From NCBI GenBank assembly GCA_021817145.1, contig JAKAVV010000022.1, positions 1 to 38,595 on the forward strand: 38,595 nucleotides of DNA. The letters run 5' to 3'. The stretch comes from a bacterium (GTDB lineage: Bacteria; Vulcanimicrobiota; JABDET01). Positions 1-38,595 of the stretch are shown piece after piece. Below the pieces are notes generated by a model. The model ran no database searches, was not told the origin of the DNA, and saw nothing but the letters and a program-made list of their open reading frames with translations. Every line of letters starts with the position of its first letter. Within the stretch, counting starts at the first letter, position 1. A program made the position numbers and the translations under genes.

Positions 1-120
1 CCCGCCGCTCGCTAATACACTCGTTATCGCAGCCGTTAACGTCGTCTTCCCATGATCAATGTGCCCAATTGTCCCCACATTCACATGAGGCTTCGTTCGA
101 TCAAATTTCTGCTTCGCCAT
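1..120 (-). CDS. tuf: Elongation factor Tu, N-terminal fragment cut by the window edge
   Basis: The first 40 codons of EF-Tu read on the minus strand from the ATG at 120. The protein begins [20 protein letters not shown] and continues into the P-loop [11 protein letters not shown]-Tu carries aminoacyl-tRNA to the ribosome as a GTP complex. The remainder lies beyond base 1. It follows fusA by 19 nt as the last gene of the str operon. Its AAAGGAGAG ribosome binding site overlaps the fusA stop codon, which suggests translational coupling. The identification is certain from the N-terminal sequence alone. Confidence 0.97.
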
Positions 121-139
121 CTCTTATTTCACTCTCCTT

Positions 140-2224
140 TTACGATTTTACCATATTATTACGATGCGTTATTGTTTCCGCCAACTGTTTAGGCACCTCT
201 TCATAATGAGAAAACTCCATTGTATAAGTGCCACGTCCTTGAGTCAAAGACCTCAAAACAGTGGCATATCCAAACATTTCCCCAAGGGGAACAAAAGCGT
301 GAATTTTCTGTACATTCCCTGCCGCTGGCTCCATTCCTTCTATTTTTCCTCTTCTAGAATTTAAATCCGCTAAACATTCTCCAAGATATTCTTCAGGCAT
401 GATTGTCTCAACCTTCATAATCGGCTCTTTTAAAATTGATCCTGCTTTTTCAAGAGCTTGCTGAGTGGCTAAAGAAGCAGCAATTTTAAACGCAATTTCA
501 GAAGAATCAACAGGATGGTAAGAACCATCTACAAGAGTAACTGCTACATCAATCACAGGATACCCCCCTAAAACACCTGACTCAAGAGCCTCTTTTACCC
601 CTTTTTCAACAGGAGAAATATATTCCTTAGGCACAACTCCTCCGACAATTTTGTTTAAAAACTTAAACGGAGATCCCGGTGGGACAGGTTCATATTCAAG
701 GACAACATGACCGTACTGCCCACGCCCTCCTGTTTGCCGAATAAATCTTCCCTCACCAGATGCTTTATGGCGAATCGTTTCTTTATAAGCGACCAATGGT
801 TTCCCAACATTTGCCTGGACATTAAATTCTCTCAACAATCGATCCACGATAATTTCTAAATGAAGCTCCCCCATTCCCGAAATAATGGTCTGTCCTGTTT
901 CTTCATTCACTTTTCTTTTGAAGGTAGGATCTTCATCTTGAAGCCTCTGCAGGGCAAGCGATAATTTATCTTCATCTGCGCGCGTCTTCGGCTCTATTGC
1001 CACAGAAATCACAGGTTCAGGGAAAGAGATGCTCTCTAAAAGCACAGGATGATTTTCATCGCAGAGCGTATCCCCTGTACTAGTATCTTTTAAACCTACA
1101 ACCGCACCCAAATCACCGGCTTCAATTTCATTGACATCCTCTCTGCTGTTAGCATGCATTCGCAGCAAACGTCCAATTCGTTCTCTCTTCTCTTTTGTAG
1201 AATTATAAACATAAGACCCGGTTTTCAGAACTCCAGAATAAACACGAATATAAGTTAGTTTTCCAACATAAGGATCACTCACAATTTTAAAAGCAATCGC
1301 GCTGAAAGGATCATTTCGATCCGCTTTTCTGACTGCTTTTGCAGAAGATCCAGGATCTATTCCAACAATTGAAGGAACATCCAAAGGACTGGGGAGATAA
1401 TCCACCACTCCATCTAGAAGAGGCTGAACTCCTTTATTTTTAAAAGAAGCTCCCAGAAAAACAGGAACCAGCGAAAAATTTAATGTGCATCGTCTGAGGG
1501 CGGCCTTAATTTCTTCAACTGCTGGAGGATTTCCACTTAAAAAGAGATCTAAAAAATCCGCATCATTTTCAGCAATTGTCTCCAAAAGTAAATGCCGAAA
1601 TTCTTTAGCTTTCTCCAGAAGAGAGGAAGGAATTTCTTTCACGGTTAAAGCTCCATAAGGCTCTTCAAAATAATAAGCTTTTTCCTGAATGAGATCAATC
1701 ACTCCTTGAAGATCATCTTCTATTCCAATGTTTAACTGGACTAAAACAGGATGGACGCCCAATCTTTTTTTAATGCTGTCCACGACATTTAAAGCATTGG
1801 CTCCTGAACGATCCAATTTATTGATGAAAGCAATTCTGGGAACTTGATATTTGTCCGCCTGTCTCCATACTGTTTCAGATTGAGGCTGAACTCCTTCCAC
1901 CCCAGAAAAAACAACGACCAGCCCATCCAGGACTCGCAGAGAACGTTCTACTTCAGCCGTAAAATCCACATGTCCAGGAGTGTCAATCAAATTAATTTGA
2001 TGGTCCTTCCAGACGCAGAAAGTCGCGGCAGAAGTAATGGTAATCCCTCTTTCTTGCTCCTGAACCATCCAGTCCATAGTAGCAGCCCCTTCATCCACTT
2101 CTCCAATTCGATGAATTCGACCGGCATAAAACAAAATTCGCTCAGTGGTGGTTGTTTTGCCTGCATCAATATGGGCAATAATTCCAATATTTCTAATCTT
2201 ATCTAATGTGAATCGCTCTTTCAT
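140..2224 (-). CDS. fusA: Elongation factor G
   Basis: A 694-residue, full-length EF-G, the GTPase that drives ribosomal translocation. GTPase motifs are intact: P-loop [12 protein letters not shown] at about residues 17-28, DTPGH at 81-85 and NKLD at 135-138. The C-terminal half carries the expected domain III-V sequences, such as [10 protein letters not shown] and the GGRGQYG region. It is the third gene of rpsL-rpsG-fusA-tuf, 27 nt after rpsG and 19 nt before tuf. No truncation or frameshift is seen. It looks like the main housekeeping copy because it sits in the canonical str operon. Confidence 0.98.
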
Positions 2225-2251
2225 TTTAAATTCTATCCTGCCTTTTTATCT

Positions 2252-2722
2252 TCACCAACGATAATGGGCGAATGCTTTATTTGCTTCCGCCATTTTATGA
2301 GTATCCTCTTTTTTCTTAACAGAAGAGCCTGCTCCTGAAGCAGCTTCCATCAACTCTGCAGCCAGTTTCTCCATCATGCTTTTCCCGGATCGAGAACGAG
2401 CATACTGAATAATCCAGCGAAACGCAAGAGCTTCTTTCCTATCAGGGTTGACTTCAACAGGAACTTGATAAGTTGCTCCACCCACTCGTCTGGGTCTCAC
2501 TTCAAGAGTTGGCTTCACATTCTCAAGAGCCTGTTCCCAGAGTTTAAGCGGGTCTTTCTTTGTCTTCTGTTTGATTAAATCAAGAGCTCCATAAAAAATC
2601 TTTTCTGCTTTTGCTTTTTTCCCTTGAACCAGGAGCTTATTAATAAAGCGGTGAACATCATCCCGATTAAACAACGAATCAGGTGAAACTTTACGCTTTG
2701 GAACAAAACCTTTTCTAGGCAT
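2252..2722 (-). CDS. rpsG: 30S ribosomal protein S7
   Basis: A 156-residue protein of normal S7 length, beginning MPRKGFVPKR and containing the conserved core VEVRPRRVGGATYQVPVEV at about residues 75-93. S7 binds the 3' major domain of 16S rRNA and nucleates assembly of the 30S head. It ends in AFAHYRW, typical of bacterial S7. It lies 7 nt downstream of rpsL and 27 nt upstream of fusA, so it is almost certainly co-transcribed with them. Confidence 0.98.
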   Translation of the reverse strand: MPRKGFVPKRKVSPDSLFNRDDVHRFINKLLVQGKKAKAEKIFYGALDLIKQKTKKDPLKLWEQALENVKPTLEVRPRRVGGATYQVPVEVNPDRKEALAFRWIIQYARSRSGKSMMEKLAAELMEAASGAGSSVKKKEDTHKMAEANKAFAHYRW

Positions 2723-2729
2723 CTTTTAA

Positions 2730-3170
2730 CTAACCTCCAGTTTTAGCGGCAGCAGCAGGCTTTGGCCGCCTGGCTCCATACTTGCTTCTTGCTTGTTTTC
2801 GATCTACGACTCCTGCTGTATCTAAAACCCCGCGCACAATATGGTATCGTATCCCTGGTAGATCTTTTACACGACCCCCTCGAATTAAAACAACGGAGTG
2901 CTCTTGAAGATTATGTCCTATTCCAGGAATATACGCAGTCACCTCAGAACGATTGGTTAAACGAACGCGCGCCACTTTTCTCAAAGCAGAATTGGGTTTT
3001 TTAGGAGTAACCGTTTTCACTTGAGTGCAAACCCCTCTTTTAAATGGATTTCCTAAAGTACGGAAAACCCTATTGTTGAGAGAATTATAAGAAAAGAGAA
3101 GAGCAGGGGCTTTTACTTTGCTGCCCACACTTTTCCTTCCATGTCGAATCAATTGATTAATTGTTGGCAT
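2730..3170 (-). CDS. rpsL: 30S ribosomal protein S12 with an internal insertion
   Basis: A 146-residue S12, the decoding-centre protein. The conserved blocks [19 protein letters not shown] and [16 protein letters not shown] are intact, including the lysines whose mutation gives streptomycin resistance elsewhere, so the sequence looks wild type. It is about 20 residues longer than the 124-residue proteobacterial form. The extra residues are an insertion after APAL (about residues 24-43, containing [13 protein letters not shown]), similar in place to the one in Bacillus S12, and an Ala-rich C-terminal tail. A clear AAGGAG site precedes the ATG. It is the first gene of the str operon. Confidence 0.98.
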
Positions 3171-3217
3171 AATCGCTCCTTTTTATCGCTTCCCTATTCA
3201 TCAATGGCTTCAGAATA

Positions 3218-3243
3218 AAAAACTGACATCCCTGCCAGTTTTT
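3218..3243 (-). terminator. Intrinsic-terminator-like hairpin just upstream of rpsL
   Basis: Read on the minus strand this is an 11-bp stem (AAAAACTGGCA paired with TGTCAGTTTTT, one G-U pair) closed by a GGGA tetraloop and followed by a run of six T. It ends only 47 nt before the rpsL start codon. It could end sucC transcription, with a promoter squeezed into the remaining 47 nt, or act as an attenuator in the leader of the ribosomal operon. I see no good promoter in the 47 nt. Confidence 0.6.
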
Positions 3244-3256
3244 GTTCGGAGAGGTG

Positions 3257-3316
3257 GACGAACCTTCTGTTCGTCAATCCATTCCCGAATAACGAAACAG
3301 CCCGAGGGCTGTTTCG
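3257..3316 (-). other. Two further hairpins in the sucC-rpsL intergenic region
   Basis: Two perfect inverted repeats lie between sucC and rpsL. The outer one (3293-3316) has CGAAACAGCC/GGCTGTTTCG arms around a four-base CGAG loop. The inner one (3257-3275) has GACGAAC/GTTCGTC arms around five bases. The outer one sits 44 nt beyond the sucC stop and could terminate or stabilise the sucC transcript, although it lacks a T tract. Together with the hairpin at 3218-3243 they make most of this 189-nt gap potentially structured RNA. Confidence 0.5.
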
Positions 3317-3359
3317 CATGAAACTGAAACCCATTGAAGTGTTAGGTAAAATCTATATT

Positions 3360-4508
3360 TTACACTTCTTTTCCAATACCTCCTGTTAGCTCAACAATTT
3401 TTTTTGCTCCTTCTTCCATGGTTGAAGCGGGAATAAATCGAGAATGAGACAGCAGGGCCCGCCCCTCTTCTTCATTTGTTCCAGACAGCCGTATCACAAC
3501 TGGAAACTTAATATTTAGAATTTTGTCAGCCTCAAGAATTCCTTTTGCCACTTCATCGCATCTGCTGATCCCGCCAAAAATATTAATGAATACCCCTTTC
3601 ACCTTTTTATCGCGCAAAACAATCTCCAGAGAATTTTTAACGGTTTCCCAGTTCGATCCGCCGCCGACATCTAGAAAATTAGCGGGTCTCCCCCCTTCTC
3701 TGCTGACCATATCAAGGGTCGTCATCACCAATCCCGCTCCATTTCCCAAAATACCAATATTCCCATCTAATCTCACATAAGGAACTTTTTTCTTATGCGC
3801 TTCTACTTCAAGGGGATCATCTTCACTCGCTTCTCTTAATTCCAAAAAATCGGGATGCCGAAACAGAGCGTTTTCATCTAAATCCATTTTAGCATCAGCA
3901 GCAAGAAAATCCCCTTCTGCTGTCAATACCAATGGATTTATTTCGGCTAGAACACAGTCATTTTCAAGGTAAATCCGATATAATTTTTTCATAAATTCAG
4001 AAAACTCTTTTGCCATTCGATGCTCCAGTCCAAGTTTTTGGCAGGTCTCCCGAACTTGAAATTCCATTAATCCGTATGCTGGATCAAGGTGGAACTTATA
4101 AATCTTTTCAGGAGAATGAGCAGCTACTTCTTCAATCTCAACACCGCCCTCCGCGCTCGCCATAGCAATTGTTTTTCCTGTATGGCGGTCCAGAGCAAAA
4201 CTTAAATAATACTCGTGAGAAATATTCAAAGCTTCTTCTATGAGAACGGATCTGACTTTTAATCCTCCTATTCTCATTTGCAAAATTTGAGTCGCTGCCT
4301 GCTCGACCTGCTGTGGTGTTTCAGCCAGTTTAATTCCCCCTGCTTTTCCCCTTCCGCCAGAATGAACCTGGGCTTTCACCACTGTTTTTTTATTCAATTT
4401 TTCAGCGATTTTAACAGCGGACTTCGCGGTTTTAGCCATTTTCCCTATAGGAACTCGAATCCCGAATTTTCTCAGGATCTCTTTTGCCTGATACTCGTAA
4501 ATTTTCAT
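3360..4508 (-). CDS. sucC: Succinate-CoA ligase (ADP-forming), beta subunit
   Basis: A 382-residue protein, close to the usual length of about 388. It starts MKIYEYQAKEILRKFGI, the family signature, followed by an ATP-grasp domain (HSGGRGKAGGIKL at about 48-60; LAEINPLVLT at about 187-196) and a C-terminal CoA-ligase domain with GNGAGLVM and NIFGGISRCDEVA. The beta subunit binds nucleotide and succinate in the citric-acid-cycle enzyme. An AGAGGTGAT site precedes the ATG. The alpha subunit gene sucD, normally directly downstream, is absent: the next gene downstream is rpsL. The partner must be encoded elsewhere. Confidence 0.95.
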   Translation of the reverse strand: MKIYEYQAKEILRKFGIRVPIGKMAKTAKSAVKIAEKLNKKTVVKAQVHSGGRGKAGGIKLAETPQQVEQAATQILQMRIGGLKVRSVLIEEALNISHEYYLSFALDRHTGKTIAMASAEGGVEIEEVAAHSPEKIYKFHLDPAYGLMEFQVRETCQKLGLEHRMAKEFSEFMKKLYRIYLENDCVLAEINPLVLTAEGDFLAADAKMDLDENALFRHPDFLELREASEDDPLEVEAHKKKVPYVRLDGNIGILGNGAGLVMTTLDMVSREGGRPANFLDVGGGSNWETVKNSLEIVLRDKKVKGVFINIFGGISRCDEVAKGILEADKILNIKFPVVIRLSGTNEEEGRALLSHSRFIPASTMEEGAKKIVELTGGIGKEV

Positions 4509-4833
4509 GCATCACCTCTAAAAATTTTTACTTGCTTTAAGTGTGGCGAATTTATTAAGAATCAGAGCGCTGCCACACGCGGATCATCAGCCATTCGCTC
4601 ATTCTCGGCAGCCATCCATGACTGCCTCCGAGGTGAATGCGGCTGTTGGTCATCCTGACCTTCCGCCGCATTCAATACCGCTCATGGCATGACCCGCGCG
4701 TTCCTGTTAACCTGCTCTAGTCAAAAAAACGCCAAACTCAAGCTTCACAATTCAGTTTCTAGTTAAAAAAACCTTCAATCAAAGCATAACTTTCCACAAG
4801 GAGAGAGTGTCGAAGTAAAAGAACCACTCAGGC
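4509..4833. other. 325-nt spacer with a nested palindrome (4635-4673)
   Basis: No credible gene is seen between sucC and the first methylase. The central part (about 4560-4720) is visibly richer in G+C than its surroundings. It contains 9-nt arms GAATGCGGC (4635-4643) and GCCGCATTC (4665-4673), which enclose a second inverted repeat, GGTCA-TCC-TGACC (4648-4660). A looser inverted repeat, CTCGGCAG against CTGCCTCCGAG, lies just upstream at about 4600-4632. This could be a REP-like or miniature element at the edge of the restriction island, a terminator region or a regulatory cruciform. Beyond the G+C-rich block the DNA is A+T-rich and may hold the island promoter, but I cannot assign one. Confidence 0.45.
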
Positions 4834-6363
4834 ATGAGCCTGACTGCTGCAAGACAAAATAGGGATTATAGTAAATCCACAGGTCAGATGAAAATGCTGC
4901 TTGATGAAGTAAATAATCTCGGATTTTTGCCAAACCGAATAAAAGAAGCCAGAGGTGTTCAGCCAAGTCCTACCTCGCAAGAATTAAAACGTATTTATCA
5001 GTTGAATACTGAATATGAATGGATATATAAAGAGAAATTTTTGATTCAACCTGCGCTGAGCAGATCACTCGTTAGCTTCCAGGCAAACAAAAACCGCGCC
5101 GTTTACCGCTGGTTTAAATATAAAGAGTCCTTTTCAGCCAGTCTGATTGAATTTCTTCTTGGAAAAAATGGAGCTTCCAGAGGTGTTTTACTCGATCCGT
5201 TTGCCGGTATTGGAACCGCGCTGTTTGCAGCAGCAGATTCTGGAATGATGGCTGAGGGGATCGAGCTGCTGCCAATTGGTCAGCGGGTGATTGCAATCAA
5301 GCAGATCATTGATTCAGGAATTAAGCTGTCTGAGATAGAGACGATTGCAAGATGGGCAAACACAGCGCCATGGGAAGAAAGTAAACAAAGGGAATCTTTT
5401 ACCGAGCTGCGTATTACAAAAGGCGCGTATCCCGAAGAAACACAAATCCAAATTGAAAGATATCTGGCGCTGATCGAAAAAGAAAACGAAAAAGCGCGAG
5501 AAATTTTATTATTCGCTTTACTTTGCGTTTTAGAAGCAATCAGTTTCACAAGGAAAGATGGACAATACTTACGTTGGGACTTCCGTTCAGGCAGGAGCCA
5601 GGGTAAAAATCCTTTTAACAAAGGAAAAATTTTGTATTTCAAAGAAGCTGTTAGCGCAAAGTTGCGGGAAATCATCGCCGATCTTCATGCGGCAAAATTG
5701 TCAGACAACTATAATGTGGAGCCTCAATCGCGGGGGGATATCAAGTTGCACAATGGATCGTGCCTGGAAATCCTGCCAAAGCTCCCGAGGGAATCGTACG
5801 ACTGCATCATTACATCTCCTCCATACTGCAATCGTTATGACTATACGCGAACCTACGCGCTTGAACTTGCGCTGCTAGGTGTTAATGAAGAGAAATTAAT
5901 GAACCTCCGTCAGAAAATGTTGAGCTGCACAGTGGAAAATCGCGCAAAAAATTTGCTAGCTATGAACTTAGCGTGGAAATCAGCCATTCAGATCGCAGAT
6001 CAGCAGTCCCTCTTGCAAGAAATCCTTCGTTATCTCGATACTCAGCGGAAACTTAATCTGCTCAACAACAATGGAATTCCACGCATGGTTCGCGGCTATT
6101 TTTATGAGATGGCTTGCGTCATTTCGGAATGCGCCAGAGTTCTCAAGCCGAATGCTCCTCTCATTATGATCAATGACAACGTCCGATATGCAGGGACAAG
6201 TATTTCGGTTGATATCATCTTGTCTGAATTCGCCAAGAATCTCGATTTTGAGATCAAAAATATTCTTATTCTGCCCAATGGCAAAGGAAACAGCAGCCAG
6301 CAAATGGGAGCGCACGGACGCAAACCTTTGCGAAAGTGCATTTACATTTGGCGCAAACGATAA
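4834..6363 (+). CDS. Type II DNA methyltransferase, probably N4-cytosine, AvaI/BsoBI-type (predicted CYCGRG)
   Basis: A 509-residue methyltransferase. The SAM-binding motif I DPFAGIGT (121-128) precedes the catalytic motif IV TSPPY (327-331), with about 200 residues between them that probably include target recognition. The TSPPY form is typical of N4-cytosine methylases. The specificity is inferred from the next gene, which matches the AvaI/BsoBI endonuclease family; M.AvaI is itself a methylase of similar size. It would protect host CYCGRG sites, and several occur in this window, including CCCGAG at 5784 inside this gene. The start is uncertain: the ATG at 4834 lacks a good ribosome binding site, and Met19 or Met21 is possible. 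Confidence 0.88.
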   Translation: MSLTAARQNRDYSKSTGQMKMLLDEVNNLGFLPNRIKEARGVQPSPTSQELKRIYQLNTEYEWIYKEKFLIQPALSRSLVSFQANKNRAVYRWFKYKESFSASLIEFLLGKNGASRGVLLDPFAGIGTALFAAADSGMMAEGIELLPIGQRVIAIKQIIDSGIKLSEIETIARWANTAPWEESKQRESFTELRITKGAYPEETQIQIERYLALIEKENEKAREILLFALLCVLEAISFTRKDGQYLRWDFRSGRSQGKNPFNKGKILYFKEAVSAKLREIIADLHAAKLSDNYNVEPQSRGDIKLHNGSCLEILPKLPRESYDCIITSPPYCNRYDYTRTYALELALLGVNEEKLMNLRQKMLSCTVENRAKNLLAMNLAWKSAIQIADQQSLLQEILRYLDTQRKLNLLNNNGIPRMVRGYFYEMACVISECARVLKPNAPLIMINDNVRYAGTSISVDIILSEFAKNLDFEIKNILILPNGKGNSSQQMGAHGRKPLRKCIYIWRKR

Positions 6364-6366
6364 ACG

Positions 6367-7320
6367 ATGTCCCAATCCTATCTTCGACACCTTAAATCGA
6401 GCAAGGATTTGGAAACTACTTATGAAGCCGTGCGTGCTGGATTTGTAGCGTTAGCTTTGGAAAAAAATCGACGCGCAACCCCATTTACAGCGGAAGCGCG
6501 TGATCTAAAAATCAAAGCATCACAAGCAGCCAAACCGGAAGATCTGGTTCATATAGAAGGGATCAAACGAGCCTTGTTGACCGCTGCTGGAGTCTCTGAC
6601 AAAGCGGCTAACCACTTACAAGACTCGGATAAACTTGAAGCTATTCTTGGACTCATCAAAAACTTTCTTGAACCAGCAGAAGCAAATTTCGTGGAAGAAC
6701 TTGTTTTCCGTTTTTTGCTGACACGCGGCGACACTTTAGGTGGTTCAATGCGAAACGTGGGTGGCTTTCTAGCTCAATGTAAACTGACACGCTCAATTAT
6801 GGCGCACTTGAAGAATGCTGGACAAAGCTGTGAATGGCTTCACTCCGACAACGCAATTTGGCTGCAGATGCCTGAAGATGACTCAGACATCGAATTGCAC
6901 TTACGAGGCTTGGCATGGACAGGAAAAGGTAGAAATCGAACACTAGTTTATAATGTGACAGTTCCTTTCCTTGGCAACAACGTCGATTTGTGCCTGTTTA
7001 ACTGCGCTCCGGAAACACTTTCCAGAACCACCTACAAAACCGCTTCAGCGTATATCGCGCTTGGCGAATTGAAAGGCGGTATTGATCCCGCCGGCGCAGA
7101 TGAACATTGGAAAACAGCGCGCACAGCACTGAATAGAATCCACGTTGCCTTCAAGAAACAGAAGCGGCACCCAAAAACATTTTTTATTGGCGCAGCCATT
7201 GAAGCCACAATGGCTCATGAAATTTGGACGATGCTGCGCCACCGCGAATTAAGCAGTGCGGCAAACCTGACAGAAAGCCAACAGATGGCTTCAATCGCCC
7301 ATTGGCTTTGCTCTCTTTAA
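6367..7320 (+). CDS. Type II restriction endonuclease of the AvaI/BsoBI family
   Basis: A 317-residue protein, matching the 315-323 residues of AvaI and BsoBI. The diagnostic block is Asp207 in NNVDLCLF, then the block [20 protein letters not shown] with Glu234 and Lys236. These fit the D-ExK catalytic residues of BsoBI (D212, E240, K242). A histidine, His247, lies 11 residues after the lysine, the same spacing as BsoBI K242 to H253. The family cuts CYCGRG. The gene begins 3 nt after the methylase stop without its own clear ribosome binding site, so translation is probably coupled to the methylase. All catalytic residues are present, so the enzyme should be active. Assignment is from remembered family motifs. 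Confidence 0.85.
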
Positions 7321-7361
7321 AAAGGTAAAAGAATAAAAACATGGAATTCGGAAAATAAATC

Positions 7362-8243
7362 ATGAACAACTGCCAGATCCTGCACGGAGATTGCCTAAAA
7401 CTCCTTTCAGAGAAAAAAATACGACAAAAAGTCGATTTAACTTTTTTAGATCCTCCCTTTAATCAAGATAAGGAATACAATTTATATGACGACAATTTAC
7501 CTGAACATGAGTACTGGCAGAAAATGAAAAACGTCTGTCGAGGGATTTTCGAAATTACATCTGAAGGCGGCGCCATTTACTTTATGCAGCGAGAAAAAAA
7601 TGTTGAATTCGTTTTGCAGTGTCTTGATGAAACAGGATGGTCATTCCAAAACCTTATCATCTGGAAGAAAAAAACTTCTGCTGTTCCCTGCTCTAACAAG
7701 TTTGGCAAACAGTATCAAATTATAGCCTTTGCCACAAAAGGAGAGACTCCCAGAGTGTTTAATCGCTTGCGAATTTCCCCCCCTCTTCCGCCAAATTACA
7801 AACATGAAAGAGAAAATGGAATTTTTTTGACAGACATCTGGGATGACATAAGAGAATTGACTTCTGGTTATTTTGCGGGGGATGAGGCTGTTAGAAAACA
7901 AAATGGCGAACGATTTCATAAGCAGCAATCCCCTATTGCTCTTCTGCTGAGAATCATTCTTTCATCGTCCATGCCAGGAGATACTGTCTTAGACCCATTT
8001 GCCGGGACAGGAACCACATTGGTTGTCGCTGAGCAGCTGAAGAGAAAAGGGATTGGAATTGAAATTGATTTAGAAAATGTAACTTGTATTAAAGAGCGGA
8101 TAGAGGAAATACGACAATCCGATGATGTGATGAAATTTTACAAAGATTACCTTTATACTGAAAACCTGAAAGAGATATGGGACACAGATCTCCCTTCTTC
8201 TACTATGAAAAAGAAAAAACAACTGAGTTTGTTTAATTTATGA
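7362..8243 (+). CDS. Beta-class DNA methyltransferase of a second type II restriction-modification system
   Basis: A 293-residue methyltransferase with motif order opposite to the upstream one. Catalytic motif IV DPPF (30-33) is near the N terminus, and SAM motif I DPFAGTGTT (211-219) is near the C terminus, which defines the beta class. DPPF favours N6-adenine methylation, but N4-cytosine cannot be excluded. The middle part, about residues 105-190, should hold the target recognition domain; I cannot predict the site. The end is Lys-rich (MKKKKQLSLFNL). Its stop overlaps the start of the next gene by 4 nt (ATGA), so the two form a tight operon. Confidence 0.88.
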   Translation: MNNCQILHGDCLKLLSEKKIRQKVDLTFLDPPFNQDKEYNLYDDNLPEHEYWQKMKNVCRGIFEITSEGGAIYFMQREKNVEFVLQCLDETGWSFQNLIIWKKKTSAVPCSNKFGKQYQIIAFATKGETPRVFNRLRISPPLPPNYKHERENGIFLTDIWDDIRELTSGYFAGDEAVRKQNGERFHKQQSPIALLLRIILSSSMPGDTVLDPFAGTGTTLVVAEQLKRKGIGIEIDLENVTCIKERIEEIRQSDDVMKFYKDYLYTENLKEIWDTDLPSSTMKKKKQLSLFNL

Positions 8244-9082
8244 GTTATTCTATCTATCACTTTTTTTACTCTCTTTTTCAGCAGAAGCAATTTCTTTGTA
8301 AAGTGAAAAAATTAGAAAGCTTTCCTTTTGATGAAAAGTTATTGGCATGTAAAAATAAAGGGAAATTCCCTGATCTGGCTATTCGCTTAAATAAAGATAA
8401 AACCATCTTCACGGGTGGAGAATTGATTGAACTAAAAGACAGCCAATCCTATACTGTTTCATCATTCAACTCAACGATCCCATCCAGAAGTAAAAAAATC
8501 GAAGAGATCATTACAGGTGAAAATAGTAAAGTCAAACAGCTGATGGAAAAAGCGGGTAACGATATATTCTCTTTACCTGTAAGAGATGTTTATTATCTTG
8601 TGAGAGGAAAGAAAAAACAACATGCAAAGGTCTGTTTAGTGTATGGGAGTTTCTTCGAAACTGTCAGCGTGGAAAACCTTATCAGCCAATCCTTTCAACA
8701 GGTATTAGAAGAACGTTTAAAAGAAAGCGGAAAAGAAATTTCCAACGAAATCAAAGAAGTTCTCACTTCTCTTTTATCACAACAGCATAACTTTAGTAAA
8801 GTCAGAAGCGTAGAAAAGTCTTCTGTGAAACTTAGATTTAGAATTATGACTGAAGTAAAAGCGGAAGGGAATATCTTGGATTCGAGAAAATATCCGGAAA
8901 TAAAAGACGATACATTAAACCTCATTTTGCCTTGTCATAATGAAAGTCAGGAATTGGAAGCTCGTAAAAAAATAAGCATGATATTTTCAAAAAAAGAACT
9001 TCAAGTTTTTGAAATCTTTAAAATCAAACATCATTTTAATGGATATTTCCTAGTCATGCAAACAAACCTAACTGATACCTAA
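8240..9082 (+). CDS. Probable type II restriction endonuclease, PD-(D/E)xK fold, specificity unknown
   Basis: A 280-residue protein with no family I can name. It contains a good PD-ExK signature: Pro44-Asp45 in KGKFPDLAIRL, then a strand ending in GGELIELKDS with Glu61, Glu64 and Lys66. The following segment, SYTVSSFNSTIPSRSKKI, looks like a DNA-contacting loop. The gene overlaps the beta-class methylase by 4 nt and ends where an opposing small gene ends. Partner, size and motif all point to the cognate nuclease of that methylase. It is more A+T-rich than the AvaI-like pair, so the two systems probably have different origins. A nuclease of another function is less likely. Confidence 0.7.
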   Translation: MSYSIYHFFYSLFQQKQFLCKVKKLESFPFDEKLLACKNKGKFPDLAIRLNKDKTIFTGGELIELKDSQSYTVSSFNSTIPSRSKKIEEIITGENSKVKQLMEKAGNDIFSLPVRDVYYLVRGKKKQHAKVCLVYGSFFETVSVENLISQSFQQVLEERLKESGKEISNEIKEVLTSLLSQQHNFSKVRSVEKSSVKLRFRIMTEVKAEGNILDSRKYPEIKDDTLNLILPCHNESQELEARKKISMIFSKKELQVFEIFKIKHHFNGYFLVMQTNLTDT

Positions 9083-9399
9083 ATAATTTTACGATTTTCC
9101 CATTCCCCGTATTCTCTATCCTCATCTAATTTTCTCTCAAGATAATCACGATATATTTTATCTGATAGAAAGTTCACAGCCTTTTTAAAAAATAACTTAC
9201 TTTGTCTAGCGGTAATAAACCACTGGGACTCTGAATTTTTTTTATCGTCTATATTAATGTTAAATTCCGATAAAACAGCATTGTTGTTATTAATAAAAGA
9301 AAATTTCAAAGAAGCGAGATGAATCGCTTCGATATAAAATTCAGCTCCATCTGCTGCTACATAAAAATTGTAATTTTGCCCTTCAATGATTGTTTCCAT
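9079..9399 (-). CDS. Small hypothetical protein facing the restriction operon
   Basis: A 106-residue ORF converging on the second endonuclease gene with a 4-nt overlap of 3' ends. It has no signal peptide or membrane segment, a hydrophobic beta-rich first half (NYNFYVAADGAEFYIEAIHLASL) and a strongly charged C-terminus (LERKLDEDREYGEWENRK). I do not recognise the family. The AGGAG upstream is 16 nt from the ATG, too far for an ideal site, which leaves the start in doubt. Its position suggests cargo of the same island, but no role can be stated. Confidence 0.55.
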   Translation of the reverse strand: METIIEGQNYNFYVAADGAEFYIEAIHLASLKFSFINNNNAVLSEFNINIDDKKNSESQWFITARQSKLFFKKAVNFLSDKIYRDYLERKLDEDREYGEWENRKII

Positions 9400-9448
9400 A
9401 TACCACTCGCATATTCTCCTCTAAATTCCTCATAAACACCCCTTTCAA

Positions 9449-9922
9449 TCACTCCTTCTCAATCTTAAACAAGAGGGATCCTGTCTTCACCACTTCTTTT
9501 TCTTTCACGAGAATCTGACTCAACCTCCCGGAAACAGGAGCAGAGATTTCATTCTCCATTTTCATTGCCTCAAGAATTAAAACCAGATCCCCTTCTTTCA
9601 ATCTCTCCCCTTGTTTTATCATGATTCGAATAACCTGACCATTTAAAGGAGCATAAACTTCCCCTTGGTGGATCACTCCTCTGCTTAAAGTTTCAGTTTC
9701 TTCAAGCTTAACAGGAATCAATCTCCCTTTTATAAAAAAACCCTCAATAGATCCAGATCTGTCTCTAACGGTTTGATAAACGATCGGGTTGTTTTCAATA
9801 AAAAGAAGGTTCCCAACTTTTTTATAAGGAAAATCTTTTTGATTAACCGCTGCAACCTGATTCTGTTTGTCCAATTTGACTTTATAGGATTTACCTGAAA
9901 TCTCAATGGTATATTCCGACAT
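9449..9922 (-). CDS. Biotin carboxyl carrier protein (biotin/lipoyl attachment domain)
   Basis: A 157-residue protein if translation starts at the ATG at 9922, which has a GGGAG site 8 nt upstream; a longer frame from 10000 is open but lacks that support. The C-terminal 75 residues are a biotinyl domain with the EAMKMEN motif, the biotinylated lysine being about residue 121. The N-terminal half (SYKVKLDKQ..., GFFIKGRLIPVKL) is the beta-rich region seen in carriers of propionyl-CoA/pyruvate-type carboxylases, rather than the Pro-Ala linker of AccB. It overlaps the 3' end of the biotin carboxylase gene by 20 nt, so the two are coupled. No carboxyltransferase is nearby. Confidence 0.9.
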   Translation of the reverse strand: MSEYTIEISGKSYKVKLDKQNQVAAVNQKDFPYKKVGNLLFIENNPIVYQTVRDRSGSIEGFFIKGRLIPVKLEETETLSRGVIHQGEVYAPLNGQVIRIMIKQGERLKEGDLVLILEAMKMENEISAPVSGRLSQILVKEKEVVKTGSLLFKIEKE

Positions 9923-11402
9923 TCCGCATTCTCCCTGCAAGAGCCCATCTGTTCTCTTGACTAGAATTTTCAAACTGAACTTCTCGTTTCTGGATTTCAA
10001 GAGCCGCTAGAATGGCAGCCAGTTCTTCCTCCTCTTCAGAGATAGAACAGGGCTCACGTAAATAATCTTCAATAAATCGAGTTGAAAGATCCCCTTTTTG
10101 AAAAACAGGATGAGAAAAGACTTGATAATGAAATGGAATGGTTGTCGGAATGCCAGAAACTTCAAACTCCAAAAGAGCATTTTTCATTCTGGATACCGCT
10201 TCTTCTCGATGACGCCCCCATACAATAAGCTTGGCAAACAAAGAATCAAACTCTTCAGAAATATTGTATCCTGGATAAACGGCCGTATCAATCCGAACTC
10301 CATGCCCTCCTGGAAGAAATAATTTCTCAATGCAGCCAGGGGATGGAATAAAATTTCGCATTGGATCTTCGCAGTTAATACGAGCTTCAAAAGACCATCC
10401 ACGGAATTGAACCTCTTCCTGTCCTAAAGGAAGGGGATAACCTTCCGCGATTTCAATCTGAGATTTTACCAGATCAATGCCTGTTACCATTTCAGTAACA
10501 GGATGTTCCACCTGAATTCTAGCATTCATTTCAAGGAAATAAAAATTATCGCCATCAAGAAGAAATTCAACAGTTCCTGCCCCTGTATATCCAATCTCTT
10601 TAGAAAAGTGAACCGCTTTTTCCCCCATTTTTTCCCGAAGCCCTTCATTCACAGCGCAGGAGGGGGATTCCTCAATTAATTTCTGGTGTCTTCTCTGCAC
10701 AGAACATTCTCTTTCCCCCAACCAAATGAGATGCCCCTGCTGATCAGCCAGAATCTGAATTTCAATATGTCTTGGTTTTAAAAGATATTTTTCTAAATAA
10801 AGAGTTCCATCTCCAAAACTGGAAAGGGCCTCATGAGAAGCGGATAAAAAACTCGCTTCCATTTCACCAGAACTTGTTACCAACCGCATCCCATGCCCTC
10901 CCCCTCCTGCCGCAGCTTTCAATAAAACAGGATACCCGATCTTTTCAGCTTTCAACAGCGCTTCTTTCCAATCCGAAAGAGCTGAAGTTCCGGGCAGGCA
11001 TGGAATTCCAAGCTTTTGCGCTGTTTTTCTTGCTGTAATTTTATCCCCAGCTTCTGCCATCGCATGAGGGGAAGGCCCAATAAAAACAACTCCCGCTTCT
11101 TGACAGGCTTCAGCAAATGCCGCCTGCTCTGAAAGAAATCCATACCCTGGATGAACAGCATCCGCTTTTGTTTTTTTTGCTATTTCAAGAATGGCTTCAA
11201 TATTGAGATATCCTGCGCGACCTTTTAATCCTTTTAACTCATAAGCTTCATCTAACGCGCGAATCCAGCCCCCACTTTCATCATCTGATGTAAAACAGCC
11301 GACAGGACTGATTTGAAGCTCTCTACAGGCTCTCGCAGCGCGCAGCGCGATCTCCCCTCGATTCGCGATTAAAACTTTCTTAAAGGCTCTTTTTGAGGAC
11401 AC
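9903..11402 (-). CDS. Biotin carboxylase subunit of an acyl-CoA or pyruvate carboxylase
   Basis: A 499-residue ATP-grasp biotin carboxylase starting from a GTG at 11402. The N-terminal signature KKVLIANRGEIALRA, glycine-rich ATP loop GGGGHGMR (166-173) and active-site block EMNARIQVEHPVTE (291-304) are all intact. It carboxylates biotin on the adjacent carrier protein using ATP and bicarbonate. It is about 50 residues longer than AccC (about 450), like the biotin carboxylase subunits of propionyl-CoA or two-subunit pyruvate carboxylases. The tail (about 450-499) is acidic and low in conservation. The acceptor substrate cannot be decided without the carboxyltransferase, which is not in the window. 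Confidence 0.93.
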   Translation of the reverse strand: MSSKRAFKKVLIANRGEIALRAARACRELQISPVGCFTSDDESGGWIRALDEAYELKGLKGRAGYLNIEAILEIAKKTKADAVHPGYGFLSEQAAFAEACQEAGVVFIGPSPHAMAEAGDKITARKTAQKLGIPCLPGTSALSDWKEALLKAEKIGYPVLLKAAAGGGGHGMRLVTSSGEMEASFLSASHEALSSFGDGTLYLEKYLLKPRHIEIQILADQQGHLIWLGERECSVQRRHQKLIEESPSCAVNEGLREKMGEKAVHFSKEIGYTGAGTVEFLLDGDNFYFLEMNARIQVEHPVTEMVTGIDLVKSQIEIAEGYPLPLGQEEVQFRGWSFEARINCEDPMRNFIPSPGCIEKLFLPGGHGVRIDTAVYPGYNISEEFDSLFAKLIVWGRHREEAVSRMKNALLEFEVSGIPTTIPFHYQVFSHPVFQKGDLSTRFIEDYLREPCSISEEEEELAAILAALEIQKREVQFENSSQENRWALAGRMRNVGIYH

Positions 11403-11497
11403 TCTTGATGCTTGTTCCCTTTAACTTGAGTTTTTCCCTCCTAGCTTAAAAGCCGAGCCTCAACAAAAAATCGTTAAACAAATCTTTGAAATTCCTA

Positions 11498-11677
11498 TTA
11501 TCTTCCAAAAATACGTTTCAAAGTAACCCTGACAGGTTTTTTATTACTGACTGACAGATTTACTTGAGACTCTCCTTTCACGTTCTCCTGATAAGAAACT
11601 TTTTCATTGATCAAGAAATCTGAAGAAAGTTCGGGAAAAGCGCTTTGATAATCACTGCTGGAATCAAATGTGTACAT
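11498..11677 (-). CDS. Small 59-residue protein of unknown function
   Basis: A short gene supported by a near-perfect ribosome binding site (AGGAGG, 5 nt before the ATG at 11677) and a clean 59-codon frame ending in TAA at 11498. The product begins MYTFDSSSDYQSAFPELS and ends KKPVRVTLKRIFGR. The N-terminal half is acidic and Ser-rich; the C-terminal end is basic. No Cys, signal peptide or membrane segment is seen, and I recognise no family. It lies between trxA and the biotin carboxylase gene on the same strand, with 93-95 nt on either side, so it may be part of that transcription unit. Confidence 0.65.
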   Translation of the reverse strand: MYTFDSSSDYQSAFPELSSDFLINEKVSYQENVKGESQVNLSVSNKKPVRVTLKRIFGR

Positions 11678-11770
11678 ATCAGTCCTCCTTTATTTTAAAT
11701 TTTACAGGAATAAAAGGAGAACCACAATGAAAAAATTGTAAACATTCCGACTGGGAAAAACCAGCCAATC

Positions 11771-12103
11771 TCAATGATTATTAACGTGTTTGTCTAGAAG
11801 CTTAGTTAAGCTGCCTTCAGGGACATAACCAACAACCCTGTCTAAAACAGTCCCATTTTTAAACAAAAGTAGGGTCGGAATCCCAGAAATCTGATAGCGG
11901 CTCGCAGTTCCTGGGTTATCATCTGTATTCAATTTCACAAATTTCACTTTTCCACTGTATTTCATTGATAACGAATCAACCACAGGAGACATCATTTTAC
12001 AGGGTCCGCACCAGGGAGCATAAAAATCCACAAGAACCGCATCGCTGCTTTTAACAACTTCTTCTTCAAAATTGACATCGCTTACTGCTTTTACTTCGCT
12101 CAT
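11771..12103 (-). CDS. trxA: Thioredoxin
   Basis: A 110-residue thioredoxin starting MSEVKAVSDVNF at 12103, where a GGAGGTGG site sits directly upstream; a 7-residue longer frame from 12124 would include that site and is unlikely. The redox motif WCGPC (31-35) and the cis-proline block GIPTLLLF are intact, so it should reduce protein disulfides in the cytoplasm. A classical Trx length and sequence (VDFYAPWCGPCKMMSPV) leave little doubt. It lies about 95 nt downstream of dam in the same direction and is separated from it by a terminator-like hairpin. Confidence 0.95.
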   Translation of the reverse strand: MSEVKAVSDVNFEEEVVKSSDAVLVDFYAPWCGPCKMMSPVVDSLSMKYSGKVKFVKLNTDDNPGTASRYQISGIPTLLLFKNGTVLDRVVGYVPEGSLTKLLDKHVNNH

Positions 12104-12162
12104 GAAGCCACCTCCATTGATCACTGCGCCCTTTTCAGAATCCGATAATCTTTTCTCTAAAA

Positions 12163-12177
12163 AAGGATTGAATCCTT
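12163..12177 (-). terminator. Weak intrinsic-terminator-like hairpin after dam
   Basis: On the minus strand, AAGGATT and AATCCTT form a stem with a minimal loop, followed immediately by a run of six T. It lies 21 nt after the dam stop codon. The stem is short and A+T-rich, so efficiency is doubtful. Confidence 0.4.
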
Positions 12178-12197
12178 CAAATACCCCTCTCCATCCA

Positions 12198-13028
12198 TTA
12201 TATCCCTTTTACTGCTAAAACTTCCTGGGCTTTGTCCCTATTTCCACTGCAGCTTATGCGCCGTGGAGCTAACAAATAAAACAATTTGAATCCCGCTTTC
12301 TCGTAAAGTTCAATAATTCGCTCAGTAGCCTGATTAGAAATCAGAACAGGACCTTTATGCTTTGAAAGCCATTCCACTAAACGAACTTGATCATTCCAGC
12401 CAAAATCTTCTTTTGCATACTGAGTAAATTTTACGTCATAAGGAGGATCCGCATAAATAAAATCAGACGAATTTAGTTTTAAATTTTCAAAATCAGTGGG
12501 AAGAAACTCCCATCGAGAAATGAGATTTTGATAAGGCTTGAAATTTCTTTGATAATGAATGGTCTTATACTGTCCAAAGGGGACGTTATAAAATCCATGG
12601 CGATTGAACCGACACAATCCATTATATCCTGTTCGATTTAAATAATAAAAAAGCTCTGCAGCCTGTCGAATTCTGCTTTTCCCCATACGGATCAATTCAT
12701 TAAAAAGCTCCCGATGAGCATAATACATCTCTGAATCATTTTCCATTGGAATCGAAATGGTAAGCCCTTTTTGTATCCATTGATAAAAATTAATTAAATG
12801 AGGATTAATATCGCTTAAAAGAGCGTTTTCAGGCAGAAGTTTTAAACTGACTGATAACCCTCCGCAAAAAGGCTCAACAAGTCTGCAGCTGCGATAAGGA
12901 ACATAAAGAGTTTTTAACTGCTGAATCAGCCATCTTTTTCCACCCGCCCATTTTAAAATAGGTTGAATGGGAAAGCTCATTTCACCCAATTCAAGAGGCA
13001 GCAGTTCTTGTGTTAATCCCCTACCCAT
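12198..13028 (-). CDS. dam: Dam-type DNA adenine methyltransferase (D12 class)
   Basis: A 276-residue alpha-class N6-adenine methyltransferase. It has KWAGGKRWLI (about 26-35, motif X), EPFCGG (52-57, motif I), RTGYNGLCRFN (132-142) and catalytic DPPY (194-197). This arrangement is that of Dam, DpnIIA and MboIA methylases, so GATC is the likely target; GATC is common in this window. No endonuclease is adjacent, which suggests a solitary regulatory or repair-linked methylase. It is the last gene of an operon of secreted proteins, only 5 nt after the preceding stop, an unusual setting. The start may instead be the downstream Met17 (MSFPIQPILKW). Confidence 0.92.
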   Translation of the reverse strand: MGRGLTQELLPLELGEMSFPIQPILKWAGGKRWLIQQLKTLYVPYRSCRLVEPFCGGLSVSLKLLPENALLSDINPHLINFYQWIQKGLTISIPMENDSEMYYAHRELFNELIRMGKSRIRQAAELFYYLNRTGYNGLCRFNRHGFYNVPFGQYKTIHYQRNFKPYQNLISRWEFLPTDFENLKLNSSDFIYADPPYDVKFTQYAKEDFGWNDQVRLVEWLSKHKGPVLISNQATERIIELYEKAGFKLFYLLAPRRISCSGNRDKAQEVLAVKGI

Positions 13029-13033
13029 TTCTC

Positions 13034-14365
13034 TTACCTCGTCACAATTTCCACGGCATTAGAACTGGGTTTTACTTTCTGCAGCACGCTCAATTTAAAA
13101 TTGGCAGATCCATGAATTCCATAGGCAAGGGAATAAGGAACCTCTCCCACATAATAATAGTAAGCCCTGCCTGGAGCTGCAGTCGAATCAGTAAAAGAAT
13201 AAATAACCTGTGAAGGGTTAATCCCACTTCCAGCTTTCCAGCCTGCGACAGAGCTTGGCTCTCCATATAGCAGTGGATTAAAAAATTTGACATCTGCTCT
13301 GCGTAAACTTTTATTTCCCATATTTAAAGGGAGAGAAGAACGGAGGAGCCCGATAAGTGCCCCCTGACTGTTATAAGAAAGGCGTTTCAACTTCAGAAAG
13401 AAAACATTGTTAGGAGAAACCATGGCTGTCCCCATCAAGATAAACTGATCAGGAATGAACGTCGTTTTTGGCATGGTTTTAAACTGATTTTCCAGATGCT
13501 TCAGATGCTTCAGATACTCCTGATACCCCTTGGGCATAGAAAAGGAAGGAGCAGTCTGAGGAACAAGAACAAGAGAAGCATCTCTGATTGTTCCCTTATC
13601 CAGATGAACAAAATCACCTGGATACAAATGCTTTCCGCAGCCCTTACCATTTCTGATGGAAATCCCAAACAGCGCGGCTTTTTGTTCCTCTTCTCTGCAA
13701 GCTGCATCTGCAAGCGGGTTGTGATGTCGGGTTGCCAATTGATAACCGAGCTTTTGCGCAGTTACAATATAATCACCAGGAGAAACAGGAATGGTAACCT
13801 CGCCATTTTTATCTGCACGAAAAATAGGGGTTTCACTCGCAACGGAAAAAAGACGTGTTTTAAGGATCTGAGCGCCAGACGTCATAACCACATTTTTCGT
13901 CAAAATCACATAAGCATAAGGAACTATTTTACCACCAGGACCAGTTATCTGAACCTGAATTTCAGAGTTAGAAGGAGAAAGCACAAAACTTTTCTGAACA
14001 ATATCAAACTTGCCAAAACTTACAAGCTTCTCCTGACTGAGATATCCGCGTTTCGAAACTTTAATCAAATAATTGGGGTTCGGTTTATTTTTTTCGCCGC
14101 AGGTATTAAAGCGACTTAGTCCTACAGCATAATTTCCATTGGATGAGGAAAGAACAAAACCTTCGCCGCAAACAGTATAAGAGCTGACCTTACCTGTTTT
14201 TTTTGAAACAACTGCGCCCATTACATCTATTTTTGCCCCTCCAAGGGGTTTCCCATCCGCTGTAATATGCCCCTCGACGTAGGCAGGGGAAAAACCTGAA
14301 ATAGTCTGCGCCATAGGCTGCAGCCCAGGCAGAATCAATAAAAGCAGAAAAAAGAGCTTTCTCAT
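13034..14365 (-). CDS. Secreted protein with carboxypeptidase-regulatory-like domains
   Basis: A 443-residue protein with a signal peptide (MRKLFFLLLLILPGLQPMAQ, about residues 1-20). The region at about 30-130 reads as a transthyretin/CarboxypepD_reg-like beta-sandwich (AYVEGHITADGKPLGGAKIDVMG ... YLIKVSKRGYLS), and a second such unit at about 135-210 ends in VTIPVSPGDYIVTAQKLGYQ. The remainder (about 215-443) is not recognised; it has a pair of Cys around GKGCGKH and an aromatic, fibronectin-like end (RAYYYYVGEVPYS). It has a strong ribosome binding site. It lies between another secreted-protein gene and dam in one operon. Surface or envelope function is likely; substrate unknown. Confidence 0.8.
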   Translation of the reverse strand: MRKLFFLLLLILPGLQPMAQTISGFSPAYVEGHITADGKPLGGAKIDVMGAVVSKKTGKVSSYTVCGEGFVLSSSNGNYAVGLSRFNTCGEKNKPNPNYLIKVSKRGYLSQEKLVSFGKFDIVQKSFVLSPSNSEIQVQITGPGGKIVPYAYVILTKNVVMTSGAQILKTRLFSVASETPIFRADKNGEVTIPVSPGDYIVTAQKLGYQLATRHHNPLADAACREEEQKAALFGISIRNGKGCGKHLYPGDFVHLDKGTIRDASLVLVPQTAPSFSMPKGYQEYLKHLKHLENQFKTMPKTTFIPDQFILMGTAMVSPNNVFFLKLKRLSYNSQGALIGLLRSSLPLNMGNKSLRRADVKFFNPLLYGEPSSVAGWKAGSGINPSQVIYSFTDSTAAPGRAYYYYVGEVPYSLAYGIHGSANFKLSVLQKVKPSSNAVEIVTR

Positions 14366-14382
14366 GATTTACCCCCCCTTTT

Positions 14383-15525
14383 TCAAATAGCGGGCTGAGG
14401 TTCTGCAAACAGCCCTTTTGCAACCACAGGATTGATTCGAACTCTAGTCATAATATACTCCTGAATAGATGGAATTCCAGTAAAGGGATCCACAGAACGG
14501 TCTAAGATCTTAAAAGGAAATTTAATCCCGCCAATGGGTTTCCAACCCCTAAAAGTCATGATTTCCATCGTTGGATCATCATCAGCGCCAATTTGAATCT
14601 TTTCAGTAAGAAATGATCTTTTATTGATATAAGCCTTAATTGGATCTCCTCCATCAGGAAGCATTTTCAAAACATAGCAGCACCCCTTGATTTCAGGAAT
14701 GATATGAACTTTTCCAGGTAAACACAAAGAAGTCAGATAAGCAAAACTCTTCCAGTAAACTTTTGAAATTTCTCGCGATAAATCAGGGCCAGAAATTTGG
14801 CCAGTGGCAGTACTCCCGCTGCTAGTGCCAAGAGCCCCCTGGTCACCATTTAAGAGCCAGGCTGCAGGTGAATCAGCCATAAGGGTCACAGAGCATTTCC
14901 CGGGATGATCTGCAGTAATGGTAAATGAGGTCTGGGGTCCTCTGCCTGATTCAGGAATCACTGATGCAATTCCACTGCAAGTGTTCTTTTCAAAGATCGT
15001 TCCTGTAAAGTTATTCTTACTGGCGCGCAAAACCGTTCTGTTGAGAGATTGATCAAAATAAAGAGGGAACTCATTGACACAAAGCGGGTTTACTGTCGTT
15101 TTTGAGCAGGTTCCACTGCCAGGCAGCACCCCTTCTGTTGAAGATGAAACCGTTATCGGAATAGGAATCATCTGCTCTCCATTTGAAAGGACTTCCACAA
15201 CAGGAGCTCCTCCAAAAGCAGAAGACATATCAAGATGGTCACTGCCATTCATGGCAATCCATTCCTTCCCTCTACCAACGAGTTGTATTTGCTCTGCAGT
15301 AAATTTTGAATTCCCGGTCTCAGATGCTGCTAATTTCCACTTAAAGTAAAGAATGTGGAGCCGTTGGATCTTTTTCAACCCACCGAGAGCAGCCCCCATT
15401 TTTTTAAGAAGGAGAGTACTGGTCATTTTCGGCAGTTTTTTCCGATCTGTGATCTGTTTCTCTGCCAAAAGCAGTCCTGTCAGGAAAATCCATGCAAGAC
15501 CAAACAGTAAAACTCTCCTCAGCAT
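14383..15525 (-). CDS. Secreted protein: Ig-like insertion within a LolA/lipoprotein-sorting-like fold
   Basis: A 380-residue protein with an N-terminal signal peptide (MLRRVLLFGLAWIFLTGLLLA). The start (about 40-115) and end (about 265-375, with KAYINKRSFLTEKIQIG and IGGIKFPFKILDRS) resemble the curved beta-sheet of LolA/LolB-type outer-membrane lipoprotein-sorting proteins. Between them, about 125-255, lies a Cys-containing stretch with CSGIASVIPESGRGP and FTITADHPGKCSVTLMA, a pattern like bacterial Ig-type beta-sandwich repeats. That would make it a domain insertion. It starts 7 nt after the upstream NPCBM gene without its own clear ribosome binding site. Function is unknown; the fold suggestion is from pattern only. 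Confidence 0.65.
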   Translation of the reverse strand: MLRRVLLFGLAWIFLTGLLLAEKQITDRKKLPKMTSTLLLKKMGAALGGLKKIQRLHILYFKWKLAASETGNSKFTAEQIQLVGRGKEWIAMNGSDHLDMSSAFGGAPVVEVLSNGEQMIPIPITVSSSTEGVLPGSGTCSKTTVNPLCVNEFPLYFDQSLNRTVLRASKNNFTGTIFEKNTCSGIASVIPESGRGPQTSFTITADHPGKCSVTLMADSPAAWLLNGDQGALGTSSGSTATGQISGPDLSREISKVYWKSFAYLTSLCLPGKVHIIPEIKGCCYVLKMLPDGGDPIKAYINKRSFLTEKIQIGADDDPTMEIMTFRGWKPIGGIKFPFKILDRSVDPFTGIPSIQEYIMTRVRINPVVAKGLFAEPQPAI

Positions 15526-15532
15526 CTAGTTA

Positions 15533-16348
15533 TTATTTCTGAAGGGTAGGACTCACAATATCAAGTCCTGGATAACATTGACATTGACCGCTTACAGCCG
15601 CTTTAATTTTCAAAGTGTTGATCCCTGAAATCGGAACAGCAACTTTGATTGGACTATTGGAAGCATCCACCTGAACCGTTTTCAGAGTTCTGCCATTCCC
15701 AAGAAATGTCACCACCCATACAGCGCCATTGTCCCCCTGAACATGATCATCAAGACCAAGAACTGCCTTAAGGTTGGTGAAGCCTCTGTGGTCCAGCCAA
15801 AAAGTCAGAATTCCAGGCCCTCCATTATAAGCTTGAATGAAATAGCCGTTCCCGTACGTTTGCCCATTGATTGTCATGGGTGGGGTCCAATAAGGGTTGG
15901 AATACGAATCTGACATAACTTGTTTCACTCTCGGATTACTTAAAGGCAGCCATAAAGTATGAGAACCTTCATTAAGGTTTGCTTTCTCATTATTCACAAC
16001 AGCAATTGTATGTGAGTCCTGTGTATTAAGTCTGGCAGGCAGATTGGTGAGCGGAACTTTTTTTACAGTTCCTGAACTGGTATTATTTGCTGACTCTGCT
16101 GAAGTAACTGCATGAGTACTGCTGCCTGAAAGTTCATATCCTCGTGAAGTATGGGCAATATGCAGATTAAGAGCGCGCGCTACATCGGGAAGAGGAGCAT
16201 AAGGAATTCCGTTCACCACCATGACTCTGTTGGAAACCACGATCCCATTCATAAAAAGCCTTATTCTCCCAGAAGCCGCATAAACAACGCAGGCAGCAGT
16301 CAGAAGAATCGCAGCAAGCAGAGACCCTTTCCATTTCATTGTTTTCAT
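15533..16348 (-). CDS. Secreted protein with stalk-like N-terminal and NPCBM-like C-terminal domains
   Basis: A 271-residue protein with a signal peptide (about 1-24, ending VVYAAS). Residues about 28-75 (RLFMNGIVVSNRVMVVNGIPYAPLPDVARALN) match the copper-amine-oxidase N-terminal/stalk pattern found in surface proteins of Firmicutes. Residues about 165-265 (TFWLDHRGFTNLKAVLGLDD, VWVVTFLGNGRTLKT, GINTLKIKA) match NPCBM, a putative carbohydrate-binding module. A Ser/Thr-rich linker joins them. A GAGGAGG site precedes the ATG. It is the first gene of the three-gene secreted-protein operon that ends with dam. A role in binding glycans at the cell surface is plausible. Confidence 0.75.
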   Translation of the reverse strand: MKTMKWKGSLLAAILLTAACVVYAASGRIRLFMNGIVVSNRVMVVNGIPYAPLPDVARALNLHIAHTSRGYELSGSSTHAVTSAESANNTSSGTVKKVPLTNLPARLNTQDSHTIAVVNNEKANLNEGSHTLWLPLSNPRVKQVMSDSYSNPYWTPPMTINGQTYGNGYFIQAYNGGPGILTFWLDHRGFTNLKAVLGLDDHVQGDNGAVWVVTFLGNGRTLKTVQVDASNSPIKVAVPISGINTLKIKAAVSGQCQCYPGLDIVSPTLQK

Positions 16349-16512
16349 AAATTCCTCCTCTATTTATAATGTTATAATAATTTTACTGTTTATTCTTCCG
16401 AATTTCCCTAAATCCTGTCTGTAATTGGATTACTTCATCAAAATATCATCATGGATTGCCGCAGATAAAAAAAGATCAAGTTGAAAGTTCTTGCGTCATT
16501 TATCATTCTTTT

Positions 16513-16544
16513 TTGACACTTTTTTGACACCCCTATGTTAAGAT
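16513..16544 (+). promoter_or_regulatory. Candidate promoter region for the coiled-coil protein gene
   Basis: The 246-nt divergent intergenic region 16349-16594 contains two copies of TTGACA (16513-16518 and 16524-16529) followed by TATGTT (16534) and TAAGAT (16539). The first TTGACA is 15 nt before TATGTT and 20 nt before TAAGAT, so spacing is imperfect for a vegetative promoter. The gene starts at 16595 behind an AAAGGAGG site. On the other strand A+T-rich TATAAC/TATAAA boxes precede the NPCBM gene. Nothing else is recognised here. Confidence 0.35.
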
Positions 16545-16594
16545 AAAGGGGAGAATGGTTTTAAACCAAGAAAAGAGTAAAGGAGGAAATTTTT

Positions 16595-17017
16595 ATGGTT
16601 ATTCCAAACCCGCAGAATTTACCGGAAAGAGTTTCTAGGCTGGAGATTTTAATGGAATTGATTCGCCAAAAATTGGAGTCTCTGGAAAATTGGATGAAAG
16701 AGATTCATCATGAAATGACGGAGAAGTTTAATAAGATAGATGAGAAGTTTGACCAGCAGCGCCAGGAAATAGACAGCAAGTTTGACCAGATGCATCAATG
16801 GATAGACGACAAATTTGAGAAGCAGAGTCAATGGATAGACGGCAAGTTTGAGAAGCAGAGTCAATGGATAGACGGCAAGTTTGAGAAGCAGAGTCAATGG
16901 ATAGACGGCAAGTTTAACCAGCAGCGCCAGGAGATGATTGGATGGCAAAAATGGATTCTAGGAACAGGAGTAATTGCCTGGGTCACAATTATCACTGCTA
17001 TCCTTTTGAAACACTGA
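16595..17017 (+). CDS. Coiled-coil protein with 11-residue repeats and C-terminal membrane anchor
   Basis: A 140-residue protein. The N-terminal part (10-45) is a predicted helix, followed by about six tandem 11-residue units of the type KFEKQSQWIDG (about 45-110). This spacing (hendecads) suits a long, slightly right-handed coiled coil. Residues about 118-138 (WILGTGVIAWVTIITAILL) form one membrane helix at the C-terminus, so the coil should face the cytoplasm if tail-anchored, though topology is not certain. No signal peptide. It resembles Bdr-like and other short repetitive membrane proteins in design only. It has a strong ribosome binding site and lies upstream of a secreted BNR protein. 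Confidence 0.75.
   Translation: MVIPNPQNLPERVSRLEILMELIRQKLESLENWMKEIHHEMTEKFNKIDEKFDQQRQEIDSKFDQMHQWIDDKFEKQSQWIDGKFEKQSQWIDGKFEKQSQWIDGKFNQQRQEMIGWQKWILGTGVIAWVTIITAILLKH
16729..16926 (+). repeat. Six tandem 33-bp units inside the coiled-coil gene
   Basis: Units of 33 bp begin at 16729, 16762, 16795, 16828, 16861 and 16894. The units at 16828 and 16861 are identical base for base, and those at 16795 and 16894 differ from them at a few positions. The first two are more diverged. Near-identity at DNA level, including synonymous positions, points to recent slippage duplication and predicts length differences between strains. Confidence 0.9.
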
Positions 17018-17056
17018 AAAAATGGTACAGCAAACAACAAAAAAATAGTTTAACCC

Positions 17057-18766
17057 ATGAAAAAAACTCTCTTCATTCTCTTAACCCTTGTCATGATAGG
17101 AGCTGCTGTTATTGGAAACGCCTCATCTTATTTGAAAGCATTCCACCAGATCAGGCTTCCTGAAGTGGATGGAGTGGCTCCTCCTCTTGGCAGATTCGCA
17201 AAATCTCACCATCTCGGCTTTATTACTCTTCCAGATGGATGTGTTATGAATCTTCTCCTTCCCCTCTGGATCCCTTCATCACCTAAAGGGAAATTAAAAA
17301 TCAAAATGAAAAACGAACCCAATCAATATCAAATTTCTGCTTTTTATTCTGACAAAAAACATTTTCTTCTCATCAGCGGAGGAGGAGCTTATAGAGATAA
17401 AGGATGGGAACTCCCAGGACAAGCCATCTACCTTGGCAGCAGAATTACGGGATATCTAACAAGCACTCAATCTCCTCCCCTCTATACTTTAGCATGGCTG
17501 TATAAGAGGTGGCATTTCAGAGTTTCAAGCAGAACAGAGGGCAAGGTTATCCAAAAATCAGAAGCCCTTCTCCGCAAAACGTTAAATACAAATCTTCCCC
17601 CTGATGCTGTTGGCGCTAATCTCTCCATGACTCCAGAAGGAGAAATTAAGATTGACTGGTGGCAGGATCCAGACTGCGGTTATTCTATCGCCGGCAATTT
17701 CCCGCTGAATATCATGCTTCACACAGCTCATACCTTAAGCCCTCTAAACCAAAGAATTAGAGAAATGGATCTGGTCACAAAAAAAATCTGGTACCTTGCT
17801 CAAGGAAGCGCGCTCTGGCTAACCCAAAATGCTGGATCAACCTGGACAGTGATTCGAACTTTTAACTCTCCTATTGCAAGAATCTGCTCCTTACCAGACA
17901 GATCTATTCTAATCGGGCTTCTAGGTGGAAAATTGGTGCGAATAAAAGCCAAAGATAAAAAGTGGGAAGAAATTCCCACTTCGATTATGAATGCTGCAGA
18001 AGGTCCCTGGAGAATCAAAAAGACTCTTTTTGTTTTAACCAACGTATGGACAGCAGCGCCCAGCCGTTCTCCTGATATGCGTGGAAACAGTTTGCCTGAA
18101 AACAAAAAGCTGCTGATGGAATCCAAAAATAACGGGAAAACCTGGAAGCCAGCAGCCTTTATTCCGATTCAATTCCAAAACAAAAACGGTGGAATCTCCT
18201 GGTTTAAAAAACTGATCCTCCTAAATTCAAAAACCTGGGCTATAGTAACCTCTCTTGGAGGGGGTTGCACTCTTCCTGATGAGCTTTTCATCAGTTTAAA
18301 TCAGGGGAAAACCTGGAACCCTGAACCCATGTTTGGAATCAAAAGTCCATTTAAAGTAAAAACTATCACAAAGCTTAAAAATAAAACCTGGTTTATTGGA
18401 GGGAATGTCTGCGCTGAAAGCGGGGAACCTGTCTTTTTCTTCACAAAAGACAGTGGTTATCACGTCTATCCTCTTCCACTTCCTGCAGCTATTCCTAACC
18501 CAGAGATTCAAAAAATCATTTTCTTAAGTTCGAAATTAGGAATAGCTGTCGGATCTCAACACACAGGATATGGGGTTCGTCCTTCATTTAAAAAAGATTT
18601 AATTTTAAAAACAAACAATGGAGGGAAAACATGGGTGAATATTTCCCGTCCTGAATTTCCTGGGCTTTTCACAATTCTCTGCACAAAATCATACTCTTGC
18701 ATGGCTGTCAGCCCAGATCCAGACAAACCTATCCTGCGCTTCAATCCGAACTTCCCTATTAAATAG
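17057..18766 (+). CDS. Secreted BNR-repeat (Ycf48/sortilin-like) beta-propeller protein
   Basis: A 569-residue protein with a signal peptide (about 1-23, MKKTLFILLTLVMIGAAVIG...). Four Asp-box/BNR-type turns can be seen in the second half: NAGSTW (about 258-263), KNNGKTW (about 355), LNQGKTW (about 416) and NNGGKTW (about 519). They lie in a beta-propeller context with motifs such as KTWAIVTSLGGG. The first 230 residues are not recognised. Such propellers occur in assembly factors, sialidases and surface proteins, but no catalytic residues for sialidase are evident. It starts 39 nt after the coiled-coil gene and may be co-transcribed. Confidence 0.72.
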   Translation: MKKTLFILLTLVMIGAAVIGNASSYLKAFHQIRLPEVDGVAPPLGRFAKSHHLGFITLPDGCVMNLLLPLWIPSSPKGKLKIKMKNEPNQYQISAFYSDKKHFLLISGGGAYRDKGWELPGQAIYLGSRITGYLTSTQSPPLYTLAWLYKRWHFRVSSRTEGKVIQKSEALLRKTLNTNLPPDAVGANLSMTPEGEIKIDWWQDPDCGYSIAGNFPLNIMLHTAHTLSPLNQRIREMDLVTKKIWYLAQGSALWLTQNAGSTWTVIRTFNSPIARICSLPDRSILIGLLGGKLVRIKAKDKKWEEIPTSIMNAAEGPWRIKKTLFVLTNVWTAAPSRSPDMRGNSLPENKKLLMESKNNGKTWKPAAFIPIQFQNKNGGISWFKKLILLNSKTWAIVTSLGGGCTLPDELFISLNQGKTWNPEPMFGIKSPFKVKTITKLKNKTWFIGGNVCAESGEPVFFFTKDSGYHVYPLPLPAAIPNPEIQKIIFLSSKLGIAVGSQHTGYGVRPSFKKDLILKTNNGGKTWVNISRPEFPGLFTILCTKSYSCMAVSPDPDKPILRFNPNFPIK

Positions 18767-18849
18767 TAAAATCCGCAAACTGTTTTTCTTCACAAAACAT
18801 ACTAAAAATAAGACAAGGGAAAACCTAAAACATTCTCGAACTTCCTTGC

Positions 18850-19206
18850 ATGAAACAGACAAAAAGGAAAAACGACCACCCCAATCATTTCAGCGACCAT
18901 CCTCTTCTTTTAAATGTGGGTTATGGAAACTTTATCTCAGTTAACAAACTGGTAGCTGTTCTAAATGCTGATTCTTCTCCGATTAAACGAGTGGTTCAGG
19001 AGGCTAAAGACAAAGGAATTTTAGTAGATGCCACTTATGGGCGTCGAACTCGTTCTGTTCTTATTATGGACAGCGGCCATGTTGTTTTATCAGCCATTCA
19101 ATCTGAAACCATGTCTCACCGCTTCCTAAATTCTAATTATAAAGAACCTCTTGAATCTCAAACTGAAGTTCAAGAAGAAAAATTAGAACTCACCACAAAA
19201 TCATGA
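18850..19206 (+). CDS. remA: RemA/DUF370 family regulatory protein
   Basis: A 118-residue protein whose core (about 19-92) is a clear RemA: LLNVGYGNFISVNKLVAVLNADSSPIKRVVQEAKDKGILVDATYGRRTRSVLIMDSGHVVLSA. In Bacillus, RemA is a DNA-binding activator of matrix genes, and the YGRRTR block (63-68) contains the key arginines. Here the core is flanked by a basic 18-residue N-terminal extension and a 25-residue acidic tail, longer than the usual 80-90 residues. It overlaps gmk by 4 nt (ATGA). The remA-gmk-rpoZ order is conserved in Firmicutes and several related phyla. No good ribosome binding site precedes the ATG. Confidence 0.92.
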   Translation: MKQTKRKNDHPNHFSDHPLLLNVGYGNFISVNKLVAVLNADSSPIKRVVQEAKDKGILVDATYGRRTRSVLIMDSGHVVLSAIQSETMSHRFLNSNYKEPLESQTEVQEEKLELTTKS

Positions 19207-19811
19207 GTAATAACCTTTTAATTGTTATTTCAGGACCTTCTGGAGCAGGAAAAGGAACAGTTATTGAAGCCCTTTTAAAAGAGATTCCAGAGCTGACTTT
19301 TTCAGTTTCAGCCACAACCAGACCGCCGCGCCCATCAGAAAAAGAAGGAAAAGATTATTTTTTTATTTCAAAAGACCAGTTTGAAGACTGGATTGAGAAA
19401 GAAAAATTCCTGGAATACGCTCTTGTCCATGGACACTATTATGGAACACCACGCGACTATATCGAGAAAAAACTGGCAGAGAAAAAAGATATTATTCTGG
19501 ATATTGACGTTCAAGGCGGAAGTCGAATAAAAGAAAAATTTCCCGATGCGGTTTTCATCTTTCTTGTTTCCTCAACGTTTCATGAATTAAAAACCAGACT
19601 GACAAACCGCCATACTGAAAATGAAGGGACGATTCAAGGGAGATTGGAAGACGCAAAGGAAGAACTCAGGCAGATGGAGAAATATGACTATATTGTCGTA
19701 AACGAAATGATAGAAGAAGCGGTAAAAGACACGCTGGCAGTCATTCGCGCTGAAAAGTGCAAAACGACCAGGAGATTAAAAGAGGTGCAATATGCTTTAT
19801 CCACCAGTTGA
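19203..19811 (+). CDS. gmk: Guanylate kinase
   Basis: A 202-residue guanylate kinase, of normal length. P-loop GPSGAGKGTV (11-20), the GMP-binding block TTRPPRPSEKEGKDYFF and the lid region are intact. It phosphorylates GMP to GDP with ATP. Its ATG overlaps the remA stop and its 3' end overlaps rpoZ by 20 nt, so three genes are translationally linked. Confidence 0.97.
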   Translation: MSNNLLIVISGPSGAGKGTVIEALLKEIPELTFSVSATTRPPRPSEKEGKDYFFISKDQFEDWIEKEKFLEYALVHGHYYGTPRDYIEKKLAEKKDIILDIDVQGGSRIKEKFPDAVFIFLVSSTFHELKTRLTNRHTENEGTIQGRLEDAKEELRQMEKYDYIVVNEMIEEAVKDTLAVIRAEKCKTTRRLKEVQYALSTS

Positions 19812-20001
19812 CGAGTTACTAAAAAAAGTTGATTCCAAATTCACTCTGGTCAATCTTACCTTGAGAAGAGCTCATCAGTTAAATAATAAAGCTCCGCGCT
19901 TAATTGACCATCCCCGCGGTTCAAAACCTGTTACCATTGCTCTGGAAGAAATTCTTCAGGGGAAAATTAAGGCAAAACAATTAAAAAAGCCTGCTGCTTA
20001 G
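19792..20001 (+). CDS. rpoZ: RNA polymerase omega subunit
   Basis: A 69-residue protein of typical omega length. It begins MLYPPVDELLKKVDSKFTLVN and contains the omega signature TLRRAHQLNN and the PVTIALEEI helix. Omega helps fold and assemble the beta-prime subunit. An AGAGGTG site lies just upstream inside gmk. The next frame, encoding a lipoprotein signal peptide, begins within the last 22 nt of this gene, overlapping an A AAA AAG heptamer at 19983-19989. Confidence 0.93.
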   Translation: MLYPPVDELLKKVDSKFTLVNLTLRRAHQLNNKAPRLIDHPRGSKPVTIALEEILQGKIKAKQLKKPAA

Positions 20002-21551
20002 TTTTATTACTCATTGTTTTCACTTTAGCTGGCTGCGCCCCACCTCGGCATCACCCGGGAATTTTAATTGTGGGAAGAGAAGGAGATGCCGTTAAACTGG
20101 ATCCTGCTGATATCACAGATGGAGAGTCTGCCCAGGTTACTGAGAATATCTTTGATACTCTTGTCACTTATCGAAATTCCAGCACTCAAATTAAACCGGA
20201 TTTAGCTCTTTCCTGGTCTCGATCAAAAAATGGCGAAATATGGATTTTCCATCTGCGGCATCATGTTCGTTTTCAAGATGGAACAAAATTCAATGCTGCC
20301 AGTGTTGTTTTTAATTTCGATCAGTGGATGAATCCTAAAGATCCTTATCACAAATACGGTAAATTCATTTACTGGCAGACCATGTGGGGAGGGTTTCCTG
20401 GAAAAGTCAAAAAAGTCCAAGCTATTGGAAAATATACTGTTAAATTCACCCTTTCTCAACCTGTTGCCCCTTTCTTGAAAAATCTAGCCATGTTCTGCTT
20501 TGCGATTTCCAGCCCACCCGCAGTCAAAAAATGGAAAGAAGATTATTTTAAACATCCTGTGGGAACAGGTCCATTTAAACTCGTTTTGTGGCAGAGAAAT
20601 GAACGAATTGTCCTGGATCGAAATCCCTATTATTGGGGGGAAAAACCAAAAATTAAACGCCTTATTTTTGTTCCGATTAAAGACAGCACAACCCGAATGT
20701 TAGAACTGGAAAGAGGGGATATTGACTTCATGACAGGGGTCAATGTAGAAGAAGTAAAAATTCTAAAAAAAGATCCTGCTGTCCGCGTTCTAGCAAAGCC
20801 AGGAATGAATATCGCCTATTTAGCTATGAACTGCGAAAAGCCACCTTTTAATCAAATTGCCGTTCGTCAGGCGGTGAGATATGCCATCAACATTAAAAAA
20901 ATTGTTGAAAAACTTTACGAAGGACTTGCTGTTCCTGCAGTTAACCCTATTCCACCGATGATATTAGGGTATAACCCGCGCTTAAAAAAATTCCATTATA
21001 ATCCTCGAAAAGCGAAGGAACTCTTAGCAAAAGCAGGATTCCCGAATGGATTTTCAACAACTTTATGGTACCCTCCTATTTCAAGACAGTATATTCCTGA
21101 CCCGAAAGCAGTCGCAGAAGCCATGCAAGCCGATTTAAGAAAAGTTGGGATTAAAGTGAAACTTATTACTTATGACTGGGGAAGCTATTTGTATAAAACA
21201 GAAATGGGGGAACACTCCATGGCAATTTTAGGGTGGATCGGAGATAATGGGGATCCCGATGATTTCTTATATGCTCTTCTGGATAAAACAAATGCTGTAA
21301 AACCAGCTCAAAACATTGCTTTTTACACCAATGAAAAAGTGCACAGACTGCTCCTTCAAGCTCAGAAAATTTTCAACCCTGAAAAAAGAAAAATTTTATA
21401 TCAACAAGCGATCCTAATCATTAATCAAGACTCCCCCTGGGTTCCAATTGCTTATGCGGATCAAATCGTGGCTTTTAATAAAAAAGTGAAAGGATTCCAC
21501 TTAAATCCTACAGGAATGCTGCGATTCCAGAATGTCGAGGAAAATCCTTAA
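19980..21551 (+). CDS. Peptide ABC transporter substrate-binding lipoprotein (family 5), unusual start
   Basis: The mature protein is a solute-binding protein of the DppA/OppA family 5 type (523 residues from 19980). Family features include GREGDAVKLDPADITDGES, the GTGPFKL segment and VRQAVRYAIN. The first ordinary start codon is a GTG at 20070, but the frame is open back to 19971. The residues before the GTG form a perfect lipoprotein signal, KKACCLVLLLIVFTLAGC, with lipobox LAGC at 20025-20036. No ATG, GTG or TTG lies upstream of that signal. The best initiator is ATT at 19980, seven bases after AAGG. The alternative is a -1 frameshift from rpoZ. The gene probably works with the permease that follows it. 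Confidence 0.82.
   Translation: MKKACCLVLLLIVFTLAGCAPPRHHPGILIVGREGDAVKLDPADITDGESAQVTENIFDTLVTYRNSSTQIKPDLALSWSRSKNGEIWIFHLRHHVRFQDGTKFNAASVVFNFDQWMNPKDPYHKYGKFIYWQTMWGGFPGKVKKVQAIGKYTVKFTLSQPVAPFLKNLAMFCFAISSPPAVKKWKEDYFKHPVGTGPFKLVLWQRNERIVLDRNPYYWGEKPKIKRLIFVPIKDSTTRMLELERGDIDFMTGVNVEEVKILKKDPAVRVLAKPGMNIAYLAMNCEKPPFNQIAVRQAVRYAINIKKIVEKLYEGLAVPAVNPIPPMILGYNPRLKKFHYNPRKAKELLAKAGFPNGFSTTLWYPPISRQYIPDPKAVAEAMQADLRKVGIKVKLITYDWGSYLYKTEMGEHSMAILGWIGDNGDPDDFLYALLDKTNAVKPAQNIAFYTNEKVHRLLLQAQKIFNPEKRKILYQQAILIINQDSPWVPIAYADQIVAFNKKVKGFHLNPTGMLRFQNVEENP
19983..19989 (+). other. A AAA AAG heptamer at the rpoZ/lipoprotein frame junction (possible -1 frameshift site)
   Basis: In the rpoZ frame the codons are xxA AAA AAG, the E. 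coli dnaX slippery heptamer. A -1 slip here moves ribosomes exactly into the lipoprotein frame (next codon GCC at 19989). A Shine-Dalgarno-like AAGG (19969-19972) lies 10 nt before it, the spacing of the dnaX stimulator. No strong downstream stem is evident. The same AAGG could serve instead as the ribosome binding site of an ATT start at 19980. Confidence 0.4.
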
Positions 21552-22555
21552 TGACTCGATATTTAATGAAACGAATCCTACTCCTTATCCCGACTTTATT
21601 AGGGGTTTCAATCCTGGTTTTCTCAATCATTCATTTAATCCCAGGAGACCCGGCAGTCGCCATGCTTGGACAGCACGCAACACCTCAAGCTGTTGCCCGG
21701 TTAAAAAAACAGCTCGGGTTAAACCGCCCTCTATACATTCAATTTGGAAAATTTATGGAAGGGGTTGTTACTTTAAATTTAGGGAGATCAACACAAACCA
21801 ATGAACCTGCTTTTCAAGAAGTCCTCCATCATTATCCTGCTACCATTGAGCTGGCTTTTACAGCTATGCTTATTGCCATATTTTTCAGCTTTTCCCTGGG
21901 TGTAACAGCTGCCTGTTTCCCGAATACCTGGATTGATTATGCAGTCAATATCTTTTCATTAACAGGAATCTCTATGCCTATTTTCTGGCTTGGACTTTTA
22001 TTTCTTCTCTTGTTTGCTTCACATTGGAGACTTTTCCCCTTTTCCGGAAGAGTTTTCCCTGGATATATCTTCCCTACCCCAACCCATTTTTATACCCTTG
22101 ACAGTCTGCTAACCGGAAATTTTAAAATCATCAAAGATGTTTTCGGACACCTTTTTCTCCCTAGTTTAACTCTTTCCACAATTCCTTTAGCCATACTAAC
22201 AAAAACGATAAGAGGCTCTCTTTTAGATGTTCTGCATCAAGAATATATTCGGACCGCTTATGCGAAGGGGGTTGGTAGATGGAAAGTCATCTGGAAACAT
22301 GCCTTAAAAAACGCGCTTATTCCAGTTGTGACAGTGGCAGGACTTCAATTTGGATATTTACTGGGTGGAGCCATTTTAACAGAAACAGTATTTGGATGGC
22401 CTGGTATTGGGAGGTTGGTTGTGGAAGCTGTAAAAGCAAGAGATTATCCTGTGCTTCAAGCTTCTGTCCTTATCATTGCTTTTACTTTTGTTTTTATCAA
22501 TACGTTCACAGACTTTATTTACGCTTATACGGATCCAAGAATTCACTACTTATGA
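21551..22555 (+). CDS. Peptide ABC transporter permease, DppB/OppB type
   Basis: A 334-residue integral membrane permease with about six membrane helices. The N-terminal signature MTRYLMKRILLLIPTLLGVS..., the HLIPGDPAVAMLG block and the EAA loop (REYIRTAYAKG-like, here QEYIRTAYAKGVGRWKVIWKHALKNALIPV) mark it as the DppB-type subunit. Its ATG overlaps the stop of the binding protein by one base, so the two are coupled. The usual partners, DppC permease and two ATPases, do not follow: parA comes next after a promoter-like sequence. The other subunits are presumably elsewhere. Confidence 0.93.
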   Translation: MTRYLMKRILLLIPTLLGVSILVFSIIHLIPGDPAVAMLGQHATPQAVARLKKQLGLNRPLYIQFGKFMEGVVTLNLGRSTQTNEPAFQEVLHHYPATIELAFTAMLIAIFFSFSLGVTAACFPNTWIDYAVNIFSLTGISMPIFWLGLLFLLLFASHWRLFPFSGRVFPGYIFPTPTHFYTLDSLLTGNFKIIKDVFGHLFLPSLTLSTIPLAILTKTIRGSLLDVLHQEYIRTAYAKGVGRWKVIWKHALKNALIPVVTVAGLQFGYLLGGAILTETVFGWPGIGRLVVEAVKARDYPVLQASVLIIAFTFVFINTFTDFIYAYTDPRIHYL

Positions 22556-22568
22556 TATAATATCCACA
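22533..22568 (+). promoter_or_regulatory. Extended -10 promoter upstream of parA, with a DnaA-box-like 9-mer
   Basis: TATAAT at 22556-22561 is preceded by TG one base upstream, a perfect extended -10, 64 nt before the parA start. It partly overlaps ATATCCACA (22560-22568), which matches 8 of 9 bases of the DnaA box. The predicted leader holds two small hairpins: TCCAC/GTGGA (22563-22577) and ACTTCA/TGAAGT (22598-22612). No convincing -35 box is seen, as is common for extended -10 promoters. Confidence 0.5.
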
Positions 22569-22624
22569 GAAAGTGGAAAGATTCCCACAAGGATATCACT
22601 TCAGAGTGAAGTAATAAGCATTTC

Positions 22625-23443
22625 ATGGGATACGTCATTTCAGTCGCCAATCAAAAAGGGGGGGTTGGAAAATCCACAACAGTTATCAATTTAGGAACTG
22701 CCCTTGCCATGAGAGGAAAACGGGTTCTTCTGCTGGATATTGACCCACAGGGGAATACCACAAGCGGCATTGGTATTGAAAAATCATCTTTAACCGTGTG
22801 CATCTATGATCTACTTCTAAATGAGCTCCATCCTAAAGATGTTATGCGCAAAACTGTTATGGAAAATTTAAATATTATTCCTGCAACCTTAAGATTAGCC
22901 GGGGCTGAAATTGAACTGGTTTCAGCTTTTTCAAGAGAGACTCGCCTGAAAAAAGCGATAGAACCTGTTTTAAACGAATACGATTATCTTTTAATTGACT
23001 GCCCTCCTTCCCTTGGCTTATTAACCATTAACAGCTTATGTTCCAGCCATGCGGTTTTGATCCCAATTCAATGCGAATATTATGCTCTGGAAGGATTATC
23101 ACAGTTAATGGAAGTGATTGAACTGGTTCAGCGGCATTTAAATAAAAGCCTGGAGATTTTTGGCGCCCTTTTAACCATGTACGATCCAAGAACCAATCTT
23201 TCAACACAAGTGGCTGCCGAGGTCAAAAATTTCTTTAAAGAGAAAACATTCCATACCATTGTGCCTAGAAACATAAAATTAAGCGAGGCTCCCAGTTTTG
23301 GGAAATCGGTCTTACATTATGATGGCCGTTCAAAAGGAGCGGGAGCTTATCTGGATCTGGCAAATGAGATTCTAAAACAGAAAAACTCGCAGCCAAAAAA
23401 GAAAAAAGAGCCTGCTCTTGCCAATTCAAGGAAAGAAGGATAA
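22625..23443 (+). CDS. parA: Chromosome partitioning ATPase ParA/Soj
   Basis: A 272-residue Walker-type ATPase with the deviant P-loop KGGVGKST (11-18), DIDPQGN and DYLLIDCPPSLG. This is the short chromosomal Soj/ParA form without an N-terminal helix-turn-helix. It acts with ParB on parS sites in origin segregation. The product ends in a Lys-rich tail. It precedes parB by 10 nt. In many bacteria this pair lies near the replication origin, though no dnaA, dnaN, rsmG or mnmG is visible here. Confidence 0.96.
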   Translation: MGYVISVANQKGGVGKSTTVINLGTALAMRGKRVLLLDIDPQGNTTSGIGIEKSSLTVCIYDLLLNELHPKDVMRKTVMENLNIIPATLRLAGAEIELVSAFSRETRLKKAIEPVLNEYDYLLIDCPPSLGLLTINSLCSSHAVLIPIQCEYYALEGLSQLMEVIELVQRHLNKSLEIFGALLTMYDPRTNLSTQVAAEVKNFFKEKTFHTIVPRNIKLSEAPSFGKSVLHYDGRSKGAGAYLDLANEILKQKNSQPKKKKEPALANSRKEG

Positions 23444-23453
23444 AGAAAGAAAA

Positions 23454-24344
23454 ATGGGGAAAAAAGTTTTAGGAAGAGGGCTGAATGCCCTTATTTCAAT
23501 GGCTGGCAGAGAAACCAGAGATAGAGAATCCAATGACTTAAGCAGCCATATTCTTGAGGTTCCTCTAGGGCAAATCGTTCCTAACCCCTATCAACCGCGA
23601 AAGCATTTCAATGAAGAAAAATTAAAAGAGCTCATCGCCTCTATCAAAGAAAATGGGATCATCCAACCCATTGTTGTGACGCAAATTCAAGAAGGATATC
23701 AAATTGTGGTTGGGGAGAGGAGATGGAGAGCGGCAAAAGAAGCAGGATTCTCAAAAATGCCAGTGATCGTTAAAGATTTTTCTCCACAGGATCGAGTGGC
23801 TCTTGCCCTTGTCGAAAATCTCCAGAGAGATGACTTAAATCCTCTTGAAGAAGCACAAGCATTTCACCTTCTAGCAGAAGGATTTGGATTAACCCAGGAA
23901 GATTTAAGTCAAAAAGTTGGACGATCCAGACCTTATATCACCAATACTTTAAGACTGCTGAATTTACCTGAAAATATTAAGACTTTCCTGATGGATGGGA
24001 AACTGACAGCAGGACATGCGAGAGCTTTGTTAAGCCTTGATGATCCTAAAACAGCGTCCGAGATGGCTGAAAAAATCATTGCCAATCAGCTCTCAGTCCG
24101 AGAAACAGAAAACATGGTAAAAAAAAGAGAAACGATTCTAAATCAGAATCATCATAAAGTTCCCCATCCTCTTGAAATCAAACTCCAAGAGATTCTTGGC
24201 GCAAGAATCAGGATCCGATCCGGGACCATTGGAGGAAAAATAGAAATTGCATATCGAAATCCCAAAGAATTAGAAGAATGGGTTAACTTTTTCACGCACT
24301 CTTCTCACAGAACAAGAGATGAAGAGTCCAGTGTTCTGCTGTAA
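23454..24344 (+). CDS. parB: Chromosome partitioning protein ParB/Spo0J
   Basis: A 296-residue ParB starting MGKKVLGRGLNALISMAG, the typical N-terminus that contacts ParA (a 12-residue longer frame exists but overlaps parA). The CTPase domain has NPYQPRKHF (44-52) and GERRWRA (88-94). A helix-turn-helix follows (LTQEDLSQKVGRSRPYITNTLRLL, about 143-166), with a dimerisation tail. It binds parS and spreads as a CTP clamp. It ends next to the hutU stop on the opposite strand with no intervening base. Confidence 0.96.
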   Translation: MGKKVLGRGLNALISMAGRETRDRESNDLSSHILEVPLGQIVPNPYQPRKHFNEEKLKELIASIKENGIIQPIVVTQIQEGYQIVVGERRWRAAKEAGFSKMPVIVKDFSPQDRVALALVENLQRDDLNPLEEAQAFHLLAEGFGLTQEDLSQKVGRSRPYITNTLRLLNLPENIKTFLMDGKLTAGHARALLSLDDPKTASEMAEKIIANQLSVRETENMVKKRETILNQNHHKVPHPLEIKLQEILGARIRIRSGTIGGKIEIAYRNPKELEEWVNFFTHSSHRTRDEESSVLL

Positions 24345-26009
24345 TCAATCCTGCATAGGCAGATGAATATGCTTTGTTTTCGCCGTTTTTACTGCTAATT
24401 CATAACCTGCATCAGCATGTCTGACAACCCCAATCCCTGGATCTGTCGTTAACACTCGCTCTAATCTTTCTTGCGAATCACTTGAGCCATCAGCCACAAC
24501 CACCATTCCCGCATGGAGAGAATACCCAATTCCAACCCCTCCGCCATGATGAACTGAAACCCAGTGAGCTCCTGAGACCGCATTCAACAAAGCATTTAAA
24601 ATAGGCCAATCCGCAATAGCATCAGAGCCGTCTTTCATTCCTTCAGTTTCACGGTTTGGGGATGCCACTGAACCTGCATCCAGGTGATCTCTCCCAATAA
24701 CAATTGGAGCTGAAATTTTTCCTTCGCGAACCGCTTCATTCAATGCCACGCCAAATTTAGCGCGATCCCCATACCCAAGCCAGCAGATACGAGCAGGAAG
24801 CCCTTGAAATTGGACTTTTTCTCGAGCCATTTTAATCCAGCGAGATAAAGCTTCATCTTCAGGAAAAAGTTTTAAAACCAGATCATCGCTGTAGGCGATA
24901 TCTTTAGGATCTCCTGATAAAGCGGCCCATCGAAATGGACCTTTTCCAAGGCAGAACAAAGGGCGGATAAAAGCGGGAACAAAACCGGGAAAATCAAAAG
25001 CATTTTGAACCCCAGCTTTTTGAGCCTGCTGTCTGATATTATTCCCATAATCAAAAACAATTGATCCATGTTTTTGGAACCCTAACATCGCTTCTACATG
25101 ACGAGCCATAGAATCAAAAGATCTGCGAATGTACTCTTTCGGGTTTTTAACTCGGAGCTCAAGGGCTTCCTGATAAGGAAGCCCTGATGGCACATATCCA
25201 TTTAATTCATCATGAGAACTGGTCTGATCCGTTACAACATCAGGAATAATCCCCTGTTTTAAGATATCAGGGAAAACTTCTGCTGCATTTCCTAGAAGCC
25301 CAATAGACAAAAGCTTTTTATCTCGAACCGCCTGCTTCACTAAAGACAAGGCTTCATTTAAATTATCTGTGGATTGATCCAGATACTTTTTAGCAAGCCT
25401 TCGTTGAATTCTTTCCTGATCCACTTCAACAACTAATCCGACCCCTTCATTCATGGTAATGGCAAGAGGCTGAGCCCCTCCCATTCCACCTAACCCAGCA
25501 GTCAAAACAAACCTTCCCTTCAAAGTTCCTCCAAAATGCTGATTGGCAAGCTCTGCCAGAGTCTCATACGTCCCCTGCAGAATTCCCTGAGTTCCAATAT
25601 AAATCCAGGAGCCGGCTGTCATTTGCCCAAACATAGTTAAACCCGCTTTTTCCAGCTGCCTAAACTTTTCCCAGGTTGCCCAGGCAGGAACTAAAAGACT
25701 GTTTGCGATAAGAATGCGAGGGGCTGATTTTGTGGTTTTAAAAACAGCGACAGGTTTCCCTGATTGAATCAAAAGAGTTTCATTATCTTCCAGACGTTTC
25801 AATGAAGAAACAATTTTCTCAAAACATTCCCAATTGCGAGCTGCTTTCCCTGTTCCCCCATAAACAATCAATTCTTCCGGCTTTTCAGCAACTTCAGGGT
25901 CTAGATTATTCATCAACATCCGTAAAGCGGCTTCTTGAGGCCATCCTTTACAGGTTAAAGTTTTCCCTCTGGGAGCTTTAATTTTTTGTCTGACTAATAG
26001 ATTGTCCAT
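24345..26009 (-). CDS. hutU: Urocanate hydratase (urocanase)
   Basis: A 554-residue urocanase, of full length. NAD-binding features ([26 protein letters not shown]) and the catalytic Cys region ([18 protein letters not shown]) are present, as is the [18 protein letters not shown] block near the end. It converts urocanate to imidazolone propionate, the second step of histidine degradation. The other hut genes (hutH, hutI) are not in the window. Its start lies 32 nt inside the 3' end of the phosphohexomutase gene on the same strand. Confidence 0.97.
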
Positions 26010-27459
26010 GCTCTACTATCTCTTTTGATTTTTCTAAAAGAACTTTAACTTTCTCTTTTCCTCCAGCCTCCGCATAAATCCGAATTAAAGGCTCAGTGCC
26101 AGAAGCCCGAAAAAGAATCCAGGCATTTCCTTCTAAAAGATACTTAACTCCATCTAAAGTAGAAACACCTTCTAATTTAATTCCACCGATTTTATCAGGA
26201 ACATTCTCGGTTAAAGATTTCAAAACCGTTTCTTTGTGTTCTAAAGAGAGATGTAAATCAATCCTATCCGTATAGAAAAAGCCAATTGTTTGATGGATAT
26301 CATTTAAAACCTCACCCAATTTTTTCCCTTCATGGCTCATGAGCTCTAACAGCATCAAGGCATTTAACATGCTGTCTCTTTCAGGAATATGATTTTTCAT
26401 CCCAATTCCTCCGGATTCTTCTCCGCCAATTAAAACGTCCTGGGTCAAAAACAGTTTGCATATATGCTTAAACCCAACAGGAGTTTCGTAAAAAGGCAGA
26501 CAGAAGTAATCACTTAAGAGTTTTAAACGGTTGGTTGTTGAAAAAGTCTTAGCAACTGCCCCTTTCCACTGTTTATTCTTAGCCAGATGCCATAAAAGCA
26601 AACAAAAAATTTCATGCGAGCTTAAAAAATTCCCTTTTTCATCAACAGCCCCTATTCGATCTCCATCACCATCGAAAGCAAGTCCAACAGAAGCCTTTTT
26701 AGAAGGAACCTGATGCATCAATTCGCTTAAATTGGCATCAATTGGTTCAGGATTTAATCCCCCAAAAAGAGGATTTCTTTCTGAATGAATCTCTTCTATA
26801 TGCGCTTTAGGCAGAAGCCTTTTCATCAAACCAACATTGGTTCCATAGAGAGGATCAACAAGGACTTCAAAATGATTCTTTTCAATGAGAGAAAGGTCCA
26901 CTTTCTGTTTAATGGCGTTAAAATAAGGTTCTATGACATCAATGACTTCAACAGGCGCTTCTCGCTTTTCCAAAGAAGGAGATTTTTCATGGTGAATTTT
27001 TTTCAGCTCTTGTTCCACCCCTTGAGTGATCTCTGGCAGGGCAGATCCAGCAAATTCCATTTTAATTTTAAATCCATTCCAGTTATAAGGGTTGTGGCTG
27101 GCGGTAATCATGATCCCGCCTGAAAGCTCATGTTTGGCTATCGCAAAAGAAACTGTTGGAGTTGGAGCAAGAGTTTTAGAGAGATAAACAGGTATTCCAT
27201 GAGAAACAAAAACTTCTGCTGCTGTTCGAGCAAACTGATCAGAAAGAAATCGAGCATCATAACCAATCACAATCCCTTTTTCAGGGTCCCTGTAAGTACA
27301 GGCATAAGTTCCTGGCTTCCAGGAGTAGCAAGGAACTTTCTTCCTTTTCTCGGATTTCCAAAAGTGAGCTGTTGCCTGCGCCACTCTTCTCACATTTTCA
27401 AAAGTATAAGTGTCAGCAATAAGGGCTCTCCAGCCATCTGTTCCAAATTGAATTTCCAT
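25978..27459 (-). CDS. Phosphoglucomutase/phosphomannomutase family enzyme
   Basis: A 493-residue alpha-D-phosphohexomutase. The phosphoserine loop TASHNP (Ser121), metal-binding DGDGDR (263-268), sugar-binding GEESGG (346-351) and phosphate-binding RASGTEP (451-457) are intact. It interconverts 1- and 6-phosphohexoses; glucose versus mannose cannot be separated by eye. Relative to shorter relatives there is an insertion of about 20 residues at 35-60, Lys- and Tyr-rich with two Cys. It is followed by overlapping hutU. A terminator-like hairpin lies about 105 nt upstream of its start, so its own promoter should fall between 27460 and 27564. Confidence 0.93.
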
Positions 27460-27564
27460 ACTTTTGCTAATTCAAATCAAGAGAAAAAAAACCTTCTATG
27501 CTGCAATTAAAGGTAAGATGAAAGGACACGTAAAAATTTACATCGGATTGATTAAAATAAAAAA

Positions 27565-27587
27565 AGCGCGATTTTTAAAATCGCGCT
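27565..27587 (-). terminator. Strong intrinsic terminator facing the minus strand, upstream of pgm
   Basis: Arms AGCGCGATTTT and AAAATCGCGCT pair perfectly around a minimal loop. On the minus strand the stem is followed by seven T. No minus-strand gene ends just before it; the DNA upstream on that strand is the antisense of the glycosyltransferase gene. It may block antisense transcripts or end a leader RNA of the mutase gene. Confidence 0.7.
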
Positions 27588-27594
27588 GTCCCAC

Positions 27595-27628
27595 AAAGGA
27601 GGGATAAAAATCAAGGATTTCCTCCTTT
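27595..27628 (+). other. Inverted repeat that contains AAAGGAGG
   Basis: AAAGGAGG (27595-27602) is the perfect reverse complement of CCTCCTTT (27621-27628), with 18 nt between. On the plus strand this places a strong Shine-Dalgarno-like sequence in a hairpin 65 nt before the glycosyltransferase ATG, with no start codon at a proper distance. On the minus strand it is the same shape. It may be part of a regulatory leader; no known riboswitch was recognised. Confidence 0.4.
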
Positions 27629-27667
27629 TCCATTCTCCAAAAATCATTCCTTGTGAAAAAGAAGTGT

Positions 27668-28735
27668 ATGAATCGTGAAAATAAAGTGGATAATCTGTTA
27701 AAAGTTGCTGTTGATGCTTCAGGGCTTGAAAAAGATCGAAGAGGCATGGGATTTTTTCTAAGGGAATTTCTTTCCCATCTATCAAACTATCAGCAGCAGC
27801 ATTTTAAATTTTATCTGACCGCGCCAAAAGGAAATACAAAGGAAAATTTTGGGCTCGAAGTCAAGAGATGGAATGAACTTGATCCATCTTTTCTTGTCTG
27901 GTTTCCTTTTAACCATCCAACTTTTTCCCCTCCAGGAAATTACGTTGTCACCCTTCATGATTTAGCAGCATTCGCTTTTCCTCAAGGGGAGAAAAAACTC
28001 CAGGAAAAAATCATGAAAGGGGCAAAAAACTCGAAAGTCGTTGTCGCGGATTCTCAATTTACTCTTTCGGAAATAAAAAAATACTTAAATCTGCCCAATT
28101 CACAGCTCACTGTTATTTATCCTGGATTCAATCCCGAAAGAAAAGAAAATTTCCAGGGAAAATTTGATCCCAATTTTCCCTATCTTTTAACTGTTGGATC
28201 AGCAGAGTACAGGAAAAATTTTTCAACTTTGATTCTTGCTTTTAAAAAACTGAAAGAGAAAGGGCTTCAGCACAAACTTGTCATGATTGGAGATATTCCC
28301 AGATGGAGAAAAAAAATCGGACCTTTTACTTTTCAAATAAAAAATCCAATCTTAAAACTCATTCATCAGCTCGAACTGGATACCGAAGTTCTTCTTAAAG
28401 GATATATTTCAAAAGATTTATTATGGAAATGGTATGAAAAGGCATCCCTTTTTATTTTTCCTTCCTTATATGAAGGATTCGGTTTTCCTGTGTTGGAAGC
28501 TTATTCCTGCGGAACGCAGACTGCTTTAAGTCAAGAGTCCAGTCTTCCTGAAGTCGGCGGAAAAGCGGCTTTTTATTTTGATCCTCTGAATCCAGAAGAG
28601 ATAGCTGGAGCAGTGGAAAAAGGGTTGTCAAATCCAGTGAATCTACCCCTTCAAAAAGAGCAGCTAGAGAAATTTAAATTTAATTACTGTCTTGAAAACT
28701 ATTTAAATTTGTTCATGAGTCTTGCCAATCAATGA
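27668..28735 (+). CDS. Glycosyltransferase, GT-B fold, family 1/4 type
   Basis: A 355-residue glycosyltransferase. The C-terminal nucleotide-sugar domain is clear: PYLLTVGSAEYRKNFSTLI, then the E-x7-E motif YEGFGFPVLEAYSCG at about residue 260, then LPEVGGKAAFYFDP. The N-terminal acceptor domain begins KVAVDASGLEKDRRGMGFFL. No signal peptide or membrane helix is present, so it acts at the cytoplasmic side, using an activated sugar; donor and acceptor are unknown. The ATG at 27668 is chosen; a GTG 15 nt upstream is also in frame. It is a single gene rather than part of a polysaccharide cluster. Confidence 0.88.
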   Translation: MNRENKVDNLLKVAVDASGLEKDRRGMGFFLREFLSHLSNYQQQHFKFYLTAPKGNTKENFGLEVKRWNELDPSFLVWFPFNHPTFSPPGNYVVTLHDLAAFAFPQGEKKLQEKIMKGAKNSKVVVADSQFTLSEIKKYLNLPNSQLTVIYPGFNPERKENFQGKFDPNFPYLLTVGSAEYRKNFSTLILAFKKLKEKGLQHKLVMIGDIPRWRKKIGPFTFQIKNPILKLIHQLELDTEVLLKGYISKDLLWKWYEKASLFIFPSLYEGFGFPVLEAYSCGTQTALSQESSLPEVGGKAAFYFDPLNPEEIAGAVEKGLSNPVNLPLQKEQLEKFKFNYCLENYLNLFMSLANQ

Positions 28736-28787
28736 CTCTCGTTTCTTTGAAAGGAATTTCTTTGTCTCTGTTTTAACTTATTAACAA

Positions 28788-29522
28788 ATGGGTTCACTGA
28801 CCGAAATTTATCTAGGGATTTTCTTTACGGGATTTCTGTTTTCCGGAATCTCGTTTTTCATGGGCGCTGCTCATTCTATTGGACTTCATCTTCCTTTCAC
28901 TGGGCATGGAACAGATGGGTTTCACGGATTTCATGGAGTTCATGCAGGACACAGTGTCCAGGTCAGCCATGGACTCCATACAGGGCACTCTGTTCATGGC
29001 AGCCCTACAGGAACCCACTCAGCAAAACTTGGAGAGCCAGGGGGGGATAAAGAAGGGGTTTCCCCTTTTAACGCCATGACAATTGCGGCTTTTCTCACCT
29101 GGTTTGGCGGAGCAGGCGCCCTGCTCCATTATTATTTGCGAATTCCAGCCATACCCGATGATCTGGTTTCAACCCTTTTTGGAGTTTTTGGAGGGGGGAT
29201 CGTTTTCTTAGGAATGGGGAAACTTTATGCCATAGGAGATCAACCCATGGATCCCTCTCTCTCTGAAAAAGCGGGAAATATCGCTAAAGTTTCCGCTAAA
29301 ATTCCGGCTCAAGGGGTTGGAGAAATCAGTTATGAAAAAGATGGTTCCCCCTTTGTGAGCGCCGCAAAAAGCATTGATTTGGAAGAGATTGCAAAAGGGG
29401 CTCAAGTGGTGATTCTTAAATCTGAAAAAGGGATGTGTTATGTTCAGCCTTACGAAAAGTTCATGACTGAGGAAAACATAAATGAACCCATAGAAAAAAA
29501 AGAAGACAAACCTCAAGGTTAG
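28788..29522 (+). CDS. NfeD-like membrane protein with His-rich loop, flotillin partner
   Basis: A 244-residue protein. A first membrane helix (about 5-30) is followed by a 50-residue loop (about 36-85) with at least ten His among Gly and Ser, in motifs like GFHGFHGVHAGH and HGLHTGHSVHG. Two membrane helices follow at about 94-116 and 124-148. The C-terminal 75 residues (about 170-230: GVGEISYEKDGSPFVSAAKS ... GAQVVILKSEKGMCYVQPY) are an OB-fold typical of NfeD/YuaF proteins. These proteins pair with flotillins, and the flotillin gene follows by 127 nt, as in Bacillus yuaF-floT. The His-rich loop is not a normal feature and would suit metal binding. Confidence 0.85.
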   Translation: MGSLTEIYLGIFFTGFLFSGISFFMGAAHSIGLHLPFTGHGTDGFHGFHGVHAGHSVQVSHGLHTGHSVHGSPTGTHSAKLGEPGGDKEGVSPFNAMTIAAFLTWFGGAGALLHYYLRIPAIPDDLVSTLFGVFGGGIVFLGMGKLYAIGDQPMDPSLSEKAGNIAKVSAKIPAQGVGEISYEKDGSPFVSAAKSIDLEEIAKGAQVVILKSEKGMCYVQPYEKFMTEENINEPIEKKEDKPQG

Positions 29523-29649
29523 AGGAAGGATATTTAATCATCAGGTATAAAAATCATTTATCACAAGATTATGAAGTAAAATATCTGAACGAAACGATGA
29601 AAAATAAAACACACATACTTCGAAATTTGAAACAAAGGGGATGTGAATC

Positions 29650-31155
29650 ATGATTTTAGGAATTCCATATTATATAATTGTTCCATTACTTCTTATTTTC
29701 GCGTTTATTTTCATTTTAGGCGCTCTTGCCAATCTCTATCGAAAAGTAGGACCGAACAGGGCTTTAATTCGCTATGGAGCAGGTGGAGCTCATATTATAA
29801 CAAAAGGGGGAACCTTTGTTATGCCAATGGTGCAGCAGGCGCAGGAAATCTCTCTTGAACTCATGAGTTTTGATGTGGCTCCTGACAAAGATCTCTTTAC
29901 AACACAAGGGGTTGGAGTCAATGTGGAAGCAGAAGCCCAAATTAAAGTTGAAGCTAATCCAGAGAGTATTTTAAAAGCAGCCCAACAGTTTTTAAGCAAA
30001 AGCGATGATGAAAGGGAAAAAATCATTAAACTAGTGTTAGAAGGGCATTTAAGAGGGGTTGTCGGGCAGCTTACTGTTGAACAAATTGTGAAGCAGCCAG
30101 ATGTGGTGGTCGGAAAAATGCAGGAAACTTCAAGCCCTGATCTGGATAAAATGGGGCTTGAACTCATTTCCTTCACCATTAAAGATGTTCGAGATAAACT
30201 CCAGTATATTGAAAATATGGGGAAACCCAATGTTGCTGCTATTAAAAGAGATGCCCAGATCAAAGAAGCTGAAGCTGCTCGAGATGTGGCAATCAGAAAA
30301 GCTGAAACCGAAAAAGAATCCGCTGTTCAACAGGCGCAGAACCAAAACCTCTCAATGATCGCAAAAGCTCAGGCAGATCAAGAAACATCGGTTGCTCAAG
30401 CGATGGCAGACACGAAAAAAGCGGAAGCCCAGAGAAATTTCGAAGTTCAAAAAGCCCAGTATGCTGCTGATATTAAACGCCAGCAAGCTGATGCTGAAAA
30501 AGCGTACGAAATCGAAACCAATATTCAGCAGCAGAAAGTCATGACTGAACAAATTAAAATTCAACAGATTCAAAAACAGGAAGAAGTCAAAGTTCAAGAG
30601 TTGGAAGCAGCTAGAAGACAGCAGGAGCTGATCGCCACTGTAATCAGACCCGCTGAAGCCGACAAACAAAAAACAATTTTAATGGCAGAAGCAGAACAGC
30701 AGCAGATCGAACTCCTGGCAGGAGCTCAAAATAAAAAGATGGTGATTGAAGCAGATGCTCAGGCTCAAGCAACCAAACTCCAGGGGCAGGCTGAAGCCGA
30801 TATCATTCTGGCAAAAGGGCAGGCTGAAGCCCAGGCAATGAAACTAAAAGCTGAATCGTATCAAGAGTACAATCAAGCCGCTATTCTGGACAAGTTTTTA
30901 GGAGCGCTCCCTGACATGGTAAGCGGTCTTTCCTCAAGTTTTGCAAAAGTGGATAAAATTACTATTATCTCAAATGGATCCAATGGAAATGGGATCGGGG
31001 CGAGCAAAATTACTGGGGAAGTGGCTACGATCTTATCTCAAGTTCCCGCTATTCTGGAAAATCTTTCAGGGATCAGTGTTGGAGATCTGCTGAAAAGCCT
31101 CCCCTCTATCTCCCACAAAGTTCAGGTCAATGCTGCTGATGGACAGCAAAAATGA
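29650..31155 (+). CDS. floT: Flotillin (SPFH domain membrane-microdomain scaffold)
   Basis: A 501-residue flotillin of the FloT/YuaG type. A hydrophobic N-terminal hairpin (about 5-30) anchors it to the inner membrane. The SPFH domain (about 30-200) contains YRKVGPNRALIRYGAGG, GGTFVMPMVQQAQEISLELMSFDV and EGHLRGVVGQLTVEQI. A long Ala/Glu-rich coiled coil follows (about 215-400). The last 90 residues include DKFLGALPDMVSGLSSSFAKVDKI. It scaffolds lipid microdomains and oligomerises through the coil. An AAGGGG site lies before the ATG. It follows the NfeD-like gene and ends 3 nt from the opposing cysN stop. Confidence 0.95.
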   Translation: MILGIPYYIIVPLLLIFAFIFILGALANLYRKVGPNRALIRYGAGGAHIITKGGTFVMPMVQQAQEISLELMSFDVAPDKDLFTTQGVGVNVEAEAQIKVEANPESILKAAQQFLSKSDDEREKIIKLVLEGHLRGVVGQLTVEQIVKQPDVVVGKMQETSSPDLDKMGLELISFTIKDVRDKLQYIENMGKPNVAAIKRDAQIKEAEAARDVAIRKAETEKESAVQQAQNQNLSMIAKAQADQETSVAQAMADTKKAEAQRNFEVQKAQYAADIKRQQADAEKAYEIETNIQQQKVMTEQIKIQQIQKQEEVKVQELEAARRQQELIATVIRPAEADKQKTILMAEAEQQQIELLAGAQNKKMVIEADAQAQATKLQGQAEADIILAKGQAEAQAMKLKAESYQEYNQAAILDKFLGALPDMVSGLSSSFAKVDKITIISNGSNGNGIGASKITGEVATILSQVPAILENLSGISVGDLLKSLPSISHKVQVNAADGQQK

Positions 31156-31158
31156 TAA

Positions 31159-32409
31159 CTACAGAATCATGCCTGCTGCAACGGTTTCATTGGAAGCTTC
31201 ATCAATGAAAATCACGCTTCCTGTTGTTTTGCTGCGGGAATAAGGATCCCAAAAAACAGGCTGTGAAGTTCGAATTCTGATTCGGGCAATATCATTCATC
31301 TGGATGGTAAGGTTATCTTCAATTCGGTGCAGAGTATTGATATTGATCTTGTAAAGAAGCTCTTTTACAATACATTTAACCTGTTTTGTGGTATGTTTTA
31401 GCCAGTATTTACCCCTAGAAACAAGAGGTTTTGTTGAAAACCAGCAGATCATCAAATCTAAATCCTGCCCAATCTCAGGGAGATTATTAGGACGTACCAG
31501 CATATCCCCTCTGCTGATATCTAAATCATCTTCTAATCGTATCACAACAGACAAGGGAGGAAAAGCTTCTTTCAATTGGGTTTTGTAAGAATCAATAGCG
31601 GTAATCGTTGAAGAAAAGCCAGCGGGAAGAGCCACAACTTTATCCCCTGGCTTAAACACTCCACTTCCAATTCTCCCCGCATATCCGCGATAATCATGAT
31701 TTTCTTGGGTTTGGGGGCGAATCACATATTGAACAGGAAAACGGCAGTCAATCAAATTATAATCGCTCGAAATATGCAGGTTTTCTAAAATCCAAAGAAG
31801 AGTTGGTCCTTTATACCAGGATAAACGTGAAGAAGATTCAACTACATTATCCCCCTCCAGCGCGCAGATCGGAACATATTGAATATCAGAGATTCCAAGC
31901 CTGGCTGAAAATTCATTGAATTCCTGAACAATTTTTTCATAAACTTTTTCTTTCCAATCTACTAAATCCATTTTATTGATGCAAACCAGCAGATGAGGAA
32001 CTTTCAGAAGAGAAGAGATCAAAGCATGTCTTCTAGTCTGCTCCACAACTCCATTTCTAGCATCAATTAAGATGAGAGCCAAATTCACAGTTGATGCTCC
32101 TGTCACCATGTTTCTGGTATATTGGATATGCCCTGGAGTATCCGCAATAATAAATTTCCTCTTCGGGGTTGAGAAGTAGCGGTAAGCCACATCAATGGTG
32201 ATCCCTTGCTCCCTTTCAGCTCTCAATCCATCGGTAATTAAAGCCAGGTCTGTAAAAGAAAGTCCTTTTCTTCTGCTTGCTTTTTCCGCATGAATTAACT
32301 GATCGTCAAAAAGAGCTTTTGTATCGTATAATAGACGACCAATTAAAGTGCTCTTCCCATCATCCACACTTCCTGCTGTGGCAAAAGCCAGGAGCTCTTT
32401 TTCCATCAA
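31159..32409 (-). CDS. cysN: Sulfate adenylyltransferase subunit 1 (GTPase)
   Basis: A 416-residue EF-Tu-like GTPase of ATP sulfurylase. P-loop GSVDDGKS (13-20), DTPGH (90-94) and NKMD (145-148) are intact. It stimulates adenylylation of sulfate by CysD through GTP hydrolysis. The C-terminus ends without an APS kinase (CysC) domain, unlike the fused NodQ form, so APS kinase or reductase must be elsewhere. It overlaps cysD by 4 nt (ATGA-type). Confidence 0.95.
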   Translation of the reverse strand: MMEKELLAFATAGSVDDGKSTLIGRLLYDTKALFDDQLIHAEKASRRKGLSFTDLALITDGLRAEREQGITIDVAYRYFSTPKRKFIIADTPGHIQYTRNMVTGASTVNLALILIDARNGVVEQTRRHALISSLLKVPHLLVCINKMDLVDWKEKVYEKIVQEFNEFSARLGISDIQYVPICALEGDNVVESSSRLSWYKGPTLLWILENLHISSDYNLIDCRFPVQYVIRPQTQENHDYRGYAGRIGSGVFKPGDKVVALPAGFSSTITAIDSYKTQLKEAFPPLSVVIRLEDDLDISRGDMLVRPNNLPEIGQDLDLMICWFSTKPLVSRGKYWLKHTTKQVKCIVKELLYKININTLHRIEDNLTIQMNDIARIRIRTSQPVFWDPYSRSKTTGSVIFIDEASNETVAAGMIL

Positions 32410-33305
32410 AAATACCCCGCTTTTTTCCGATCTTCCATAGCGGTTTCAGAAAATTGATCATCACCGCGCCCCCCTCTTTCTCCAATACGAGAAGCCGCTG
32501 TTTCTAAAATGATCTGTTCCACTGTCTCAGCGCTGGAAAGGGTTGCACCTGTACAGGTCATATCCCCTACTGTTCTAAATCGAACCTTTAACGACTCGAC
32601 TTTTTCTCCATTTTTTAACTGAAGATAAGGAGAATGAGCTAAAATAATCCCATCTTTTTTCACGCATTCTCTGACATGAGAAAAATAAACAGAGGGAAGC
32701 TCTAAATTTTCTTGAGAAATATAAGTCCATACATCCAGTTCAGTCCAGTTGCTTAATGGAAAAATTCTAAAATGCTCCCCCTGTTTTTTTCGAGCATTAA
32801 AAAGATGCCAGAGCTCAGGTCTTTGATTTTTAGGATCCCATTCCCCAAACTCATTTCTGTGGGAAAAGAACCGCTCTTTTGCCCGGGCTTTTTCTTCATC
32901 TCTCCTGGCTCCCCCAAGACAAGCGCCAAAGCGATGTTTTTCAATGGTTTCTAAAAGAGTAATGCTCTGAATCTGGTTTCTGCTTCCATTTGAGTTCTGA
33001 TCAGATGCTTTTCCCTGTTGAATCGTTTCCTCAACTGATCCCACAATTAGCTTAACTCCCAATTTTTGAATCAAGCGATCCCGAAACGTCAGAACTTCAG
33101 GGAAATTATGACCTGTGTCAATATGAACAAAAGGGAACGGAATATTGGAAGGATAAAATGCTTTATGCGCCAGATGAGCCAGAACAGCGGAATCTTTCCC
33201 TCCAGAAAATAAAAGAGCGCAAGATTCAAATTCAGCAGCAGCTTCTCGAATCACGAAAATAGCTTCTGACTCAAGATTCTGTAAATGAGAAACAGTGTAA
33301 ATCAT
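32406..33305 (-). CDS. cysD: Sulfate adenylyltransferase subunit 2
   Basis: A 299-residue PP-loop enzyme of normal length. It has the pyrophosphatase loop SGGKDSAV (34-41), FVHIDTGHNFPEVL (about 78-91), CLGGARRDEEKARAKERFFS and a C-terminal GRGGDDQ-like end, all typical of CysD. It forms adenylyl sulfate from ATP and sulfate and works with CysN. No start-proximal Shine-Dalgarno sequence is evident. The rest of the assimilatory path is not in the window. Confidence 0.95.
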   Translation of the reverse strand: MIYTVSHLQNLESEAIFVIREAAAEFESCALLFSGGKDSAVLAHLAHKAFYPSNIPFPFVHIDTGHNFPEVLTFRDRLIQKLGVKLIVGSVEETIQQGKASDQNSNGSRNQIQSITLLETIEKHRFGACLGGARRDEEKARAKERFFSHRNEFGEWDPKNQRPELWHLFNARKKQGEHFRIFPLSNWTELDVWTYISQENLELPSVYFSHVRECVKKDGIILAHSPYLQLKNGEKVESLKVRFRTVGDMTCTGATLSSAETVEQIILETAASRIGERGGRGDDQFSETAMEDRKKAGYF

Positions 33306-33423
33306 GATTTAAGTTTTGCGCTCTTAAAGCGGTTTCCCTTCTTGCCTATTACTTTGAAACCTGCCGCGGCTAAACTCCTCTCAATTCACTACAATAATTT
33401 TGCGCCTAAATTAAGGAATAACA

Positions 33424-33458
33424 AGGGGGGGCAAGAATAACAGGGGGGGCAAGAATAA
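33424..33458 (+). repeat. Two direct repeats with runs of seven G
   Basis: AGGGGGGGCAAGAATAA occurs at 33424-33440 and again at 33442-33458, a period of 18 bp. It lies in the 218-nt region between divergent cysD and the DsrE-like gene. The rest of that region is A+T-rich; a weak TACAAT box (about 33484) and an AAAGGAGA site precede the DsrE-like gene. No other element is recognised. Confidence 0.85.
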
Positions 33459-33523
33459 AGGAAATTCATCAAAAATGCAAAATAGATACAATCTACTTTA
33501 AAACTTAAAGGAGACAACAAAAC

Positions 33524-34162
33524 ATGAAACAGCAAAAACAGATCTTCAAAAAACAGAGCTTTTTAAAAAGCAATTTTTTTCTTTTATTAACAGCTGCAGC
33601 AGTAATCGTTATACTAACATTGACTTTTATTTACAAAAAGAGATCTTTTGCCCAGACAAATTATAATTATGGGAATGACCCGATTCTGCTTCGATACAGC
33701 GGAAGTGCAGTCACTCTTCCTTATGCAGCTGATAAACCATCTCACAACACTCCAGTTAAAGCGATTTTTAGTATTTTAAACTTTCCCGCCAATCCCAATT
33801 TGATCCCTCCTGGGCTGAGACTGGTAGCCCACATTGTCAATCTCTATCGTGTTGCAGGGGTCAATCCTAAAGATGTTCATTTAGATGTCGTTTTTCACGG
33901 AAATGGGACCCCAGCAGCATTTGATAATCAAGCCTATTCCCATCATTTAAGCAAGCCTGATTTAAAGGTGACCCGCAACCCTAATATTCCCTTAATCCGA
34001 GAGCTGCAAAAAGATGGAGTTAAAATGTTTGTGTGTGGACAGGCAATGCGGGTCCTCCATTATAAAAGAAAAGATATCCTGCCTGGAATCAAAGAAGTCT
34101 ATTCCGGGTTAACTTTTATTATCAATCGTCAGAACCATCATTATGCTTATTTTGAACTATAA
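33524..34162 (+). CDS. Membrane-anchored or exported DsrE/DsrF-like protein
   Basis: A 212-residue protein. An uncleaved signal or anchor helix lies at about 19-42 (FFLLLTAAAVIVILTLTFIYKK, basic on both flanks). The extracytoplasmic part (about 70-212) follows the DsrE pattern: VHLDVVFHGNGTPA, then NPNIPLIRELQKDGVKMFVCGQAMR and IKEVYSGLTFIINRQNHHYAYFEL. The conserved Cys in VCGQ is the persulfide-carrying position of relatives. Most DsrE proteins are cytoplasmic sulfur carriers; exported ones are known but less studied. It lies between the sulfate-activation genes and an S9 peptidase, without co-directional partners. Confidence 0.78.
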   Translation: MKQQKQIFKKQSFLKSNFFLLLTAAAVIVILTLTFIYKKRSFAQTNYNYGNDPILLRYSGSAVTLPYAADKPSHNTPVKAIFSILNFPANPNLIPPGLRLVAHIVNLYRVAGVNPKDVHLDVVFHGNGTPAAFDNQAYSHHLSKPDLKVTRNPNIPLIRELQKDGVKMFVCGQAMRVLHYKRKDILPGIKEVYSGLTFIINRQNHHYAYFEL

Positions 34163-34209
34163 ACGATAAATTAAACGCAGAATCATAATAGCAAAGGAGT
34201 GGCAGAATC

Positions 34210-36246
34210 ATGACCAGCATCACAAAAACAAGAGAGGCAGCATCTGAAAAAGGAAAGGGCTTAAAGAAATTAACAAGCCGCGATCTTTTTCTAATTAAAC
34301 TGATTGAAGACTGCAGAATTTCACCTAATGGAGAAGAGATTCTCTATGTCGTAAAACACATTAATCCCGAAAAAAATGAATATCAAACTCATCTTGAATT
34401 ACTCCCTTTTCATGGGAACCAATCTGATTCCCGAACTTTTACACAGGGTCCTCATGACACGAACCCTCAGTATTCTCCTGATGGAACTCGGATCGCTTTT
34501 TTAAGAAAAACAGGAGAGCATCTGAATCTTTTCCTTATGCCAAGGCAGGGAGGGGAACCAGAGCGATTAACAAAATTAAAAAATGATATCTCTGAATTCT
34601 CCTGGAGCCCTGATGGAGAAAAGATCCTGTTTTCATCCTCAATCACAAAAAAAGGGCTTATTCCTGAAGAAGAAAAACAGGAAGAAGATCTATACAAAAA
34701 ATACAACTCAGATGTAAAAGTCATTGACAGGATCTGGTATAAACTGGATGGAGAAGGGTTTCTGCATGACAAAAGAAGTCATCTCTTCATTTTAACGGTA
34801 GAAACAGGGGAAATAAAACAAATCACAACAGGGGATCATGATCATCATCAGCCGCGATTTTCCCCTGATGGAAAATGGATTGCCTTCTCCTCCAACCGAA
34901 ATCCAGATTCAGACTATGAATATTACAGTTACATTTACCTGGTCTCAGCAGAAGGAGGAGAACCCAAAAATCTAACTCCTGGGAAATTTTATTTTTCAGG
35001 ACCGAATTTTTCCCCTGATGGAAAATGGATTGCTTTTACAGGAACAGATGAACCAGAAAATGGGTATGCAAGCCCTCGATTATGGAAAGTCTCAGCCAGC
35101 GGCGGAAACCCGGAATGTTTAACAAAACAGTATGACAGACCTGTTTTTGATCAAAGTATCAATGATTTAAGGCACTGGCAGCCTTCTGAACTTCCTCAGT
35201 GGTCAAAAGATGGGGAAAAGCTTTATATAACCATGAGTGATTCAGGGAGATCCTTTTTAATCTCTTATGATCTTAAAACCAAACAAATCAAAGAGTATGA
35301 AAAAGAAGATTCAGTTCTTTACAAATGGGATTTTTCTCCTCATGCCAATCGGATGGTCTTCGCAAAAAGCGCTCCTACGATCCCAAATGATCTGTGGAGC
35401 TTTGAAGTACAAACAGAAAAGTCTAAAAGATTAACAGATATTAACGAGTTTTTTACAAAAACATTTTCTCTTTCAACCCCTGAGCCCATCACTTCGAAAT
35501 CTTCTGATGGGACGGTAGTAGAAGGCTGGATCTTGAAACCGCCAGATTTCGAAACAGGAAAAAAATACCCTCTTGTTTTAGAAATACACGGCGGTCCAAT
35601 GGCAATGTATGGATACGGATTTTTTTATGAATTCCAACTTCTGGCAAATCAAGGATACGTTGTTTCTTATTCCAACCCCAGAGGAAGCATGGGGTATGGG
35701 CAGCCCTTCTGCGAAGCCATCAAAGCAGATTGGGGGAATAAAGATTATCAAGATTTAATGGGATTTCTGGATGCTGTTCTGGAAAAAGGTTGCAGTGATG
35801 AAAAAAGAATTGGGGCAGCAGGAGGATCTTATGGAGGATTTATGACCAACTGGATTGTAAGCCATACAGACCGCTTTAAAGCCGGGGTTAGCATGAGATC
35901 AGTAACCAGTGAAAACAGCATGTTTGGAACCAGCGATTACGGATTTTTCAGCGATCTAGAACACGGCTGCACCCCCTGGGAAAAACCAGAAGTATATCAA
36001 AGAGTTTCCCCTTTGACCTACGTTGCAAAAATTAAGACTCCTCTTTTAATTCTGCACAGTGAAGAGGATCTCAGATGCCCGATAGAACAAGGGGAACAAT
36101 TATATGCAGCTTTAAAAAAATTGAAACAAACAGTAAAATTTGTTCGTTTTCCAGGTGAATCTCATGATTTATCCAGGACTGGAAAGCCGTGGCATCGAAT
36201 CTTCAGATTGGATCAGATCCTGGAATGGTTTAAGACTTATCTTTAA
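34210..36246 (+). CDS. S9 family serine peptidase (acylaminoacyl/dipeptidyl peptidase type)
   Basis: A 678-residue prolyl-oligopeptidase family enzyme. The first 400 residues form a beta-propeller of WD40/PD40-type units (FSPDGKWIAFSSNR, YSPDGTRIAFLRK, WSPDGEKILFSSS). The C-terminal alpha/beta-hydrolase domain has the nucleophile GGSYGGF (Ser540), acid HSEEDL (Asp620) and ESHD His652. It releases N-terminal di- or acylated residues from peptides. No signal peptide is found, so it is probably cytoplasmic. Ribosome binding site AAAGGAG precedes the ATG. Its last 17 nt overlap the 3' end of the ClC gene on the opposite strand. Confidence 0.93.
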   Translation: MTSITKTREAASEKGKGLKKLTSRDLFLIKLIEDCRISPNGEEILYVVKHINPEKNEYQTHLELLPFHGNQSDSRTFTQGPHDTNPQYSPDGTRIAFLRKTGEHLNLFLMPRQGGEPERLTKLKNDISEFSWSPDGEKILFSSSITKKGLIPEEEKQEEDLYKKYNSDVKVIDRIWYKLDGEGFLHDKRSHLFILTVETGEIKQITTGDHDHHQPRFSPDGKWIAFSSNRNPDSDYEYYSYIYLVSAEGGEPKNLTPGKFYFSGPNFSPDGKWIAFTGTDEPENGYASPRLWKVSASGGNPECLTKQYDRPVFDQSINDLRHWQPSELPQWSKDGEKLYITMSDSGRSFLISYDLKTKQIKEYEKEDSVLYKWDFSPHANRMVFAKSAPTIPNDLWSFEVQTEKSKRLTDINEFFTKTFSLSTPEPITSKSSDGTVVEGWILKPPDFETGKKYPLVLEIHGGPMAMYGYGFFYEFQLLANQGYVVSYSNPRGSMGYGQPFCEAIKADWGNKDYQDLMGFLDAVLEKGCSDEKRIGAAGGSYGGFMTNWIVSHTDRFKAGVSMRSVTSENSMFGTSDYGFFSDLEHGCTPWEKPEVYQRVSPLTYVAKIKTPLLILHSEEDLRCPIEQGEQLYAALKKLKQTVKFVRFPGESHDLSRTGKPWHRIFRLDQILEWFKTYL

Positions 36247-37624
36247 TTTTCTGAAGCTCTGCCCGAACGAATTCCTGCAGCTTTTTAAAATAACGATAAC
36301 TTAATCTGAAAAAAAGGTTTCTTTTAAAAGAAAGGGTTTGGATCTCTTCCATATCTTCAAACTCTTTCCCAAGTTCAACTTCTACTGATGAAGATTTGCG
36401 TATCGCTAAAATCTGGGAGGAAAGGGCGCTTGTATGCCCTGTAATTAAAAAGCTCAAAATACAAGAAATAGCGGCATAGGGACCTAATTTTGAACCAAAT
36501 AATTGGACAGCAATAATACTGGATGCAATCGGAGTATTGGTTGTTCCAGCTAAAAGGCTCGCCATTCCAATGGCGGCAAAAGTGGCTCGATCTAGCCCAA
36601 AAATTTGAGCAAACCAGGCTCCAGAACTTGATCCCATATAAAAAATGGGGGTGACAATCCCCCCCATTCCTCCAAAATTTAAAGTAAAACTGGTGAAAAC
36701 TCCTTTCAGCCAAAAAACCCACCAGCCGGCTTTCCCACCTTCAAGATTGGATTGAATATGATTCAACCCGAGCCCTAAAAATCGGTCTGAAACAAAAAGG
36801 GTAAGAGCAGCTAAAAATAAACCTGCTGTAAAATTTTTTAAATAATCAGGGGCCTGAATCGAACGGTTCAAAATTTTCGCTAACCGGAGCATCTCAATCA
36901 AGAAAACTGAAACCAGTCCAAAAAAGATCCCTCCTAACAGCACTTTTAAAAAAAAGAAACTGGTGAACACAGGAATAAATTCAACAGGATGTTGAAAGTA
37001 TTGAATTCCAAAATACGAAGAGATTTGATAACTAATGATCCCTGAAACAAAGGCGGGGAAAAGCACATCATATAAAATCTCCCCCACAAACAGGATCTCC
37101 ACTCCTAACATCGCTCCCCCAATTGGAGTTCCAAAAACAGTCGCAAATCCAGCTGCAGCCCCACAGATCACAAGCTTTTTTCGTTCCTCAGGTGTAAATT
37201 TAAAAATATCGGAAAATAAAGAAGAGATCCCGCCGCCAATTTCAGCGCAAGGACCCTCTTTTCCCGCTGATCCTCCTGAGCCAAGGGTTAAAATCGCGCC
37301 TAATAATTTTAAGGGGATTAAATACCATTTCATCTCCCCCGATTTTTCATGGACTGCTTCAATAACTTTATCTGTCCCTTCCCCTGCAGCATCTTTTAAA
37401 ATGTACTTTGAAAGCAGCCCATTCAAAGCTAAAATAAAAGGAAGAGCGAAAAAGTAATATGGATAGCTTTTAGCAATGCCAATCGTAAAATAAAGAAGTT
37501 TTAAAAAACCGGTCGCCAGAAGCCCGGTTAAAACGCCAATAGCAGAAGCCAGAATAAACCACTTTAAAATTCCAGCAAAAATAATTGTCTTTTCTGTAAA
37601 ACGACGAGAGCGCTTACTGCCCAC
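36230..37624 (-). CDS. ClC-family chloride channel/antiporter with altered filter residues
   Basis: A 464-residue ClC protein with about 10-12 membrane helices. Filter blocks are GEGTD (81-85, in place of GSGIP), GKEGP with gating Glu123 (121-125) and GGIVTP (321-326, in place of GGIFAP). The Cl-coordinating Ser of the first block is replaced by Glu. The position of the second proton glutamate looks like Ile (GVEILF, with Glu176 one before it), so coupled proton exchange is uncertain. The cytoplasmic tail has no CBS domains. GTG at 37624 directly abuts the stop of the SufT-like gene, so the pair is coupled. Confidence 0.88.
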   Translation of the reverse strand: MGSKRSRRFTEKTIIFAGILKWFILASAIGVLTGLLATGFLKLLYFTIGIAKSYPYYFFALPFILALNGLLSKYILKDAAGEGTDKVIEAVHEKSGEMKWYLIPLKLLGAILTLGSGGSAGKEGPCAEIGGGISSLFSDIFKFTPEERKKLVICGAAAGFATVFGTPIGGAMLGVEILFVGEILYDVLFPAFVSGIISYQISSYFGIQYFQHPVEFIPVFTSFFFLKVLLGGIFFGLVSVFLIEMLRLAKILNRSIQAPDYLKNFTAGLFLAALTLFVSDRFLGLGLNHIQSNLEGGKAGWWVFWLKGVFTSFTLNFGGMGGIVTPIFYMGSSSGAWFAQIFGLDRATFAAIGMASLLAGTTNTPIASSIIAVQLFGSKLGPYAAISCILSFLITGHTSALSSQILAIRKSSSVEVELGKEFEDMEEIQTLSFKRNLFFRLSYRYFKKLQEFVRAELQKIKDKS

Positions 37625-37936
37625 TTACTCGTTGATTCCGAGTTTTGCTTTAGCTTCTGGAGACATTAGTCCAGGATTCCAGGGAGGATCCCAGACCACT
37701 GTAACAAACGCATCTTTTACCCCAGGAACACTTCTAGCTTTTTCCTTTGCTTCAAGAGCAATGGCTCTTGCCATGCCGCATCCAGGTGTTGTCAGGGTCA
37801 TGGTCATATAAATCATATTCTGATCTTCAATTTTAACATCATAAATCAATCCTAAATCCACAATATTGACAGGAATTTCAGGATCATAACATTCTTTCAA
37901 GGCTTCATAGACTTGCTCTTTTGTGACAGTATCCAT
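37625..37936 (-). CDS. MIP18/DUF59 family protein (SufT-like), Fe-S cluster maturation
   Basis: A 103-residue protein with the family core: YDPEIPVNIVDLGLIYDVKI (about 17-36), MTLTTPGCGMA (about 46-56) and VTVVWDPPWNPGLMSPEAK (about 78-96). Such proteins (SufT, PaaD-like) assist iron-sulfur protein maturation; the Cys in TPGCGM is conserved. A GGAAGGAT site precedes the ATG. No suf or isc genes are nearby; it precedes the ClC gene with abutting stop and start codons. SufT is the likely name, but related subfamilies cannot be excluded. Confidence 0.9.
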   Translation of the reverse strand: MDTVTKEQVYEALKECYDPEIPVNIVDLGLIYDVKIEDQNMIYMTMTLTTPGCGMARAIALEAKEKARSVPGVKDAFVTVVWDPPWNPGLMSPEAKAKLGINE

Positions 37937-38010
37937 TTTTCTATCCTTCCTTATTTATTTTCTTCTCTATTTAATTTTTCCCTTTTCTCACTTCTCTCTG
38001 CCAAGAACCT

Positions 38011-38503
38011 GTCCGACATAGCCGGGGATTGACGATCCTGCAGGTTTGGCCCGTCGGTGTCGATGTAGACGATCATGTAGAATTGATCCCTAACGATCGT
38101 TTAAATTTGATCCCCTTTTTCTTTTTCCTTTTTTAAATTTTTAATCTTTTTTTAATTTAATTTTATAAAAAGAAAAGAGAGGGTTTTTTAATCTTCTAAA
38201 ATCACCTCCTGGTTTTTTTGTTTCCTTTTTACGGTCTCATCCTTCTTTCAGAAGTCATCCTACTCTTAAAACCTCCTTTCTACGCTTTCCAGGAAAGTTA
38301 TTGGTTTCTTCTTTCTCCTCTGCGCCCTCGCTGGCAGAACATTCACCTCCTTTTTTTAATTTGTCTTTCAGCCGATAACTGGACCCATGAATGACAAAAA
38401 GATGGACAGGATGAACCAGTCGATCAATAAGGACGCTGGCTGCCGCTGTATTGGTTAGGTGTGGGCAACGGGCAGATCTCCTGCGTAAGGAGAGGGGTAT
38501 CAA
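38011..38503 (-). mobile_element. Degenerate end of an IS21-family insertion sequence
   Basis: An istB 3' remnant is followed downstream on the minus strand by A+T-rich DNA and then by short related repeats typical of IS21-family multiple terminal repeats: GACGATCatgtagAATTGATCCC (38068) and AACGATCgtttaaATTTGATCCCC (38092), with a further TTGACGATC at 38030. Candidate ends starting TG are at 38064 (TGTAGACGATCA) or 38011 (TGTCCGACAT). The stretch 38113-38260 is T-rich and has no gene. No istA is visible and the other end is beyond the window or lost. Confidence 0.6.
38255..38503 (-). pseudogene. istB: istB fragment (IS21-family helper ATPase, C-terminal end)
   Basis: The segment TAAASVLIDRLVHPVHLF followed by VIHGSSYRLKDKL matches the C-terminus of IstB (DRL-H...G-SYRLK). 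Upstream of it the sequence (IPLSLRRRSARCPH) is not IstB-like, and the AAA+ motifs are absent, so it is a truncated relic that cannot be functional. The tail after KLKKGG is charged and unrelated. The nearest open start is a TTG at 38503. From 38504 to the end of the window I recognise nothing. Confidence 0.7.
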
Positions 38504-38595
38504 TTTCGAAAAAATGTAAAAGAAGGATAAAATGGACTGGTGAAGAATTTACTCTTATGGCTAACCCAAAACCACACATTAATCTAGAACCACGA

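Follow-up and report, generated by a model that had tools for sequence, protein, structure and literature searches.

In Bacillus subtilis, the NfeD2 protein YuaF combines hydrophobic N-terminal segments with a C-terminal OB barrel (structure 2k14), and an SPFH2 flotillin adjoins it (PMC2636767). The OB barrel of the Staphylococcus aureus NfeD has been described as cytosolic (PMC11222466), and the cage formed by 26 QmcA-YbbJ pairs protrudes into the cytoplasm (PMC13086221). In Acidobacteriota, a published survey reports that PspA is accompanied by NfeD, by band 7/FloT proteins and by HTH regulators (PMC9239133), and PspA of Escherichia coli has been associated with a protective role against the leakage of protons (PMC8581546). 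The association of NfeD with flotillin, with or without PspA, is already published. A histidine-rich loop in NfeD, the subject of this report, was not found described in the open-access literature, nor was any account found that brings NfeD, flotillin and histidine-rich together; open-access literature on NfeD and histidine, in the portions covered, deals with histidine kinases, His tags and single residues and holds no His-rich loop. The main text of the 2009 paper on YuaF and NfeD2 (PMC2636767) contains none of the words histidine, glycine and loop, "histidine" is likewise absent from the main text of two further NfeD/SPFH papers (PMC11222466, PMC8581546), and the "histidine" passages seen in PMC9239133 concern histidine kinases, not an NfeD loop.

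The loop was found in an NfeD-flotillin pair located in a stretch of bacterial DNA of 38,595 nucleotides (hereafter the window). Two open reading frames lie on its forward strand, 28788-29522 (244 aa) and 29650-31155 (501 aa), and these coordinates agree with an earlier annotation made without database searches (the sequence-only reading). The flotillin starts 127 bp downstream of the NfeD frame, on the same strand. The features are as follows.

28788 to 29522, + strand: NfeD2 (YuaF-type) protein with His-rich loop; open reading frame, Foldseek and VIA hits among NfeD OB domains and YbbJ, and a profile of its relatives matching YuaF 2k14
28791 to 28877, + strand: predicted helix 1 (residues 2-30); AF2 block with pLDDT 89, 95, 80, and a hydropathy peak
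28863 to 29066, + strand: helix 1-2 loop as counted (residues 26-93, 68 aa); 12 His, 16 Gly, 4 D/E, 2 K/R
28905 to 29018, + strand: core ten-His stretch (residues 40-77), spacing mostly H-x-x; from the sequence, with diverged repeats
29073 to 29237, + strand: predicted helices 2 (96-117) and 3 (121-150), joined by a very short turn; AF2 model
29280 to 29450, + strand: predicted NfeD-type OB barrel (residues 165-221); AF2 strands, VIA Z 10.3-11.0
29650 to 31155, + strand: flotillin (SPFH2), 501 aa; Pfam Band_7 5.4e-26, Flot 1.4e-9

The identity of the downstream protein is evident from its Band_7 and Flot domains and from its match to human flotillin-1/2 (E 2.7e-72 with the flotillin-2 chain of 9l3g). 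The upstream protein matches no Pfam or NCBIfam model at E<=1. The Pfam NfeD model, whose cut-off is 29.1 bits, scores 12.9 bits with one relative (L016), does not match the other four of five relatives scanned, and scores 13.3 bits with an annotated Priestia NfeD; since the latter also stays below the cut-off, we do not count the missing match against NfeD identity. Given only six sequences, AF2 produced a poor model (pLDDT 60.6), and a 62-row model was used instead. It has a mean pLDDT of 79 and predicts helices at residues 2-30, 96-117 and 121-150, three hydrophobic stretches which precede a barrel of OB strands at 165-221; in the 62-row alignment F102 and F106 are invariant and G107 and G110 nearly so. 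The top four Foldseek matches are YuaF 2k14 (2.3e-6), YbbJ 8z5g (2.9e-5), 3wwv (3.8e-4) and 3cp0 (5.8e-4), VIA Z scores against NfeD OB domains reach 11.0 (3wwv), 10.5 (3cp0) and 10.3 (2k14), and a sequence profile of relatives finds the YuaF OB domain 2k14 at E 9.7e-10. These OB-fold and profile matches place the protein with the NfeD2 proteins; by the predicted model it is of the type that pairs with SPFH2 flotillins, and the NfeD-flotillin pair named in the sequence-only reading is thereby borne out. Membership in the YqiJ family was considered and rejected, as the window protein matches neither YqiJ_N nor YqiJ_OB at E<=1; the five relatives likewise lack a match, while E. coli YqiJ matches both of these models, which are its own.

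The same reading had placed a loop with ten histidines at about residues 36-85, between the first and second membrane helices, and here too it was right. Residues 36-85 contain exactly ten His, along with 12 Gly, 5 Ser and 5 Thr. AF2 confidence is low over about residues 31-90 in the 62-row run, and because predicted helices 2-30 and 96-117 flank this region, we assign the loop to the segment that connects the first two helices. The whole protein has 13 His (residues 29, 34, 40, 46, 49, 52, 55, 61, 64, 67, 70, 77 and 114), 12 of them between helices 1 and 2 and mostly three or six residues apart. Diverged tandem repeats are recognizable in the loop, a 36-bp unit in two copies (28932-29004, 75% match) and a 9-bp unit in 2.7 copies (28921-28944); a repeat search at 12 bp or above found none. 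Part of the loop thus looks like an old tandem duplication, a trace indicating that low-complexity growth contributed to its length. Growth by duplication and subsequent retention of His have probably both occurred. Codons are mixed, His being encoded by 8 CAT and 4 CAC and Gly by 8 GGA, 6 GGG and 2 GGC. The bare DNA motif (CAY N6)x3 CAY is not rare, as it has 30 matches in the genome, two of them in the window loop, against 20 for the reversed-pattern control. Because this (HXX)4 motif alone is common in the genome, the significance of the loop rests on its conservation across relatives.

For this purpose a flotillin alignment was scanned against 84,980 species genomes, and the best 80 of 290 confirmed loci were kept. 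These loci were picked by flotillin similarity, so that the sample need not reach the limits of the clade. An upstream NfeD is present in 77 of the best 80 of 290 loci, the other three beginning less than 120 bases from the flotillin match, at contig ends. In all 77 evaluable loci, His makes up 10% or more of the helix 1-2 loop, the lowest share being 3 of 30 residues (L083). The prospect, raised in the sequence-only reading, that close homologs would lack the loop is contradicted by these 77 loci. By record labels, the carriers belong to Acidobacteriota, Chloroflexota (Ktedonobacteria)/Thermomicrobiota (Thermomicrobiales) and Sumerlaeota (BRC1), and include a congener of the window organism; Ktedonobacter, Dictyobacter, Occallatibacter, Bryocella and Acidicapsa are among the named genera. 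Three MAGs labelled Proteobacteria (L015, L085, L088) also have the loop, and their flotillins group with Chloroflexota-type ones. The NfeD of the congener ("bacterium FK4.bin95") is 75% identical over residues 1-240 and keeps the loop. What that reading had singled out as not known for NfeD proteins is therefore more than a peculiarity of a single protein; it is a feature of the whole NfeD2/flotillin clade.

Composition was examined in 83 distinct loops, drawn from the NfeDs of the best 80 of 290 loci, the window and seven phylum mates, congener included. Their length varies between 20 and 88 aa (median 41). His makes up 18.8% of the loops, vs 1.0% of the downstream part (from about the end of helix 3). 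At least three His are found in 82 of the 83, and at least 10% His in 81; the two below 10% are L007, with an Asp/Gly-rich loop without any His, and L003 (4 of 53). Gly accounts for 23%, Cys is absent, Met is scarce, and charged residues are few (Lys 0.9%, Arg 1.1%, Glu 0.9%, together 2.9%; K+R 2.0%, D+E 4.3%). The His fraction is unrelated to the GC content of the locus (rho -0.005 over GC 0.33-0.71), and it is inversely related to the D/E fraction (rho -0.45, n=83, relatedness of the loops being ignored). The arrangement of His is not random either: adjacent His-His pairs are depleted (48 observed vs 124 in shuffled loops), and spacings of three (174 vs 120) and six (182 vs 111) are enriched. 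The exact motif varies. Many loops open with an HLPHLHLPH-like run, Acidobacteriota have HLPHVHVPH-like runs, a Ktedonobacterales MAG has GHLGHLGHLG and a Thermomicrobiales MAG has GHDVGHDLDHGG. As judged from these alignments, the loop is conserved in composition, not in motif.

Selection at the His codons was assessed in 10 disjoint pairs whose loops align almost without gaps, the window being in none of them and each differing codon being counted once. At aligned His sites, 18 codon differences are synonymous and 19 nonsynonymous; synonymous change is thus in excess, with binomial p 3.6e-4 at kappa 4 (neutral expectation 22% synonymous) and 0.0035 at kappa 8. The crude nonsynonymous/synonymous ratio is 0.154 at His sites, 0.338 at other loop sites and 0.164 in the OB region. 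The plain fraction of changed sites is 0.218 for His vs 0.252 for other loop sites (p 0.57) and 0.160 for the OB region (p 0.17). In 85 overlapping pairs, which are non-independent and whose alignment favours His-His matches, the ratio is 0.071, and 84% of His are retained vs 56% in shuffled loops. Judged by the synonymous/nonsynonymous ratio, these comparisons point to purifying selection at the His codons; judged by the plain changed fraction, the His sites behave like other loop residues. A low-complexity expansion without His conservation, which the sequence-only reading named as a refuting outcome, is not what the relatives show: His is kept in composition, with signs of purifying selection at its codons. 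The 36-bp duplication is present all the same.

Outside the clade the loop takes other forms. Among eight NfeD2-like proteins of other lineages, seven have short loops, acidic for the most part and with few or no His: Priestia (0 of 13), Bacteroides (0 of 20), a Thermomicrobium roseum plasmid (0 of 20), Pseudomonas amygdali (2 of 22), Variovorax (1 of 31), Streptomyces (0 of 19) and Persicobacter (0 of 38). E. coli YqiJ, with 5 His in 36 residues, is intermediate and passes the 10% rule. In the window's own phylum, four members of one family (f7) carry 0 to 2 His in a loop that is short and acidic, and one of another family (f3, L115) has 6 His in 43 residues, above 10%. A helix 2-OB profile run against 149 genomes of this phylum hit 26 places in 25 genomes; inspection of the open reading frames around 12 of the 26 revealed NfeD at five (L115, L117, L118, L125, L130), and two further places are L007 and L008. 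Three of the profile places, in family f13, carry one in-frame TAG. Plasmids were searched as well: tblastn with the window NfeD gave one weak match, and among 13 inspected of the 42 plasmid records with a flotillin match, seven have an upstream NfeD-like frame.

In the flotillin tree the window falls into one clade with Acidobacteriota, Chloroflexota, Thermomicrobiota and Sumerlaeota proteins (support 100/100), and five phylum mates fall outside it. All 77 scorable members of this 80-row clade, window included, have the loop. The change counts on the tree were set aside, since its eight outgroup rows had been marked by hand as lacking His, although E. coli YqiJ exceeds 10%, as does L115, which bore no label; the finding for the clade is independent of these counts. 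The tree joins long branches, among them that of the window itself (1.24), so the exact place of the window is unsure. From this distribution, lateral acquisition of the NfeD-flotillin pair by the window's genus is plausible.

Gene neighbourhood provides a further clue. Just upstream of the pair, a putative HTH regulator cluster is found in 63 of the best 80 of 290 loci, and downstream, a PspA-like gene in 61. All three PspA-like members scanned match PspA_IM30. Among HTH-cluster members, L012 matches HTH_3, and L010 and L066 match nothing at E<=0.001; with one of three matching an HTH model, "HTH" is a cluster label only. These recurrent neighbours suggest envelope stress. No metal homeostasis genes were recognised among the 25 commonest neighbour clusters (80 loci, about 3 kb), most of which are without annotation. 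The window pair is preceded by a glycosyltransferase and followed by a cysN-like gene on the opposite strand; the pair of the congener is preceded by a glyA-like gene, also on the opposite strand, and followed by another open reading frame (gene names read from translations). Neither HTH regulator nor PspA lies beside the window pair, and the congener likewise has the NfeD-flotillin pair only, so that an HTH-NfeD-flotillin-PspA operon is ruled out for the window. Its genome has a single PspA, located on another contig (C34) away from the pair, and one HTH query, run without a positive control, found no relative in this genome.

On which side of the membrane does the loop lie? The positive-inside rule alone does not place it, because the loop is almost uncharged. 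Three helices precede the barrel, the barrel is cytosolic in the S. aureus NfeD and the QmcA-YbbJ cage protrudes into the cytoplasm; from these analogies we infer that the helix 1-2 loop is cytosolic, on the flotillin side. The sequence-only reading had suggested binding of Ni, Zn, Cu or Co, or else pH sensing. Our preferred reading, which we put forward tentatively and consider somewhat short of an even chance, is that the loops form a multivalent, reversible divalent-metal site under the flotillin cage. The NfeD2 partner of flotillin would expose a disordered, His/Gly-rich and nearly charge-free segment between helices 1 and 2, and many copies would be gathered under the SPFH cage on the cytosolic face, as in the QmcA-YbbJ complex. 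If the copy number were also as in that complex, 12 His per loop in 26 copies would bring about 300 imidazoles onto one membrane patch. Jointly, the loops might act as a reversible sink or sensor of moderate affinity for Zn, Ni, Co or Cu(II); without Cys and with little Met, Cu(I), Cd or Hg are less likely ligands. Metal occupancy would change how compact the loops are and thus alter the assembly of NfeD with flotillin, and with PspA where present, during envelope stress. The inverse relation between His and D/E, taken with the acidic outgroup loops, looks as if metal-ligand residues were replacing each other.

Three other explanations compete with the metal site. That the loop is a neutral low-complexity expansion without function is highly improbable, although part of it is a diverged 36-bp repeat and the bare (HXX)4 DNA motif is common in the genome. 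Such an origin is hard to reconcile with a loop found in all 77 evaluable loci among the best 80 of 290 and in several phyla. His-His runs are the usual product of slippage, yet they are depleted in the loops, and in the window loop both His and Gly codons are mixed. Nor do we think it likely that the loop serves as a structural spacer or phase-separating linker, that is, a flexible, disordered and uncharged Gly/His tether in which His would make membrane-surface contacts and bind no ligand. Length variation from 20 to 88 aa with no fixed motif and 23% Gly would suit a spacer, as would the duplication traces in the window loop, the HLPHLHLPH-like run opening many loops and the similar changed fractions at His and other loop sites. 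The composition of a spacer would be expected to drift, however, and His stays near 19% across GC 0.33-0.71; the excess of synonymous change at His codons speaks against it as well.

Proton sensing is the serious (main) rival because of the gene-order link to PspA, although we still consider it rather doubtful. The imidazole pKa is near 6. Upon proton leak or cytosol acidification the imidazoles would become charged, and the polycationic loop would bind anionic lipid or alter NfeD-flotillin-PspA assembly. The HTH (63 of 80) and PspA-like (61 of 80) genes flanking the pair in relatives agree with this, several relatives have bog or palsa in their record titles, and the scarcity of fixed charges (K+R 2.0%, D+E 4.3%) would leave His the sole titratable group in many loops. 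Against it, the window pair has neither PspA nor HTH neighbour, and D/E equals or exceeds His in four of the six Sumerlaeota and Thermomicrobiales loops (L010, L025, L083 and L086, not L061 and L078). A metal site accounts for such loops more readily than a mere proton switch would. A broader scheme, in which the helix 1-2 loop is the ligand-binding sensor of NfeD2-flotillin cages generally, acidic (for hard cations) in Bacteroidota and others and His-rich (for Zn/Ni/Co/Cu or protons) in the Acidobacteriota-Chloroflexota-Sumerlaeota clade, and provides in that clade the input of a widespread HTH-NfeD-flotillin-PspA envelope-stress system, seems to us an unlikely generalization.

Recurrence of the loop across phyla suggests, as far as sequence comparison can tell, a widespread metal- or acid-sensing part. 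For flotillin-NfeD systems of several phyla, the loop would offer a definite element that can be mutated, and metal or protons as an input signal open to testing; it probably lies next to the membrane, on the side of the flotillin, and in most relatives is tied to PspA by gene order. Should the broader scheme be true, the hundreds of imidazoles under one flotillin dome would turn this patch of bacterial membrane into a "metal or proton sponge".

Compared with known systems, the window protein shares with YuaF the hydrophobic N-terminal segments, the C-terminal OB barrel and the adjoining SPFH2 flotillin, and differs from the YuaF-type Priestia protein, whose 13-aa loop is without His. YbbJ of the QmcA-YbbJ cage (8z5g) has helices and OB barrel in common with it (VIA aligns 143 residues over 1-224, Z 8.3, rmsd 7.0) but is an NfeD1 with an SPFH1 partner (PMC2636767), and its chain of 148 residues leaves no room for a long loop. 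The HTH-NfeD-flotillin-PspA operon of Acidobacteriota (PMC9239133) matches most of the 80 related loci, whereas window and congener have the pair only. Among the proteins compared that lie outside the clade, E. coli YqiJ comes closest to having the His loop; like the window protein it has a helix 1-2 loop (36 aa, 5 His) and an adjoining flotillin, YqiK; it differs in belonging to Pfam families of its own, YqiJ_N and YqiJ_OB, and YqiK is a distant branch. Without any claim of homology, the zinc transporter ZnT7 also has a long cytosolic His-rich loop between transmembrane helices (PMC10409766). There the loop feeds a transport path, unlike at the window pair, where no transporter is seen. The ZnT7 loop binds two Zn with an apparent Kd of about 11-12 uM, and its version with all His changed to Ser binds none (PMC10409766). 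By this analogy, the best parallel for how the many-His, nearly charge-free loop of NfeD would work is the cytosolic His-loop of zinc transporters.

Among the best 80 of 290 related flotillin loci, the start of the NfeD gene is often overlapped or abutted by a conserved gene for a putative HTH regulator, an arrangement found in loci of Acidobacteriota, Chloroflexota and Sumerlaeota. Two related loci, L012 and L010, provide examples:

L012:1709-2272, putative HTH regulator gene
L010:1658-2227, putative HTH regulator gene

Two of the three putative HTH proteins scanned matched no Pfam family at E<=0.001.

Within the window's phylum, the profile search for helix 2 and the OB domain gave several places that match NfeD. 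Three of them (L113, L114 and L116, family f13) each carry one in-frame TAG in the NfeD match, which may reflect recoding, a sequence error or a frame boundary. In family f7, two NfeD2-like genes, L117 and L130, form a tandem pair (G014:C2:41229-42285), and the loops of their proteins are acidic.

Elsewhere in the window, the following genes were observed:

140-4508 (-), sucC-, rpsL-, rpsG- and fusA-like genes (names read from translations)
4834-8243, BsoBI-type restriction endonuclease gene (PF09194, E 5.5e-145) and two N6_N4 DNA methylase genes
12198-13028 (-), D12-class adenine DNA methylase gene (PF02086)

The two N6_N4 methylase genes lie on either side of the endonuclease gene, and the ORF that follows this group (8240-9082) had no Pfam family match. 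The sucC-like gene shares its strand with the rpsL-, rpsG- and fusA-like genes and lies immediately upstream of them.
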